From positions 1 to 64,000 of the forward strand of contig UCEU01000015.1 in assembly GCA_900471485.1 (NCBI GenBank): DNA of 64,000 nucleotides. Direction: 5' to 3'. Position numbers and translations under genes: made by a program. Source of the stretch: Hyphomicrobiales bacterium. Lineage in GTDB: Bacteria > Pseudomonadota > Alphaproteobacteria > Rhizobiales > Rhizobiaceae. Positions within the stretch are counted from its first letter, which is position 1, and each line of letters starts with the position of its first letter. Positions 1-64,000 of the stretch are shown here, piece by piece. A model generated the notes under the pieces. It did not search any database and was not told where the DNA came from. It worked only from the letters and a program-made list of their open reading frames with translations.

Positions 1-86
1 AAGACCAGCTACACGCTGGCTTAACGGACAACTGGTGATCCGGTCGTCGCGAGGACGTCCGGCATCCCCCAAAAAGGCAGAAGAAA

Positions 87-1826
87 ATGTTCAAGAAAGC
101 GGAATGGCCGCGCAAGCTTCGATCGCAGGAATGGTACGGCGGCACCAGCCGTGACGTCATCTATCACCGCGGCTGGATGAAGAACCAGGGTTACCCGCAC
201 GACCTGTTCGACGGACGCCCCGTGATCGGCATCCTCAACACCTGGTCGGACATGACGCCGTGCAACGGCCATCTGCGCGAACTGGCGGAGAAGGTGAAGG
301 CCGGTATCTGGGAGGCTGGCGGCTTCCCGATGGAAGTTCCCGTTTTCTCGGCTTCCGAAAACACCTTCCGCCCGACCGCGATGATGTACCGCAACCTGGC
401 GGCGCTCTCGATCGAGGAAACCATTCGCGGCCAGCCGATGGACGGCTGCGTGCTGATGGTCGGCTGCGACAAGACCACGCCGTCGCTGCTGATGGCGGCC
501 GCCTCCGTCGACCTGCCGTCGATCGTCGTCACCGGCGGCCCGATGCTGAACGGCTATTTCCGCGGCGAGCGCGTCGGTTCCGGCACGCATCTGTGGAAGT
601 TCTCCGAAATGGTGAAGGCCGGCGAGATGACGCAGGCCGAGTTCCTCGAAGCCGAGGCCTCAATGAGCCGTTCGTCCGGTACCTGCAACACCATGGGCAC
701 CGCGTCCACCATGGCGTCGATGGCCGAAGCGCTCGGCATGGCGCTTTCGGGCAACGCCGCGATCCCTGGTGTCGATAGCCGCCGCAAGGTGATGGCGCAG
801 CTTACCGGCCGCCGCATCGTGCAGATGGTCAAGGACGACCTGAAGCCCTCCGACATCATGACCAAGCAGGCCTTCGAAAACGCCATCCGCACCAACGCGG
901 CGATCGGCGGTTCGACCAATGCGGTCATCCATCTTCTGGCCATGGCCGGCCGCGTCGGCATCGACCTGACGCTCGACGATTGGGACCGTTGCGGCCGCGA
1001 CGTGCCGACGATCGTCAACCTGATGCCATCCGGCAAGTACCTCATGGAAGAATTCTTCTATGCCGGCGGCCTGCCTGTCGTCATCAAGCGCCTCGGCGAA
1101 GCCGGCTTGCTGCACAAGGATGCGCTGACGGTTTCGGGCGAGACCGTCTGGGACGAGGTCAAGGACGTCGTCAACTGGAACGAAGACGTCATCCTGCCGA
1201 CCGAAAAGGCGCTGACGCAGTCGGGCGGCATCGTCGTGCTTCGCGGCAACATGGCGCCGAAGGGGGCTGTCCTGAAGCCATCGGCTGCTTCGCCGCATCT
1301 GCTGACGCATCGCGGCCGTGCCGTGGTGTTCGAGGACATCGACGACTACAAGGCCAAGATCAACGACGATAATCTCGACATCGACGAGACCTGCGTCATG
1401 GTCATGAAGAACTGTGGTCCGAAGGGCTACCCGGGCATGGCCGAAGTCGGCAACATGGGTCTGCCTCCGAAGGTTTTGAAGAAGGGCATCACCGACATGG
1501 TGCGCATCTCGGATGCCCGCATGTCCGGCACCGCCTATGGCACCGTCGTCCTGCACACCTCGCCGGAAGCCGCCGTCGGCGGTCCGCTCGCCGTCATCAA
1601 GAACGGCGACATGATCGAGCTCGACGTGCCGAACCGCCGCCTGCATGTCGATATCTCCGATGAAGAGATGGCGCGCCGTCTGGCCGAGTGGAAGCCGCAG
1701 CACGAGCTGCCGACCTCGGGCTATGCCTTCCTGCACCAGCAGCACGTCGAAGGCGCCGACACCGGCGCCGACCTCGACTTCCTCAAGGGCTGCCGCGGCA
1801 GCGCGGTTGGCAAGGACAGCCACTAA
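87..1826 (+). CDS. IlvD/Edd-family sugar-acid dehydratase, probably L-arabinonate dehydratase
   Basis: A 579-aa [2Fe-2S] dehydratase that removes water from a sugar acid to give a 2-keto-3-deoxy acid, in the cytosol. The three cluster cysteines are visible at C59 (DMTPCNGH), C127 (MVGCDKTTP) and C200 (SSGTCNTMG), and the catalytic serine lies in SDARMSGTAYG. Length and cysteine positions match the characterised Rhizobium leguminosarum L-arabinonate dehydratase (family knowledge), so pentonate breakdown is the likely role. Related enzymes act on D-xylonate or galactonate, so the substrate is not certain. An A-rich AAGAAA precedes the ATG in place of a strong Shine-Dalgarno. The gene before it ends just outside or at the window edge. 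Confidence 0.88.
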   Translation: MFKKAEWPRKLRSQEWYGGTSRDVIYHRGWMKNQGYPHDLFDGRPVIGILNTWSDMTPCNGHLRELAEKVKAGIWEAGGFPMEVPVFSASENTFRPTAMMYRNLAALSIEETIRGQPMDGCVLMVGCDKTTPSLLMAAASVDLPSIVVTGGPMLNGYFRGERVGSGTHLWKFSEMVKAGEMTQAEFLEAEASMSRSSGTCNTMGTASTMASMAEALGMALSGNAAIPGVDSRRKVMAQLTGRRIVQMVKDDLKPSDIMTKQAFENAIRTNAAIGGSTNAVIHLLAMAGRVGIDLTLDDWDRCGRDVPTIVNLMPSGKYLMEEFFYAGGLPVVIKRLGEAGLLHKDALTVSGETVWDEVKDVVNWNEDVILPTEKALTQSGGIVVLRGNMAPKGAVLKPSAASPHLLTHRGRAVVFEDIDDYKAKINDDNLDIDETCVMVMKNCGPKGYPGMAEVGNMGLPPKVLKKGITDMVRISDARMSGTAYGTVVLHTSPEAAVGGPLAVIKNGDMIELDVPNRRLHVDISDEEMARRLAEWKPQHELPTSGYAFLHQQHVEGADTGADLDFLKGCRGSAVGKDSH

Positions 1827-1934
1827 GCGATCGCTTTCGATCGCGCGAATTGATGGGGAGGCGGGGCGAAAGCTCCGCCTTTTCGGTTTTCAGAGGGATG
1901 GGCGGCTGCGCGCCGCGATCTTTCAGATTCGCTC

Positions 1935-2006
1935 GTTGCGCTTTAGCTCTTTGTTTTCTCGCATGTCTTTATCCCGAAACCGGTGATCACTTTCGGGAGA
2001 CATGCT
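1935..2006. repeat. RIME-like rhizobial intergenic palindromic repeat
   Basis: Arms GCATGTCT (1961-1968) and AGACATGC, with inner arms CCCGAAA and TTTCGGG around CCGGTGATCAC, form a long imperfect hairpin. The preceding CTTTAGCTCTTTGTTTTC is also typical of these elements. This wording is familiar from rhizobial intergenic mosaic elements. It fills the gap between the convergent dehydratase and FRG genes and may act as a transcription end for both. Confidence 0.7.
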
Positions 2007-2942
2007 TTAGGCGGTGCCCCAAAGCAGGCCGGTGGCCCATTCGATGCGGACCGTCTCGGCGACGTTGTCCCATGACGGCATCAGATGCGCCTTGCTTCGG
2101 TTCTCGCGAAGAAGCAGCTCGTGCAGAGTTGGCCTCTCGCTCGCCGGCAAAGTGACCTGGATCAGCGCGGCGGACAGCAGATCATCGCTCTCGAAGCATG
2201 GCCACTCGCCGTCGAACAAGGTGTCCAGATGCGGCCCTTGGTCGAAAGCCAGGAACAAACCGCTTTGCGCCCTGATGTTGGCATTGCCGATGTTCGGCGC
2301 CGTCTTCAGGCGGTAGTTCGTCTTGTTGCCGCTGGGCACCTTCTCGATCTCGAGCGCCCAGACGCAGAGGTTGGTGGGTAGCTCGGGATCATCGACGGCG
2401 AAGAAGGCGGCTGTCAGAGGGTCGTCCGACCAGTCCAGGAGCTGTGTCGGCACGCCATGATGCTGGGCAAGCGAGAGAAGCGACAGGTCGATAAAGGGCA
2501 CGTCCTGACGGGGTGATGCGATGAGGCTGTTTTCCACCTGCCAGGGGATTTCCAGGCCGACGCTCCGGCCAAGCGATGCAAACTGGATCGCGGCCTCGGC
2601 AAGTGTGAAGCGCCAGAGCCTCGCCTTGTCGGAAAGGACCAGGTCTCCGGCATTGTGGCTCCCGGTGAGCGCCAGGCGCACCGCCCGGTAGAGCGCCTCG
2701 ACCTCGGGGTTGGCGACGAATGGCCTCCAGCCCTTCGGCCGTAGTCTCCAGGAGGCGTCCGCATGGCCGCGAAAGACATGAGACTGCCGTCCGGTGACAG
2801 GGTTCCACCATCTCTCGGACGATGGCCGGAGGAAATCGAGAAACTTTTGGGCGGAATTGTGCTCCACGAGCTGCAATGAAGTAGACTCCTCGATCAGCTG
2901 ACAGTGAATGCAACCGCATAGTAGATTGTACTTCGCGATCAA
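2007..2942 (-). CDS. FRG domain-containing protein
   Basis: A 311-aa soluble protein with the FRG-domain signature: HVFRGHADASWRLRP near residues 55-69 and LAQHHGVPTQLLDWSDDPLTAAFFA near 160-185. FRG proteins are widespread, of unknown biochemistry, and often found in accessory or defence-linked neighbourhoods (family knowledge). No membrane segment or partner gene is visible. The first ATG is used; the N-terminus before residue 25 is Cys-rich and could be shorter in reality. It is convergent with the dehydratase gene across the RIME-like repeat. Confidence 0.8.
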   Translation of the reverse strand: MIAKYNLLCGCIHCQLIEESTSLQLVEHNSAQKFLDFLRPSSERWWNPVTGRQSHVFRGHADASWRLRPKGWRPFVANPEVEALYRAVRLALTGSHNAGDLVLSDKARLWRFTLAEAAIQFASLGRSVGLEIPWQVENSLIASPRQDVPFIDLSLLSLAQHHGVPTQLLDWSDDPLTAAFFAVDDPELPTNLCVWALEIEKVPSGNKTNYRLKTAPNIGNANIRAQSGLFLAFDQGPHLDTLFDGEWPCFESDDLLSAALIQVTLPASERPTLHELLLRENRSKAHLMPSWDNVAETVRIEWATGLLWGTA

Positions 2943-3053
2943 TCAATGCTGGGTCGAGTGTCCAGGCATTGTCGGATCCCGGCATTTCCATTCGTCTTAG
3001 AGGGGATGGGCGAACACCATCCGCCAGCGAACCCGGAAAGGAAAGGACAGGCC

Positions 3054-3395
3054 ATGACCCAGTACCTCGTTGCGATCCATCATCCCGATGACTACGACCC
3101 CGCCGTTTCGGAGGACGAGGCGATGGGGCGGGATATCGACGTGCTCAATGACGAGATGCAGGCCGCGGGCGTCAGGGTCTTCGTCGGCGAGCTCCAGCCT
3201 CCGCGGCGCGCGGTGTCGCTCACGGCGCAGGCCAATGGCGAAGTCCGGGCGAGCGAGGGGCCTTATCTCAAGACCTCAGAGCATGTCGGCGGGTTCTGGG
3301 TGCTCGATGTCGCCGATCTCGAAACGGCGCTTGCCTGGGGGCGCAAGGCGGCTGTCGCCTGCCGGGCGCCGGTCGAGGTGCGGCCGTTTCATTGA
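3054..3395 (+). CDS. YCII-related (DGPF-type) small protein
   Basis: A 113-aa protein beginning MTQYLVAIHHPDDYDP with a DGPF/YCII-like ferredoxin-fold layout (GELQPPRRAVSL, EHVGGFWVLDVADLETALAWGRKA, VEVRPFH). These proteins often accompany ECF sigma factors or act as small dimeric enzymes of unknown substrate. The start at 3054 is chosen because GGAAAGGAAAGGACAG lies just upstream; the longer in-frame extension has no such site. No sigma-factor neighbour is present here. Confidence 0.78.
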   Translation: MTQYLVAIHHPDDYDPAVSEDEAMGRDIDVLNDEMQAAGVRVFVGELQPPRRAVSLTAQANGEVRASEGPYLKTSEHVGGFWVLDVADLETALAWGRKAAVACRAPVEVRPFH

Positions 3396-3410
3396 GGCAG
3401 CGGGAATTGA

Positions 3411-4139
3411 TCAGTTCGCTTTTGCTGGTGTTGGCTTGTGCCTGATGTGCCTGTTGGCTTTGTCGACTTCGAAGACGCTGATTTTTCGCGCCAGCTTGCT
3501 CAAGTTCCTGAAGCCGTAAGCCTTGCAAGTGAAATCCGGCCACCGACTGGCAAGCTCGCTCCCGACACCGCTGAGTGCCACCCAGCCGTCTTCGTTTGGC
3601 ATCCGCATCATCGCGTCAAGGATGATCGGCGTCGCAGCCTCCGCATCTAGTGGTGTCGGCGTTGTCTGCTTGGCCGTGGAGACCTTCGCAGGTGCGGGCG
3701 GAAGCAGTGTCTCGGTAAAGAAAAACTCGCGGCAGGCCTTCCGGAAACTTTCAGCCGTCTTCTTGCCGCCGAAGCCGAAGACATCGCTCCCTTGCTCCCT
3801 GATCCGCAACGCAAGCCGGGTGAAGTCGCTGTCTGAGGACACCAGGCAGAAGCCGTCGAAGCGGCCGCTATGCAGCAGGTCCATGGCGTCGATGACGAGC
3901 GCTATATCCGTGGCGTTCTTGCCGGTGACATAGGCGAATTGCTGCTGCGGGATGATGGCGTGGCGCGGGAGCACTTCGGCCCACTTCTTCAAACGCTCGT
4001 CGGCGAAATCGCCATAGATGCGGCGTACGCTCGCATCGCCGATCTTGGCGATCTCCTCGAACAGCCGGTCGGCGATCTTCGCCGGCGCGTTGTCTGCATC
4101 GATCAGCACGGCAAGGCGCGGCGAGCGTATTTCCGGCAT
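3411..4139 (-). CDS. NYN domain protein with C-terminal OST-HTH/LOTUS domain
   Basis: A 242-aa predicted RNA nuclease/RNA-binding protein. The N-terminal NYN (PIN-like) domain shows LAVLIDADNAP, DIALVIDAMDLLHSG and LVSSDSDF, supplying the acidic metal-binding residues. The last about 70 residues (IILDAMMRMPNEDGWVALS to FEVDKANRHI) resemble an OST-HTH/LOTUS module, known to bind RNA or G-quadruplexes. The ATG at 4139 has GAGGGG 6-7 nt upstream; the ATG two codons earlier lies too close to that site. This NYN-LOTUS pairing is common in bacterial LabA/MARF1-like proteins (family knowledge); the RNA target is unknown. Confidence 0.82.
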   Translation of the reverse strand: MPEIRSPRLAVLIDADNAPAKIADRLFEEIAKIGDASVRRIYGDFADERLKKWAEVLPRHAIIPQQQFAYVTGKNATDIALVIDAMDLLHSGRFDGFCLVSSDSDFTRLALRIREQGSDVFGFGGKKTAESFRKACREFFFTETLLPPAPAKVSTAKQTTPTPLDAEAATPIILDAMMRMPNEDGWVALSGVGSELASRWPDFTCKAYGFRNLSKLARKISVFEVDKANRHIRHKPTPAKAN

Positions 4140-4347
4140 GCGCATTCCCCTCACTTGCGTAAAACCTGAACGAGCATGAGTGAGTAGGGATGACGGTGCA
4201 ACTGCCGCGATGATTATATGGTTTAGAAATCGCCTATAAATGGTGGCCTCGCTGCGGACACGCGTCATCGCTGCTTTCCTTACTCATCGCTGTCTCGCGG
4301 CGGAACGAAAGCGACCTCCGCACCGTTATGGCCGGCAGGAGAGCGCC

Positions 4348-4590
4348 ATGCCGGGAGTGCGGAAGTTGATTGTTTTGAGCGCGTTCAATCTGGACGGCGA
4401 GGGGGTGCTTACGCCTGCATTCGAGCCGCGCATCATGAAGCGCGAGGAAACGGCGGTCTACGTGGCCGAAACCATGGTCAACGACTATGCCGGCGTGGTC
4501 GTCTGGAGCAAGGAGGCCAACGTCGCGATCGGCGAGCATGGTCCCTCCATCATCCTGTTTCAATCGGGGCGGGTGCCCGAATTCGACTAG
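4348..4590 (+). CDS. hypothetical small protein
   Basis: An 80-aa ORF starting MPGVRKLIVLSAFNLDGEG, with CAGGAGAG just ahead of the ATG. No signal peptide or known domain was recognised; the sequence is mixed alpha/beta in character and ends GRVPEFD. The longer in-frame reading upstream lacks a ribosome site and would overlap the divergent NYN gene region. Confidence 0.6.
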   Translation: MPGVRKLIVLSAFNLDGEGVLTPAFEPRIMKREETAVYVAETMVNDYAGVVVWSKEANVAIGEHGPSIILFQSGRVPEFD

Positions 4591-4777
4591 CGCGCGCGAT
4601 CCAACTGCTTGATTCCGTTCAGAATCACAAAACTGCGAGAAATCTCGAAAAAGCGGCGTTTTGTGCTGCGTTGCAATATCCATCCGCGCCAAGGTCCTCT
4701 ATCTCTGGAGATCGTCCTGCGTCGCCGCTCCTCCCAGCGGCGGGCGGGCGTATTCGAGACAAAGGACAATTTTCGAA

Positions 4778-5377
4778 ATGACCAATACTCTCATCGAGAC
4801 CATCAAGAAGCGCCGCAGCCAGTATGCGCTTGGCAAGACCCTGCCGATCTCCCAGGACGAGACCACCAAGCTCATTCAGGATGCCGTGAAGCACACGCCG
4901 TCCTCCTTCAATTCGCAGAGCTCGCGCGTGCTCGTTCTCTACGGTGCGGAAAGTGACAAGCTGTGGGGCTTCGTCATGGAAGCGCTGCGCAAGATCGTTT
5001 CGGCCGATTCCTTCGAATCCACCGAGAAGCGCATCAACAGCTTCGCCGCCGGCGCCGGCACGGTTCTCTTCTTCGAAGACCAGGACGTTGTGAAGGGCCT
5101 GCAGGAAAAGTTCGCGCTCTATGCCGACAACTTCCCGATCTGGTCGGAACAGTCGAGCGGCATGGCGCAGTTCGCCGTCTGGTCGGCGCTTGCCGCCTCC
5201 GATATCGGCGCCAGCCTGCAGCACTATAACCCGCTGGCCGATGCCGAAATCGCCGCTGCCTGGGATATCCCGGCTTCATGGAAGCTGCGCGCGCAGATGC
5301 CGTTCGGCGCGCATTCTGGCGCCGTCAGCGAAAAGGCCTTCATGGACGACAGCGCCCGCTTCAAGGTCTACGCCTGA
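4778..5377 (+). CDS. nitroreductase family protein
   Basis: A 199-aa FMN-dependent nitroreductase-like oxidoreductase of the short YdgI/HBN1 type. The N-terminus TIKKRRSQYALGKTLPIS carries the R-R-S phosphate-binding motif, followed by KHTPSSFNSQSSRVLVLYG (FMN contact) and GASLQHYNPL. Such enzymes reduce nitro groups, quinones or enones with NAD(P)H. The ATG at 4778 follows AAAGGA; longer in-frame starts read through non-coding leader. It stands alone and ends in a clear terminator. Confidence 0.85.
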   Translation: MTNTLIETIKKRRSQYALGKTLPISQDETTKLIQDAVKHTPSSFNSQSSRVLVLYGAESDKLWGFVMEALRKIVSADSFESTEKRINSFAAGAGTVLFFEDQDVVKGLQEKFALYADNFPIWSEQSSGMAQFAVWSALAASDIGASLQHYNPLADAEIAAAWDIPASWKLRAQMPFGAHSGAVSEKAFMDDSARFKVYA

Positions 5378-5384
5378 TCAATAC

Positions 5385-5420
5385 AAAGCCGGCGGAGCAT
5401 TGGCGCCGCCGGCTTTTTCC
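5385..5420 (+). terminator. rho-independent terminator after the nitroreductase gene
   Basis: An 11-bp perfect stem AAAGCCGGCGG / CCGCCGGCTTT (5385-5395 and 5406-5416) with a 10-nt loop, followed by a short T run. It lies just after the nitroreductase stop and before the convergent transglutaminase-like gene. Confidence 0.85.
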
Positions 5421-5456
5421 AATTCTGATGCCTTATCCGCGAGCGCCTGAAGCGGT

Positions 5457-6275
5457 TCAGCTCTGGCTCTGGCTTTGCCCCTGGTCGGCGACCTTCACGA
5501 TCACCTCCAGCTTTTCGCCCGGCGTGCCGATGCGCATGCCCGAGACCGGCGCGGCATCCTTGTAGGAGAGGCCGGAGGCGAGGCGCACATAGCGCTCGTC
5601 GGGGCAGATCTTGTTGGCGGGATCGAAGCCGACCCAGCCGAGACCGGGTATGTGGGCTTCGGCCCAGGCATGGGTTGCGGCCTGCTCGACCTTTTCTTCC
5701 ATCATCAGGTATCCCGAGATGTAGCGGGCCGGAATATTCAGCGCGCGGGCGGCGGCCACGAAGATATGGGCGTGATCCTGGCAGACGCCGCTCTTCCTCT
5801 CCAGCGCCTGTTCCGCCGTGGTTTCGACGTCGCTGGTGCCGGGCAGGTAGGTCACGGTCTCGTGGATCGCGGCCATCAGGTCGTGCATGCGCGCCAGTTC
5901 GCTGTCGCCGCTGATGCCTTTGATCAGCTCCTTCACCAGCTTGCCGGGCTTGGTCTTCGGCGTGTCGCGCAGGAAGAGCCAGAGCGGGCAGAAACCGGTG
6001 TGCGGACCGATGACGCCGTTGAGATCGGTGGTCTCGACCTCGCCCTCGGCGACGATGTGCGTCACCTGCTGCTCGCCCTCCAGCGACACGAGGTTGACGT
6101 GATTGCCGAACTGGTCGTCATACTCGACCTCCGGCTTGGCGCCCTCGACATGCAGCGACCAGTTGCCGACGGTCTGGCCGGGAAAGACCGGCGGTGTCAG
6201 CCGCAGGCGCTGCAGCGAGAAGGCGGAGGGCTCGTCGTAGCGGTACTCGGTGATGTGGCTAATCTTGAGTTTCAT
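5457..6275 (-). CDS. transglutaminase-like cysteine protease family protein
   Basis: A 272-aa protein with an N-terminal beta domain (bacterial transglutaminase-like N) and a transglutaminase core. The catalytic triad is visible as C165 (SGVCQDHAH), H202 (ATHAWAE) and D218 (VGFDPAN). The C-terminus ends in a QSQSQS tail. It is the last gene of the three-gene operon with the alpha-E and circularly permuted ATP-grasp genes, a very common bacterial trio presumed to make and process a peptide-like product (context knowledge, product unknown). Confidence 0.9.
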   Translation of the reverse strand: MKLKISHITEYRYDEPSAFSLQRLRLTPPVFPGQTVGNWSLHVEGAKPEVEYDDQFGNHVNLVSLEGEQQVTHIVAEGEVETTDLNGVIGPHTGFCPLWLFLRDTPKTKPGKLVKELIKGISGDSELARMHDLMAAIHETVTYLPGTSDVETTAEQALERKSGVCQDHAHIFVAAARALNIPARYISGYLMMEEKVEQAATHAWAEAHIPGLGWVGFDPANKICPDERYVRLASGLSYKDAAPVSGMRIGTPGEKLEVIVKVADQGQSQSQS

Positions 6276-6287
6276 GTCCGGATCCGC

Positions 6288-7229
6288 CTATGCATAGAAC
6301 CTGTAACCGTCGGATATTTCCTGCCCGAGCTGGTTGTTGCGGGTGACGAAGTCCTCCAGGAACTCATGCAGGCCCTGGTCCATGATGTCCTTGATCGCCT
6401 GCTTCTTCAGCGACTTGCGGATCGCATCGGCGGTGTCGTGCGCTTGCAGTCGCTCGCCGTAGTCGGTGGCGAGATGACCGAGCTCGCTGGTGATCTTCTC
6501 GTAGCAATAGGCGAGCGACCGCGGCATCTGGCCGTTGAGGATCAGGAAGTCGGCGATGTTCATGGCGCGATACTCGCCGTCATAGGCCCAGCTGTAGGAG
6601 CGGTGGGCGGAGACCGAGCGCAGGATCGATTCCCACTGGACGTTGTCGATCGAGGTGCCGACGGCCGACACCGCCGGCAGCAGCACGTAATATTTCACGT
6701 CTAGGATGCGGCTGGTGTTGTCGGCGCGTTCGATGAAGGTGCCGATGCGGGCGAAGTTATAGAGCTCGTTGCGCAACATGGAGCCGTGCAGCGCGCCGCG
6801 GATCAGCCCGGCCCGATGCTTGATGACGTCGATCGCCTGCGGCAGTTCGGCCGGCTTCAGGCGTTTCGACAGGAGATCCTTGAGCTCGATCCAGAACTCG
6901 TTGGTGGCTTCCCAGGTTTCGCGCGTCAGCGCCGTGCGCACCATGCGGGCATTGTTGCGGCCGAAATCGACGCAGGACATGACGCTCGACGGGTTGGAGC
7001 GGTCGCGCAGCAGATAGTCGATCGCGTCGGCGCCCGTCAGCTTGGAATGGCCTTCGTCATAGGTTTCGCGGACACCGGCGCTCTGCAGCACGCCGTCCCA
7101 GTTGTCGTCGCTTTCGCCGCTTCTCGTCAGCGACATGCGCAGCCCGGCATCGATGAGGCGGGCAATGTTTTCGGCGCGCTCGATGTAACGGAACATCCAG
7201 TAGAGGCCGTTTGCGGTTCTTCCGAGCAT
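6288..7229 (-). CDS. alpha-E domain-containing protein
   Basis: A 313-aa all-helical alpha-E (DUF403) protein starting MLGRTANGLYWMFRYIERAENIARLIDA, the typical family N-terminus. Its function is unknown; it is nearly always found next to a circularly permuted ATP-grasp and a transglutaminase-like gene. The ATG at 7229 is chosen over a longer reading because it matches the family start and lies 4 nt after the ATP-grasp stop, implying translational coupling. Confidence 0.9.
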   Translation of the reverse strand: MLGRTANGLYWMFRYIERAENIARLIDAGLRMSLTRSGESDDNWDGVLQSAGVRETYDEGHSKLTGADAIDYLLRDRSNPSSVMSCVDFGRNNARMVRTALTRETWEATNEFWIELKDLLSKRLKPAELPQAIDVIKHRAGLIRGALHGSMLRNELYNFARIGTFIERADNTSRILDVKYYVLLPAVSAVGTSIDNVQWESILRSVSAHRSYSWAYDGEYRAMNIADFLILNGQMPRSLAYCYEKITSELGHLATDYGERLQAHDTADAIRKSLKKQAIKDIMDQGLHEFLEDFVTRNNQLGQEISDGYRFYA

Positions 7230-7233
7230 CAGA

Positions 7234-8643
7234 TCAATCCTCCAATACCCAGGTGTCCTTGGTGCCGCCGCCCTGGCTGGAATTGACCACGAGCGAGCCC
7301 TGCTTGAGGGCAACGCGGGTCAGTCCGCCGGGGATGATCTGCACCTTGTCGGAGACCAGCACGTAAGGGCGCAGGTCGACGTGGCGGGGCGCGATGCCCT
7401 TGTTGACGAGGATCGGCACGGTGGAGAGCGACAGCGTCGGCTGGGCGATATAGTTGCTCGGCCGCGCCTTGAGCTTGTCTGCGAACTCGGCGCGTTCCTT
7501 CTTCGATGCCGTGGGGCCGACCAGCATGCCGTAGCCGCCGGAGCCGTGCACTTCCTTGACGACGAGCTCTTCCAGGTGCTCCAGCACGTATTTGAGGCTG
7601 GAGGCTTCCGAACAGCGCCAGGTGGGCACGTTCTCGAGGATCGCCTTGCGGCCGGTGTAGAACTCGACGATCTCGGGCATGTAGGAATAGATCGCCTTGT
7701 CGTCGCAGATGCCGGTGCCCGGCGCGTTGGCGATGGTGATGTTGCCGGAGCGATAGACATCCATGATCCCGGGGATGCCGAGGGCGGAATCCGGACGGAA
7801 GGTGAGGGGATCGAGGAAGTCGTCGTCGACGCGGCGGTAGAGCACGTCGATCGCCTCGTAGCCGCGCGTGGTGCGCATCTTTACCTTGCCGTCGATGACG
7901 CGCAGGTCCGAGCCCTCGACCAGCTCAACGCCCATGGTGTCGGCGAGGAAGGAATGCTCGTAATAGGCGGAATTGTAGATGCCCGGCGTCAGGATGGCGA
8001 CTCTCGGCTTGCCCTTGCAGCCGGGAGGGGCGAGCGAGGCGAGCGACTGGCGCAGCAGGTAGGGATAGTCCTCGACCGGCCGGACCTTGTTCTCGTGGAA
8101 CAGCTCCGGGAACATGTGCATCATCGTCTCGCGGTTTTCCAGCATGTAGCTGACACCTGACGGCGTGCGAGCATTGTCTTCGAGAACGTAGAACTGGTCC
8201 TCGCCGGTGCGCACGATATCGGTGCCGACGATGTGGGTGTAGACGCCGCCGGGCGGGCGGAAGCCGATCATCTCGGGCAGGAAGGTGTCGTTGCGCTCGA
8301 TCAGCTCGCGCGGAATGCGGCCGGCGCGGATGATTTCCTGCTTGTGATAGATGTCGTCGAGGAAGGCGTTGAGGGCGATGACACGCTGTTCGATGCCCTG
8401 GGCCAGCTTGCGCCACTCGCGGCCGGAGATGACGCGGGGAATGATGTCGAAGGGGATGAGCTTTTCGGAACTGTCGGCGTGGCCATAGACGGCGAAGGTG
8501 ATGCCCGTCTTGCGGAAGATGTTTTCCGCATCGCGGGACTTGGCGATCAGATGCGCGCGATCCTGATTATTGTACCACTCAAAGTATTTTTCATATGGCT
8601 GTCGCGGACTTTCGTCCCCGGTGATCATTTCATCAAATGCCAA
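7234..8643 (-). CDS. circularly permuted ATP-grasp protein
   Basis: A 469-aa circularly permuted ATP-grasp type 1 enzyme (DUF404/407), a putative peptide or amide ligase. Diagnostic segments include VLEDNARTPSGVSYMLENRE, SYMPEIVEFYTGRKAILENVPTW and VKEVHGSGGYGMLVGP (nucleotide-binding loop). A TTG start at 8643 is preferred: GGGGAG lies 7-9 nt upstream and it gives the familiar N-terminus (M)AFDEMITG; the reading frame stays open to 8769 but the extension resembles untranslated leader. It is the first gene of the trio with alpha-E and transglutaminase-like proteins. Confidence 0.88.
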   Translation of the reverse strand: MAFDEMITGDESPRQPYEKYFEWYNNQDRAHLIAKSRDAENIFRKTGITFAVYGHADSSEKLIPFDIIPRVISGREWRKLAQGIEQRVIALNAFLDDIYHKQEIIRAGRIPRELIERNDTFLPEMIGFRPPGGVYTHIVGTDIVRTGEDQFYVLEDNARTPSGVSYMLENRETMMHMFPELFHENKVRPVEDYPYLLRQSLASLAPPGCKGKPRVAILTPGIYNSAYYEHSFLADTMGVELVEGSDLRVIDGKVKMRTTRGYEAIDVLYRRVDDDFLDPLTFRPDSALGIPGIMDVYRSGNITIANAPGTGICDDKAIYSYMPEIVEFYTGRKAILENVPTWRCSEASSLKYVLEHLEELVVKEVHGSGGYGMLVGPTASKKERAEFADKLKARPSNYIAQPTLSLSTVPILVNKGIAPRHVDLRPYVLVSDKVQIIPGGLTRVALKQGSLVVNSSQGGGTKDTWVLED

Positions 8644-9006
8644 AGGTGTGGCTCCCCTTTTTTCTTCATTTGAGTACAACGCAGAAAGCAATGCAAGAAC
8701 CATGCTCAGTTCGATCGGCAGATTCATAAAATCATAGCTATCGGCGAAAACAGCCGAGAAACTAAGCATTTAAGGGAAGGTGGCGCGGCGTTGCCGCGCG
8801 GCAATGGTCGCCCCGGCTTAAAATATAAGCAGATGATTATTTTCCGCGCGCGGGACGGGAATGATTTCGGGCGATGGGCAGGCGACCCACCGGTGCTTGC
8901 CGGCATCCGCGGACGCGTGCGGCTTCACCTGTTGTTGAGGCCCGACATGCTTCCGCCGCCCGCGCCGGTTTGCGACGACACGGGCGGCGGAGTTGTCTGG
9001 ACGGCG
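8644..9006. other. intergenic region between two minus-strand operons
   Basis: The part next to the ATP-grasp start (8644-8760) is AT-richer and should carry its promoter. At 8953-8962 and 8981-8990 a perfect 10-bp inverted repeat (CCGCCGCCCG / CGGGCGGCGG, 18-nt loop) lies just after the csgG stop but has no T run, so it is at best a weak terminator for the curli operon. No further gene is seen. Confidence 0.5.
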
Positions 9007-9936
9007 TCAGAGCTTCGGCGCGGCGCCGAGATCAGCGACCTTGGTGGGCTCGGCCTCGCTTGGCTTGTCGCGCTCGATATATTGCTTCACCAGCGCGTCG
9101 CCGACACCGGGATCGGCGAAGTTCCAGATGCCGTTGCGCACGCCCTCGATGATCGCGGCATAGACCGCGAGATCGATCGCCTGGCGGACGGCGAACTGCG
9201 TCGGCTCGTTGCGGGTGACGCCCGCTTCGATCTGCAGCAGCTTGTCGACGGAGACGAACTTGTAGGCATTGGCGTTGATGCCGGCCGAATAGATCGTCTT
9301 GGTCGTGGTGACGCTGGACAGGACCTCGCCGCTCTGCACCGAGACGATGCGGACGCCGACGGTGACGACGTCGCGGCGATACTGAACGTCACCGCCGATG
9401 CCGAGGAAATTGGCGCCGGCGCCACCGGTGATGGTGTTGGCGTCATAGGTCAGAATGCCGCCCTGTACGAGGAGCCCGGCGAAGAGGATCGGGGGCAGGG
9501 GCTTGGCGATGTCCTGGGTGTATTCCTGGCGGGTCGCGCGGATCAGCTGGCGCTCCTGCAGGAGGTCGTTGAGGCCGGTGCGCTCGACCACGGTGAACCA
9601 GTTGCCGTTGCCGGCGCGCTTCAGGGCGTCGATGATCAGGCCCGAACCACCTTGCGTTACGGCGCGCGAGAAGACGGCGACGTTCTCGTTCGGCTCGTTC
9701 TTGCCGGTGAGATCGGGGAACTGGTACACCGCGATGCTGACCTTGCGCTGCGGCGGCGGCAGGTTTTCGAGGTTGATCGCCGTCGGCGACGGGCGCGCCA
9801 CGATCGGGCGCTCCTCGAGCGGCTCGCGCGTCTGGCTGTCCTGGACGCAGCCGGCCAGAATAAGCGTGCCGATCAGTGTCGCCCCGCGAATGCAGGATAT
9901 TACCGGTTTTACAAGATGACGCATGGTACTGTTCAC
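9007..9936 (-). CDS. csgG: CsgG-type curli secretion lipoprotein
   Basis: A 309-aa outer-membrane curli export channel. The signal peptide ends in a lipobox LILAGC with Cys30 as the lipidated residue. KVSIAVYQFPDLTGKNEPNEN, RAVTQGGSGLIIDAL and FTVVERTGLNDLLQERQ are CsgG hallmarks. The GTG at 9936 overlaps the csgF stop (GTGA); the ATG at 9924 would give a shorter signal peptide and is equally plausible. It is the last gene of the curli operon and should form the pore through which both curlins pass. Confidence 0.93.
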   Translation of the reverse strand: MNSTMRHLVKPVISCIRGATLIGTLILAGCVQDSQTREPLEERPIVARPSPTAINLENLPPPQRKVSIAVYQFPDLTGKNEPNENVAVFSRAVTQGGSGLIIDALKRAGNGNWFTVVERTGLNDLLQERQLIRATRQEYTQDIAKPLPPILFAGLLVQGGILTYDANTITGGAGANFLGIGGDVQYRRDVVTVGVRIVSVQSGEVLSSVTTTKTIYSAGINANAYKFVSVDKLLQIEAGVTRNEPTQFAVRQAIDLAVYAAIIEGVRNGIWNFADPGVGDALVKQYIERDKPSEAEPTKVADLGAAPKL

Positions 9937-10352
9937 GGTGCTGCTGGGACGGTGATGTTGGTGACGGAGGTGCCATCGTTGATGGCGATCTGGATCTCGC
10001 CGCCGACGCGCACGAAGGAGATCGTCGTGCCGGCCAGCGTGTAGGTGCCGCTCTGCTGCGCATTGGCGCCGAACAGCGCCTCGGTGATCTGGTTAGCAAG
10101 CGAACCGTAGAGCTGGCTGGTCAGCTGGCTGGCGAAGATCTGGCCGGGTGTGAGCGCGCTCGACAGGCCCGACGAGCGGCCGCTGTTGGTATACTGGTTC
10201 TGGGCCTGGGCCTGCGACAGCATCCAGCTGCCGTTGAGCGGGCTGCCGCCGAAGGCTGGATTGACGGGCTGATAGACCAGCGCGCCGGCGAAAGAGCCAC
10301 ATGCGCTCGCGGAGAACGCAGCGAAGGCTGTTACAAGTACACGCATCCTCAT
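9933..10352 (-). CDS. csgF: CsgF-type curli assembly protein
   Basis: A 139-aa exported protein with a signal peptide (MRMRVLVTAFAAFSASACGSFAGA) and the mature CsgF N-terminus ALVYQPVNPAFGGSPLNGS, which in E. coli plugs into the CsgG pore. The C-terminal part holds beta-rich TYTLAGTTISFVRVGGEIQIAI. It sits between the small curlin and csgG with 2-4 nt spacing or overlap, as expected for co-translation. Confidence 0.92.
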   Translation of the reverse strand: MRMRVLVTAFAAFSASACGSFAGALVYQPVNPAFGGSPLNGSWMLSQAQAQNQYTNSGRSSGLSSALTPGQIFASQLTSQLYGSLANQITEALFGANAQQSGTYTLAGTTISFVRVGGEIQIAINDGTSVTNITVPAAP

Positions 10353-10354
10353 GG

Positions 10355-10861
10355 CTATCTGGTTCCTGCTTGTTGGACGGAGATGGATTTGCCGCTCATT
10401 GTCGTCGACAAGGAGTAGCTGAGGCCGTTGCCGACCTGGCTCTGCGAAATCGTGTTGTTGCTGCCTGTCAGGTTCAGGCTGTAGCTGTTGGAATTGCCGA
10501 CCTGCTGTGTCGAGACGGTATTGGCATTGCCTGTGAGCGTCAGCGCCGAGACATTGTTGTCGCCGACCTGCGTCTGCGATGTGGTATTGGCATAGCCGAG
10601 CTGGATGACCGAGGTCACGTTGCCCTGGCCGGTCTGGCTGACGCTGGCGGAATTGTAGCCGGAGCCGATCGGCTGCGGTCTCGCCATGGCGTCGGGGGCG
10701 GCATCGGGTGCGCCACCGCTGGGAGTGACCAGGTAGGACGAGATGTCGGTGTAATCCGAGCTCGCGACCTCGGCCTCCTGGGCCATGGCGCCGGTCAGCG
10801 TCAACATGGAAGCGAAGGCGGCGATGGCGATCGCGCGAAGAGAAATCATGGTGCTCATCAT
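10355..10861 (-). CDS. small curlin-repeat protein (CsgA/CsgB-like)
   Basis: A 168-aa secreted amyloid subunit: signal peptide to about residue 28 (ALTGAMAQ-type cleavage), a short linker rich in Pro/Ala, then about five curlin repeats of the S-x5-Q-x-G-x-x-N type (SASVSQTGQGN, TSQTQVGDNN, VSTQQVGNSN, ISQSQVGNG, ISVQQAG). The size is close to E. coli CsgA/CsgB; whether it is the nucleator or a major subunit cannot be told. Its ATG overlaps the csgH stop (ATGA). Confidence 0.88.
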   Translation of the reverse strand: MMSTMISLRAIAIAAFASMLTLTGAMAQEAEVASSDYTDISSYLVTPSGGAPDAAPDAMARPQPIGSGYNSASVSQTGQGNVTSVIQLGYANTTSQTQVGDNNVSALTLTGNANTVSTQQVGNSNSYSLNLTGSNNTISQSQVGNGLSYSLSTTMSGKSISVQQAGTR

Positions 10862-11181
10862 TCGGAAATCTCGTCGAAATCGCAGCTGAATTTCTGGCCG
10901 AGGCCTTCGCCGGTCAGCCGGGCGCGCACGCGCGTTCCCTTGCGGAAATCGGTCGAGCTCTGGCCGGCGCCAACCGTCTCGCCGACGGAGAGGCTGAAAT
11001 TGCCGGATTGCTGGATGGAGGAACTGCCGCTCTTGCCTTCCTTCTTCATCTCGAAGATGTAGCGGCCGCTGGCAGGCGAAATGCTGATGATCTTGCCGTG
11101 CACGTTGATCGTGCCGCGCGACTTGTCGGCCTCGATCTGGCAGGAAATGACGGGCGGAGACCCGGTATCGACAGCATCCAT
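10858..11181 (-). CDS. csgH: CsgH-type curli assembly modulator
   Basis: A 107-aa protein resembling alphaproteobacterial CsgH, a CsgC-fold inhibitor of premature curlin aggregation: CQIEADKSRGTINV, SGRYIFEMKKEGKSGSSSIQQSGNFSLSVGE and FRKGTRVRARL. Start at 11181 has GAGGGAG upstream. With this start there is no signal peptide, and no better upstream start exists in frame because that DNA encodes the end of the large curlin. A periplasmic role (known for CsgC) would need another export route. Confidence 0.82.
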   Translation of the reverse strand: MDAVDTGSPPVISCQIEADKSRGTINVHGKIISISPASGRYIFEMKKEGKSGSSSIQQSGNFSLSVGETVGAGQSSTDFRKGTRVRARLTGEGLGQKFSCDFDEISE

Positions 11182-11248
11182 CGCGCACTTCTCCCTCAGT
11201 GCATTTCGGGAAGGAGGCGAGGCGCGAACGCCTCGCCTGTGGGCTGTG

Positions 11249-12571
11249 TTAGTTCTGCTGGATGACAGCCTGGTTGCTGTTGCCGGTTTGAGCGACGGTC
11301 GAGGCGTTGGCATTGCCCCCCTGCGCGACGGTGAGCGCGTTGTTGGCACCCGACTGAGCATACCAGGAGTTGTTGCCATTGCCGTCCTGGGTAACGCTGG
11401 CGACGTTCGCCGCACCGGTCCAGCCGCCGGACTGTATGCCGGTGCTGTTATTGCCGTTGCCTTCCTGCGTGATTGTCGCGCTCGCTACGCCGTACTGGTT
11501 GTTGTACAGGTAGTTGCCCGTGCCGCCGTACTGCTTCGCCACCAGCTTGCTGTCGGGGCCATCCTGGAAGTTATAGGCCTTCTGCCACGAATTGCTCTGA
11601 TAGAAATCAGCGGTTGCGCCGGTGCCGGATTGGGTTGTCGAGATGAAGTTCGACGAATCCTTTTGCAGGCCGGTTACCGTATTGTTCGTGCCGGTCTGTG
11701 AATTGACCAGCTTCTGCGACGTGCCCTTCTGGACAAAGGGAACCGTCGTGTGGGTCAGGCCACTGACCTTGCCGAGCGAGTTTCCATAGCCAGACTGGTA
11801 GGAATCGATGTTATTCGTGTTGCCGTCCTGCCAGACAGCGGCCGTCTGCTTCTGGCCGTCCTGACCGAGCGTGATCGTGTTCCAGCTGCCGCCGCCCTGG
11901 ATCGCATAGGCGAAGTCGGAGCTCGATGCGCCATAGACACCCTGCTTGATGGTGATCGTGCCGTTCGAAGCGTTGTCAGATGGGAAAACCTGGTTGGAAT
12001 AACCGCCCGGGATATGCTCGTCGGAACCGGAGAACGACTGGCGCACCACAGCTTGCGAGTTGTCGCCAACCTGCTGCACGCTCGTGGTGTTGTTGGAGCC
12101 GCCCTGCTTGATGTTGAAGTCGTTGCTGTTGCCGTATTCAACAACCGAGATTTGTCCCGCGCTGCCGCCCTGGGCGATCCCGCCCTTGGGAGAATCGTAG
12201 TTGTTGATCAGTCCTACATTGCCGTTGTTGGTGCCGACCTGCAGGAGATCGACGTTGCCGCCGGTGCCCCACTGCGCGATTTCAGCATTATTGTATGTGC
12301 CGGACTGCTTGGCGTTTCCAAGGCCGCCGACCTTGTTTGAGCTGCCCCACTGGTTGATCTTGACCGTGTTGCTACCGTAGCCGGCGCCATTTTCCTGGAT
12401 GAACGGGTTGGCAGCGCTTGTGCCGACGAAGTTGTTTACATTGCTCTGCTTGATATTGGCCTTCTGGTTGTCACCAGATTGGCCGAGATAAACAGTATTG
12501 CTTCCCGCAAACGCTGTAGAAGCAAAAATAATACTCAACGCTGTAGTCGACGCGAAAACAATCCCTCTCAT
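11249..12571 (-). CDS. large curlin-repeat protein
   Basis: A 440-aa secreted protein: signal peptide MRGIVFASTTALSIIFASTAFAG, then many curlin-like repeats (NTVYLGQSGDNQ, FNIKQGGSNNTTSVQQVGDN, ASVTQDGNGNNSWYAQSGANN) rich in Gln, Asn, Gly and Ser and almost free of Lys. It is about three times the length of E. coli CsgA, so it should form a much longer beta-solenoid. AGGAGGGA lies 6 nt before the ATG. First gene of the curli operon; likely the major or a structural fibre subunit. Confidence 0.88.
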   Translation of the reverse strand: MRGIVFASTTALSIIFASTAFAGSNTVYLGQSGDNQKANIKQSNVNNFVGTSAANPFIQENGAGYGSNTVKINQWGSSNKVGGLGNAKQSGTYNNAEIAQWGTGGNVDLLQVGTNNGNVGLINNYDSPKGGIAQGGSAGQISVVEYGNSNDFNIKQGGSNNTTSVQQVGDNSQAVVRQSFSGSDEHIPGGYSNQVFPSDNASNGTITIKQGVYGASSSDFAYAIQGGGSWNTITLGQDGQKQTAAVWQDGNTNNIDSYQSGYGNSLGKVSGLTHTTVPFVQKGTSQKLVNSQTGTNNTVTGLQKDSSNFISTTQSGTGATADFYQSNSWQKAYNFQDGPDSKLVAKQYGGTGNYLYNNQYGVASATITQEGNGNNSTGIQSGGWTGAANVASVTQDGNGNNSWYAQSGANNALTVAQGGNANASTVAQTGNSNQAVIQQN

Positions 12572-12868
12572 TACAAGTCCCTCCTGTTTCGAACGATCTG
12601 GTTGAACCCATACTCACGGGTGCCGTAACTTCGCCTCTGATGCGAAATGATACAGTCGAAACATTCCTTTCACGGTTGCATTTATTAAGCAATAGTTAAT
12701 CAATGGCAATTTTCATGTATAGAAAAGAATCTATTTTGAGTCTGATAAAAGCAACACATATTCACGAAGAATCAATCTGACACTTATGGAAACTATTGCT
12801 ATAAGTATTTCCGGTTGCGGCCATTTGTACCATGACGGTATCGTGACTATGCAATTACGGGGGGAAGC
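12572..12868. promoter_or_regulatory. AT-rich divergent upstream region of the curli operon
   Basis: The stretch 12660-12800 is markedly AT-rich compared with its surroundings and should hold the curli promoter (minus) and that of the plus-strand secreted protein. An imperfect dyad ACTTAT / ATAAGT spans 12782-12806. No CsgD/LuxR-type regulator gene lies nearby. Confidence 0.45.
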
Positions 12869-13600
12869 GTGCGTAAGGTGATGTTTATTGGTGTGGCGAG
12901 CGGATTGTCTGTTGCGTTGTCGTTGCTGGCGGCCGGAACGGTGCTGGCGCAGGCGGCGGCGCCGCAAGGTGGAGGAGCCCAGCCGCCGGCGGCTGCAAAT
13001 GCAACTCCAGCGGCTGAAAACAATGCGCCTCCGGCGCCGGCCTCCGGGCAGGGCTGCGATGCGGCCTGCGTGGTGGCGAACATGGACCGCGCGGCGCCTG
13101 CCTGCGCGCGCGCCATCGAGATGGTCGCACCGATCGATTTCGACTGGCTCAACCGTCCCTTCACCGGCATTTTCCAGGAGGCGGATCCGGCGGGCGGCAC
13201 GAGCCCGCTTGTTATCTATCGCGGCGATTCCATCCGGTTCCTGACGGCGCGCGGGCAATGGATGCGGCAAACCTACGAGTGCCCCTTCGATGTCAGCGCC
13301 GGGGCGATCGGGCCGGTCAAGGTGCGGTCCGGGCGCATCGGCCAGCCATTGCCCGCAGAAGCGGCTGCAGCGCCGAGACCGGCGCCGCCCAATGCCGGCA
13401 ACCGCAAGGTCGAGGGGAAGGTGGACGGCAAGGCGCTCGCAGCCGCCATCTCGCAGGCGGTGCAGGCGCAGAACCAGCAGGCCAAGCAGGGACAGGGCGG
13501 CGCCAAGCCGCCACGGCCGGCGGCAAAGCAGACGCTCAAGATCAAGCCGGGAGAGGTTAGCCCGGTCGAGGTCGAACAGATGGATATGGGTGCCCAATAG
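12869..13600 (+). CDS. secreted Ala/Pro/Gln-rich hypothetical protein
   Basis: A 243-aa protein with a signal peptide (MRKVMFIGVASGLSVALSLLAAGTVLAQA), an Ala/Pro-rich linker (to residue 60), a compact middle with four cysteines (GCDAACVVANM, APACARA, YECPFD) and a Gln/Ala/Lys-rich tail. Not assigned to a family; two disulfides look possible. A GTG start at 12869 follows GGGGGA. Divergent from the curli operon, which may or may not imply a shared process. Confidence 0.7.
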   Translation: MRKVMFIGVASGLSVALSLLAAGTVLAQAAAPQGGGAQPPAAANATPAAENNAPPAPASGQGCDAACVVANMDRAAPACARAIEMVAPIDFDWLNRPFTGIFQEADPAGGTSPLVIYRGDSIRFLTARGQWMRQTYECPFDVSAGAIGPVKVRSGRIGQPLPAEAAAAPRPAPPNAGNRKVEGKVDGKALAAAISQAVQAQNQQAKQGQGGAKPPRPAAKQTLKIKPGEVSPVEVEQMDMGAQ

Positions 13601-13626
13601 ACCGAGGCGCCAGCGCACCGGCAACA

Positions 13627-13656
13627 AAAAACCTCCGGTGGTCGCCGGAGGTTTTT
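13627..13656. terminator. bidirectional rho-independent terminator
   Basis: A perfect 12-bp stem AAAAACCTCCGG / CCGGAGGTTTTT with loop TGGTCG. A-run and T-run on the two sides let it serve both the secreted-protein gene (plus) and the DEAD-box helicase gene (minus). Confidence 0.9.
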
Positions 13657-13710
13657 CGGTTTCCGGGCGGCGGTGTTTTCCGCCGTCCTTATTCACTCAG
13701 GGCGAAGCGC

Positions 13711-15390
13711 TCAGGCGCGTTCGCGGCGCTGGCCGCCATTGCCGCCGCGCGAGGGGCCGCCACGGCGCTTGCCACCGTTGCCTTCGCGACGCTCGCCGCC
13801 ACCGTTGCCGGTGTGCTGGCCGCGATCCTCGCCGTGCTTGCGGCCGGGACGGCCGTGCGCATTGCGGGCGCCGCCGCCGGGCTGGTGACGGTTGGCGTCA
13901 CCATGAGCGTGGTTTCCGTGCTGGGGACGCTGCTGCTTGCGGGCCTGGCCTGCGCCACGGAAATCCGAGGTCGAGGCGAGATCGTTGTCAGGGCCTGCCG
14001 TGACCGGCGCGACTTCGCCGCGACGCTGGCCGCGGAAATCCTCGTTGCGCTGCGTCTGGCGTTCCGGACGCGGACGACGCTCGCGGCGTTCCTCGTTGGC
14101 GCGGACTTCGTCGCCAGCCTCGGGGCGCGGACGGCGCTCGGGGCGGCCGGCGCGGGCGTTGCCACGACCTTCACCGCCGCGACCTTCACCGCCACGACCC
14201 TGGCCCTGGCCACGGTGGCCATTGCCGCTGCCGCGCTTCGGCGCCGCGTTCATGTTGGCCGGGGCTTCGCCAGAGGCAACCGCGATCGAGATGTTCATCA
14301 GGCGCTCGATGTCGCGCAGCAGACGGGTCTCATCCGGTGCGCAGAAAGCGATCGCGATGCCGTCGCGGCCGGCGCGCGCCGTACGGCCGATACGGTGGAC
14401 GTAGGCGTCGGGTACTTCAGGCAGATCGTAGTTGTAGACGTGGCTGACAGCCGGGATGTCGATGCCGCGTGCGGCGACGTCGGTCGCGATCAGCGTCTTG
14501 ATATCGCCGTCCTTGAAGGCCTTCAGCGCGCGCTCGCGCTGACCCTGGCTCTTGTTGCCGTGGATCGAGGCGACGGAGTAGCCGACATGCTCGAGATGCT
14601 TCATCAGCTTCTCGGCGCCATGCTTGGTGCGCAGGAAGACGATGGCGCGGCCATCGGGGTTCTCGGAGAGCGACTTCTTGAGAAGATCGGTTTTGTCGTT
14701 CTTGCCGTTGACGAAGTGAACATACTGCTCGACCTTGTCGGCAGCCTTGCCCGGAGGAGTCACTTCGACCTTGACTGGATCGGTCAGGAAGTCGGCGGCG
14801 AGATCGGCGATCGCCTTCGGCATGGTGGCGGAGAAGAGCATCGTCTGGCGACGCTTCGGCACCATCTTGGAGATCTTGCGCAGATCATGCACGAAGCCGA
14901 GGTCGAGCATCTGGTCGGCTTCGTCGAGCACGAGGTAGCGCACGGCGGTGAGGCCGATGGCGCGGCGGGCGACGAGATCGAGCAGGCGGCCGGGGGTGGC
15001 GACCAGGATGTCGGTGCCCTTTTCAAGCTGCAGCTGCTGCTTGTTGATCGACACGCCGCCGACGACGACGTTGATGCGCAGATGCGACTTGCGCAGGAAG
15101 TTCTTCAGGTTCTGGGCGATCTGGTTCACCAGTTCGCGAGTCGGCGCCAGGATGAGCGTACGGGTGGTACGGTTGTCGGGGCGGCGTTCTTCCGGGATCA
15201 GCTTTTCGATCAGCGGCAGGCCGAATGCGGCCGTCTTGCCGGTGCCGGTCTGGGCGAGGCCGATCAGGTCGCGGCCTTCGAGAAGAAGTGGGATCGCCTT
15301 TTCCTGGATGGGGGTCGGCTTTTCGATGCCGAGCTGGAACAGTGTGGCGACGATCGGCTTGGAGACACCAAGCGATTCAAAATTGGTCAA
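13711..15390 (-). CDS. DEAD-box RNA helicase (RhlE-like)
   Basis: A 559-aa ATP-dependent RNA helicase. Visible motifs: Q motif (PTPIQEKAIP), Walker A AQTGTGKT (46-53), PTRELVNQIA, VLDEADQML, SATMP, then DVAARGIDIP and HRIGRTARAG in the second RecA domain. Beyond about residue 380 comes a long basic Arg/Gly/Glu/Asn-rich tail (RGGEGRGGEGRGNARAG and similar) typical of RNA-annealing extensions. Likely in ribosome assembly or cold adaptation. The long 5' gap ahead of it may hold a regulated leader. Confidence 0.95.
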   Translation of the reverse strand: MTNFESLGVSKPIVATLFQLGIEKPTPIQEKAIPLLLEGRDLIGLAQTGTGKTAAFGLPLIEKLIPEERRPDNRTTRTLILAPTRELVNQIAQNLKNFLRKSHLRINVVVGGVSINKQQLQLEKGTDILVATPGRLLDLVARRAIGLTAVRYLVLDEADQMLDLGFVHDLRKISKMVPKRRQTMLFSATMPKAIADLAADFLTDPVKVEVTPPGKAADKVEQYVHFVNGKNDKTDLLKKSLSENPDGRAIVFLRTKHGAEKLMKHLEHVGYSVASIHGNKSQGQRERALKAFKDGDIKTLIATDVAARGIDIPAVSHVYNYDLPEVPDAYVHRIGRTARAGRDGIAIAFCAPDETRLLRDIERLMNISIAVASGEAPANMNAAPKRGSGNGHRGQGQGRGGEGRGGEGRGNARAGRPERRPRPEAGDEVRANEERRERRPRPERQTQRNEDFRGQRRGEVAPVTAGPDNDLASTSDFRGAGQARKQQRPQHGNHAHGDANRHQPGGGARNAHGRPGRKHGEDRGQHTGNGGGERREGNGGKRRGGPSRGGNGGQRRERA

Positions 15391-15740
15391 GTCATAACCT
15401 TTTCAGGGGCGCCAAAACAATACCGCCGGAACGCGGGTTTGCGGTCCGGTGTTACTCTGGCGTCAAGAACCCCGCGTGAAGTGGGAACTTGTCTTGTTGG
15501 AAAAAGCTTTCCAGCGCTTCTGCCGCGTCTTCTAGATGCGGTCCATTCGAAATGCGCTTTTGCCCTTCTTCCTGCATCCTATTTACTGGCAGGGGCACGC
15601 TCACGCGGCGGCCGGAAGGTGAAAGCTGGCCTGCATTTGGTCCAGTTCGCCCGGAAAGTCAAGGGTGGGGCCGCATAAAGCTCCGCCCCGGCGACGTCTT
15701 GGCGCGGCGCCGGGTACCAGAATCCGATTGCCGGGCTGCG
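15391..15740. other. intergenic region upstream of the helicase gene
   Basis: About 350 bases between two minus-strand genes. It should contain the helicase promoter and leader plus the end of the Tyr-rich gene. No ORF with a good start, no clear terminator with a T run, and no recognised RNA family was seen. Confidence 0.4.
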
Positions 15741-16154
15741 TCAGCGGCAGACGCGCACGGTGTAATAACCGCCACCTCGATCGTAGCGCCGTTCGACGTG
15801 ACAGTAGCCATATGGCCGGTAGTAGCTGTAGGGCCGGTAATAGCTCGGATAATAGGGCCGATAGTAGGGCCTGTAGTACGGCCGATAATAGGGACGAGCG
15901 TAGCCCCTGTAGTAGCCGTCGTAATAGACCTGCGCGTATGGACGATAGTAGGGTCCATAGGCCGGGTAGTCATAGGCGGGATAGATCGGCGGTACGGCCT
16001 GCGTCAGAAGCGCGCCGCCAATCGCGCCTACCGCGATGCCGCCCCAGAAGGCTTCGTCCGAGCCCGCATTCGCGGGCGTCGCCGTTACCAGGGGGGCTGC
16101 TGTCAGTGTCAATGCAATCAGGCCCGCCGCCATGCTTTTATGAAGAACGGACAT
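15741..16154 (-). CDS. exported Tyr/Pro/Arg-rich repeat protein
   Basis: A 137-aa protein with a signal peptide (MSVLHKSMAAGLIALTLTAAPLVTATPANA), a short Gly/Ala hydrophobic stretch (FWGGIAVGAIGGALLTQA) and then YYRPYYRPYY-type repeats in residues 60-115, ending GYCHVERRYDRGGGYYTVRVCR. Two cysteines near the end could pair. Similar Tyr-rich proteins with the C-terminal VRVC motif are common in Rhizobiales and of unknown function. AAAGGAAA precedes the ATG. Confidence 0.8.
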   Translation of the reverse strand: MSVLHKSMAAGLIALTLTAAPLVTATPANAGSDEAFWGGIAVGAIGGALLTQAVPPIYPAYDYPAYGPYYRPYAQVYYDGYYRGYARPYYRPYYRPYYRPYYPSYYRPYSYYRPYGYCHVERRYDRGGGYYTVRVCR

Positions 16155-16406
16155 GCTCGTTTCCTTTCATCGACGAGGCTTGGTTCGAAGGTCGTCAACA
16201 GGATCCGCGTCAATCACTGCGGACACCAGGAATATGGCGCGGTGGCGCTGAAATTCATCGCGCCTGGAGATCACGTTTCAAGATTTGCCTCGGACTGAGG
16301 CGCCGTATTCGTCGGGCGCCACGATCATCATGGTTAAAGCCTTGTTAAAGCCCTGGCCGCTATAGTCGTTGCGAAGCACAATTCCTTTTCAGCAGGAGCA
16401 CATTTC

Positions 16407-19253
16407 TTGGGATCGAGCGGCGACCTTCTCGAACTGGCCTGCCGCCGGATCGCGGATCTGGGCAGCCCTGCCTATGTCAAGAATAGCGAGCTGCGCTACG
16501 TCGCGGTCAATGCCGCCTATGCCGATTTCTTCGGGCTGGAAATCTCCGATTTTATCGGCCGCCGCAGCCGCGAGCTGTTCGATCGCCCGGAGGAAGAGGG
16601 GCGGGAAGACAAGGAGCGAAGGGCGCTGGTCTTCGGCACCGAGGAAAGCGCCATCTGCTTCGATGCAGATGGGATCGACCACGAGCGGGTGCGGATCGAA
16701 AGCTTCATGCCGTCGGAAGCCCGCGTTTACGTGCTCGGTCTCTTCGAGAAGGCGGCGCGTCCGCGACAAGCAGGCATGACCATTGCCAGCCGGTCGCCGG
16801 CAGCGGATGTCGAAAACCGCGAGCTGCGCCGTGAGATCGAACTCATCCTGAACAGCCTGCCGATCGGCGTGCTGATCCTCGACGATGCGCGAAAGGTGCT
16901 CTACGCCAACAACGAGTTCTACGATGTCTGGGATCTGTCGCGAGAAAAGCCGCTCGACGGCACCGATTTCATCGAGATCATCCGCCGCAATCATCGCGTC
17001 GGCCGCTATGATGCGGCACTGACGCCCGAGGATGTTTTCGCGCGTCGCGAAGAGCATCTGACGACGGGACGGCAGGAGCCCGTGGAGCTCGGCTGGATCG
17101 CCGACAAGCGCGTTCTCTTCGACGGCCGGCTGCTTTCCAACGGGCGCGTTCTGCTCTCATACACCGACGTCACCTCGGTGAGGGAACGAGAGCGGGAAAT
17201 CCACGAGACGCGAGAAGCGCTGGAACGGCTTGGAGACCTGCTGCAGGATGCGACGCAGGCGATGTCTCAGGGATTGATGATCGTACAGACCGGTCGCACC
17301 CTGCTTTCCAGCGATCCGCTTGCCGAAATCCTCGATATCCCCGCCGAATATCTTGCCGTCGGTCGGGAGTGGATCGACCTGTTTCATTTCTGCGCGGCGC
17401 GCGGCGACTTCCACGGCGACGAGGATGTCATCCTGCAGGGCTGGCGCGCCAACATCGCGGCGGGCAAGCCGATCTCTACGCCGTTTCACGTGCGCGGCGA
17501 GCGGTGGGTCAATCTCGATGCGACCATGAGCGAGCGGCAGCACTGGGTGGCGCTGTTCACCGACGTGACCGAAGCCAAGGAGCGCGAGGCGGAGCTGCAG
17601 CGGCTGCTGGAGCGCGCCGAGGCCGCAGATCGCGTGAAGTCCGAATTCCTCGCCAATATGAGCCACGAGATCCGCACGCCGATGAACGGCGTGCTCGGCA
17701 TGGCGGAACTGTTGGCGAAAACCGATCTCGATGCGCGGCAGAAGACCTTCATCGATATCATCGTCAAATCGGGCAATGCGCTGGTGACCATCATCAACGA
17801 CATTCTCGACTTCTCGAAGATCGACGCCGGGCAGATGACACTTCGGCGCGTGCCGTTCGATCTGGTGGAGGCCGTCGAGGACGTGGCGACGCTGTTGTCG
17901 TCGTCGGCCGCCGAAAAGGACATCGAGCTTCTGGTGCGCACGGCACCGGACCTGCCATCGTCAGTCATCGGCGATGCCGGCCGTTTCCGCCAGATCGTCA
18001 CCAATCTCGTCGGCAACGCCGTCAAGTTCACCGAGCGCGGCCATGTGCTGGTCGATCTCGGCTTCGTTCCCGGCGCAGGCGACCAGATCACTGCCTGCAT
18101 CCGGGTGGAGGACACCGGTATCGGCGTTCCCACGGAGCAGCTGGAATCCATTTTCGAGAAGTTCTCGCAGATCGATGGTTCCTCGACGCGGCGGCACGAG
18201 GGCACGGGGCTGGGCCTTGCGATCACCGCCGGCCTGGTCGATCTCTTCGGTGGCTATATCGAGGTGGATAGCGAGCCCGGGCGGGGATCGATCTTCACCG
18301 TACATCTGCCGCTCGCCATCGCCGCGGCCCGCGTCGAGCAGAAGCCGCTGCCGGTCAACGTGCAGGGCGCGCGGGTGCTCGTCATCGACGACAACGCGGT
18401 CAACCGGCAGATCCTGACCGAGCAGCTTTCGCTCTGGGGCTTCGATGGCGCCGCTGCAGAGGACGGGCCGATGGGGATCGCCATCCTCGAGGCCGCACGC
18501 CAGGCGGGCGTCAAGATCGATGCGCTCATTCTCGACTACCAGATCCCCGGCATGGATGGCGCGGCTGTCGCCCGCGCACTGCGCGCCGACCCGCGCTTCA
18601 AGGCGCTGCCGATCATCTTCCTGACCTCGATGGACATCGCCGAAGCAGAGAAGGAATTTGCGGCGCTGAACGGCCAGGCGCATCTGATGAAGCCGGCGCG
18701 GGCCAATGTGCTGCGCAACACCATTGCAGAGGTTATCAGGGCAAGCCGCGTCAAGCCGGTATGGGACGACGGCGAGGCACATGCCGTGACGACGAAGGCG
18801 TTGCCGCAGGCCGAAAGCGCGCTTCTGTCTTCTCTACCTCGCTCGGATGGCGCGATCGACGTGCTCGTGGCCGAGGACAACGAGGTCAACCAGATCGTGT
18901 TCACCCAGATCCTGCAAGGAACCGGTCTCGACTTCCTCGTGGTCGGCAACGGGCAGGAAGCGGTCGATGCCTGGCAAAAGCACGCACCGTCGATCATCAT
19001 GATGGACGTCTCCATGCAGGTGATGAACGGCCAAGACGCCACCCGGCGAATCCGCGAGCTCGAAGCCCTGCAGGGCGGTCATGTCCCGATCATCGGCGTT
19101 ACCGCCCATGCGCTGGAAACGGACCGGGAGCTCTGCTTCGAGGCCGGGATGGACGACTACATGTCGAAGCCGATCAGCCCCGAGTTGCTGGAGGCGAAGA
19201 TCGCCCGCTGGCGTGCCGCTGCCGGGCTACGGACAGGACAAACGTCGCGCTGA
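16407..19253 (+). CDS. PAS-containing hybrid sensor histidine kinase with two receiver domains
   Basis: A 948-aa cytosolic hybrid kinase without membrane segments. Order: PAS-like domain (1-110), PAS (about 140-255), short coiled coil, PAS-like (280-390), HisKA with phospho-acceptor H420 (SHEIRTPMNG), HATPase (N box near 534, DTGIGVP near 568, GTGLGLAI near 599), REC1 with D710 (LILDYQIPGMDG) and REC2 with D867 (MMDVSMQVMNG). A TTG start at 16407 with CAGGAG upstream. Two receivers without an Hpt domain imply an external phosphotransfer protein, as in ChpT-type relays (inference). No cognate regulator adjoins. Confidence 0.93.
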   Translation: MGSSGDLLELACRRIADLGSPAYVKNSELRYVAVNAAYADFFGLEISDFIGRRSRELFDRPEEEGREDKERRALVFGTEESAICFDADGIDHERVRIESFMPSEARVYVLGLFEKAARPRQAGMTIASRSPAADVENRELRREIELILNSLPIGVLILDDARKVLYANNEFYDVWDLSREKPLDGTDFIEIIRRNHRVGRYDAALTPEDVFARREEHLTTGRQEPVELGWIADKRVLFDGRLLSNGRVLLSYTDVTSVREREREIHETREALERLGDLLQDATQAMSQGLMIVQTGRTLLSSDPLAEILDIPAEYLAVGREWIDLFHFCAARGDFHGDEDVILQGWRANIAAGKPISTPFHVRGERWVNLDATMSERQHWVALFTDVTEAKEREAELQRLLERAEAADRVKSEFLANMSHEIRTPMNGVLGMAELLAKTDLDARQKTFIDIIVKSGNALVTIINDILDFSKIDAGQMTLRRVPFDLVEAVEDVATLLSSSAAEKDIELLVRTAPDLPSSVIGDAGRFRQIVTNLVGNAVKFTERGHVLVDLGFVPGAGDQITACIRVEDTGIGVPTEQLESIFEKFSQIDGSSTRRHEGTGLGLAITAGLVDLFGGYIEVDSEPGRGSIFTVHLPLAIAAARVEQKPLPVNVQGARVLVIDDNAVNRQILTEQLSLWGFDGAAAEDGPMGIAILEAARQAGVKIDALILDYQIPGMDGAAVARALRADPRFKALPIIFLTSMDIAEAEKEFAALNGQAHLMKPARANVLRNTIAEVIRASRVKPVWDDGEAHAVTTKALPQAESALLSSLPRSDGAIDVLVAEDNEVNQIVFTQILQGTGLDFLVVGNGQEAVDAWQKHAPSIIMMDVSMQVMNGQDATRRIRELEALQGGHVPIIGVTAHALETDRELCFEAGMDDYMSKPISPELLEAKIARWRAAAGLRTGQTSR

Positions 19254-19353
19254 CAGCGCATTGCGCCCGCATTTCTCCGGGCACGGCAATCCTCCTGTCG
19301 GAATTCGCTTCTCCCGTCCGTCCTTGGGTAGAAGTGATCTGAGGAGGAAAGCG

Positions 19354-19953
19354 ATGAGAGAACTGATCCTGACCATGTCCATGTCGCTCGACGGCTTCGT
19401 CAGCGGGCCCGGTGGCGAGGTCGACTGGATATTCAGCGGCGACCAGGAGGCGATCGACTGGAAGCTCGCGAACGCCTGGAACGCCAGCCTGCATATCATG
19501 GGCAGCCGCACCTTCGAGGGCATGTCCGGTTTCTGGCCGACCTCGACGGGCGTCTTCGCGCCGCCGATGAACCAGATCCCCAAGGCTGTTTTTTCGAGGC
19601 AGGGGCGGGCGATCCTGGCTGGCGTCAATGAGCGCAGCGAGCAGGTGGGCGCGCTGCAGCAAGGCGCCGAGAGCTGGGGCGAAGCCTATGTGGCGAGCGG
19701 CGATCTTGCCGAGGAGGTCGCAAGGCTGAAGGCCGTGGATGGCAAGCCGATCATCGCCCATGGCGGCGCCATCTTCGCGCGCAGCCTGATCGCCGAGAAC
19801 CTTGTCGACCGGTTCATGCTGATGGTCTATCCGCTGGCGCTGGGGCAGGGGCTGCCGATCTTCTCCGATATTCTTGCGCCACGGCAGCTGACGCTTGTCG
19901 ATTCCAAGGTCTTCCCCAAGGGCGCGGTCGCGCTGACCTACCGGCCGGCATAA
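19354..19953 (+). CDS. dihydrofolate reductase family protein (RibD C-terminal type)
   Basis: A 199-aa NADPH-dependent reductase-like protein beginning MRELILTMSMSLDGFVSGPGGEVDW, followed by LHIMGSRTFEGM and AHGGAIFARSLIAENLVDRFMLMVYPLALGQG, all typical of the RibD C-terminal/DHFR-like family. GAGGAGGAAA lies just before the ATG. The physiological substrate is unknown; most members are not true folate reductases. Confidence 0.85.
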   Translation: MRELILTMSMSLDGFVSGPGGEVDWIFSGDQEAIDWKLANAWNASLHIMGSRTFEGMSGFWPTSTGVFAPPMNQIPKAVFSRQGRAILAGVNERSEQVGALQQGAESWGEAYVASGDLAEEVARLKAVDGKPIIAHGGAIFARSLIAENLVDRFMLMVYPLALGQGLPIFSDILAPRQLTLVDSKVFPKGAVALTYRPA

Positions 19954-19957
19954 GGCG

Positions 19958-20680
19958 TCAGGGCTTGACGCCGCAGAGCATCTCGCGCTTGCCGGCGAAG
20001 CCGGGGCGGCGCTCGAGCGCGAAGCCGGCGGCGATGAGATTGCGCCGGACGAAGCCCGCCGCCGCATAGGTGGCGAAGCTGCCGCCGCTGACCGTCTTTT
20101 CGAAGACGAGGCGCATGAGCTGCTCAGACCACATGTCGGCATTGCGCGACGGGGCGAAACCATCGAGGTACCAGGCGTCGAAATCGGCGGCTGCCGCCGA
20201 CACGCCATCGATCGCGGCGCCGCAGACGACGCTGAGGCGGGTCTGCCGGTCGAGATCGAGCGATACGATGCCCTCGGGCCTGTCCGGCCATGCGGCCGCG
20301 AGCGCCGCACGCTCGGCATCGATCTCCGACCAATGCGCCAGGGCGCGGTCGATCTCGTCGCGCTGCATGGGATAGAGTTCGAAGGACATGAAGTGCAGAT
20401 GCTGGCCGTCTGCGCGCAGCTCTTTCCAGCGCCGCCACGTTTCCGCGAAGTTCAGCCCGGTGCCGAAACCGAGTTCGCCGATCTTAAAGCTGTCGCGTCC
20501 GGTCCAGCGATACGGCAGGCCGTTGCCCGAGAGGAAGACATGGCCGCATTCGAGCCGGCCGTCGGTCTGGCAATAAAAATGGTCGCCAAAGGCCGGCGAA
20601 TAGGGCATATCGCCGTCGCGCCATTCAAGCGGCTGGTTCTTCACGTCAATCTGTTCGGGGCTCGTATCTGTCATGTCCAC
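19958..20680 (-). CDS. mnmD: tRNA 5-methylaminomethyl-2-thiouridine methyltransferase (MnmD)
   Basis: A 240-aa SAM-dependent methyltransferase corresponding to the N-terminal half of E. coli MnmC. Motifs: PYSPAFGDHFYCQTDG, GELGFGTGLNFAETW (SAM loop), FMSFELYPM, WYLDGFAPSRNADMWS (catalytic region) and GFVRRNLIAAGF. It adds the last methyl of mnm5(s2)U at the tRNA wobble position. The GTG at 20680 has AGGCAGGA about 9 nt upstream; an ATG two codons in (20674) also works. Both overlap the start of the divergent oxidase gene. Confidence 0.9.
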   Translation of the reverse strand: MDMTDTSPEQIDVKNQPLEWRDGDMPYSPAFGDHFYCQTDGRLECGHVFLSGNGLPYRWTGRDSFKIGELGFGTGLNFAETWRRWKELRADGQHLHFMSFELYPMQRDEIDRALAHWSEIDAERAALAAAWPDRPEGIVSLDLDRQTRLSVVCGAAIDGVSAAAADFDAWYLDGFAPSRNADMWSEQLMRLVFEKTVSGGSFATYAAAGFVRRNLIAAGFALERRPGFAGKREMLCGVKP

Positions 20681-21851
20681 AGCCGATAGTCCTGCCTCGG
20701 CTTCCGGTCAATCGTCCACGGCACTTCTGATCGTCGGCGGCGGTATCATGGGGCTCTGGGCCGCGGTGCATGCCGCGCGGCTGGGCATCGACACGGTGCT
20801 GATCGATGCGGGCGAGCTCGGGCAGGGCGCCAGCGGCGGATTGCTCGGCGCGTTGATGCCGCATATGCCCGACAAGTGGAACCCGAAGAAGCAGTTCCAG
20901 TTCGATGCGCTGGTCTCGCTGGAGAGCGAGATCGCGGCGCTGGAGGCCGAAACCGGGCTTTCGGCGGGCTATCGCCGCTCGGGCCGGCTGATCCCGCTGC
21001 CGAAGCCGCATCTGCGCACCATCGCCCTCGGACATTCCGAAGATGCGGAACAGCACTGGCAGGCGGGCGAGCGCCGGTTTCACTGGCATGTGCTCGACCG
21101 GCCGCCGGTTTCAGGCTGGCTCGAGGCTGCCGACAGCGAGGGCGGCTTCGTGCACGACACGCTCGCGGCGCGGGTGGCGCCACGATCGCTGACCTCGGTT
21201 CTTGCTGCTTTCCTGCGCAAGGCTATGCATGTCAGGATCATGGAGAACGTGGCGCTCGAAAGCCTCGATCCCGATGCCGGGCGAGCGCGGACGAGCGCCG
21301 GCACGATCCTCTTCGATCGCTGCATCATTGCCGCTGGTCACCAGTCCTTTCCGCTGCTCGGCGAGCAGACCAGCGGACTTGCAAAGCCGCTCGGGCAGGC
21401 GGTGAAGGGGCAGGCGGCGCTTCTGAAGGCCGATGTCGATCCTGACCTGCCGACGATCTTCCGTGATGGACTCTATGTCGTGGCGCATGAGGGTGAGCAT
21501 GTCGCGATCGGCAGCACCAGCGAGAACCGGTTCGACGAGCCTTTCAGCACCGACGCGCAACTCGATGCGCTTCTCGATGCCGCCCGCGCGCTCGTGCCAT
21601 CTCTGCGCGATGCGCCCGTGATCGAGCGCTGGGCGGGACTGCGCCCCAAGGCCATCGACCGCGATCCGATGCTGGGCCGGCATCCAGAACATGAACGCCT
21701 GATCGCGCTGACCGGCGGGTTCAAGGTGAGCTTCGGGCTCGCCCACCGCCTTGCGCAGGCGGCGGTTCTGATCGCCGCCGGGGACGAGGTGCCTTTCGAG
21801 CTGCCGGACAGCTTTCTCCTGTCCGGTCACATTCGCGTGGCTTCACGCTAA
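20673..21851 (+). CDS. FAD-dependent oxidoreductase (DAO type), possible MnmC oxidase counterpart
   Basis: A 392-aa DadA/glycine-oxidase-like flavoprotein: Rossmann motif LLIVGGGIMGLWAAVHAARLG near residues 18-38, LGQGASGGLLGALMPHMPDKWN, and the C-terminal ERWAGLRPKAIDRDPMLGRHP plus GGFKVSFGLAHRLA. The MnmC oxidase half removes the carboxymethyl group just before MnmD acts, and the genes are adjacent here, so this may be that enzyme as a separate protein (inference). A general D-amino-acid or glycine oxidase is the alternative. Confidence 0.75.
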   Translation: MSTADSPASASGQSSTALLIVGGGIMGLWAAVHAARLGIDTVLIDAGELGQGASGGLLGALMPHMPDKWNPKKQFQFDALVSLESEIAALEAETGLSAGYRRSGRLIPLPKPHLRTIALGHSEDAEQHWQAGERRFHWHVLDRPPVSGWLEAADSEGGFVHDTLAARVAPRSLTSVLAAFLRKAMHVRIMENVALESLDPDAGRARTSAGTILFDRCIIAAGHQSFPLLGEQTSGLAKPLGQAVKGQAALLKADVDPDLPTIFRDGLYVVAHEGEHVAIGSTSENRFDEPFSTDAQLDALLDAARALVPSLRDAPVIERWAGLRPKAIDRDPMLGRHPEHERLIALTGGFKVSFGLAHRLAQAAVLIAAGDEVPFELPDSFLLSGHIRVASR

Positions 21852-21965
21852 ACGTGAATTAGATTTCGCTGCCTTTCGTCAATCTGTCACGCAAATCACC
21901 TATCTGCTTGCGCATTGACGCGGCGGAATCGGCTGTCGCGCAGGCTCGAGCACGGAGACGGCCAC

Positions 21966-22688
21966 ATGCGATACGCCATTTGCTTCACGCCCGCCGCGAG
22001 TGCTCCTCTCTCGCATGTGGCGGCGAACTGGCTGGGCCGGAACGTCTTTTCCGGTGAGATGGTCGAGCCGCTGGCCATTCGCGGCCTCGGTATCCACGAG
22101 ATCGCCTTTCATACCGCGATGCCGCGGCGCTACGGTTTTCATGGTGTGCTGAAGGCGCCATTCCGGCTGTCCGCCGATGTGACCGAGGCGCAACTTCTGC
22201 GGGATCTCATGCGCTTCTGCGGCTCGCAGACGCCGTTCAGCATCCGTAGGCTCGAGGTCGCCCGCACCGGCGGCTTCTACAGCCTCGTGCCGTCGCTGCC
22301 CTGCGAGCATGTGCATTATCTGGCCTCGGCGATCGTGCAGCAGTTCGATCACTACCGCGCGCCGCTCAGCGAGGCGGATATCGAGCGCAGCGATCCCGAC
22401 GGGCTTTCGGCGGCGCAATTCGCCAATCTGCACCGCTGGGGCTGCCCCTATGTGATGGACGAATTCCGGTTTCACATGCCGCTGACGGGACCGGTCGGCC
22501 ACGCCGACATGCCGCGTATCGAATATGCGCTGCGCGGTGTCTTCGATCCCGTCCTGACGGAGCCGGTCAAGGTCTCGAATGTCGCGCTGCTGATCGAGGA
22601 GGGTAACGGCGGGCCTTTCCGGGTGCATTCGCTGCACCCGATGGGCAAGGTCAGCGCCCGCCGCAGCCAGGAGGCGGTGCTCGCCTGA
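21966..22688 (+). CDS. DUF1045 family protein (2H-phosphoesterase-like)
   Basis: A 240-aa protein, MRYAICFTPAASAPLS, with two H-containing motifs spaced as in 2H phosphoesterases (YGFHGVLKAPF and FRFHMPLTGP). DUF1045 members occur in phosphonate loci and next to purine-catabolism genes. It leads the plus-strand ureide operon here. The function is unknown; a cyclic phosphoester hydrolase is plausible. Confidence 0.8.
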   Translation: MRYAICFTPAASAPLSHVAANWLGRNVFSGEMVEPLAIRGLGIHEIAFHTAMPRRYGFHGVLKAPFRLSADVTEAQLLRDLMRFCGSQTPFSIRRLEVARTGGFYSLVPSLPCEHVHYLASAIVQQFDHYRAPLSEADIERSDPDGLSAAQFANLHRWGCPYVMDEFRFHMPLTGPVGHADMPRIEYALRGVFDPVLTEPVKVSNVALLIEEGNGGPFRVHSLHPMGKVSARRSQEAVLA

Positions 22689-22797
22689 GCGGGCTCCAAG
22701 TGGCTGTGCCATAAAGACAAAACTCTGTTGCCTACTTTCGGTCTCGACATTCCGTCCTCGGATGCTACCGTTCCCCGACTTTGTGGAAGGTGATTTC

Positions 22798-23721
22798 ATG
22801 GTATCCGAGACTTACCCGCGCAATCTGGTCGGCTACGGCCGCAATACGCCTGATCCGAAATGGCCCGGCGGCGCCAATATCGCCGTGCAGTTCGTGATCA
22901 ATTACGAGGAAGGCGGCGAAAGCTGCGTTCTCGATGGCGACGCGGCCTCGGAAAACCTCTTGTCGGAGATCGTCGGCGCGGCCGCCTGGCCCGGCCAGCG
23001 CAATCTCAACATGGAATCGATCTACGAATACGGCTCGCGGGCCGGTTTCTGGCGGCTCTTCCGGATGTTCACCGAGCTCAAGGTGCAGGCGACCGTCTAT
23101 GGCGTGACGCTCGCCATGGCGCGTAACCCCGAGGCGGTGGCGGCGATGAAGGAAGCCGGCTGGGAAATCGCCAGCCACGGCTACCGCTGGCTGGAATACA
23201 AGGATTTCCAGGAAGAGCTGGAGCGCAAGCATATACTCGAAGCCGTGCGGCTGCACACCGAACTAACAGGCGAGCGGCCTTACGGCATGTACCAGGGCAA
23301 GCCGTCGGACAACACGCTGAGGCTGGTGCAGGAAGAGGGAGGCTTTCTCTACTCGTCGGACAGCTATGCCGATGATCTGCCGTTCTGGGTGAAGGGCGCC
23401 GACGACAAACCCTTCCTGATCATCCCCTATACGCTTGAAACCAACGACATGCGCTTTGCGACGCCGCAGGGCTTCAACTCGGGCGACCAGTTCTTCACCT
23501 ATCTTAAGGATGCGTTCGACACGCTCTATGAAGAGGGTGAGGCGGGCAGCCCGAAGATGATGTCGATCGGCCTGCATTGCCGCCTCGTCGGCCGCCCGGG
23601 CCGCGCAGCGGCGCTGAAGCGCTTCATGCAATATGTGCTCGACCACGAGAAGGTGTGGATCCCGCGCCGCATCGAGATCGCCGAGCATTGGCACAAGCAC
23701 CACAAGCCGGAGACCATCTGA
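22798..23721 (+). CDS. puuE: allantoinase PuuE (polysaccharide deacetylase fold)
   Basis: A 307-aa cofactor-poor allantoinase converting allantoin to allantoate. It starts MVSETYPRNLVGYGRNTPDPKWPGGANIAVQFVINYEEGGE, the PuuE hallmark, with NMESIYEYGSRAGFWRLF and GWEIASHGYRWL from the NodB-like barrel. GGAAGGTG precedes the ATG at 22798; an ATG 12 codons upstream is open but less well placed. Its stop shares one base with the uraD start (TGATG). Confidence 0.92.
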   Translation: MVSETYPRNLVGYGRNTPDPKWPGGANIAVQFVINYEEGGESCVLDGDAASENLLSEIVGAAAWPGQRNLNMESIYEYGSRAGFWRLFRMFTELKVQATVYGVTLAMARNPEAVAAMKEAGWEIASHGYRWLEYKDFQEELERKHILEAVRLHTELTGERPYGMYQGKPSDNTLRLVQEEGGFLYSSDSYADDLPFWVKGADDKPFLIIPYTLETNDMRFATPQGFNSGDQFFTYLKDAFDTLYEEGEAGSPKMMSIGLHCRLVGRPGRAAALKRFMQYVLDHEKVWIPRRIEIAEHWHKHHKPETI

Positions 23722-24218
23722 TGATTGCACGCGATGAATTCATCTCCCGCTTCGGCGGCGTCTTCGAACACTCGCCCTTCATTGCCGAACGGGCCTTCGA
23801 CGACGGTTTCGTCGGCGAGACGCTCGATGTCGACCGCGTGCACACGGCGCTGGTGGCGATCTTCCGTGCCGCAAGCACGGAGGAGCGCCTCGGCGTGCTT
23901 CGCGCCCACCCCGATCTCGCTGGCCGACTGGCGATCGCCGGCGAATTGACCGAGGACAGCAAAAAGGAACAGGCCGGCGCCGGCCTCGACCGGCTGAGCC
24001 CGGAGGAACACCAGCGTTTCACCGAACTCAACCGCGCCTATGTCGAAAAATTCGGCTTTCCCTTCATCATCGCGGTGAAGGGTCTCGACAAGCAGGCGAT
24101 CCTTTCCGCCTTCGAAGAGCGCATCGACAACAGCCGCGATGCGGAATTCGAAACGGCTACCGCGCAGGTGGAACGCATCGCGCTGCTGCGGCTCGAGGCG
24201 CTGCTACCGACACGCTGA
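23721..24218 (+). CDS. uraD: 2-oxo-4-hydroxy-4-carboxy-5-ureidoimidazoline decarboxylase
   Basis: A 165-aa all-alpha OHCU decarboxylase giving S-allantoin in the urate pathway. Family landmarks: FGGVFEHSPFIAERAF, LRAHPDLAGRLA (catalytic His), LTEDSKKEQAGAGLDRLS and NRAYVEKFGFPFIIAVKG. Translationally coupled to puuE. Confidence 0.94.
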   Translation: MIARDEFISRFGGVFEHSPFIAERAFDDGFVGETLDVDRVHTALVAIFRAASTEERLGVLRAHPDLAGRLAIAGELTEDSKKEQAGAGLDRLSPEEHQRFTELNRAYVEKFGFPFIIAVKGLDKQAILSAFEERIDNSRDAEFETATAQVERIALLRLEALLPTR

Positions 24219-24278
24219 GCGACACCGCTTTTCTCTTGTCCGTCCGCCGCTTATAGTCGTCGACAGGGAGCAAAGGCG

Positions 24279-24572
24279 ATGAGACCATCGGAAGTGCTGG
24301 AGCAGAACAGACAGGCGATCCGGGAGGCGACGATACGCTTCAACGCGGCGAACCCGCGTGTGTTCGGATCGGTGGCGCGGGGCGAGGATCGGGCGGATAG
24401 CGATCTGGATATTCTGGTGGATGCGTTGCCGGGCGCAACACTTCTTGATCTCGGCGGTTTGCTCGATGAACTCGAGCAGATGATGCTGGGTACGCCGATA
24501 CACCTTTTGATACCGGGCGACTTTCCCGAAGATGTCCGACGGCGCGTTCTCGAGGAGGCCAAGCCGATATGA
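24279..24572 (+). CDS. MNT-type nucleotidyltransferase antitoxin, orphan copy
   Basis: A 97-aa minimal nucleotidyltransferase with GSVARGEDRADSDLDILVD (the GSx...DxD catalytic motif). MNT proteins neutralise HEPN RNase toxins by AMPylation or binding (family knowledge). It has no HEPN gene directly after it; a second MNT gene follows at 24614. A 65-bp block (24336-24400) is identical to the second copy, while the C-terminal third differs (LLDELEQMMLGTPIHLL versus LLEELKDILGVKVDLV). Confidence 0.85.
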   Translation: MRPSEVLEQNRQAIREATIRFNAANPRVFGSVARGEDRADSDLDILVDALPGATLLDLGGLLDELEQMMLGTPIHLLIPGDFPEDVRRRVLEEAKPI

Positions 24573-24613
24573 GTTCGACCATTATTCTTACCCACTGGTA
24601 GTGTGAGAAGGCG

Positions 24614-24904
24614 ATGAGACCATCCGAGGTACTGGAGAGAAACAGGCAGGCGATCCGCGAGGCGACCAAGCGCTTCAACGCGGCGAACCCGCGTGTGTTC
24701 GGATCGGTGGCGCGGGGCGAGGATCGGGCGGATAGTGATCTCGATATTCTCGTTGATACGTTGCCGGGGACGTCTCTTTTCGATCTTGGGGGGCTGCTTG
24801 AGGAGTTGAAGGATATTCTGGGGGTGAAGGTGGATCTGGTGACGCCGGGCGGCTTGCCTGAGAATATTCGCGCGCGTGTTTTGTCGGAAGCGACCCGCAT
24901 ATGA
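24614..24904 (+). CDS. MNT-type nucleotidyltransferase antitoxin paired with HEPN
   Basis: A 96-aa paralogue of the preceding gene with the same GSVARGEDRADSDLDILVD motif. Its last codon overlaps the start of the HEPN gene (ATGA), which marks it as the working antitoxin of the pair. Confidence 0.88.
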   Translation: MRPSEVLERNRQAIREATKRFNAANPRVFGSVARGEDRADSDLDILVDTLPGTSLFDLGGLLEELKDILGVKVDLVTPGGLPENIRARVLSEATRI

Positions 24905-25263
24905 GCGCGGAGAGGCTGGTCGATTATATCGGCAGGATGCAGGCCGCCGCCGAGCAGGCGCGGATGTTGACCGAGGGCATGGACGAGCAGGCTTTCCTGT
25001 CCGATGTGCGCACGCAGCTTGCCGTGACCATGTCGCTGGTGTTGCTCGGTGAGGCGGCGTCGCGGATCGCCAGCAATCACCCGGAGTTTCCTCGTGAGCA
25101 TCAGCAGATACCCTGGGCGCAAATCCGGGGCATGCGCAATCTCATGGTTCACGACTATTACCGGGCCGATTTGCCCGCGATCTGGACCACCGTGCGGCGT
25201 GATCTGCAGACGCTGATTTCCGAGCTCGAATCCCTGCGCCACTGGCGCATACAAGGCGAATGA
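24901..25263 (+). CDS. HEPN (DUF86) RNase toxin
   Basis: A 120-aa helical HEPN protein with the RNase motif R-x4-H-x-Y in [12 protein letters not shown]. Together with the overlapping MNT gene it forms a HEPN-MNT toxin-antitoxin module. The pair sits inside the ureide operon, and the allA GTG follows one base after the toxin stop, so toxin and catabolic genes are probably co-translated. Confidence 0.9.
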
Positions 25264-25264
25264 C

Positions 25265-25765
25265 GTGACAGACTTCCTCGATATCCAGCCGCTCACCAAA
25301 GCCGCCTTCGCGCCGTTCGGCGAGGTCATCGAAGCCGATCCTGATACGATGCGGTATATCAACAACGGCACCACCGAGCGGTTTCATGCGCTGGCGTCGG
25401 CCGATGTCACGGGCGAGGGCGCGCGTGTCATCATCAACCTGTTTCGCGGGCAGCCACGCGATTTCCCCTATGAAGTCGGGATGATGGAGCGGCACCCGTT
25501 CGGCAGCCAGAGCTTCTCGCCGATCTCGGGACGGCAGTTTCTGGTCGTGGTGTCGGAGGACGAAGGCGGCAAGCCGGGTCGTCCGCAGGTGTTTCTGGCG
25601 CGCGGCGATCAGGGCGTGAATTATGGGCGCAATGTCTGGCATCATCCCCTGATGTCGCTTGGCGCGGTCAGCGATTTTCTGGTTGTCGATCGCGACGGGC
25701 CGGGTAACAATCTGGAAGAATATTTTTTCGATACTCCCTTTGTCATCAGCGAGCCCATTTCATGA
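25265..25765 (+). CDS. allA: ureidoglycolate lyase
   Basis: A 166-aa cupin-fold enzyme that splits ureidoglycolate into glyoxylate and urea. Landmarks: [44 protein letters not shown] and [17 protein letters not shown] start at 25265, one base after the HEPN stop. Its end overlaps uraH by four bases. Confidence 0.93.
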
Positions 25766-26118
25766 CCGGATTGACCACGCATGTCCTCGACACCGCCTCC
25801 GGCAAGCCGGCCGAGGGGCTGAAGATCGAGCTGTTTCATATCGATGCCGATGTGCGCCGGCATGTGAAGACCGTCATTACCAATGCCGATGGCCGCGTCG
25901 ATGGCGGGCCGATCCTTGTCGGCGAGAGCTTCAAGGCCGGGACCTACGAGCTTCTGTTCCACGCCGGCGATTACCTGCGCGGTACCGGGGTTGCGCTGCC
26001 GCATCCCGCCTTCCTCGACCTCGTGCCGATCCGCTTCGGCATCGCCGACGAGAGCGCGCATTATCACGTGCCGCTCTTGATCTCGCCCTATGGCTACTCG
26101 ACCTATCGCGGGAGCTGA
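25762..26118 (+). CDS. uraH: 5-hydroxyisourate hydrolase
   Basis: A 118-aa transthyretin-like HIU hydrolase, the step before UraD. Signature residues: [14 protein letters not shown] at the N-terminus, the R-containing middle [21 protein letters not shown] and the invariant C-terminal YRGS. ATGA overlap with allA. Confidence 0.96.
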
Positions 26119-26121
26119 GCG

Positions 26122-26862
26122 ATGCGTTTCGCCGCGATTGCCGATGTGCATGGCAACCATCTTGCACTGGAAGCGGTGCTTGCCGATATAGAAGCGCTGG
26201 GGATTTCCGAGATCGTCAATCTCGGCGATTGCCTGAGCGGGCCGCTCGAGGCCGGCAAGGCGGCGGACCGGCTGATGTCGCTCAACGCGCTGACGGTGCG
26301 CGGCAATCACGATCGCTACCTGATCGAAAGCCCCGCCGACGCCATGCCCTCCTGGGAGCAGCATGCCTATGGGCAATTATCGGCCGCGCATCTCAGCTGG
26401 CTGCGGAGCCTGCCGTTCAGCGCCGTCTACCGCGACGAGGTCTATCTCTGCCACGCGACGCCTCGGCATGACGAAACCTACTGGCTGGAGAGCGTCTCGC
26501 CTGATGGTCACGTGTTCCTCAAGCCTCTCGAGGAGATCGAGGCGCTGGCGGAGGGGATCGATCAGCGGCTGATATTATGCGGTCACAGCCATGTGCCGCG
26601 CATGGTGCGGCTCAGCGACGGGCGGCTAATCGTCAATCCCGGCAGCGTCGGCTGCCCCGGCTACAGCGACGACACGCCCTATGAGCACAAGGTTGAAACA
26701 GGACATCCGCTGGCCTCCTACTGCATCATCGAGAAGACCGCGTCCGGCTTCGCGCCGCAGTTTCGCACGGTCGCTTACGATCACATGGCGATGTCGCGTC
26801 TTGCAAAAGAAAACGCCCGCCCGGATTGGGCGGGCGCGCTGGCGACCGGGTGGGTACGGTAG
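26122..26862 (+). CDS. metallophosphoesterase family protein
   Basis: A 246-aa YfcE-like calcineurin-fold phosphodiesterase with the metal motifs IADVHGNH, LGDCLSGP, VRGNHDRY and CGHSHVPR, then VNPGSVGCPG. It starts 3 nt after uraH and is probably in its operon, although its substrate is unrelated or unknown. The end of this CDS also encodes the terminator of the convergent flotillin operon. Confidence 0.9.
   Translation: MRFAAIADVHGNHLALEAVLADIEALGISEIVNLGDCLSGPLEAGKAADRLMSLNALTVRGNHDRYLIESPADAMPSWEQHAYGQLSAAHLSWLRSLPFSAVYRDEVYLCHATPRHDETYWLESVSPDGHVFLKPLEEIEALAEGIDQRLILCGHSHVPRMVRLSDGRLIVNPGSVGCPGYSDDTPYEHKVETGHPLASYCIIEKTASGFAPQFRTVAYDHMAMSRLAKENARPDWAGALATGWVR
26804..26836 (-). terminator. 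terminator of the flotillin operon, inside the phosphoesterase CDS
   Basis: On the minus strand a perfect 9-bp stem CGCCCGCCC / GGGCGGGCG (5-nt loop) is followed by TTTTCTTTTG, a good intrinsic terminator about 30 nt after the flotillin stop. The same bases are sense codons of the convergent phosphoesterase gene. Confidence 0.8.
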
Positions 26863-26865
26863 GGA

Positions 26866-28590
26866 TTATTCGCCCGGCTTGTCGGCCGTGGTGACAGATC
26901 CGTTCGGCACGGGAGGCTGCCTCGGCGCGGCAGTGGCGGGCACCGTCTTGCCGGTGTCGAGGCCGTCGAGCAGCGAGGAGACGGCGTTGTCGCCGTCGAA
27001 GCCTGCTTCCTTCATCAGGCGATCGAGGATCGGCTTGTTGGCCTGGTAGGAGAGAAGCTGGCCGGCGAGCCCTTCGCCCATGCCGACGCCGTTGCCGCCG
27101 CCGCCATTGCCGCCGCGGCCCAGCATGCCGCCGGTGTCGAAAATCTTGATGTCGGAGATCTTCTCGATCGGCTTCACCGCTTCGGCCAGAGCCGAAGGGA
27201 TGGTGCGGATGCGCTCGCGGGTGATCTCGAATTCGATGATCGCGGCGCTGAGCTTGTTGCGGGCGTCGTTGAGCAGGGCTTCGCTTTCGGCCTGCGCCTT
27301 CCCGGTTTCGAGAATACCCTTGGCCTTGATGATGGCGGCGTCGGCCTCGGCGGTCGCCAGCGTCTTGATGGCTTCGGCCTGGTCGGCGGCGGCCTGTTTC
27401 TCGGCCTCGGCTCCGACGGTGACAGCGGTCGCCTCGGTCTCGGCCTTCTTGCGGGCATCGATCACGGCGATCTGCTTTTCACGCTCGGCGATCTCGACGG
27501 CCTTGGCGGTTCCCACCTTTTCCTCGGCCGCGATGGCGAGCGCGCGGGCGGTTTCGGCGCTTGCCTTGGCGTCGGATTCCTCGCGGCTCTTGTTGGCGAC
27601 GGCAATCGCGCTTTCCTGCGCGACGATCTGCAGGTCACGCTTCGCTTCCGTATCACGCTGCTGAACGGCGCGGGCAGCGTCGATGTTGGCGCTTTCGCGG
27701 GCCTGCTTGGCGGCTGCCTCGCGCTCGGCGATCGCCTGTTCGGAGGCGATGCGCGCCTCTTCCTCGGCGCGCTTGGCGGCCTGTTCCTGCTGCGCGGTTT
27801 CGGCGCGGGTCGCCGCCGACTTGTTGGCGATGTCGCGTTCCTGGTTCAGTTCGGCTTCGCGCTTGGTGCGCTCGATCGCCAGCGATTGCTGCCGGGCTTC
27901 GAGGTCCTTCTGGGCGATGGCGACCTCGGTGTCGCGAACGATCTCGTTGCGCTCCTTCTTGCGGCCCTCGGTGATGCGGGTGAGCGCCGCGAGGCCGTGG
28001 GCGTCGAAGAAGTTGTTGGCGTTGAAGTGCTTGATGTCGGTCTGGTCGAGACGCGTCAGCGAAACCGATTCCAGTTCGAGACCGTTCGACTGCAGGTCGG
28101 AACCGACGGCTTCCTGGACCGCCTTGACGAAATCCATGCGCTGCTCCTGCAGCGCGTCGAGCGTCATGGTGGCCGCGACCGAGCGCAGGCCGTCGACGAA
28201 CTTCGCTTCGATCAGCAGGCGCAGTTCCTCGGCATCGTTGGTGCGGTTGCCGAGCGTCTGGGCTGCGAGCGCGATGGAGGAGGCATCCGGCTTGACGCGG
28301 ACATAGAACTCGGCGCCGATATCGACGCGCATGCGGTCCTTGGTGATCAGCGCGTCGCCTTCGCCGCGGCGGACCTCCAGGCGCAGGGTCTTCAGGTTGA
28401 CCCTTGCGATCGAGTGGAAGATCGGCAGTACGACGGAGCCGCCGTCGAGCACCACCTTCTGGCCGCCGAGACCGGTGCGGACATAGGCTTCATCGCGGCT
28501 GGAGCGCGTGTAGAGAGACGCAAGCACGAAGCCGATGCCGAAGATCAGGACGATCCCGATACCGGCAGGCAGGATGATGTCGTAAATCAT
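26866..28590 (-). CDS. flotillin family (SPFH) protein, YqiK-like
   Basis: A 574-aa membrane scaffold protein: N-terminal membrane segment (residues 4-27), SPFH domain (about 30-200), a very long Ala/Glu/Arg/Lys coiled coil (about 205-455, with repeated EARxxAEREAAAKQ patterns) and a flotillin C-terminus with a Gly-rich linker (GRGGNGGGGNGVGMG). Organises membrane microdomains. Its start overlaps the YqiJ-like gene by four bases. Confidence 0.92.
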   Translation of the reverse strand: MIYDIILPAGIGIVLIFGIGFVLASLYTRSSRDEAYVRTGLGGQKVVLDGGSVVLPIFHSIARVNLKTLRLEVRRGEGDALITKDRMRVDIGAEFYVRVKPDASSIALAAQTLGNRTNDAEELRLLIEAKFVDGLRSVAATMTLDALQEQRMDFVKAVQEAVGSDLQSNGLELESVSLTRLDQTDIKHFNANNFFDAHGLAALTRITEGRKKERNEIVRDTEVAIAQKDLEARQQSLAIERTKREAELNQERDIANKSAATRAETAQQEQAAKRAEEEARIASEQAIAEREAAAKQARESANIDAARAVQQRDTEAKRDLQIVAQESAIAVANKSREESDAKASAETARALAIAAEEKVGTAKAVEIAEREKQIAVIDARKKAETEATAVTVGAEAEKQAAADQAEAIKTLATAEADAAIIKAKGILETGKAQAESEALLNDARNKLSAAIIEFEITRERIRTIPSALAEAVKPIEKISDIKIFDTGGMLGRGGNGGGGNGVGMGEGLAGQLLSYQANKPILDRLMKEAGFDGDNAVSSLLDGLDTGKTVPATAAPRQPPVPNGSVTTADKPGE

Positions 28591-29231
28591 GATTGACCCC
28601 CGTTGCCATTTTGCCCGCCGACCAGTTCGTCGGGAGCGGAAATTGCGGTGAATATGTCTGCGTTGCGATCGACGAACAGCACGGTGGCGCCGAGCGGGAT
28701 AGGATGTTCGCCGGAGGCGGCGCGCGCCCGCAGCGTATGCCAGTTTCCGTGCGCGTCCTTGGTGCGCACCCGGCCCGGCAAGCCTTGGTCGAGCGGGCCG
28801 GTGACCACCTGTCCGGTACGGCCGATGAATTCGGCGACCTCCACGGCGTAGGTCTCGTCACGCGGCACGAAACGGGCGACGGCGCGGCTGGTGGCGCGCA
28901 CCAGCGGGAGCGTGGCGGCCACGGCCGGAATTGCGGCCATGAGCGGCGGCAGCGGCGCCCAGAAGGCATCGGCCGCGGCCTGGACGATGAAGCCTGATAT
29001 GGCGAAGAAGCCGAGCACGAGCATCACGAGGACGAGCGTCGGAACGCCGCCTACATTCAGCCAGGAGAGCATGCCGGCAATACCGGCGTGGCCGTCTGCA
29101 TCCGGTTTGCCGATTATGTCGCTCAGCGAAAAGCCGATCATCGTCGCGAGAATTTCAAGCACCGTCAGGCCCGCAAGCATGACGGCGGCTATGGCAAAGG
29201 GCACGCATTCCGGGGCGAGCAGGAGGTGCAT
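28587..29231 (-). CDS. YqiJ-like (NfeD-related OB-fold) membrane protein
   Basis: A 214-aa inner-membrane protein with three to four hydrophobic segments (AIAAVMLAGLTVLEILATMIG, VPTLVLVMLVLGFFAISGFIV, PLMAAIPAVAATLPLV) and a C-terminal OB-fold-like part (GRTGQVVTGPLDQGLPGRVR to GATVLFVDR). YqiJ proteins pair with YqiK flotillins, as here. Confidence 0.87.
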   Translation of the reverse strand: MHLLLAPECVPFAIAAVMLAGLTVLEILATMIGFSLSDIIGKPDADGHAGIAGMLSWLNVGGVPTLVLVMLVLGFFAISGFIVQAAADAFWAPLPPLMAAIPAVAATLPLVRATSRAVARFVPRDETYAVEVAEFIGRTGQVVTGPLDQGLPGRVRTKDAHGNWHTLRARAASGEHPIPLGATVLFVDRNADIFTAISAPDELVGGQNGNGGQS

Positions 29232-29238
29232 CGGCGCG

Positions 29239-30375
29239 TTACCTGCTGTCTGCCTTGAAACGGGCGAGGCGCGCCTCGATCGCCTTTTCGCGGTGCAACC
29301 GGTCGAGTTCGTCGAGTTCGGCGCTGGAAGAGTGCTCGCCGGCCGGCACGCCGGTCATGCGGGACACGGCCGCCGAGGCGCGATCGGCATGGGCGGTCGG
29401 ATCCGCCTTGCGTACGGCGTTGGCAAGCTCGGGTGCGTGGGCGGCGATGCTGCGCTTGTAGTCGACAAGCCGTGCCTCGGCCTCGCGCCGGGTCGCCAGG
29501 ATCGCCTGCAGCGCCTTCTGGCCTTCGTCCATGTGTTCCTTGGCATCGAGCAGAGCCTTGTCGAGCGCGGCGATCTGCGCCTCGATATCGATCTGGCGGG
29601 AAACGCCTGCCTTGGCGAGATCGTCGCGACCTTCGGAGACGGCGAGCCTGATCTTCTGGTCGAGCGCGCTCATGTCCTCGGAGATTTCGCGGCGGCGGTT
29701 GGCGATACGGTATTCCTCGGCCTTCGCCTTGCCGAGATCGGCGCGGGCTTCGTCGGCGGCGGCGTCGATCTCGCGGATCGCCTGCTCGATCACCACGATC
29801 TTGTTGACGCCTTCCGCCTTGTCGATGGCGGCATTGGCGGCACCGGCGATCAGCCGGCCCATGCGCGACAAAATACCTTCGTTCATCATGCTGTCCTCCA
29901 TTCTGGGGGAGTTGCGCGTGACGCCGATGTGGATCTCATAGGCGTCGTTGGTCACGGTAAGGTAGGCGGGGAAGATATCGTCCCAGCCGGTCGAATAGCC
30001 CGCGACATCGAAAGGGACCGCAACCCGGCCATGCAGCGTGGCGATGGTGAGGTCGGAATGTCCCTTGATGGCGTAGAGCTTGTCGTCGAGCGGTATGCGC
30101 GTGGCGGGACCGGACGGCTTGTTGGTCGCATAGTCGCGCAGGCCGAGAGTGACGAGGCGGGCGGGCAGGCCGGTTCTTTCCCGCACGGTTTCATAGGCGA
30201 TTTCATGCAGCACCACGAGATTGGCGCCGGCGTTTTCTGACAGGACCTCGTGGAGGATGACGAACATGTCGCCATAGGCCGAAAGCGTGGCGTCGATCGC
30301 TTCACGCGCTTCGGCGCTCGGCGCCAGGATATAGCGCAGCCTGTACTGTGGAGATGTTTTGACCGCAGGAGACAT
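29239..30375 (-). CDS. PspA/IM30 family protein fused to a TnpB-like N-terminal domain
   Basis: A single open frame of 378 codons. Residues from 163-164 onward (MNEGILSRMGRLIAGAANAAIDKAEG) are a PspA/IM30 coiled-coil membrane-stress protein of about 215 aa, first in the operon with YqiJ-like and flotillin genes. Residues 10-153 instead match the N-terminal (WED/REC-side) region of a TnpB subfamily: YRLRYILAPSAEAREAID, VVLHEIAYETVRERTGLPARL, DDKLYAIKG, IATLHGRVAVPFDVAGY and DAYEIHIGV, stopping before any RuvC motif. GGAGGA lies 4-7 nt before tandem ATGs at 29889/29886, so a free PspA is probably also made. Whether the fusion or only PspA is the real product is open. Confidence 0.75.
   Translation of the reverse strand: MSPAVKTSPQYRLRYILAPSAEAREAIDATLSAYGDMFVILHEVLSENAGANLVVLHEIAYETVRERTGLPARLVTLGLRDYATNKPSGPATRIPLDDKLYAIKGHSDLTIATLHGRVAVPFDVAGYSTGWDDIFPAYLTVTNDAYEIHIGVTRNSPRMEDSMMNEGILSRMGRLIAGAANAAIDKAEGVNKIVVIEQAIREIDAAADEARADLGKAKAEEYRIANRRREISEDMSALDQKIRLAVSEGRDDLAKAGVSRQIDIEAQIAALDKALLDAKEHMDEGQKALQAILATRREAEARLVDYKRSIAAHAPELANAVRKADPTAHADRASAAVSRMTGVPAGEHSSSAELDELDRLHREKAIEARLARFKADSR
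29894..29899 (-). promoter_or_regulatory. strong internal Shine-Dalgarno for free PspA
   Basis: GGAGGA on the minus strand, 4 nt before ATG 29889 and 7 nt before ATG 29886, inside the longer frame. It supports translation of PspA alone from within the fused ORF. Confidence 0.75.
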
Positions 30376-30459
30376 GCCCTAAAACATAAAGCACGCATTT
30401 GGTGCTTTCAAGGGTCGCCCGAAAAAATAGTAAAAAGAGGAACTACGAGTTTATGGTGC

Positions 30460-30496
30460 ATTGCGGTATCGTTCCGATTTGAAACGATACCGCAAT
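30460..30496. repeat. 14-bp perfect inverted repeat
   Basis: Arms ATTGCGGTATCGTT (30460-30473) and AACGATACCGCAAT (30483-30496) around a 9-nt spacer. There is no T run, so an operator or end-associated site is more likely than a terminator. TGCGGTATCGT recurs at about 40065-40075 ahead of the Phd-like gene. Confidence 0.75.
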
Positions 30497-30515
30497 GAGG
30501 ATCTGAGAAGACAGT

Positions 30516-30539
30516 TCAGAAACGGCACGTTTTCAAATT
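30516..30539 (+). repeat. candidate transposase-binding repeat (site B)
   Basis: TCAGAAACGGCACGTTTTC matches the second copy at 30602 in 16 of 19 positions (TCAGAwACGrCACGwTTTC). Direct repeats of about 20 bp at an element end are the usual TnsB/TniA binding sites. Confidence 0.55.
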
Positions 30540-30601
30540 CTTCCATTGAAAACATTGAGAAATTTCCAAATCATACCCGAGTAGATGTCATTCCTGTGGT
30601 G

Positions 30602-30625
30602 TCAGATACGACACGATTTCGGAAA
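30602..30625 (+). repeat. candidate transposase-binding repeat (site A)
   Basis: TCAGATACGACACGATTTC, direct repeat of the copy at 30516, 86 bp apart in the same orientation, both between the chromosomal pspA region and tniQ. Confidence 0.55.
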
Positions 30626-30645
30626 AATCGCTGTAAACAAGGCAC

Positions 30646-30674
30646 AAAAAAGCCCCGACATGCGATGCCGGGGC
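30646..30674 (-). terminator. rho-independent terminator after tniQ
   Basis: On the minus strand GCCCCGGCATCGCATGTCGGGGC folds as a GC-rich hairpin (one mismatch in nine pairs) followed by TTTTTTG, 27 nt after the tniQ stop. Confidence 0.85.
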
Positions 30675-30700
30675 GTGGTGTGCACTACGATTTTGGCTGA

Positions 30701-32548
30701 CTAAGACTTGCGAACTTCGGACCTATATCTCTCGATCTCAGCTCGGCGGTAGAAGGTTCCGTTCCTTCTCTGACCGATCGCCCATACCGGGTGAATGCCC
30801 GAATTTTCCAGTGCGACCTTCAGGTTCCGATGCGGCATCCAACCATCCGACGCTTCCGAGAGAGTCACGTATTCGCGACGAAACGCAGCGTACGCTTTGT
30901 GCTCGACCACGTAATAAGGAACGCCATTCAAGCTCTGGGTGACTTCCCTCAGTTCGAAAAGGCCCGAGTAGAACAGCGGCTTGCCGATGGAATATGTCAA
31001 CCTGAGCTCGCGCAGGAATTCGTGGCATTTAACACCAAGCGATGGCGGTGCGAAGACGAGCCTCACCTGGCTCGCGCTAACCAGCAGCCGATCGATTCCG
31101 ATGCGCGAAGAATCTTTGCAGAGGTATCTCGTCGATACCTTGCCCTCCAGGATCGCTCCAAAGACTTCGACGATCGAGCAGACCGCCTTATGGGCCGCCG
31201 CCCCAACGTGAACCAGTTCCGCAGACTCGTCACGCACTTCAAGACCTCCAACCAGCTTTTCCATGAACTCGTCGACGGCTCTCCGAGAGAACTTCGGCTT
31301 GTGTTTCTTCAGTAGCTTCGGCTTCTGCGTCAGCAGACCCGCCTTGATCATCTTCTGCACCGTAGGCAGCGTAACGCCAAGGCGCCGGGTGATCGCTTCG
31401 ATATCGATCTCATCATGGTACTCGGCTACGGCCGCCGCTACATCCGCAGCGGCGCAAATTACATAGTTGTCCGTTTTCCGACGATCGGCCTTGCTCAGGA
31501 CACCACGCTGCTCGAGGATGCGACGCAGTGTCCGGCTATCGATACCTGTCTCACGCATTGCAGTGTGCGCGGTATGCCAGTTGCGGACGCCGCCGCCACC
31601 GATAAATGGATCCTCGGGGCCGATCGGCACCTCCGACATCGCGCACTTGCGCACGAAATCGATGAGCGGACGCAGCGCCGGCACTTCAACGTGGTCGGTA
31701 AGTACGTCCTGGAGTTCTCCATAGAGTGCGTATCCCTTCGAGAACTTGCTGCGGCTGATGAAATCCTCATTCAGTCTCGAAAGGCACTCGCGGAATTTGC
31801 CCCTGTCCGCCAACAGCTCGAACCCGCTAAGCCGGAGGGCGCGCGACACCGGCACTCTGGCAGCGAGCCGGAGATCAGGACTGCGCGCTAGTCGTTCGAT
31901 GCGCCCGGCGACAATGCAGAGCTTCTGGGCCATAGGGTATGACAGGCCATGAAGAAACTCCAAGGACTGAGCCGATCCGACAGCCAGGCTCTCTGCGAAA
32001 TACAGGTCATAAGCATGGAGCTGCGCTTCCGAGCAGCTCGCGATGGCATGCTCCACCTCCGCTTTTCTCTTGCGAAGATACATTGCGAAATCGAAGCGAT
32101 CGCTGTTGGGGTATTTGAATGAGGACGTGAAGATCGGCGTGCGGTGTTCCACACAGATCTCGTTGAAACTCAGAAGCCAATCCCAACGGACGTGCGGTCG
32201 AGCTTCCCAGCGTCCGGATCCACCACGGATCTCGCTCTCAATGCAACGCGGGCAGAAACGCGGATTGCTGAGGTTCAGATGCCAACCGTTGAACTCACGA
32301 TCGCCGTAAGCAACTACCGTACCTCGCACATGGAGATTTCGTGAGGCCAGCGTCTGCGTATCGATCCCACTGAGGGCGGAGAGGCCCTCAAGCGTCCTGG
32401 GATGCATAAGGTGGTGGTCCTGCCGGAAGTTCATGTGCCGGAGAAAGTCGCGGATGCTTGGAGCGGCATTTGCTGCCACAAGCCTGGATACGAACATCTG
32501 CAAGGGTTCCGAATCCGCGAGGACCGGCACGTGAGCGAGACGAGCCAT
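30701..32548 (-). CDS. tniQ: TniQ/TnsD family target-selection protein
   Basis: A 615-aa protein. The N-terminal TniQ domain carries the zinc motif (RFCPRCIESE ... WLLSFNEICVEHRT). The C-terminal half has at least one helix-turn-helix (DIEAITRRLGVTLPTVQKMIKAGLL) and a long DNA-binding-type extension ending YRRAEIERYRSEVRKS. The length is beyond the roughly 400 aa of Tn5053 TniQ and near TnsD. The ATG at 32548 has AAGGAGG 7 nt upstream; the TTG at 32554 overlaps the tniB stop but is too close to it. It should recruit the TniB ATPase to the target. Confidence 0.87.
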   Translation of the reverse strand: MARLAHVPVLADSEPLQMFVSRLVAANAAPSIRDFLRHMNFRQDHHLMHPRTLEGLSALSGIDTQTLASRNLHVRGTVVAYGDREFNGWHLNLSNPRFCPRCIESEIRGGSGRWEARPHVRWDWLLSFNEICVEHRTPIFTSSFKYPNSDRFDFAMYLRKRKAEVEHAIASCSEAQLHAYDLYFAESLAVGSAQSLEFLHGLSYPMAQKLCIVAGRIERLARSPDLRLAARVPVSRALRLSGFELLADRGKFRECLSRLNEDFISRSKFSKGYALYGELQDVLTDHVEVPALRPLIDFVRKCAMSEVPIGPEDPFIGGGGVRNWHTAHTAMRETGIDSRTLRRILEQRGVLSKADRRKTDNYVICAAADVAAAVAEYHDEIDIEAITRRLGVTLPTVQKMIKAGLLTQKPKLLKKHKPKFSRRAVDEFMEKLVGGLEVRDESAELVHVGAAAHKAVCSIVEVFGAILEGKVSTRYLCKDSSRIGIDRLLVSASQVRLVFAPPSLGVKCHEFLRELRLTYSIGKPLFYSGLFELREVTQSLNGVPYYVVEHKAYAAFRREYVTLSEASDGWMPHRNLKVALENSGIHPVWAIGQRRNGTFYRRAEIERYRSEVRKS

Positions 32549-32550
32549 GT

Positions 32551-33732
32551 TCAAGCCTCCTTCTTTCTGGATCTCGACGGCTTGGTCTCGCGCGGCGCCT
32601 TAGCGATAACGTGGGCCAAGGACTGGCGGGGGTCGACCTTGTCCCAGTCAGGGACGAGGAACACATTGGCTGACGGACGGCAACCGAACTTGAAGGCATA
32701 GTCGGCGGCATAGTGCTTGATCTTGACTTCGGGTCTCGATCCGGTATCGGGAGCACGATTTTCATGCTCAGTCTGGGCACGTTCCGTAGCTCCCTGGATA
32801 GCCTGGATAATGGTGCCGCAAGCACCCTGGTAGGCGTGGATCAGGCGGTGCGCGAAATCGATGTTGTCCGTTTCGCCGAGTACGAAGCCCTCGTCCTGCA
32901 CCATGTAACGCTGGAGGGTCAGCAGCGCGTCGCCATCCGCCCGTGTCATCTGCTTAAGCTCCACTACGAAGCTACGATTCCGGAGCTGTGCATCGCCATC
33001 TTCCGGCGACAAAAAGAGGCCGAGAGACGGCACACCGGAAAGGATCATGTGCAGGGGCCATCCCGGGATCTGCAAGAGGCTTTTGATGATGTCGGAAACG
33101 TTCTGGATTTCGTTGGTCGTCGTCCCCTTCATCACATGCTGCATCTCGTCAATGTGCATGAAAAGAATTCGATTGTTCCGAATGGTCTCCTTCAACAGCT
33201 CGAAGAGCTCCTGTTCGGTGAGCTTGTGGGAGACGTTCGGGTACCCGCACGCCTCCAGCGCCTTTCGCGCGAACCCCTTCAACGTGATCGGGCGGGGGCA
33301 TTCAAACGAGACGAACGGCTTGACCAGTTCTCCTGACGGCCGCCGATAGGGCAGGAACTCCTCGCGCTTCGGAATGTGAAATTCCATTGCACGGGTTTTT
33401 CCACTGTCGGACTCTCCGATCAGGAACAGTGCGCGCCGCTTGCCGGATTCTCCGAATGCTGCGGCTGCGGCGTTCTCGCAGAGTTCATCAAGCGCATTTG
33501 CGATCAACGCATCCTTGGGCATCGTCACGTACCTTGCCTGCTTCTTGCCTCGGCGCTCAGCACGCATCCGCCTTTCAGGACTCAGGGTCGCAAGCAGGGC
33601 GAGGGCTGCCTCGTGGAACTGCGGCATGCCATCGTCGATAGGGTCCATGCCGGCCTCGCTAGTGGGCGAGACGGGCAGGCTGTTGTTGGAGAGAGAGGCG
33701 AGGGCGGTATTTTCGAGGAACTGCGTAGTCAT
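32551..33732 (-). CDS. tniB: TniB/TnsC AAA+ transposition ATPase
   Basis: A 393-aa AAA+ regulator with Walker A GESDSGKT (106-113), Walker B LFMHIDEMQHV (190-200) and the sensor-type segment MILSGVPSLGLFLSPE. It forms filaments or rings linking target selector and transposase. The ATG at 33732 has AAAGGAG 9 nt upstream; a longer in-frame reading lacks a site. The C-terminus is basic (KPSRSRKKEA). Confidence 0.9.
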   Translation of the reverse strand: MTTQFLENTALASLSNNSLPVSPTSEAGMDPIDDGMPQFHEAALALLATLSPERRMRAERRGKKQARYVTMPKDALIANALDELCENAAAAAFGESGKRRALFLIGESDSGKTRAMEFHIPKREEFLPYRRPSGELVKPFVSFECPRPITLKGFARKALEACGYPNVSHKLTEQELFELLKETIRNNRILFMHIDEMQHVMKGTTTNEIQNVSDIIKSLLQIPGWPLHMILSGVPSLGLFLSPEDGDAQLRNRSFVVELKQMTRADGDALLTLQRYMVQDEGFVLGETDNIDFAHRLIHAYQGACGTIIQAIQGATERAQTEHENRAPDTGSRPEVKIKHYAADYAFKFGCRPSANVFLVPDWDKVDPRQSLAHVIAKAPRETKPSRSRKKEA

Positions 33733-33811
33733 GGTGGTGCTCCTTTGGAGTTGGACGAATTGGACTTTTGCGGGCCCGCACATCAGAGGTGCGGGCCGTT
33801 TCTTCGAAGCG

Positions 33812-36037
33812 TCAGTCCTCGATCGAGAAGGAGAACCCGCTCTCCTCGCCGCCATATTCGAGGCCAGACTCTTCCGGTTCCGAGGGGGCTTCGGCTTCGC
33901 CGAAGTACTCACTGACCTCCTTCTTGTTGCGGGCGAGGAAGCGGAATTCCTCGATGGATGTCGTGAGCGGATCGTGCGCGATAGCCAGTGGTGCGAGCTC
34001 CTTGCCGCTCAAGACGTCCATCGTGATTTCCCGAGCGAAGCGCTCGTGCTCGACCTTGCGGTAGGCAGCCTCACTGGGGATGTCCGTTCCGAGTTCGGCA
34101 CGGGCTGCTGCGGCGATGCCTACGTCGCGCAAGTGGTTGACCGCGTTGAGCATTGCCGAAAGGTTAATCTCGGCGTTCTTCCCGTGGATGGCCGCGAGGT
34201 TGTCTTTCGCCTCCGACCACTCCCAGACGCTGATGCCTTCCGGCAAATGCTCCGCAGTGAGGTCGAGCCACTTGATGCCGTTGTGGAACGAAACGGTGCG
34301 AAGGTTGAAGCGATCGATGCGTACCTTCACTTCGACGCTCGGAGAGTTCGGCAACGCCGCGCGTTCGGCCCACAGGCGCTCGAGCTCGCGAGACTGGTAA
34401 TGGATGCCGAGGAAGACGATGCCGCGGGCAGAAACCTTGCGCTTGATAAGGGTTCCGAACATGACGCGGCGCTGGCGCTGGCTCAGCGGAGGCAGCATTG
34501 CGTATTCTCGTGACAGGCGAAGCCACGCATTTGCCGGGGTTTCACCGCCCAAGCCCGTGTGGGGTTCGTTGTGGTAGATATCAACGATCGCACGGGTCAG
34601 AGTACGGCAGACCTCGTCAACGTTAAGTACGGCGTTTCCGTCCCCATCGTAGTCACCCCGAGCGTATACGCTGGAGAACGTGCGGCCGTGGAAATAGTGC
34701 AGGAAGCGCTGACCGAACGTGCGGAACACGGATTCGATCGTGCCGCGTGCCGATGCCATACCGGCCGGGGGAATGGTGTGTACGCAGTGGAGTGCAGCCA
34801 AGGTCTGACGGAACGTCGTGTCGATGAATCCCGCTCCGGCATCGGTGACGAGTTCACGCGGCACGAAAGAGTGGATCCAACGGCTTTCGGCTCCGGCTAC
34901 TTCCGCGATGTGCTCCTTCTCGGTGACGATCATTTCAAGAGCTGCGATCGACGAGTGGGCGGAGTTAGCACGGGTACTGAAACGGAGTGCAACGATGCAA
35001 CGCGTGGCGACATCGATCGCGACAGTCACCCAGATGCGCACCTTCTTCAGCGCTTCGCGCTGCTTCACCGTCATTTCTTTCCAGATGGGTGTCAGAACGA
35101 ACCAGGCGTGGAGATCGACCTTCCACTCGTCCATCTCGACACGTTCGCCCGGAGCGAACACCTGAAGGCCATCGCGGACTGGCGCGAACTTCTTCTTGGC
35201 GGCGTCCTCGCCATAGCGAGCAGCATGAAGGAAGAATTCGCCCATGCCCTTGATCAGCGCCTCGAAGGCGTTGCGCGACGGCATCTTGTGTTTGAAGTCT
35301 TTTTTCGAACTGGCCTTGTTGCGCTTGTCGATCTCCGCCTTCAGCTTCCCGAAGCACGCGCGCATCGACGGGCGCAGTTCGGAGGCGTACATCTGGGCAA
35401 ATTCGGTCCAGAGCTGGAGGTCGATCGGATTTGCCTTCGAATACGAGCCCGGCCCCTTGCGGCGGCTGACGAGCACAGCCGGGTCGCAGCCGCCTGCCAC
35501 ATAGAGATTGTAAAGGCGACGGAACTGACGAGGGTTCGGAAGCGTGACTACCTTGCGGTCCTTCCCCCCCTTCTTGCCCGCCCACTTCGAAAAGACGTGG
35601 GCATCAGCAAGCGGACGGAGGTACTTTTCCAAGCAGTCGTGACCGAGGGTCGCCTTGCGCTTCCAACCCATCTGAGCGAGGCGGGGATCCTTCTTGCCGA
35701 TGATCGACATCACAAAGTCAAACGCGTCGGCGAATACCAGGGCGCGGCGAGCCTTCTCCGGGTCTACATCGATGATGTCGCGCCCGAGCTTCAGTTTGGA
35801 GAGCTCAAGGGTGTCGCGTTCCACCTCGAGCAGGTTCTGCAGGTGGTACATGTACAGCGTCGCATGGGAGAAGCGCTGAACGACGCCGTCCTTGTTGCGG
35901 AGTTCACTGTGGTCCTTGGTCTGGCTGACAACAGTGTAGTCGACGCCCTCGATCTTGACCGATTTGGCATCGCCCAGCCAAAACATGGGGTTGTGGCTGC
36001 GGTTGGGTGCGAGGGCGAAGGGGTTGTGCATGTTCAT
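33812..36037 (-). CDS. tniA: TniA/TnsB DDE transposase
   Basis: A 741-aa Mu-type transposase. Catalytic residues: D303 (VEMDEWKVDL), D399 (LVTDAGAGF) and E435 (ARGTIESVF), a D-35-E spacing. N-terminal DNA-binding subdomains include LQLWTEFAQMYASELRPSMRACFGKLK and MPSRNAFEALIKGMGEFFLHAARYG; a Mu-C-type beta barrel follows the core. The C-terminal acidic tail (EAPSEPEESGLEYGGEESGFSF) may contact TniB, as in TnsB-TnsC. AAGGAG 8 nt upstream of the ATG. Confidence 0.92.
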   Translation of the reverse strand: MNMHNPFALAPNRSHNPMFWLGDAKSVKIEGVDYTVVSQTKDHSELRNKDGVVQRFSHATLYMYHLQNLLEVERDTLELSKLKLGRDIIDVDPEKARRALVFADAFDFVMSIIGKKDPRLAQMGWKRKATLGHDCLEKYLRPLADAHVFSKWAGKKGGKDRKVVTLPNPRQFRRLYNLYVAGGCDPAVLVSRRKGPGSYSKANPIDLQLWTEFAQMYASELRPSMRACFGKLKAEIDKRNKASSKKDFKHKMPSRNAFEALIKGMGEFFLHAARYGEDAAKKKFAPVRDGLQVFAPGERVEMDEWKVDLHAWFVLTPIWKEMTVKQREALKKVRIWVTVAIDVATRCIVALRFSTRANSAHSSIAALEMIVTEKEHIAEVAGAESRWIHSFVPRELVTDAGAGFIDTTFRQTLAALHCVHTIPPAGMASARGTIESVFRTFGQRFLHYFHGRTFSSVYARGDYDGDGNAVLNVDEVCRTLTRAIVDIYHNEPHTGLGGETPANAWLRLSREYAMLPPLSQRQRRVMFGTLIKRKVSARGIVFLGIHYQSRELERLWAERAALPNSPSVEVKVRIDRFNLRTVSFHNGIKWLDLTAEHLPEGISVWEWSEAKDNLAAIHGKNAEINLSAMLNAVNHLRDVGIAAAARAELGTDIPSEAAYRKVEHERFAREITMDVLSGKELAPLAIAHDPLTTSIEEFRFLARNKKEVSEYFGEAEAPSEPEESGLEYGGEESGFSFSIED

Positions 36038-36055
36038 GGCTCTGTTCTCCTTGGC

Positions 36056-36820
36056 TTAGAGCGTGACGATCATGATGGTCGTGTCTTCGATGCGGCCGGG
36101 TGCCATCGGGCGAAGAAGCCCGTCATCGATGAGGCACCAGAGGGCCGTGCGGCGGTGAGCCGGAACATCGGCGCCGGCGAAAAGCGCACGGAAGCGGACG
36201 GGGCCGCGGACGCCCTTCAGCATTTCCAGAGCCGTCTGGTATTCTTCCTCGTTGCGGAGGCGACGCGAGAGAAGGATTTCGCGGGCATTGTGAGCCGCAT
36301 CGTCGGAGGCGAACTTCTCTGTCACAAAGCTTACGTCGTCCAAGAGGCCGTTCATTCCCTGCTGCTTGATGCGCAGCAGAGTGCCGACAAGGTCGGTCTC
36401 AATGAGCTTCAAAATGGGCTTGGTGGCGATGCCGATGCGCTTGCCATTCCGAAGGCGGGCACAGACGTCGAAGGTGTGGCTGTGCTCCACGCCATAGTCG
36501 TCCTCGTAGAAGCACGTGGGCTGCTGCGCCTGCAACTCGACGATGTTGCGATTGGTCTGAAGGACGAGCAACGCGTTGCGTTCGACCGAACTCTCGAATT
36601 CGAGCACGCGGGGAGCGTTGTTGTTCGCCACCAGGGTGCCACGGTAGTTGAACGGCGACTTCTCGGCCGGGGAGCGGTCTCCATTTGCAGGCAGCGGTTC
36701 CGGGTACTCGATTGCTTCCGTAGGCTTGCCGTAGGTGGCGGATGCAGGGATGGTGTAGTCGATCTTGTCGCCGAGGCGGACGCGGACCAGGTGGTGCTTG
36801 ATGAGATGTTCGCGACGCAC
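36056..36820 (-). CDS. tnsA: TnsA-like transposon endonuclease
   Basis: A 254-aa restriction-fold nuclease expected to cut the 5' strands so that the element leaves its donor. The core reads RVLEFESSVERNALLVLQ, then YEDDYGVEHSHTFDVCARLRNGKRIGIATKP, giving an E...D...xK set (D118 and K134 with this start) as in TnsA, with Ala where Tn7 TnsA has Gln before the Lys. A GTG at 36820 has AAAGGAG 6 nt upstream, like its operon mates; an ATG 12 codons earlier (36856) lacks one. Confidence 0.75.
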   Translation of the reverse strand: MRREHLIKHHLVRVRLGDKIDYTIPASATYGKPTEAIEYPEPLPANGDRSPAEKSPFNYRGTLVANNNAPRVLEFESSVERNALLVLQTNRNIVELQAQQPTCFYEDDYGVEHSHTFDVCARLRNGKRIGIATKPILKLIETDLVGTLLRIKQQGMNGLLDDVSFVTEKFASDDAAHNAREILLSRRLRNEEEYQTALEMLKGVRGPVRFRALFAGADVPAHRRTALWCLIDDGLLRPMAPGRIEDTTIMIVTL

Positions 36821-36985
36821 GAGATGCTCCTTTGGTTTGTCGTGAAAAATCGGCATGGGGGTCCGTTCGGGGTGGCGATGCCACCCGCGCTCGGCAGGTT
36901 TCGTTTTCGGTTGATTAGTCCGCTGGAAAGCGGGGTGAAGCCCTTGGGCGGTGGCTACGGCGGTGACCGCCGTAGCCTGTCGTTG

Positions 36986-37675
36986 TTACGCCGCGTCGGC
37001 GATAAAGGCGTTGGTTACCCGCTCGCAGAAGAAATCACGCCAAGCGGTTTCGGCAGCTTCGTCGAAGCGCCAGGAGTGGTTCTCACCGATCTGCTCGAGG
37101 AGAACCTGAAAGACGTGTTCCTCGAAGCCCTTGAGTTTGAGTGCAAGACGTACAAACTCTTCGACGATGGGTTTATCCTCATCGGACAGGACGACGCCGA
37201 CCGGAGCAGGCTTGCGAAGAGCGGCCACCTGCTGCTTCTGCTGGCGAATGCGGGCCATCACGCGGCTGGCACGCTCCGCGTATTCGAGCTCGGGATCCAG
37301 CAAGGTCGCGAAGAAGTCGCGCTCGATTGTCTCAACGGTTTCGTCGACCTCGCTCTCTCCGACCGTGGCGTCGTCAGAGGCACGAAGACGCCAATCTTCG
37401 AGGAGCTGGATGAAATCTTCGTAGGAAGGCAAAGCCAGCGGAGCTACGCCCAATTCGGCAAGCTGACTGTTCAGGTCGGCGAAGTGCAACATGGCACTGC
37501 TCCAAACCGAGCGTTCGTGCTGCGGGCACTCCGCCGCGAGCGAGAGCACTTGCTCCAGAGCCTGACCGCGCAGTTCCTCGAACCCGTACTTGCGCTGTAC
37601 GTCGGCGATCTGGAGGGTGTGGCCCAGGATCTCGATGGCGTCCTGGATCGCCTGTATTGCATTGTGGTACTTCAT
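36986..37675 (-). CDS. transposon accessory protein, unknown, two-part
   Basis: A 229-aa helical acidic protein, not recognised. Residues 35-95 (ALEQVLSLAAECPQHE ... LNSQLAELGVAPLALPSYEDFIQLL) are similar to the body of the next gene upstream (108 aa), so the two are paralogues. The C-terminal part is charged and helical. AAGGAG before the ATG. Lies between tnsA and the other small ORFs, so it should belong to the element and act in or control transposition (inference). Confidence 0.65.
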   Translation of the reverse strand: MKYHNAIQAIQDAIEILGHTLQIADVQRKYGFEELRGQALEQVLSLAAECPQHERSVWSSAMLHFADLNSQLAELGVAPLALPSYEDFIQLLEDWRLRASDDATVGESEVDETVETIERDFFATLLDPELEYAERASRVMARIRQQKQQVAALRKPAPVGVVLSDEDKPIVEEFVRLALKLKGFEEHVFQVLLEQIGENHSWRFDEAAETAWRDFFCERVTNAFIADAA

Positions 37676-37736
37676 TGGTGGTCTCCTTCTACGGATGATG
37701 CGTTCTAGCCTGGGGAACGTAATGAAACCGTGTCGC

Positions 37737-38063
37737 TCACTGAGCAGGGTCCTTGGCGATTTCAGCGCGGAGGAATGCGACGAAGGTTTCCAGCGACACG
37801 CAACGGAGCGGAGGTGCATCCATCTCGGCTAGCCGCTGGTTCATGCCTTTGAATTCGTACGACAACCAGTTCCAGACTTCATGTTTTGATTCAGGGTGCT
37901 CACGTGCCATCTGAAGCGCGGCTTCCAGTCCTTCGCGCTCGACTTCAAGATAGCCGAGCTGCTCGCGCAAGCGGCGCTCCTCCTCGAAGTGAGCGGCCAT
38001 CTTCTGGAACACCGCTTCGATCTTGGGCTTGGTGGTCGGTGCGGATAAGAGGGGATATTTCAT
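37737..38063 (-). CDS. transposon accessory protein, unknown, short paralogue
   Basis: A 108-aa helical protein. GLEAALQMAREHPESK, EVWNWLSYEFKGMNQRLAEMDAPPL and SLETFVAFLRAEI align without large gaps to the N-terminal half of the 229-aa neighbour. Both also begin MKY. AAAAGGA lies 8-9 nt before the ATG. No catalytic motif is visible. Confidence 0.65.
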   Translation of the reverse strand: MKYPLLSAPTTKPKIEAVFQKMAAHFEEERRLREQLGYLEVEREGLEAALQMAREHPESKHEVWNWLSYEFKGMNQRLAEMDAPPLRCVSLETFVAFLRAEIAKDPAQ

Positions 38064-38092
38064 GTCTGTCGTCCTTTTTGTGCGGGGTGTGG

Positions 38093-38482
38093 TCAGTGGC
38101 GATTGATTCCGAGCGCTGCCGCAGCGGTCGATACGAATTCGAAGGTGTCCATCTTGCGGCGCTGTCCGAGGCGCATGTACCGTACGAAATCAGCCGGCAT
38201 CGACTTCACGATGCGACGGAAAGTCGTCAGCGACGGCTTGCGGACGGGGTGCGTGTTGCGAGCCGCGTCCTCATCGACGAGTTCGCACAGGATCCGGTAG
38301 ACCTGGGCGATGCTCGGTCGGGCCGCGTCGGCGTATGCAAGTGCCACGATGCGGTAGAGGTCGATCTCGTTCCACGCGAAGTAGTACTGATGGCGGCGCG
38401 CCCAATGCTGGAGTTCGGGGAGAAAGAGGTCCGGGATGCGGTTCCGGACTAAAAGGCGTGCGTCGTCGTTCTTCTGCAGCAT
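38093..38482 (-). CDS. stand-alone protein resembling the DNA-binding part of TniA
   Basis: A 129-aa basic protein, first gene of the transposon operon. RIVALAYADAARPSIAQVYRILCELVDEDAARN followed by KPSLTTFRRIVKSMPADFVRYMRLGQRRKM has the same layout as TniA residues 207-283 (LWTEFAQMYASELRPSMRACFGKLK ... MPSRNAFEALIKGMGEFFLHAARYG). It lacks a catalytic domain. It could bind the ends and regulate transposition or operon expression. The similarity is by eye and needs a profile search. Confidence 0.6.
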   Translation of the reverse strand: MLQKNDDARLLVRNRIPDLFLPELQHWARRHQYYFAWNEIDLYRIVALAYADAARPSIAQVYRILCELVDEDAARNTHPVRKPSLTTFRRIVKSMPADFVRYMRLGQRRKMDTFEFVSTAAAALGINRH

Positions 38483-39443
38483 TGCGCAGTTCCTTCAAGT
38501 TCGTGTCTTTGCGGAGAGGCCAGCGCGATTTCGTCGGCTCGAGGCGAGACTGACGGCAGCCGCTGGACGGAGCGGACCCACAGAGGTCCAATCCGACTGC
38601 CGACCAGTGGTCGGCACCCTCAAGCCTCGTACGAGGCCATCGGTCGGATGCGTTTCGGAGAAACCGGAAAGGTTCTGGCGAAGCTGACTTCGACGGAACC
38701 TCGTGCCGTCACCGAGGGCGACGACACGACAACATCATTGTCGCGTGCTGCGGATATGCTGGAGGGGATCTTTCGGAGACTGTGACATGCTATTCCTCAA
38801 TTCTTCAAAGCCGAAAATCGTCTTGCTGAGGGAAGGGGTGGCCTGCTAGAGGTCACCGAAGTCGCATCGATGCCTTAGTTGGCTTGTTGGCCCTTCCGAG
38901 CCGTTTGTGTCGATGTGACTTGTTGCATGTCGTCTAGTTCCTGTTTCCGTGTCCCGTCTTGGGATGACCAAATCCAACACCATCCCGATTTGGATTGCAA
39001 CAGGTATAGGCTCGAATTTTTCGAGTTTTTAGCCACCGGATTTTAGAAAAAGCTAAATTTATCAGGCTTTTAATATTTTGTTAAACTTAACGATTCACTT
39101 GGAAATATGGTTAATACTACAGTGAAACATGCTTTTTCAGTGAATATTAACTAGCAAGGTCCCGGGGTTTTCGTCGAGCCTGGCCATGATTTGTAAAGTT
39201 GGTCCCGCTTTGGCACGGACCGAAATCTAGGCAGATGAAGGCCAAGAGAGAGAGCCGATCGACGGTCTGGAGTGGCGATTTTTTTCGACCAAGAGACATT
39301 TTTTTAGTGGAGAGGTTCAAAAAATCGTCTTCGGGCGCCGGACCGCGTGTGGCGTGCGTCCCGTTCACGACCGTGGCACTGCAAAATTTGACCGACGCCG
39401 ACCCATTCTTTTTTGGTTTTGAGGAGCGGCCAAGCCCTTGTGG
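38483..39443. other. gene-poor region, probably containing the far transposon end
   Basis: About 960 bases without a convincing gene. 38483-38560 should hold the transposon operon promoter. 38960-38997 carries overlapping short dyads (GGGATG/CATCCC and CCAAATC/GATTTGG). 39010-39140 is strongly AT-rich. 39279-39335 has arms CGATTTTTT and AAAAAATCG. An ORF at 39199-39540 has no ribosome site and runs into vapC on the other strand. Confidence 0.45.
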
Positions 39444-39983
39444 TCATCTAAATACGAGGCAGTTGGTCGCGTCCTCCTTTTCCGCAAAATCCCATGAGCG
39501 TGACGGCTCGACAAACCACCTCCGCTTCACCGGCTCGTAGAGGCCGGGCAGGGGGAACTCCGCGTGTATCGTCATGAAGTCCTGTATGTCGCGCGTGACG
39601 AGCGGCATCTGATACCGAATGGAGATGGCAGCGATCGCCGGGTCGCACCCGAAGCGAAGGTCGTCGCCGGGGTGTCCCGATGCCCAGAAGCGCCGGAACC
39701 GCGGAACGGTCGCCATGCGTGCTACCAACCGAGAGGCCGCGGAGTCGAGTTGCGCGATGTGGACATTCGTCTCGAGCATCTTATCCAGCCAGAAGAGAAG
39801 CGGCCTCGCCCGATCGGGATTGATCTGGCTGAGCATGAACCCTCCGCGCTCGAGTTCGAAAATGACCGGCGCCGGAATAGCCACCACATGATCGGGGAGG
39901 GATGCCAGGAAATTCTGGACTTCCCTAACCGGGTTCGGCCCTCTCGCATCGCTCAAGACACTCGTATCCAACAAGAGGTGCAT
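39444..39983 (-). CDS. PIN-domain VapC-like RNase toxin
   Basis: A 179-aa PIN-fold RNase: MHLLLDTSVLSDARG (first Asp), VIFELERGGFML (Glu), GCDPAIAAISIRYQMPLVTRDIQDF (further acidic residues). This is the FitB/VapC layout. The start at 39983 fits the family; an ATG seven codons earlier (40004) is also possible. Its usual antitoxin would be the gene just upstream in the same direction; instead the nearest candidate is divergent (40104). Confidence 0.85.
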   Translation of the reverse strand: MHLLLDTSVLSDARGPNPVREVQNFLASLPDHVVAIPAPVIFELERGGFMLSQINPDRARPLLFWLDKMLETNVHIAQLDSAASRLVARMATVPRFRRFWASGHPGDDLRFGCDPAIAAISIRYQMPLVTRDIQDFMTIHAEFPLPGLYEPVKRRWFVEPSRSWDFAEKEDATNCLVFR

Positions 39984-40103
39984 GCCCGTTTCCCCAGCAA
40001 CCATGGAAGATCGTTCCGGAAGAGGGTTGACGAAGGATTAACGGGTCTAGCAGCATCCTATTAGATGCGGTATCGTGTGATTGCGTGAAAGGATTCGAAT
40101 TTG

Positions 40104-40298
40104 ATGCCTCGCAAAGCCAAAGAATGGACGGTTCAGGAAGCGGGACTCGACATCAAGGAGTTGCTTGAGGCTGTGCGCTCGAACGGGCCGCAGAAGATCG
40201 TAGATCCTGTTCGAGGCGTCTTCCTCGTGTCGCAGGTGGACTCGGGCCAGAAGCCCAGCATCGTCGACTTCCTCGTGAACGGTCACATCGACGAGTAG
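40104..40298 (+). CDS. Phd/YefM-like antitoxin
   Basis: A 64-aa protein, MPRKAKEWTVQEAGLDIKELLEAVRSNGPQKIVDPVRGVFLVSQ, matching the Phd DNA-binding fold (W-x-V-Q-x-A ... GPQ-x-I ... RG). GAAAGGA precedes the ATG. It sits between two PIN genes, divergent from one and convergent with the other. The C-terminus (SIVDFLVNGHIDE) would be the toxin-binding part. Confidence 0.72.
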   Translation: MPRKAKEWTVQEAGLDIKELLEAVRSNGPQKIVDPVRGVFLVSQVDSGQKPSIVDFLVNGHIDE

Positions 40299-40373
40299 AT
40301 TGGTTCTTCTCGTGATTAGCCCAAATCTCCCAAATCAAAACGTCATAAAGACTCGGATCGGCGCTGACCGAGG

Positions 40374-41309
40374 TCAGTCGTCATAGGGTTCACCCGTATC
40401 GTATCTCACGCCGCAGTGACTGCAGGTGATCCAATAGCTCCAGCCACCGAAGTTCGATGGATGTGCTGTGAGGCCGCGATCCTTGTTCCAGCGCGAGCAC
40501 ATCATGCAAATCCAATCGCCCTCGGTGGGGAAAAAGGCTTGATGGACGATTTTGTGTGCGTCGCGGGTCTCCATCTCTTCGAGCCTGACTAACTCGCCAT
40601 CGCCCAGTTTCTTCGCGCCGATACCCGCATCCTTCAGCGATTTCATTGCCGCTGAAAGATTGTCGAAAACATGAATCTTCTGGACGCCCCGCGCGAGCAA
40701 CTCCTGCCGGAGGAAGGGATTCAGATGGCGCGTTCCATCAACGACATGCGCGAGATCGCTGTCCTTTGTCAGGATCCAGACCTCTTTCTCTTTCTTCGAC
40801 GCGTCCAAGAGTTGTTCCCACGAAATCTGATCGCCAAGCGGATCGGCTCTTTTGCCAGGCGGATTGCCAAGCTCTTTTCTATGCCGTGCGGCATCCAGCT
40901 GTTCCCGAGTCGGCGAGACTGCCTGCTCGAAAAGCGGTGCTAGCATTTCCGACACGAGGTCCGACCCTTCACTGATGGCGGCGGCGAGTTCAGACGTGGA
41001 GGCATTCCATTGCTTTCTTGCGGACGTCGCCATCTCGTCGAGCCGCTTCAGCTCGTTATTCAGGTCATGGTAGCTCTTACGCTTGGCCAGATGGTCGGGA
41101 ATAAGTGGTGGCGTCTTCATCGACATCTCGCCGACGTTCTTCAGGAAGACCGTCAACTTGTTCCGCTGCACTTCATCAGCGACTTGTTTCGTGATGAGAA
41201 CGTGACCGCCTAGCTCCACAAGCGGAAGCAGCAGTTCGGATGGCAGCCGCCCCTCCCGCAGACACCAGAAGCCAAGCAGAATGTTCGCGTCGATGAAAAT
41301 GGCCGGCAT
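40374..41309 (-). CDS. PIN-domain protein with C-terminal zinc ribbon
   Basis: A 311-aa protein: PIN fold with MPAIFIDANILLGFWCL at the start, VLITKQVADEVQRNK, and VWILTKDSDLAHVVDGTRHLNPFL for the last acidic residues; a helical insert lies in between. The final 45 residues carry CMMC and CSHC pairs, a zinc ribbon. The DUF4935-like PIN type is suggested. The size and the zinc ribbon differ from ordinary VapC. Probably an RNase acting in defence or stress (inference). Confidence 0.72.
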   Translation of the reverse strand: MPAIFIDANILLGFWCLREGRLPSELLLPLVELGGHVLITKQVADEVQRNKLTVFLKNVGEMSMKTPPLIPDHLAKRKSYHDLNNELKRLDEMATSARKQWNASTSELAAAISEGSDLVSEMLAPLFEQAVSPTREQLDAARHRKELGNPPGKRADPLGDQISWEQLLDASKKEKEVWILTKDSDLAHVVDGTRHLNPFLRQELLARGVQKIHVFDNLSAAMKSLKDAGIGAKKLGDGELVRLEEMETRDAHKIVHQAFFPTEGDWICMMCSRWNKDRGLTAHPSNFGGWSYWITCSHCGVRYDTGEPYDD

Positions 41310-41498
41310 CGGATCTCGTTGGGGTTTGTCGTCAAATTCTGACGTAGGATTCGACTTTAAGTATTCTGAGACGCATACACTAAACCTTTTCGAGGTAAGA
41401 AGGCACCAATAGAGTGCGTTCGATAGACTTGTGCTCGATTCCTTTCGGGCTGGGCGGAGCCTTGACCGTTATCGATGATCTGTTGAACGTTCCGGAGC

Positions 41499-42680
<1,182 letters not shown>

Positions 42681-42692
42681 TCAGCTTATGGG

Positions 42693-43250
42693 TCAGCCGG
42701 CGAGCCAGCCGGTGACCTGCTCGAGCGTGCGCCGCTCCTGGTCGCACTCCATCGAGAACGGCTCGGAAAACCGGGCGCCTGGAGCGAGAGACCTAACAAT
42801 GTCGACGCTGTTGCCGATCCCATATCCGCCGTGAGTGATAAATAGGCGGACATCCTTCCCGGACAGATCGTACGACCTCAGAAACGAACGGATGACCGGC
42901 GGCGCCGTCATGCCCCAGATCGGAAATCCAAGATATACGGTGGCGTATCGCGCCAGGTCGCCAACGGACGCCGTCAACGGCGGAAGATAGCCGGATCCGG
43001 TTTCTCTGCTTGCCTGCGCGACAGTGGTTTCGTAGTCCTCGGGGTAAGGCGTCACCGGGACGATCTCGAACAGCGTCGCATCCTCCGCCCTCCTTATCTG
43101 GCTAGCAATGACGCGGGTATTCCCGGTCCTCGTAAAGAAGGCGACCAGAGACGAGCCCGCGTCGGTTCCCTGTGAGGCTCCCCGTCTGGCAGTCATAGTC
43201 AGGCCGGCTGCCGCCACTGGAACGCCCTGTAGGAATGTTCGACGTCGCAT
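42693..43250 (-). CDS. Tat-exported flavodoxin-like protein
   Basis: A 185-aa flavodoxin-fold protein. The N-terminus MRRRTFLQGVPVAAAGLTM is a Tat-type signal, implying export of a folded FMN protein. The FMN loop VAFFTRTGNTR and YLGFPIWGMTAPPVIRSFL follow. GGAGGA 6-7 nt before the ATG. Probably a periplasmic quinone or electron-transfer partner for the neighbouring redox enzymes (inference). Confidence 0.85.
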   Translation of the reverse strand: MRRRTFLQGVPVAAAGLTMTARRGASQGTDAGSSLVAFFTRTGNTRVIASQIRRAEDATLFEIVPVTPYPEDYETTVAQASRETGSGYLPPLTASVGDLARYATVYLGFPIWGMTAPPVIRSFLRSYDLSGKDVRLFITHGGYGIGNSVDIVRSLAPGARFSEPFSMECDQERRTLEQVTGWLAG

Positions 43251-43277
43251 ATGCTTTCCTCCGGTGGACCGGCCAGA

Positions 43278-44477
43278 TCAGTCGATCTGGCCGGCCTGCG
43301 AATAGTCCTCGTCCGACACCTTCTCCATCCATGTCACGACGCTGCCGTCGAGCGCTTCGGCCACGGCGAAATGAGACATCGGCTCATCCTTCGACGCGCC
43401 ATGCCAGTGCTTCACATGCGCCGGAATCCAGACGACATCGCCGGGAGCGACAGTCTCGATGGGGCCGCCTTCCTTCTGGACATGGCCTTTGCCGGAGACG
43501 ATGAAGAGGGTCTGGCCAAGCGGATGCGTGTGCCAGGCGGTGCGGGCGCCGGCGGAAAAGGAGACGGTCGCGCCGCCGATACGAGCGGGAGCATCGCTCT
43601 TGTAGAAGCCAGACGTCTCGACGGAGCCGCTAAAGTACTGCTCCGACGCGGCCGCCCTGCCGTCGCCGGCGCGCGTCACCTTGATCTCGACAGGCGTCTC
43701 GGAAGTTTCCGTGGTGGACGCCCTGGCCTCCAGCACCTTCTTCAGGACCGGCACTGCGGACATCGCGCGTGGCCATCCGGCATAGAAGGCAACATGCGTC
43801 ACCACCTCGGAAGCCTCGGCTGAAGTCAGGCCATTGTCCATGGCCCGGTTGGCATGGAAGGGAAGCTGCTCCGGCTGGCCAACGGCGACAAGGGCGGTCA
43901 TGGTCACTAGGCTGCGGTCACGGGCCGACAGGTCCGGCCGCTGCCACAGGTCGCCGAACAAGACGCGGTTTGTCAGGTCGGCGAGGGCGGGGGCGGTCGG
44001 CGCGACGTTTGCGTTCACGGTCGCAGAGCGTGCAGCCTCGGCCGCCTTTTCAAGCTCGATGCGAGCGGCGTCGCTGTGAGAGATAGACCCAATCCCACGC
44101 TCTTCGAACACCTTCTTCGTCTCGGTCACCGCCGACATAGCGTTCGGCCACCCCGTGTAGAAAGCGAGCTGGGTGATGAGCTCGCCGATCTCTTCCGGCT
44201 TCACGCCGTTGTCGAGCGCCCGGCGGACGTGACTTCCAGTCTGAGCGATCTTTCCGGTCGCGACGAGGGTGGAGATGGTCACGAGACTACGGTCGCGCGG
44301 TGAGAGCTCCTTGCGCTCCCAGACCTCGCCGAAGAGTACCTCGTCTGTGAAGTGGCCTAGACCCGGCGCCGTCTCGTAGACGGCGGCGGGAGCGACACGA
44401 GGACGACGCTCTTCGGCTGCTTCAACGCCGGTCGCTGCGATGGCGGACGCGGCGATGGTGGCTGCGATCTTGTTCAT
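43278..44477 (-). CDS. secreted fusion of two carboxymuconolactone decarboxylase domains and a cupin
   Basis: A 399-aa protein: signal peptide MNKIAATIAASAIAATGVEA, CMD domain 1 (about 30-125, SPRDRSLVTISTLVATGK), CMD domain 2 (about 155-245, SARDRSLVTMTALVAVGQ) and a cupin (about 290-390, TAWHTHPLGQTLFIVSGKGHVQ, WIPAHVKHWHGA) with metal-type histidines. Both CMD parts lack the CxxC of AhpD-type peroxidases. GGAG 6 nt before the ATG. Likely a periplasmic enzyme of aromatic or oxidative metabolism; the substrate is unknown. Confidence 0.88.
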   Translation of the reverse strand: MNKIAATIAASAIAATGVEAAEERRPRVAPAAVYETAPGLGHFTDEVLFGEVWERKELSPRDRSLVTISTLVATGKIAQTGSHVRRALDNGVKPEEIGELITQLAFYTGWPNAMSAVTETKKVFEERGIGSISHSDAARIELEKAAEAARSATVNANVAPTAPALADLTNRVLFGDLWQRPDLSARDRSLVTMTALVAVGQPEQLPFHANRAMDNGLTSAEASEVVTHVAFYAGWPRAMSAVPVLKKVLEARASTTETSETPVEIKVTRAGDGRAAASEQYFSGSVETSGFYKSDAPARIGGATVSFSAGARTAWHTHPLGQTLFIVSGKGHVQKEGGPIETVAPGDVVWIPAHVKHWHGASKDEPMSHFAVAEALDGSVVTWMEKVSDEDYSQAGQID

Positions 44478-44536
44478 GGGAAGCTCCAATCATCTGTAAA
44501 AAGCGAAAGGCCGCCCGAAAGGGCAGCCGGTTGTCC

Positions 44537-45553
44537 TCAGACGCGAAGCAGCGTCTTGATCGCACGACGTTCGTCCATGGCGCGGTAGCCTTCAGCGACG
44601 TCGGCGAGCGGAATCTCCAGGTCGAAGACCTTGCCCGGATTGATTTCGCGGTTGAGGACGAGATCCATCAGATAGGGGAGGTAGCGACGGACGGGAGCGG
44701 GACCACCAAGCAGGCTCTTCTGTTGGAAGAAGAGGTTCTGGCCGTCGAACGTGACGCCATGCGGAACGCCGACGAAGCCGATTTTGCCGCCCGGACGCGC
44801 GCAGTTGATCGCTTGCGACATGGACTCCTCCAGGCCCACGCACTCGAGGACCGAGTCCGCGCCGACGCCGTTCGTCATCTCCTTGATCCGGGCGATTCCG
44901 GCGTCGCCGCGTTCGGAGACGATGTCCGTCGCTCCGAATTCCAGCGCGAGGTCCTGTCGGCTCTTGTGACGACTCATAGCTATGACGCGCGCCGCACCCA
45001 TCCGCTTGGCGGCAAGGACGCCCATGAGTCCGACCGCACCGTCGCCGACGACGACGGCCGTCGAGCCTTCCTGGACCCCGGCAGCATCTGCCGCGTACCA
45101 GCCCGTGCCAAGCACGTCGGAAACGGCGAGAAGCGAGGGGATGAGGTCGTCGGAAGGCATCTCGGCGGTCGCAACGAGCGAGCCGTCTGCGAGTGGAACG
45201 CGCGCGTAGGGCGCCTGCGCGCCGACCATGAACTCGCGCTGTTCGCAGGACGACTGGAAGCCGAAGCGGCAGTGCGGGCAGGTGTTGTCGGAGAGGCAGA
45301 AGGAGCCGACCACAAATTGGCCGGGCTTCACCGTCTTCACCTCGCTGCCAACCTCGACCACGACGCCGCAATATTCGTGGCCCATGGCCTTTGGTTCGCT
45401 GGTGTCGTTCGCGCCCCGGAAGGGCCATAGGTCCGAGCCGCAGATGCAGCTCGCCGACAGCTTGATGATTGCGTCGGTCGGCCTGAGGATTTTTGGCTCG
45501 GCAACTTCTTCGCAGCGCACGTCGCCCGGTCCGTAGAGAACTGTTCCTAGCAT
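44537..45553 (-). CDS. zinc-dependent alcohol dehydrogenase
   Basis: A 338-aa MDR dehydrogenase. Catalytic zinc ligands lie in SCICGSDLW and GHEYCG; the structural zinc site is CPHCRFGFQSSC. VVVGDGAVGLMGVLAAKRMGA is the NAD(P) Rossmann loop. Oxidises or reduces an alcohol/aldehyde. GAAGGA before the ATG; a 41-nt gap to the upstream SDR gene supports one operon. Confidence 0.92.
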   Translation of the reverse strand: MLGTVLYGPGDVRCEEVAEPKILRPTDAIIKLSASCICGSDLWPFRGANDTSEPKAMGHEYCGVVVEVGSEVKTVKPGQFVVGSFCLSDNTCPHCRFGFQSSCEQREFMVGAQAPYARVPLADGSLVATAEMPSDDLIPSLLAVSDVLGTGWYAADAAGVQEGSTAVVVGDGAVGLMGVLAAKRMGAARVIAMSRHKSRQDLALEFGATDIVSERGDAGIARIKEMTNGVGADSVLECVGLEESMSQAINCARPGGKIGFVGVPHGVTFDGQNLFFQQKSLLGGPAPVRRYLPYLMDLVLNREINPGKVFDLEIPLADVAEGYRAMDERRAIKTLLRV

Positions 45554-45594
45554 TTTCGTTGTCCTTCGAGAGAGTTTGGAGGAGGACTGCGCCG

Positions 45595-46422
45595 TTACTT
45601 CGGCTGCAGTTCGCCGTAGAAGTATGACGCGGTGACGCCGCCATCGATGAGGAAGTCGTTTCCGGTGATAAACCCACCATCGGGTCCCATGACCAAGGCG
45701 GCGAGCGAAGCGATCTCGTCAGGAGTCGCGGCCCGGCCGACCGGGGAAAGGTCGATCATCCGGCGATATCCCTCGCCACGAGGACCGGTCAGCTCGTCCT
45801 TGGCGAGAGGCGTGATGACGATGCCGGGGCTGATGGTGTTGACCCGCGCTCCGCGCTTGCCCCAACGAATGGCTTCCGCCTTGACACGCAGCGCGTTGCC
45901 GCGCTTGGAGATCTGGTAGGCGTTCAACGGATCGACGACCTTGTCCGGTTGCAGCATCGGCAGGGCGAGAAGCTCTTCCGCAGGCGTCGTGGCGAGAAGC
46001 CTGTCCTGTTCCGCCGTCAAGGCGTGAAGCCGGTGGCCGGACATCGAGGCGATGACGACGCCAGACCCGCCTGGAGCGATGACGTTCCCAAACTCCTCGA
46101 GGATGACGGCGGTCCCGTAAAGGTCCACCTTGAGGATGACGGCCGGCGGCGCCTGGGACGGCGAGACGCCCGCGGCGTTGACGACGCCCGTCACGTCGCC
46201 GATCGCGGTGGCCGCGGCTACGAGCGCCTGAACGGAATCCCGCGAGGAAATGTCCACGGCAGTCGTGCTCACATCGAAGCCAGCCTCGCTGAACACCTTT
46301 GCCGCTGCGTCGGCATTCTCCCTCTTCAGGTCCGCAAGCAGGACGTGCTTGCCCGAGCTTACCCGGCGGGCGATGGCCTGGCCGATGGAGCCGGCCCCGA
46401 TAACGACTGTTACGCTGGTCAT
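45595..46422 (-). CDS. short-chain dehydrogenase/reductase
   Basis: A 275-aa classical SDR: VVIGAGSIGQAIARRVSSG (cofactor loop), NAAG, YQISKRGN (YxxxK catalytic pair) and SPGIVITPLAKDEL. GAAGGA precedes the ATG at 46422. Ends GGVTASYFYG. Substrate unknown. Confidence 0.92.
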   Translation of the reverse strand: MTSVTVVIGAGSIGQAIARRVSSGKHVLLADLKRENADAAAKVFSEAGFDVSTTAVDISSRDSVQALVAAATAIGDVTGVVNAAGVSPSQAPPAVILKVDLYGTAVILEEFGNVIAPGGSGVVIASMSGHRLHALTAEQDRLLATTPAEELLALPMLQPDKVVDPLNAYQISKRGNALRVKAEAIRWGKRGARVNTISPGIVITPLAKDELTGPRGEGYRRMIDLSPVGRAATPDEIASLAALVMGPDGGFITGNDFLIDGGVTASYFYGELQPK

Positions 46423-46433
46423 GACGATTTCCT

Positions 46434-47234
46434 TCAATTGGTTGCTTCTGCGGCTCGGCTGTTCGTCACCGTTTCGAGATCGTGCCTTACGCGGTCCGGC
46501 TCGCCGTTAAGAGGCATGTTGTCCAGGTCAAGGGCGGCGTCGAGCGCATCCTTCGGATCAGCTCGCAATGCTGCAAACAGCGGATCGAGATCGGTCTGGC
46601 CGGCGCCTGTTTCGGCGACCAGCTCGAACGTCTTTCTATTGGCCGCTTCCGAGGTGAGGCTATCAACCAGCACCTGCGCAATTTGTTTTCTGGCGATAAC
46701 GCCGTCGGCCGGCGTTCCGGCATGTCGTCGGTCGCCCTGAAGGAACAGCAGCCTGTGCTGATCGGCGTCGTTGTAGTCGAACCAGCCGGGGCGGACGATC
46801 GTGTAGTCAAGACCGCTGCGGCGAAGAAGCCGCTCCGCTCGACGCTTCCAGTCGTGCCCCTCGTTCGTCCGATTGTAGCTGCCACGGCGTTCGGTGACGC
46901 CGATCGTGGTCATCAGGGCGATCCGAACCGGACGGCCGCCAATCGCCGCAATGAGGTCGCGTACGCCGCGGTAGTAGACGGCTTCAGCCGCTTGCCTGCC
47001 CTGGCCGTCGGCGTTCACGGTCAAGACGACGGCGTCGATCCCTTCGAGCGCGGCCACGAGCGTTTCGGGCTTGGTGACGTCGCCGACCACGGTCTCGACG
47101 GGTGGCAGACGGCTGGCACGAGCGGCACTGCGGATGAGCGCGCGAACAGCATGACCCTTCGCGACAGCCTCGGATACGACGAGCCGGCCGACGCTTCCCG
47201 TTCCCCCGATCACCAGCATCTTCAATTGTGCCAT
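46434..47234 (-). CDS. NmrA-like NAD(P)-binding protein (atypical SDR)
   Basis: A 266-aa atypical SDR with MLVIGGTGSVGRLVVSEAVAKGH at the N-terminus and TIVRPGWFDYND in place of an active-site YxxxK. Such proteins can be reductases or redox sensors. First gene of the minus-strand block and divergent from paoA across a 262-bp region containing a large inverted repeat. Confidence 0.87.
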   Translation of the reverse strand: MAQLKMLVIGGTGSVGRLVVSEAVAKGHAVRALIRSAARASRLPPVETVVGDVTKPETLVAALEGIDAVVLTVNADGQGRQAAEAVYYRGVRDLIAAIGGRPVRIALMTTIGVTERRGSYNRTNEGHDWKRRAERLLRRSGLDYTIVRPGWFDYNDADQHRLLFLQGDRRHAGTPADGVIARKQIAQVLVDSLTSEAANRKTFELVAETGAGQTDLDPLFAALRADPKDALDAALDLDNMPLNGEPDRVRHDLETVTNSRAAEATN

Positions 47235-47282
47235 TTAAGCCATCCTTCTTCAGTGCGCCGAAGATAACGCCTTCGGATTGAT

Positions 47283-47411
47283 CTGATTAGTCGGCATGGA
47301 TGGCATGCGCTTATGTCTGCAGTTCATAAATGCCAGCGGGACAGAGGTTGCTCGCGGCACGCATTTATGAACTGCGGCGATAACTACATGCGAACAAGCG
47401 CATCTAATCAG
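47283..47411. promoter_or_regulatory. two-level inverted repeat between the NmrA-like gene and paoA
   Basis: Inner arms GCAGTTCATAAATGC (47319-47333) and GCATTTATGAACTGC (47361-47375) are perfect 15-bp inverted copies; each arm is itself nearly palindromic. Outer arms CTGATTAG (47283-47290) and CTAATCAG (47404-47411) are perfect 8-bp copies. It lies in a divergent promoter region and is best read as paired operators for a dimeric regulator. Confidence 0.75.
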
Positions 47412-47496
47412 CGTTATCCAAGACCCTATCTTCCCATGACGGATCAAAGGTTGTTTCGCCTTCGTTCCGCCAACGCGCCACCAGAAGGAGCGGAAA

Positions 47497-48135
47497 ATGT
47501 CGGACTTCAACCAACTGGAACTTTCTCGGCGGGAGCTCCTTATATCGTCAGCCGTCACGGTCGTGGTCACGGGGACCGCCACAGGGAGAGCGGCCGCCCA
47601 GTCATCTGGAGACGATATGAAATTTACGACGCCTGTGGCGTTCACCGTCAATGGCGAGCGCGAGGAGCTGGAGGTCGACAACCGAACGACGCTTCTCGAC
47701 GCTCTCCGGGAACACTTACATCTCACAGGAACCAAGAAGGGGTGCGACCACGGACAATGCGGCGCTTGCACTGTGATCGTCGATGGACACCGGATCAATT
47801 CCTGCCTGACCCTCGCGGTTATGCACGATGGCGATGAAGTCACGACCATCGAGGGTCTCGGCCAGCCCGGCGACCTACATCCGATGCAGGCGGCCTTCGT
47901 GAAGCACGATGGCTTCCAGTGCGGCTACTGCACCCCCGGCCAGATCTGTTCCTCCATCGCCGTTCTCGAGGAGATCAAGGCGAACATTCCAAGCCATGTC
48001 ACCGGGGACCTGACAGAAGCGGCCAAACTCACTGCTGCGGAGGTGCGCGAACGCATGAGCGGAAATATCTGTCGGTGCGGAGCCTATTCGAACATCCTGG
48101 AAGCCATTTCCGACGTAGGAGGGATCGAAGCATGA
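47497..48135 (+). CDS. paoA: periplasmic aldehyde oxidase [2Fe-2S] subunit (PaoA type)
   Basis: A 212-aa iron-sulfur subunit of a xanthine-oxidase-family molybdoenzyme. A Tat-type signal ([17 protein letters not shown]) directs export. The plant-ferredoxin cluster cysteines are in [14 protein letters not shown] and the second cluster in CGYCTPGQ ... CRCGAY. AAGGAG before the ATG. The stop overlaps the FAD-subunit start (ATGA). Confidence 0.93.
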
Positions 48136-49082
48136 GAGCCTTCACCTACCAACGCGCGACGACCATCGAAGCAGCAGCACAGGCTGTGGCCTCGAACCCG
48201 GAAGCAAAGTTCATCGCCGGCGGGACGAACCTTCTCGATCTGATGAAGCTCGAGATCGAGCGGCCCGCACATCTGATCGATGTAAACGGTCTCGGCCTGG
48301 ACACGATCGAGCCGACAAGCGATGGCGGTCTGCGAATTGGCGCCCTCGTACGCAACACAGCCTTGGCAGCCAACGAGACTGTGCGTCGAGACTATGGGCT
48401 CTTGTCGCGGGCGCTGGTGGCGGGCGCGTCCGGCCAGCTTCGCAACAAGGCGACGACGGCAGGCAACCTGCTTCAGCGTACGCGCTGTCCTTACTTCTAC
48501 GACCGGAACCAGCCGTGCAATAAGCGCCAACCCGGCAGCGGCTGTTCGGCGATCGGCGGCGTCACACGGCAGCTCGGCGTCGTAGGGGTCAGTGATGCGT
48601 GCATCGCGACCCACCCGAGCGACATGGCGGTCGCGATGCGTGTCCTCGACGCGGTTGTGGAGACGGTCAAAGCCGACGGTTCCAGGCGTACGATCCCGAT
48701 TGCAGACTTCCACCGACTCCCAGGAGAAACCCCTCATATCGAGACTGCCCTCGATCGAGGAGAATTCATCACTTCAGTCGTGCTGCCGCGACCTATCGGT
48801 GGCAAGCATATCTACAAGAAGGTGAGGGACCGCGCGTCCTATGCCTTCGCTCTCGTATCCATCGGCGCGGTCATCCAACCGGACGGCAAAGGCCGGGTCG
48901 CGGTTGGTGGCGTTGCGCATAAGCCTTGGCGGATCGATCAGGCGGACGCAGAACTTCCGAACGGCGCAAAAGGCGCGGCAGCCGCCCTCATGGCGGACGC
49001 CCGGCCGACGGAGCAGAACCGTTTCAAGGTCAACCTCGTCGAGCGCACGCTCGGGGCCGTGATCGCAGAGGCAAGGGATTAA
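48132..49082 (+). CDS. paoB: periplasmic aldehyde oxidase FAD subunit (PaoB type)
   Basis: A 316-aa FAD-binding subunit: [14 protein letters not shown] (FAD loop) and [14 protein letters not shown] ... [16 protein letters not shown], the cysteine insert that binds an extra [4Fe-4S] cluster in PaoB. Without a signal peptide of its own, it should be exported with PaoA through the Tat system. Confidence 0.93.
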
Positions 49083-49084
49083 TC

Positions 49085-51283
49085 ATGCAGTTCGACAAGC
49101 CAGCGACTATAAACCCCATCGACCAGCTCAAGGTTGTCGGCAAGCCGATCCATCGCATCGACGGCGAGCTGAAGACTACCGGCCGGGCGAGGTATGCCTA
49201 CGAATGGCACGACAAGAACATGCCCTTTGTCTACGGCTATCCCGTAGGTGCGGCCATCGCCAAAGGCCAGGTGAAGTCGATCGACACCGCCGCAGCCAAG
49301 AAATCGCCCGGCGTTCTCGCCGTGGTCACCACGCTCGACGTGGGCGACCTTGAGAAGGGCAAATTCAATACCGCAAAGCTGTTCGGCGGTTCCGAGATCC
49401 AGCACTACCATCAAGCCGTCGCCGTAGTCGTTGCCGAGACTTTCGAACAGGCGCGTGCTGCGGCCGCGCTGATCAAGGTCGACTACGAGAGCGAGCAGGG
49501 CTCCTACGACCTCCGAGCTGCCATGCCGTCGGCTCAGAAGCCCGATGAATCGACCAAGCCTGAAACCGCGGTGGGCGACTTCGAGAGTGCGTTCAAATCC
49601 GCCGCCGTGACCTTGGAAGAGACCTACACTACTCCTGACCAGTCTCATTCGATGATGGAGCCGCACGCCTCCATAGCCGTCTGGGACGGTGACGAAGTAA
49701 CCGTCTGGACGTCGAGCCAGATGATCGATTGGTGGCGCACGGATCTGGCCACGACACTTGGGGTCGACAAGGAGAAGGTGCATCTGATGTCGCCCTTCAT
49801 CGGCGGGGGCTTCGGCGGCAAGCTCTTCCTGCGGGCCGACGCCGTGCTTGCAGCCTTCGGTTCAAAGGCCGCCGGCCGTCCGGTTAAGGTTGCACTTCCG
49901 CGCCCGCTTATGCCGAACAACACCACCCATCGCCCGGCGACCATCCAGCGCATCCGTATCGGTGCCGGACGAGACGGCAAAATCACGGCCATCGCTCATG
50001 AGAGCTGGTCGGGCGACCTTGAAGGGGGTGGACCCGAGACGGCAGTCAACCAGACCCGGCTTCTTTATGCAGGGGCAAACCGGATGACCGCGATGCATCT
50101 TGCGACGCTCGATCTTCCGGAAGGCAATGCCATGCGCGCGCCAGGCGAGGCTCCCGGCCTGATGGCGCTGGAAATCGCCATCGATGAAATCGCCGAGAAG
50201 GTCGGGATGGACCCGATCCATTTCCGTATTCTCAATGACACGCAGGTCGATCCCGAAAACCCTGAGCGTCCATTCTCGATGCGCAACCTGATAGGCTGTC
50301 TCAAGCTCGGAGCGGAAAAGTTTGGCTGGAGCGAGCGACCGAAGACGGCGTCGCGCAGGGACGGCGACTGGCTGATCGGCATGGGAGTGGCCGCAGCCTT
50401 CCGTGACAACCTCGTGATGCCCTCTGGGGCGCGGGTGAAGCTCGCCAAGGATGGCGTCGTCACCGTCGAGACAGACATGACCGATATCGGCACCGGGAGC
50501 TACACGATCATTGCGCAGACGGCGGCTGAGATGATGGGCGTCGGGATCGACAAGGTCGCAGTTCAGCTCGGCGACTCCCGTTTTCCGGTGTCCGCAGGTT
50601 CCGGCGGGCAGTTTGGTGCCAACTCGTCGACCTCTGGCGTCTATGCAGCCTGCGTCAAGCTCCGCGAGGCGGTCGCGGCGAAGTTGGGCTTCAACTCGGA
50701 AGATGCGGTGTTCGCAGACGGGGAGGTTCGCTCCGGGAACCGGTCAGTGCCGCTTGCCGACGCCGCAGGCGAGGAAGGTCTTGTCGGGGAAGACACGATA
50801 GAGTGGGGCGACCTCACCAAGACCCACCAGCAGTCGACCTTCGGTGCGCACTTTGTCGAAGTCGGCGTCGACGCCTTCACGGGAGAGACGCGCATCCGTC
50901 GAATGCTCGCTGTCTGTGCGGCTGGCCGGATCCTCAATCCGATCACTGCCCGCAGCCAGGTCATCGGGGCGATGACCATGGGCGCGGGCGGAGCGCTTTC
51001 GGAGGAGCTGGCTGTCGACACCCGTCGCGGCTTTTTCGTCAACCACGATCTGGCGGGCTACGAGGTGCCAGTCCATGCAGACATCCCGCATCAAGAAGTA
51101 ATATTTCTGGACGAAACAGATCCGATGTCGTCGCCGATGAAGGCCAAAGGTGTCGGCGAGCTGGGACTTTGCGGCGTGTCTGCAGCCATCGCCAATGCGA
51201 TCTACAATGCGACCGGCGTCCGCGTCAGGCATTACCCGATCACGCTGGACAAGCTGCTCGGCGAACTGCCCGATGTGGCCTGA
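49085..51283 (+). CDS. paoC: periplasmic aldehyde oxidase molybdenum-cofactor subunit (PaoC type)
   Basis: A 732-aa catalytic subunit. FIGGGFGGKLF, AMRAPGEAPGLMALE and KAKGVGELGLCGVSAAIANAI (catalytic Glu near the end) are the molybdopterin-binding and active-site segments. Oxidises aldehydes to acids, with broad aromatic-aldehyde range in E. coli PaoABC. The ATG at 49085 follows the paoB stop by two bases; a longer open frame running back into paoB is not used. Confidence 0.93.
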   Translation: MQFDKPATINPIDQLKVVGKPIHRIDGELKTTGRARYAYEWHDKNMPFVYGYPVGAAIAKGQVKSIDTAAAKKSPGVLAVVTTLDVGDLEKGKFNTAKLFGGSEIQHYHQAVAVVVAETFEQARAAAALIKVDYESEQGSYDLRAAMPSAQKPDESTKPETAVGDFESAFKSAAVTLEETYTTPDQSHSMMEPHASIAVWDGDEVTVWTSSQMIDWWRTDLATTLGVDKEKVHLMSPFIGGGFGGKLFLRADAVLAAFGSKAAGRPVKVALPRPLMPNNTTHRPATIQRIRIGAGRDGKITAIAHESWSGDLEGGGPETAVNQTRLLYAGANRMTAMHLATLDLPEGNAMRAPGEAPGLMALEIAIDEIAEKVGMDPIHFRILNDTQVDPENPERPFSMRNLIGCLKLGAEKFGWSERPKTASRRDGDWLIGMGVAAAFRDNLVMPSGARVKLAKDGVVTVETDMTDIGTGSYTIIAQTAAEMMGVGIDKVAVQLGDSRFPVSAGSGGQFGANSSTSGVYAACVKLREAVAAKLGFNSEDAVFADGEVRSGNRSVPLADAAGEEGLVGEDTIEWGDLTKTHQQSTFGAHFVEVGVDAFTGETRIRRMLAVCAAGRILNPITARSQVIGAMTMGAGGALSEELAVDTRRGFFVNHDLAGYEVPVHADIPHQEVIFLDETDPMSSPMKAKGVGELGLCGVSAAIANAIYNATGVRVRHYPITLDKLLGELPDVA

Positions 51284-51293
51284 GGTTATGGCG

Positions 51294-52211
51294 ATGGATC
51301 AGTTCGACCTCGCGCTTCCCGCTCCAGTGCGAGCGCTTGCGACCGATGATCCCGAGGCAATCCTGTTGTTCGCTGCGGACGCCGCGGACCGCGGTGGGGC
51401 GGCAATCGCGACCCTCGTCGAAATCCGCGGCGGAGCCGCACGAGCCCTCGGCGCCCATGTTGCCGTTTCGTCGGATGGCAGTTTCTGCGGATATGTTTCG
51501 GGAGGGTGTGTCGAGGCCGCGGTCGCGACCGAAGCTCTTGCCGCCATCGCGAAGGGGCGGGACCGGATCGTGAGGTACGGGGAGGGCTCTCCGTACTTCG
51601 ATATCGTCCTTCCGTGCGGTGGCGGCATCACGGTCGCCATCCACGTGCTGGCCGACGCAGGCGCGTTGCGAGCGACTATAAACTATCTTCGCCATCGGCG
51701 ATCGACGTCGCTTCGCTACCTGCCCGATCAGCAAAGTCTTGATCTCGGCCCGGTCGTGCCGAAAGCGGGTTGGTCCCAAGACGAATTCGTAACTGTCTAT
51801 CACCCCCGTTCCCGGCTTGTGATTTCCGGGAATCCTTTAGAGGCCCAGGCGGTTGAAGCGCTTGCGCGGACATCCGGCTACGACGTTGTAAGGTGGGAAG
51901 GCCCGACCACCGACTTCGACGAGATGATCGACGAGTGGACCGCAGTCGTCATCCTGCACCATGACCTTGACGCGGAGGAGGAGGTGCTTCGATCCGCTCT
52001 CCGTTCGCGGGCGTTCTACATTGGTGCGCTTGGCAGCACGCGCACGCACAGACGCCGAGAGAAGCGCCTTCAAGCATTCGGCTGGAAACGCTTCGAGATC
52101 GAGCGCATAAAGGCACCGATCGGCTTCTTCGGCCCGACAAGGGACGCAAGTTCCCTAGCGCTGTCCGTTCTGGCGGACGTGGCGGCGACGCGATTGTCCG
52201 TTCATTTATGA
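51294..52211 (+). CDS. XdhC/PaoD-like molybdoenzyme maturation factor
   Basis: A 305-aa XdhC-family chaperone that loads sulfurated molybdenum cofactor. GFCGYVSGGCVEAAVA-type segment (FCGYVSGGCVEAAV), SPYFDIVLPCGGGI, and the Rossmann-like C-terminal part with FYIGALGSTRTHRRR. GAGG lies 8 nt before the ATG at 51294; an ATG two codons earlier is too close to it. Needed for PaoC activity. Confidence 0.9.
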   Translation: MDQFDLALPAPVRALATDDPEAILLFAADAADRGGAAIATLVEIRGGAARALGAHVAVSSDGSFCGYVSGGCVEAAVATEALAAIAKGRDRIVRYGEGSPYFDIVLPCGGGITVAIHVLADAGALRATINYLRHRRSTSLRYLPDQQSLDLGPVVPKAGWSQDEFVTVYHPRSRLVISGNPLEAQAVEALARTSGYDVVRWEGPTTDFDEMIDEWTAVVILHHDLDAEEEVLRSALRSRAFYIGALGSTRTHRRREKRLQAFGWKRFEIERIKAPIGFFGPTRDASSLALSVLADVAATRLSVHL

Positions 52212-52826
52212 CTTCCAAGGGATATGAAAGAGCACTCTTAGTCGTCGTCGTGGTTCTTGCGGCTGGGCGTTCCAGCAGGATGGTTATTCGAGCCAGTAAC
52301 AAGCTGCTCGCGGTCTTCGATGGTCGGTCGCTGATCCGCAGAACGGTTTCCACAGCCCTTGCCTCTATCGGTCAAACCGTGGTGGTGGTCACAGGACACC
52401 GAAACAAGGCAGTACTCACGGAGATTGTCGACCTTCCGTTGTGCACAACCCCGACCACGGGTCCGGCATGGCCAGTTCGATTAGAACCGGTGTGGCTGCC
52501 GCAGCAAAAGCCGATCCTGACGGTATCATGATCGCCCTTGCAGACATGCCGCGCCTAGCCACGGAGCACTTCGATGCTTTGATCGGTGCTTTTGCCAAGT
52601 CCGATGGGAACGCGATCGTGCGCGCAACTGAAACGGATATCCGGGGAATCCCGTAATCTTCCCTCGCATCCTCTACGGAGAGCTGCAAACTCTGACCGGC
52701 GACACCGGCGCCCGCTCGCTAATCAGGCGCGCCACTTTGCCACTCATCGACGTCGAGCTTGGCGAGGCTGCCCTCGTCGACGTTGACACCCTCGAGCAAG
52801 TTCTGTCCGAGGGCGGCGTGGTCTAG
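52208..52826 (+). pseudogene. MobA/MocA-like molybdenum cofactor nucleotidyltransferase, two frameshifts
   Basis: Three consecutive frames spell one NTP-transferase: VVVVLAAGRSSRM ... NKLLAVFDGRSLIRRTV (from 52208), then VHNPDHGSGMASSIRTGVAAAAK and ALADMPRLATEHFDAL (from 52441), then GNPVIFPRILYGELQTLTGDTGA ... LEQVLSEGGVV to the stop at 52824-52826. Each junction (near 52440 and 52645) fits loss of a single G. The ATG overlaps the XdhC stop (ATGA). It would make the CMP or GMP dinucleotide form of the cofactor for PaoABC. Either decayed or a sequencing error. Confidence 0.8.
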
Positions 52827-52876
52827 TGCTTTACTTTCGGCATGTGGCCGACACAGTCGCCGGCGCGACAGCCGGC

Positions 52877-54280
52877 TCACACGGCGACCGACACCCGGCG
52901 TCTAAAGGCGATGAACATGACGATCAAGAGGCTTATCACCATCATGCCTGATGCCGCCTGCATGGCAAGGTGAACCCTTTCTGATAGAAGTTCCGCGCCT
53001 CCTGTAAAGTTGACCGCGTTGGCCGCATAGGCGGTGACAATGCCGATTCCTAGGGAAGCTCCCATCTGATGGGCGACGTTCACAACGCCTGACGCGGCGC
53101 CCGCGTCTTGCTTCTCTACTCCGGCGATTGCGGCGTTTGTCAGTGGGGCCAGAGATCCGCCCTGACCGATCCCGACAAGGATCATCGGGATTGCCAATGC
53201 GCTCCAATAGCCTGACGCCGGCGAAACCATGGACAGCCAGACCATGCCGACCAGGCCGCAGGTAACGGTCACGAGCAGTACTGGTCCGTTGCCAAAGCGG
53301 CCGATCAGTCGCGATACGAACATCGCGGCGGCGAAGTTGACTATTGTCGAAGGTAGAAACGCAGCACCAGCAGCCGATGCGTTCAGGCCGAGGACGCCCT
53401 GAAGAAACTCGCTGATGAAGAAATAGAAGCTCATGTTCGCGCCTATGAAAAGCGCGCGGGCCGCGTAAGCTCCCGCCCGCTCGGAGCTTGCAAACAGGCG
53501 AAGGGGCATGAGCGGCGTGGAAACCCTCGTCTGGACCACGACGAACGCAACCAGGAGAACGATGCTGGCAAGAAGGAGACTTAGTGTAATGCTGTCTTGC
53601 CAACCTGCAGTCCCGGACCTGTCGATGGCGACAAGCAGAAGCCCGATGGCACCCGTCGACGTTACCGCGCCGACGTAATCGATCCGTCCCTCCTGCCTGT
53701 TGGATGCATGGGCGTAACGCTTCAGCGCCCACATGAGGGCGAGGCCAATCGGCACGTTGATGAAGAAGCCCAGCCTCCAGGTCAGCCATCCAGCGAAGAT
53801 ACCCCCGATCACGAGCCCTACGCTGGCCGACACTCCGCCTGCAGCGGCGTAGTAGGACACTGCGCGGGTTCTCACTGGCCCCGGAGCAAACTCCGCCTGG
53901 AGAAGAGACAGTGTCGACGGCGCGATTATCGCGGCGCCCAGTCCCTGCACCGCCCGTGCGACGACGAGGACTGCCGGAGTAGGGGCGAAGCAGATCGCGA
54001 GCGACGCCAACGAGAAGATGAGGAGACCAAGCGAGAACACCCGACGTCGACCGAAGAGGTCGCCTGCACGTGCGCTTATCAACAGAAAGCCGCCGAAGGT
54101 CAGCGCGTAGATGCTGGAAATCCACGACAGGCCTTCGTCGGTGAACCCGAGTTCCTGCTGGATCTTGTTGAGGCCTGTGAATACGATCGAGTTGTCGACC
54201 ACGATCATTGCAAAGCTGACGAGTATGATCCAAAGGACCGGCCGGCTTTCTCGCGGGATACTGACATCGGTGACGGACAT
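52877..54280 (-). CDS. MFS transporter, DHA2 (EmrB/QacA) family
   Basis: A 467-aa inner-membrane proton-coupled exporter with about 14 hydrophobic segments. Motif A GDLFGRRRVFSLGLLIF and motif C-like segment GLVIGGIFAGWLTWRLGFFINVPIG are visible. Divergent from a LysR gene, with a LysR-type dyad between them, so it is probably under that regulator. Confidence 0.92.
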   Translation of the reverse strand: MSVTDVSIPRESRPVLWIILVSFAMIVVDNSIVFTGLNKIQQELGFTDEGLSWISSIYALTFGGFLLISARAGDLFGRRRVFSLGLLIFSLASLAICFAPTPAVLVVARAVQGLGAAIIAPSTLSLLQAEFAPGPVRTRAVSYYAAAGGVSASVGLVIGGIFAGWLTWRLGFFINVPIGLALMWALKRYAHASNRQEGRIDYVGAVTSTGAIGLLLVAIDRSGTAGWQDSITLSLLLASIVLLVAFVVVQTRVSTPLMPLRLFASSERAGAYAARALFIGANMSFYFFISEFLQGVLGLNASAAGAAFLPSTIVNFAAAMFVSRLIGRFGNGPVLLVTVTCGLVGMVWLSMVSPASGYWSALAIPMILVGIGQGGSLAPLTNAAIAGVEKQDAGAASGVVNVAHQMGASLGIGIVTAYAANAVNFTGGAELLSERVHLAMQAASGMMVISLLIVMFIAFRRRVSVAV

Positions 54281-54380
54281 GTGGAGTGCTTTCTAATAGG
54301 CTACTTGGCCTTCGCTCCTCCCATAACGCCGGCCACGACACGAATTTCTGATGCGACTATAGATCGGGTGATAGGAAGCG

Positions 54381-54395
54381 ATTAGATGCTGTAAT
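54381..54395. promoter_or_regulatory. LysR-type dyad ATTA-N7-TAAT
   Basis: ATTAGATGCTGTAAT is a T-N11-A dyad in the gap between the MFS and LysR genes, 29 bp before the LysR ATG. The same spacing recurs at 55337, 58776 and 62306. Confidence 0.5.
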
Positions 54396-54424
54396 CGGGA
54401 AAGCCCTATAAGATGAGCTAATGA

Positions 54425-55315
54425 ATGCCGGAAAACCTGAACGACATTGCGGCGTTTCTCGCCGTCGCACGAGAGCAGAACTTCACGAAGGCGGCCGCGA
54501 AGCTCGGGGTGTCCCAGAGCGCGCTCAGCCAGACGGTCAAGAACCTCGAGGCGCGTCTCGGCCTGCGGCTTTTGACCCGTACCACGAGAAGCGTCTCCCC
54601 GACGCCCGCCGGTCTTCGGTTGATCGAAAGGATCGGGCCCCGGTTCGAGGAGATCGACACAGAAATCGCCGCGTTGGGAGACATGCGCGATACACCGGCA
54701 GGAAAAATCCGCATCACCACCGGGGAGCACCCTGCTGTCTCCATCATCGCCCCCTTTCTCGCTCGCTTCCTTCCTGAAAATCCTGGCGTCAATGTGGAGG
54801 TCGTCGTCGACTACGGTCTCACGGATATCGTCGCAGATCGGTTCGACGCCGGAGTGCGCCTGGGCGAGCATATCGCCAACGACATGGTGGCGGTGCGCAT
54901 CGGACCGGAAATGCGGATGGCGGTCGTCGGCTCGCCGGCTTATTTCGAGGATCGTCCGAAACCGCTCGTTCCGCAGGATCTGACGGGACACAACTGTATC
55001 AACATGCGTCTTCCGACCCATGACAGCCTGTATGCATGGGAGTTCGAGAAGGAAGGCCGTGAGATTCGGGTTCGTGTCGAGGGGCAGAGCGTTTTCAACA
55101 ACGTCGCACTTCGCAACGTCGCCGCCCTCGGCGGAGTGGGACTTGCCTACATGCCGGAAGACCAGGCGGCGCCGCACCTCAAGGCGGGTCATCTCGAGCG
55201 CGTGCTGGAGGACTGGTGTGCACCCTTCGCGGGCTATCACCTTTATTATCCGAGCCGACGCCATCATTCGTTGGCGTTCAGCCTCTTCGTCGACGCGATT
55301 CGTTTCCGCGACTGA
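54425..55315 (+). CDS. LysR family transcriptional regulator (copy 1)
   Basis: A 296-aa LTTR: N-terminal winged helix (DIAAFLAVAREQNFTKAAAKLGVSQSALSQTVKNLE) and a substrate-binding domain of the aminoadipate/DsdC-like group (DYGLTDIVADRFDAGVRLGEHIANDMVAVRI). Probable control of the divergent MFS gene and the downstream hydrolase. Closely similar to the second LysR at 57850-58746. Confidence 0.93.
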   Translation: MPENLNDIAAFLAVAREQNFTKAAAKLGVSQSALSQTVKNLEARLGLRLLTRTTRSVSPTPAGLRLIERIGPRFEEIDTEIAALGDMRDTPAGKIRITTGEHPAVSIIAPFLARFLPENPGVNVEVVVDYGLTDIVADRFDAGVRLGEHIANDMVAVRIGPEMRMAVVGSPAYFEDRPKPLVPQDLTGHNCINMRLPTHDSLYAWEFEKEGREIRVRVEGQSVFNNVALRNVAALGGVGLAYMPEDQAAPHLKAGHLERVLEDWCAPFAGYHLYYPSRRHHSLAFSLFVDAIRFRD

Positions 55316-55336
55316 CAAAGAAATGTTCAGTGATTG

Positions 55337-55351
55337 ATAAGTTCGGCTTAT
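55337..55351. promoter_or_regulatory. LysR-type dyad ATAA-N7-TTAT
   Basis: ATAAGTTCGGCTTAT, a perfect 5-bp-arm dyad with T-N11-A spacing, 80 bp before the secreted hydrolase gene. A second small palindrome ATAGGCCCTAT follows directly. Confidence 0.5.
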
Positions 55352-55430
55352 AGGCCCTATCGACGGCCAACGGCTAATCCTCTCGGTGGAAGGCCCCTAA
55401 GTTTCCGATATCGACAACCGAGAGACCAAG

Positions 55431-56519
55431 ATGAACACCAAGGTAAACACCGCGCTGGCAATGCTCGTCGTTGCTGCGGCCTTCGAAGGCGCAACCATTT
55501 CTGCAAAAGCCGCGGACTTCGCCAAGGATCCGATAACCCTCATCGATCAGGGAAGCTTCGCATTTGGCGGCAGTGTCAGGACCGAGCCCGGCACTTTCGA
55601 TCCAAAAAAACCGTTGAACCCGGCCGGCCAGACATATCATGGCGATCACGGATATGCGTTCTACCAGACCCCGGCCAATCCCAAGAAATATCCAGTCGTC
55701 ATGTGGCATGGGGCCGGACAGTTTTCCAAGACTTGGGAAGCGACCCCGGACGGACGGGAAGGATTCCAGACCATCTTCCTGCGCAGAGGTTTCAAGACGT
55801 ACGTGGTCGACCAGCCGCGTCGTGGCGACGCCGGTCGCAGCATGGTCGAGTCCACCGTGAAGCCGACTGCCGACGAACAGATGTGGTTCAACCAGTTCCG
55901 ACTAGGCGTCTGGCCGAAGTTCTTCGATGGCGTGCAGTTCGATCAGGACCCGCAGGCGATGGACCAGTATTTCAGGCAGATGACGCCGAACACCGGCCCG
56001 TTCGATTCCAAGGCGATCTCCGACGCCGGCGCAAAGCTCTTCGACAGGATCGGCGACGGAATCCTCTTCACGCATTCGCAGGGCGGAGGGCCGGGCTGGG
56101 AGATCGGAATGAAGAGCGAACACGTCAAGGCGATCGTCTCGTTCGAGCCTGGCAGCAGCTTCGTGTTTCCCGAGGGCGAAGTGCCTGCAGACATGCCGAG
56201 CTCCTTCGACACAATCAAGGGCGTCTCTGTACCGCTCGCGGACTTCGAGAAGCTGACGAAGTTCCCGATCGTCATTTACTACGGCGACAACATTCCCGAC
56301 GCGCCAAGCGATCTTCCCGGCCAGGATAGCTGGCGCGTCCGGCTGGCGATGGCTCGACAGTTCGCCGCGACCATCAACAAGCACGGGGGCGACGCGTCGG
56401 TCGTGCACCTTCCTGAAGTCGGCATTCGCGGCAACACGCACTTCGCGTTCTCGGATCTCAACAACGTTCAGATCGCCGATCTCGTAACGAAGTGGCTTTC
56501 GGAAAAGAAGCTGGACTGA
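55431..56519 (+). CDS. secreted alpha/beta hydrolase
   Basis: A 362-aa exported hydrolase: signal peptide MNTKVNTALAMLVVAAAFEGATISAKA, oxyanion region VVMWHGAGQFSKTWE, nucleophile elbow FTHSQGGGPGW (Ser), and a late His in GIRGNTHFAF. Esterase- or lactonase-like; the substrate is unknown. ACCAAG before the ATG is a weak ribosome site. Confidence 0.88.
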   Translation: MNTKVNTALAMLVVAAAFEGATISAKAADFAKDPITLIDQGSFAFGGSVRTEPGTFDPKKPLNPAGQTYHGDHGYAFYQTPANPKKYPVVMWHGAGQFSKTWEATPDGREGFQTIFLRRGFKTYVVDQPRRGDAGRSMVESTVKPTADEQMWFNQFRLGVWPKFFDGVQFDQDPQAMDQYFRQMTPNTGPFDSKAISDAGAKLFDRIGDGILFTHSQGGGPGWEIGMKSEHVKAIVSFEPGSSFVFPEGEVPADMPSSFDTIKGVSVPLADFEKLTKFPIVIYYGDNIPDAPSDLPGQDSWRVRLAMARQFAATINKHGGDASVVHLPEVGIRGNTHFAFSDLNNVQIADLVTKWLSEKKLD

Positions 56520-56681
56520 CATGTCCTGCCGGGCTGCCCAGCGCAGCCCGGCGACTTTCCACTTATGATCTCCCGTCATAACGACATGCAGATCTCGACG
56601 GCTAATCGCCAGGTGCGCGGAATGTTACGTTCCTCGCCGGCGACGATCACACGCTGCCCTCCATGAACGAAAGGCTTCGAT

Positions 56682-57152
56682 TTGAAACAGAAGGTTTTGA
56701 GCTTGTTCCTGGCCGCGTCCGGAGTGGCGCTGGTGATATCGCTGGCCACCTTGATCCTGCTGGGCGGAGAAAGCGGAAGCGCACGCGCCGAGGCGAATGC
56801 CGTCACCTTTCCTCCTATCGAAGAATTCGAGCATTACACGACCGTGGAGCGCGGCGCGTCCACCGAGCACATGATGACCAGCCGCGAGGCGCTCGCGGCC
56901 CTCAAGGCCGGAACTTCGGTTCCGGTCGGCACTCATATGGTCCTGGTCGACTACCGCGAGGGAAAGGTCTTCCGCTATTTCGTGTCGCAGAAGATAGGCG
57001 ACGGCGCGGACGAATGGGCGTTCCAGTGGTTTCACCCCGACCGCTCGATCAAGGTAGACGAGAACACCGCACGCTGCTTTTCGTGCCACAGGTCTCGCGC
57101 GGACAGCCAGTTCATGTTCACGCTTCCCGAAGCGCAGGCGTTCGGTTCGTGA
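56682..57152 (+). CDS. cytochrome P460 family protein
   Basis: A 156-aa periplasmic heme protein: N-terminal membrane anchor or signal (LFLAASGVALVISLATLILLGG), TFPPIEEFEHYTTVERG, and one c-type heme site CFSCH at residues 132-136. P460 cytochromes oxidise hydroxylamine or NO-related species, while others are of unknown role. A TTG start at 56682 is used. The stop overlaps the next gene (GTGA). Confidence 0.82.
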   Translation: MKQKVLSLFLAASGVALVISLATLILLGGESGSARAEANAVTFPPIEEFEHYTTVERGASTEHMMTSREALAALKAGTSVPVGTHMVLVDYREGKVFRYFVSQKIGDGADEWAFQWFHPDRSIKVDENTARCFSCHRSRADSQFMFTLPEAQAFGS

Positions 57153-57853
57153 GCGTATTTGAGGTGATCGTGGCGCGGCGCTCTCTGAAACTCCGCATAG
57201 CGGTTGCGTTCGCCATGTCGGTCCTTCTTCTACTTGCGCTCGGCTATTGGTGGCTTGAAAACCTGGCGCACGAGTTGTTCGGGACAGCGATGTTCATCCT
57301 ACTCGGGTGGCACCTGTTCACGAACCGGAACTGGTTCAGAAACCTTGCGAGAGGGCGCTACGGCTTTCGTCGGACCTTGATCGCGGCCTTTCATCTGGCG
57401 CTGCTCGCAAACATGGTGATCCTTCTTGTAACCAGCCTTTTCGTCTCGAAATCTCTTTTCCGTATCTTCGGACTTTCGAACGGTCCTCTCCTGAGCGAAA
57501 TCCACTGGTTCTCGGCGTACTGGGTCATCGTCGCAGTCGGCGTCCATTTCGGAGTGCAGTGGCCACGGTTCGTTGGCGTCTTTGTTGCTGCCTTCAATCT
57601 TCCGACGACCAGGGGTGTCGGCAAGTGGGCGCTTCGAACACTGGCGGCTGCGGCGGCGCTGTTCGGCCTCGCCAGCCTGCCGGTCCTTGATGTCGGGACG
57701 AAGCTGTCCTTCGGCTACAGCGTGGATTTCTGGGACTTCGAGGCAAGCGTGCTGCCATTCTTCCTGCGATGGGGAGGGGTCGTTGCGTTGGCCGCCGTCT
57801 GCGCCCGGCTCGCGGATGCCGCCTTGTCGTGGCGACGGCCCGTGAGAACCTAG
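57149..57853 (+). CDS. DUF4405-like membrane protein (possible cytochrome b)
   Basis: A 234-aa membrane protein with about five to six hydrophobic helices (IAVAFAMSVLLLLALGYWW, LFGTAMFILLGWHLFTNRNWF, FHLALLANMVILLVTSLFV, WFSAYWVIVAVGVHFGVQW, and one or two later). Conserved His pairs in the helices could ligate b hemes. The GTG at 57149 overlaps the P460 stop. A plausible membrane electron partner for the P460 protein (inference). Its stop codon shares CTAG with the convergent LysR gene. Confidence 0.78.
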   Translation: MSVFEVIVARRSLKLRIAVAFAMSVLLLLALGYWWLENLAHELFGTAMFILLGWHLFTNRNWFRNLARGRYGFRRTLIAAFHLALLANMVILLVTSLFVSKSLFRIFGLSNGPLLSEIHWFSAYWVIVAVGVHFGVQWPRFVGVFVAAFNLPTTRGVGKWALRTLAAAAALFGLASLPVLDVGTKLSFGYSVDFWDFEASVLPFFLRWGGVVALAAVCARLADAALSWRRPVRT

Positions 57854-58746
57854 TTTTCGCGGTATCGTAGAGCGTCCACGAGCAGGGCAAGGGCAGGGGA
57901 CATCTGCCGGCGGCTTGGGTAGTAGAGGTAGTAACCTGCGAACGGCGGGCTCCAGTCAACCAGAACCGGGACAAGACGTCCGTGCCTGATCTCCTCTGCC
58001 GCGAAATTCTCCATCAGATAGGCGAGGCCGCTGCCTGAAAGCGCGGCGGTCTTCGCCATTCCTGCATGGTTGAAAGCCAGGTTGCCGTCCGGCCGGAGCT
58101 TGTATTCCTTGTCCGCCTTCTCGAACTCCCAAACCAGATAGCCGCCATGGGTCGGTAGGCGAATGTTTATGCAGGAGTGGGCCGTGAGATCCTGAGGCGT
58201 TGCCGGCGCCGGGTGACTGTCGAGATATCCCGGCGAACCGACGACGATCATCCGCATCTCCGGTGATATCCTCACCGCCACCATGTCATTGTCGAGCCGC
58301 TCTCCAAGGCGAATGCCCGCATCGAACCGTTCGGCGACAATGTCGGTGATGGCATTGTCGACGGTCACTTCGAACGTGACGTCGGGGTAATCAGGCAGAA
58401 GCCGCTCGATGGTAGGCCAGAGTATCGAGGTCGCGGCATGCTCGCTGCTGTTGATGCGAACGGTGCCAGCCGGCTTGTCCCGAAGCTCCGTCAAGGCGGT
58501 CAGGGCGGCGTCGATGCCTGCGAAGTGGGGTTCGACGGAATGGAGAAGCCGCTCGCCGGCTTCCGTGAGCGAGACGTTTCGGGTCGTGCGCGCTACAAGC
58601 CGGACGCCCAGACGTTCCTCTAGCAGCCTCACGGCGTGGCTGACTGCGGAGGGCGAAACGCCAAGCTGTGCGGCGGCCTTGGTGAAGCTTAGCTCGCGGG
58701 CCACCGCGAGGAACACCTGAATGTCGTTGATGTTGCCCTTCGGCAT
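57850..58746 (-). CDS. LysR family transcriptional regulator (copy 2)
   Basis: A 298-aa LTTR with winged helix NDIQVFLAVARELSFTKAAAQLGVSPSAVSHAVRLLE and effector domain DNAITDIVAERFDAGIRLGERLDNDMVAVRI. Paralogous to the copy at 54425. Divergent from aldo/keto reductase copy 2, with a LysR-type dyad in the 115-bp gap, so these reductases are its likely targets. Confidence 0.93.
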   Translation of the reverse strand: MPKGNINDIQVFLAVARELSFTKAAAQLGVSPSAVSHAVRLLEERLGVRLVARTTRNVSLTEAGERLLHSVEPHFAGIDAALTALTELRDKPAGTVRINSSEHAATSILWPTIERLLPDYPDVTFEVTVDNAITDIVAERFDAGIRLGERLDNDMVAVRISPEMRMIVVGSPGYLDSHPAPATPQDLTAHSCINIRLPTHGGYLVWEFEKADKEYKLRPDGNLAFNHAGMAKTAALSGSGLAYLMENFAAEEIRHGRLVPVLVDWSPPFAGYYLYYPSRRQMSPALALLVDALRYREN

Positions 58747-58775
58747 TCATGAATCTTTCTCAAAACCGAATGCGG

Positions 58776-58790
58776 ATTATACGGTCTAAT
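58776..58790. promoter_or_regulatory. LysR-type dyad ATTA-N7-TAAT
   Basis: ATTATACGGTCTAAT in the divergent gap between LysR copy 2 and aldo/keto reductase copy 2. The surrounding 23 bases match those at 62300-62322 in 16 positions. Confidence 0.55.
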
Positions 58791-58792
58791 GA

Positions 58793-62252
<3,460 letters not shown>

Positions 62253-62277
62253 ATTGGCGGGAAAGCGGTCGCCGATC

Positions 62278-63362
<1,085 letters not shown>

Positions 63363-63369
63363 ACCCTCC

Positions 63370-63391
63370 AAAGGCGCCTCTCGGCGCCTTT
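63370..63391 (+). terminator. rho-independent terminator after aldo/keto reductase copy 5
   Basis: Perfect 9-bp stem AAAGGCGCC / GGCGCCTTT with loop TCTC, then TCTTCT. Confidence 0.85.
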
Positions 63392-63405
63392 CTTCTCTGA
63401 AAGCC

Positions 63406-64000
63406 ATGGTGATGTCACAAGATACACTCGCGCCCTTATTTACAGCGGAAGACGTTTCCGTCGCTCACCCGCCCCGTCTCCGGGTTCTGGCTGTTCTAAG
63501 CGCCCTCATGGGGTTCGCGTCGATTTCAACCGACCTCTACCTTCCGGCCATGCCGACAATGGCCGGCGATCTGGGCGCGGACACAGGATCGATGGAACTC
63601 ACCGTCTCCGGATTCCTAATAGGATTCAGCCTTGGGCAGCTACTTTGGGGACCACTCGGAGATCGTTTTGGGCGGCGGATTCCGGTTGCGATCGGCATGC
63701 TGCTGTTCGTCATTGGATCTGCGGGCTGTGGTTTGTCCGACACCTCCGCGCAGATGATCTTCTGGCGTGTGGTGCAGGCTGTTGGAGCTTGCTCAGGCGT
63801 CGTCCTTTCCCGCGCCATGGTTCGCGATCTTTACGAAGGGAGCCGCGCAGCACAGATGTTGTCGACACTCATCACGGTGATGGCCGTCGCGCCGCTCCTT
63901 GGTCCGATCATTGGCGGGCAGGTTCTCGCCATCGCCGGCTGGCGCGCGATCTTCGGCGTCCTCGTTTTCGTAGGCCTCGCCACGCTCGCGGCGCTTTTCA
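63406..64000 (+). CDS. Bcr/CflA family MFS drug efflux transporter, 3' truncated by window end
   Basis: The first 198 codons of a DHA1 transporter: cytosolic lead, VLAVLSALMGFASISTDLYLPAMPTMA (TM1), VSGFLIGFSLGQLLWGPLGDRFGRR (motif A), VVQAVGACSGVVLSRAMVRDLY and APLLGPIIGGQVL. Characteristic of Bcr/CflA pumps. ATG at 63406 or 63412. The frame is open at the window edge. Confidence 0.9.
   Translation, partial: MVMSQDTLAPLFTAEDVSVAHPPRLRVLAVLSALMGFASISTDLYLPAMPTMAGDLGADTGSMELTVSGFLIGFSLGQLLWGPLGDRFGRRIPVAIGMLLFVIGSAGCGLSDTSAQMIFWRVVQAVGACSGVVLSRAMVRDLYEGSRAAQMLSTLITVMAVAPLLGPIIGGQVLAIAGWRAIFGVLVFVGLATLAALF

What the first reader, a model, noticed from the sequence alone, without database searches (positions are those of the whole stretch)
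29239..30375. PspA fused in frame behind a TnpB-like N-terminal domain
The pspA gene of the flotillin/YqiJ operon is preceded, with no stop codon, by about 160 codons that read like the WED/REC-side region of a TnpB (IS605/IS1341 OrfB) protein and end before any RuvC motif. A strong GGAGGA and tandem ATGs allow free PspA from the same message. A nuclease-less TnpB piece wired to a membrane-stress protein could be an exapted nucleic-acid-binding module giving two PspA forms. The domain call is by eye from motif order (LHEIAYETVRERTGLP, TLHGRVAVPF, YEIHIGV).
Basis: partly seen in the sequence, partly recalled or inferred. Interest (0 to 1): 0.78.

Follow-up and report, generated by a model that had tools for sequence, protein, structure and literature searches.

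The report
TnpB-derived DNA-reading domain on PspA
In rhizobia and other alphaproteobacteria, the part of a transposon nuclease that reads short DNA motifs has been cut off, fused to a membrane-stress protein and kept for a long time, probably as a built-in gene switch that reads one DNA site in its own promoter.

Summary
The 378-aa ORF at 29239-30375 (-) is a conserved gene: about 160 residues homologous to the WED+REC part of TnpB (profile-profile E 2e-14; predicted fold matches TnpB/Cas12f, Z 10-12), ending before RuvC, fused to PspA. 75 of 148 same-genus genomes carry it, none with a stop inside; exactly these 75 also have YqiJ.

New here: a 21-bp dyad, AAAGCAC-N7-GTGCTTT, fills the -35/-10 spacer of a near-leaderless promoter just upstream. 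It is present in 74 of 75 fusion genomes and 3 of 73 others. Module residue 73 is R in 108 loci (operator C5 in at least one arm) and Q in 12 (never C5), though on few independent switches. A stand-alone module without PspA keeps the dyad. Unfused operons carry another gene, RHH-like by eye, in this slot. A conserved internal Shine-Dalgarno site allows free PspA.

Best explanation: a guide-free, TnpB-derived operator reader that autoregulates the operon, with PspA as membrane-stress sensor. Homology is near certain; DNA binding, repression and membrane release are inferred.

The parts
29239..30375 (-). fusion gene: TnpB-derived WED-REC module + PspA, 378 aa
29887..30375 (-). TnpB WED-REC-like module (residues 1-163; homologous core about 8-157)
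   Evidence: hhalign E 2.4e-14; AF2 pLDDT 85.4; PDB matches TnpB/Cas12f
30157..30159 (-). codon of R73, second residue of the model's helix 72-85; aligned with the Q/N of LSA-Q/N in TnpBs; covaries with operator base 5. Its exact counterpart in ISDra2 TnpB is not settled
30193..30195 (-). codon of Y61, aligned by MAFFT with TAM-contacting Y52 of ISDra2 TnpB; Tyr in all 25 rows aligned
   Evidence: invariant in A2 and A4; Y52 from PMC10097598
30388..30408 (.). operator dyad AAAGCAC-CAAATGC-GTGCTTT
   Evidence: only exact copy of AAAGYAC-N7-GTRCTTT in the genome, one more place with 1 mismatch; conserved in relatives
30383..30411 (-). promoter TTGAAA-N17-TATGTT (30406-30411 and 30383-30388) with the dyad in the spacer; ATG 7 nt after the -10
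   Evidence: consensus reading, no transcript data
29884..29899 (-). internal translation start for free PspA: GGAGGA (29894-29899) and ATG ATG (29884-29889)
   Evidence: conserved
29239..29889 (-). PspA/IM30 part (Pfam match residues 167-340)
28587..29231 (-). YqiJ (YqiJ_N + YqiJ_OB), same operon
26866..28590 (-). flotillin (Band_7 + Flot), same operon

Best explanation
The N-terminal 160 residues are the TAM-reading half (WED+REC) of a TnpB that lost RuvC, TNB and, as far as can be seen, its guide RNA, and was exapted as a sequence-specific DNA-binding domain. Fused to oligomerising PspA it binds, as a dimer or oligomer, the dyad AAAGCAC-N7-GTGCTTT between -35 and -10 of its own promoter and represses the PspA-YqiJ-flotillin operon. 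When the inner membrane is stressed, the PspA part is drawn to the membrane or to the YqiJ/flotillin scaffold, the operator is freed, and the operon is induced; the internal Shine-Dalgarno start then supplies PspA without the DNA-binding domain for repair. It would be a PspA-PspF-type feedback loop in one polypeptide. Shown by computation: homology, conserved fusion, conserved local operator, residue-operator association, internal start. Inferred: DNA binding, sign (repression), membrane release.
For: Homology to TnpB WED-REC. In ISDra2 TnpB the WED-REC cleft grips the TAM duplex, through Y52, S56, K76, F77, Q80, T123, N124 (PMC10097598, passages). The dyad is local: 1 exact copy in the own genome; in 74 of 75 fusion genomes and 3 of 73 others of the genus (recount 121); in the 72 fusion genomes whose place one search lists it lies within 50 bp of the module match (compared by eye; G073 has a second copy further up). 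The exception, G020, has lost the dyad with the -10. N7 spacing is kept in divergent loci with symmetric changes: AAAGGAC..GTCCTTT, AAAACAC..GTGTTTT, AATGAC..GTCATT. Residue 73 R goes with C5 in at least one arm in 108 loci (105 by script, 3 by eye), Q with no C5 in 12 of 12; of 375 columns, 159 of them in the module, only 73 inside the module separates the classes perfectly. A stand-alone R-type module (L215, family with Q-type relatives) followed by YqiJ without PspA has AAAGCAC-N7-GTGCTTT. 7 of 7 unfused operons with PspA carry another gene, RHH-like by eye, in this slot, no such dyad, and in 4 of 7 a motif GTATNCAAATGNATAC within 1 mismatch. The spacer is 17 bp, so the promoter should fire unless blocked. 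Internal start.
Against: No experiment. The residue-operator association rests on 3 changes of each trait on a quick tree with several long branches and only 2-3 independent pairs (sign test p 0.5), so it is suggestive. Three PspA columns (181, 358, 368) separate the classes too. That R73 is a TAM-contacting position is my reading: MAFFT as printed puts it opposite Q64 of ISDra2; moving a 13-residue gap puts it at F77 or Q80, and hhalign with ISDra2 covers only its residues 6-35. The control pattern (dyad read backwards) also occurs 0-2 times per genome, so a lone site means little; the place does. Three non-fusion genomes have the dyad; two places were read, G146 was not. No close TnpB relative, so intermediates are missing. 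L215 shows that the module can go without PspA, so the sensor role is not universal. No expression data for this operon in the papers looked at.
Confidence: 0.63

Rival explanations
1. The module is still RNA-guided or RNA-binding: like TldR it uses a guide or scaffold RNA, or binds the dyad as an RNA hairpin in its own mRNA.
For: TnpB WED contacts omega-RNA (PMC10097598); TldRs are TnpB-derived RNA-guided repressors (PMC13418256, passages); the dyad could fold as a hairpin.
Against: RuvC and TNB are absent; RuvC binds much of the omega-RNA and the heteroduplex. No Rfam match at 26000-31500. There is hardly any non-coding space in the operon. The dyad lies upstream of the predicted start of transcription. 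At dyad position 5, C.A mispairs (12) outnumber U.G pairs (5) among 120 loci, as for a DNA site rather than an RNA stem.
Confidence: 0.13
2. The dyad belongs to a separate trans-acting regulator, and the module is only a protein-protein or membrane-targeting adaptor on PspA.
For: Operators inside promoter spacers are common for ordinary repressors; no binding is shown; residue 73 might follow lineage (few independent events) and its place in the TAM cleft is unsettled.
Against: The site lies next to this gene and nearly only in genomes that have it; it stays with the module when PspA is gone and was not found in 7 unfused operons; residue 73 association.
Confidence: 0.17
3. The module activates rather than represses, or works as a nucleoid tether that brings PspA to DNA without regulating.
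For: The sign of control is not tested; PspA is membrane-associated (family knowledge).
Against: A 17-bp spacer needs no MerR-like remodelling, and the dyad covers RNA polymerase's own site. One local site does not suit a tether.
Confidence: 0.06
4. Incidental open frame upstream of pspA, not a protein domain.
For: The internal start is strong.
Against: 75 of 75 same-genus copies without stops; dN/dS 0.03-0.22; profile and fold matches.
Confidence: 0.01

Closest known systems
TnpB (IS200/IS605, IS1341 OrfB) RNA-guided nuclease
   Same: WED-REC fold and sequence over about 150 residues; Tyr aligned with TAM-reading Y52 in all 25 rows
   Different: no RuvC, no TNB zinc finger, no omega-RNA found; fused to PspA; not seen as part of an IS200/IS605 element
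TldR, TnpB-like nuclease-dead repressors
   Same: TnpB-derived, domesticated, (here proposed) transcription regulator tied to a host gene
   Different: TldR has an inactivated RuvC and uses a guide RNA (PMC13418256, passages); here RuvC is missing and the proposed target is a 21-bp dyad read by protein
PspA-PspF feedback of enterobacteria
   Same: PspA controls its own operon and is a membrane-stress effector (family knowledge; papers seen only as a listing)
   Different: in enterobacteria PspA inhibits a separate sigma54 activator; here the DNA reader would be on the same chain and the promoter is sigma70-like
PspA/CesT-Tir/band-7-flotillin/YqiJ operons (Ravi et al. 2024, PMC11237479)
   Same: PspA with YqiJ and flotillin (passages read)
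   Different: 'transposase' and 'IS605' have 0 occurrences in its main text; 'TnpB' 0; the slot before PspA is a TnpB module here

Membership tests
TnpB | WED + REC domains | tested here: met
   hhalign E 2.4e-14, probability 98.3; 8bf8 Z 10.5, rmsd 5.0 over 144 residues
TnpB | RuvC domain with DED triad | tested here: not met
   the aligned region ends before the DxG motif and PspA follows
TnpB | TNB / zinc-finger region | tested here: not met
   the rest of the chain is PspA
TnpB | omega-RNA locus | tested here: inconclusive
   no Rfam match in 26000-31500; little non-coding space; a distant RNA is not excluded
TldR | full-length TnpB with mutated RuvC | tested here: not met
   RuvC is absent, not mutated
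TldR | guide RNA matching a promoter | tested here: inconclusive
   none found; no search for matching guides was made
PspA/IM30 | PF04012 above cut-off | tested here: met
   52.2 bits against 33.9
PspA/IM30 | membrane binding and ESCRT-III-like assembly | not testable with these tools
   needs protein
autoregulated DNA-binding repressor | dyad operator overlapping its own promoter | tested here: met
   local to this gene
autoregulated DNA-binding repressor | specificity residue covaries with the operator | tested here: inconclusive
   association without exception in 120 loci, but 2-3 independent events
autoregulated DNA-binding repressor | binds DNA and represses | not testable with these tools
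   needs EMSA and a reporter
CesT/Tir-like chaperone partner of PspA | CesT/Tir fold in the gene before PspA | tested here: inconclusive
   no direct comparison made; the fold-search rows shown do not exclude it

The most novel reading that the evidence does not exclude
The TAM-reading WED-REC half of TnpB can live without RuvC and without guide RNA as a stand-alone, protein-only DNA-binding domain, a new kind of bacterial transcription-factor domain. In alphaproteobacteria it reads a 21-bp dyad with specificity set by an Arg/Gln switch at the start of a REC helix (the TnpB LSA-Q position), and in its PspA fusion makes a one-chain membrane-stress sensor and repressor.
Probability: 0.58. Interest if true: 0.93.

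Novelty: categorically new. Interest (0 to 1): 0.86.

Why it matters
The TnpB descendants known to me (CRISPR Cas12, Fanzor; TldR in passages) keep an RNA guide. A guide-free TAM reader would show that the DNA-reading half can be split off as an ordinary operator-binding domain, would offer a natural Arg/Gln specificity switch for motif recognition, and would show a membrane-stress protein carrying its own DNA reader. It is testable with one protein and one 21-bp site. What is established by computation, a RuvC-less TnpB module fused to PspA, is by itself a new variant; the inferred function is what would make it a new kind. No description was found in the held library with the searches (several lists capped; listings and passages seen); the original TldR paper was not held.

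Tried and rejected
Single-sequence searches of the module: no Pfam, NCBIfam or PDB-sequence match, and the first genome-contig scan found nothing; only profile, structure and relatives showed TnpB. A profile of the module against PDB sequences gave only chance-like matches. Viral contigs, one scan: no relative. Rfam: none.

Dyad as RNA hairpin: considered and rejected, see rivals. Acid-induced PspA of Rhizobium tropici CIAT 899 (PMC5936775, passages) was considered as expression evidence and dropped: that gene lies on pRtrCIAT899c, which is in the plasmid collection but was not among the 12 records that matched the module. PspA of R. leguminosarum RL1106 (PMC11406972, passage) was not shown to be the fusion.

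The ribbon-helix-helix reading of the gene before unfused pspA is by eye; Pfam (3 of 7 proteins), NCBIfam (7 of 7) and a PDB profile search did not confirm it. The motif GTATNCAAATGNATAC was derived from the same sequences it was scored on, so the shuffles overstate it; 3 of 7 loci fit it poorly (3-5 mismatches).

Rows dropped: one search counts 111 distinct of 123 loci; one search leaves out L016 and L125-L208 and collapses identical modules to 120; one search uses 75 of 120 rows (near-identical ones dropped, all Q rows kept). Three rows (L021, L069, L073) failed the residue pattern and were set to R after reading them. A first Shine-Dalgarno count scored 35 of 119 loci as zero, in the rows read because it took the Met before the real one, and was replaced. 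In some searches the upstream gene of L194 was started 87 nt further downstream than.

Full report
What is there. The minus-strand ORF 29239-30375 is open over 378 codons. Residues 167-340 are PspA/IM30 (PF04012, 52.2 bits). Behind it lie YqiJ and flotillin. The first 164 residues alone match nothing in Pfam, NCBIfam or PDB sequences.

The N-terminal part is TnpB. tblastn reached a Thermobacillus plasmid protein at 25% identity, E 3e-5; most of the 40 relatives of that protein shown (of 81 records) are annotated as TnpB endonuclease or transposase. Ten of these TnpBs, with RuvC and zinc-finger motifs (alignment A3; related to Cas12f/TnpB structures), align with 44 fusion N-termini at probability 98.3, E 2.4e-14, over TnpB columns 6-159, just before the RuvC DxG motif. 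The AlphaFold2 model (pLDDT 85.4, pTM 0.78) matches ISDra2 TnpB best by Foldseek (8exa, E 9e-4, the only one of 214 matches at E <= 0.001), and the 50 rows of VIA-align's second look are TnpB, Cas12 or Fanzor-type effectors (best Z 12.1, 147 residues, rmsd 4.5; 8bf8 Z 10.5, 144 residues). A profile built only from fusion modules found a full TnpB beside an IS200-type TnpA (both by eye) in another family of the phylum at E 7e-11. In ISDra2 TnpB the WED domain is residues 1-12 and 117-176, REC 13-116, RuvC from 185, and the TAM duplex lies in the WED-REC cleft (PMC10097598, passages read). So the module is the TAM-reading half without the nuclease.

The fusion is old and selected. The module is in 75 of 148 same-genus genomes, 24 of 397 genomes of the order, 4 of 289 of the class sample, 10 of 398 of the phylum sample, one of these the TnpB just named, and 4 of 17 (one unfused) and 8 of 76 genomes of two further orders; own or same-genus genomes are included in the first four samples. 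Named hosts include Rhizobium, Ensifer, Neorhizobium, Pararhizobium and Bradyrhizobium and Agrobacterium, Shinella and Bosea plasmids. In the genus the genomes with YqiJ over its cut-off are exactly the 75 with the module (recount 121). dN/dS of the module is 0.03-0.22 in 11 of 11 close pairs; PspA's is 0-0.16.

The operator. Directly upstream of the ATG lies a 21-bp dyad AAAGCAC-N7-GTGCTTT or a variant; 79 of 111 distinct loci have these very arms. In 71 of 111 TTGAAA overlaps its left arm at 17 bp from the -10; 18 more have TTGAAAA, one base further; the commonest -10 are TATGTT (40) and TACGTT (15). The first in-frame start is 5-8 nt after the -10 in 73 of 111; the other 38 have an earlier in-frame start codon in or close to the -10. 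No full-length start of 119 has a Shine-Dalgarno match of 5 nt or more. This looks like a leaderless sigma70-type promoter with an operator in the spacer. The exact pattern AAAGYAC-N7-GTRCTTT occurs once in the own genome, with one more place at 1 mismatch. It is in 74 of 75 fusion genomes against 3 of 73 without fusion (G072, G086, G146). For 72 of the 74 the place is listed and lies within 50 bp of the module match (by eye). The pattern read backwards, as control, also occurs 0-2 times per genome, so place and co-occurrence carry the argument. G020, the exception, has lost the dyad together with the -10; G073 has a 142-bp duplication with a second copy.

Operator and module change together. 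In divergent loci both arms changed symmetrically, spacing kept: AAAGGAC/GTCCTTT (L122), AAAACAC/GTGTTTT (L123), AATGAC/GTCATT (L124), AAAGGAT/GTCCTTT (L209, L210), AAAGTAT/GTACTTT (L211). Residue 73 is R in 105 loci by script and 3 more by eye; all 108 have C at operator position 5 in at least one arm. It is Q in 12 loci, and none has C there (8 G/G, 4 T/T). Of 375 columns, 159 in the module, only residue 73 within the module separates the classes perfectly; three PspA columns do too, but L215 has no PspA. On a 75-row quick tree each trait changes 3 times; independent pairs are only 2-3, p 0.5, and L123, L124, L215 and L221 are long branches, so this is suggestive, not proof. Residue 73 aligns with the Q (7 of 10) or N (3 of 10) of the LSA-Q/N motif of TnpBs and is the second residue of the model's helix 72-85. 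Whether it is a TAM contact is open: MAFFT puts it opposite Q64 of ISDra2, moving a 13-residue gap puts it at F77 or Q80, both TAM contacts, and hhalign with ISDra2 does not reach it. Y61, aligned by MAFFT with TAM-reading Y52, is Tyr in all 25 rows.

Natural experiments. L215 (G826) has the module alone, followed by YqiJ and flotillin, no PspA between; it is R-type and has AAAGCAC-N7-GTGCTTT although the other three hits of its family (L209, L210, L214) are Q-type with another operator. So the dyad goes with the module. Conversely, of 19 YqiJ genomes in the class sample 15 lack the module; 7 of these have a separate PspA (in L194 its frame is broken) and 8 have none adjacent. In 7 of 7 of the former, the gene ending between 29 nt before and 4 nt past the pspA start is a 172-198 aa protein with an RHH-like N-terminus (by eye only), without the dyad in the 150-250 nt searched upstream of either gene; 4 of 7 have GTATNCAAATGNATAC within 1 mismatch (motif derived from these sequences). 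It looks like replacement of one regulator and operator by another.

Two products. The junction keeps a Shine-Dalgarno match of at least 5 nt in 107 of 119 fusions, against 8 of 285 control windows: a leaderless start would give module-PspA, the internal start free PspA.

How it probably works. Module-PspA binds the dyad and blocks its promoter; stress draws PspA to the membrane and frees the promoter; free PspA, YqiJ and flotillin are made. Binding, sign and release are inference; the analogy is PspA-PspF. It is not a TnpB nuclease (no RuvC) nor a TldR (no RuvC, no guide found). Confidence: TnpB-derived conserved fusion 0.97; protein-only autoregulator of this dyad 0.63; membrane release as the signal about 0.5.

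Noticed in passing
window 30701-36037 (-): TniQ-, TniB- and TniA-like genes (Tn7/Tn5053-type transposition set; TniQ and TniB by Pfam) end about 290 bp upstream of the operator; no clear terminal repeats found by one inverted-repeat scan.
   Followed up: partly
L215 / L229 (G826:C21): Stand-alone TnpB module (159 aa from GTG) followed by YqiJ and flotillin without PspA, with its own dyad.
   Followed up: yes
L194-L196, L198-L201: Unfused PspA-YqiJ-flotillin operons are led by a 172-198 aa protein without a family match in the scans made, RHH-like at its N-terminus by eye; a GTATNCAAATGNATAC motif lies upstream in several.
   Followed up: partly
L226 (G073:C6 53200-53700): A 142-bp tandem duplication carries a second exact copy of the operator upstream of the fusion.
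   Followed up: partly
L225 (G020:C2): The only fusion genome of the genus set without the exact dyad has lost the stretch from the dyad through the -10.
   Followed up: partly
window 25762-26862 (+): A hydroxyisourate hydrolase-like ORF and a metallophosphoesterase-like ORF run convergent to the operon, as in the purine-catabolism cluster of Rhizobium leguminosarum pSK03 (L017).
   Followed up: no
L016 5007-5537: Thermobacillus plasmid ORF of 176 aa that looks like a TnpB N-terminal half without RuvC; fragment or another free module.
   Followed up: no
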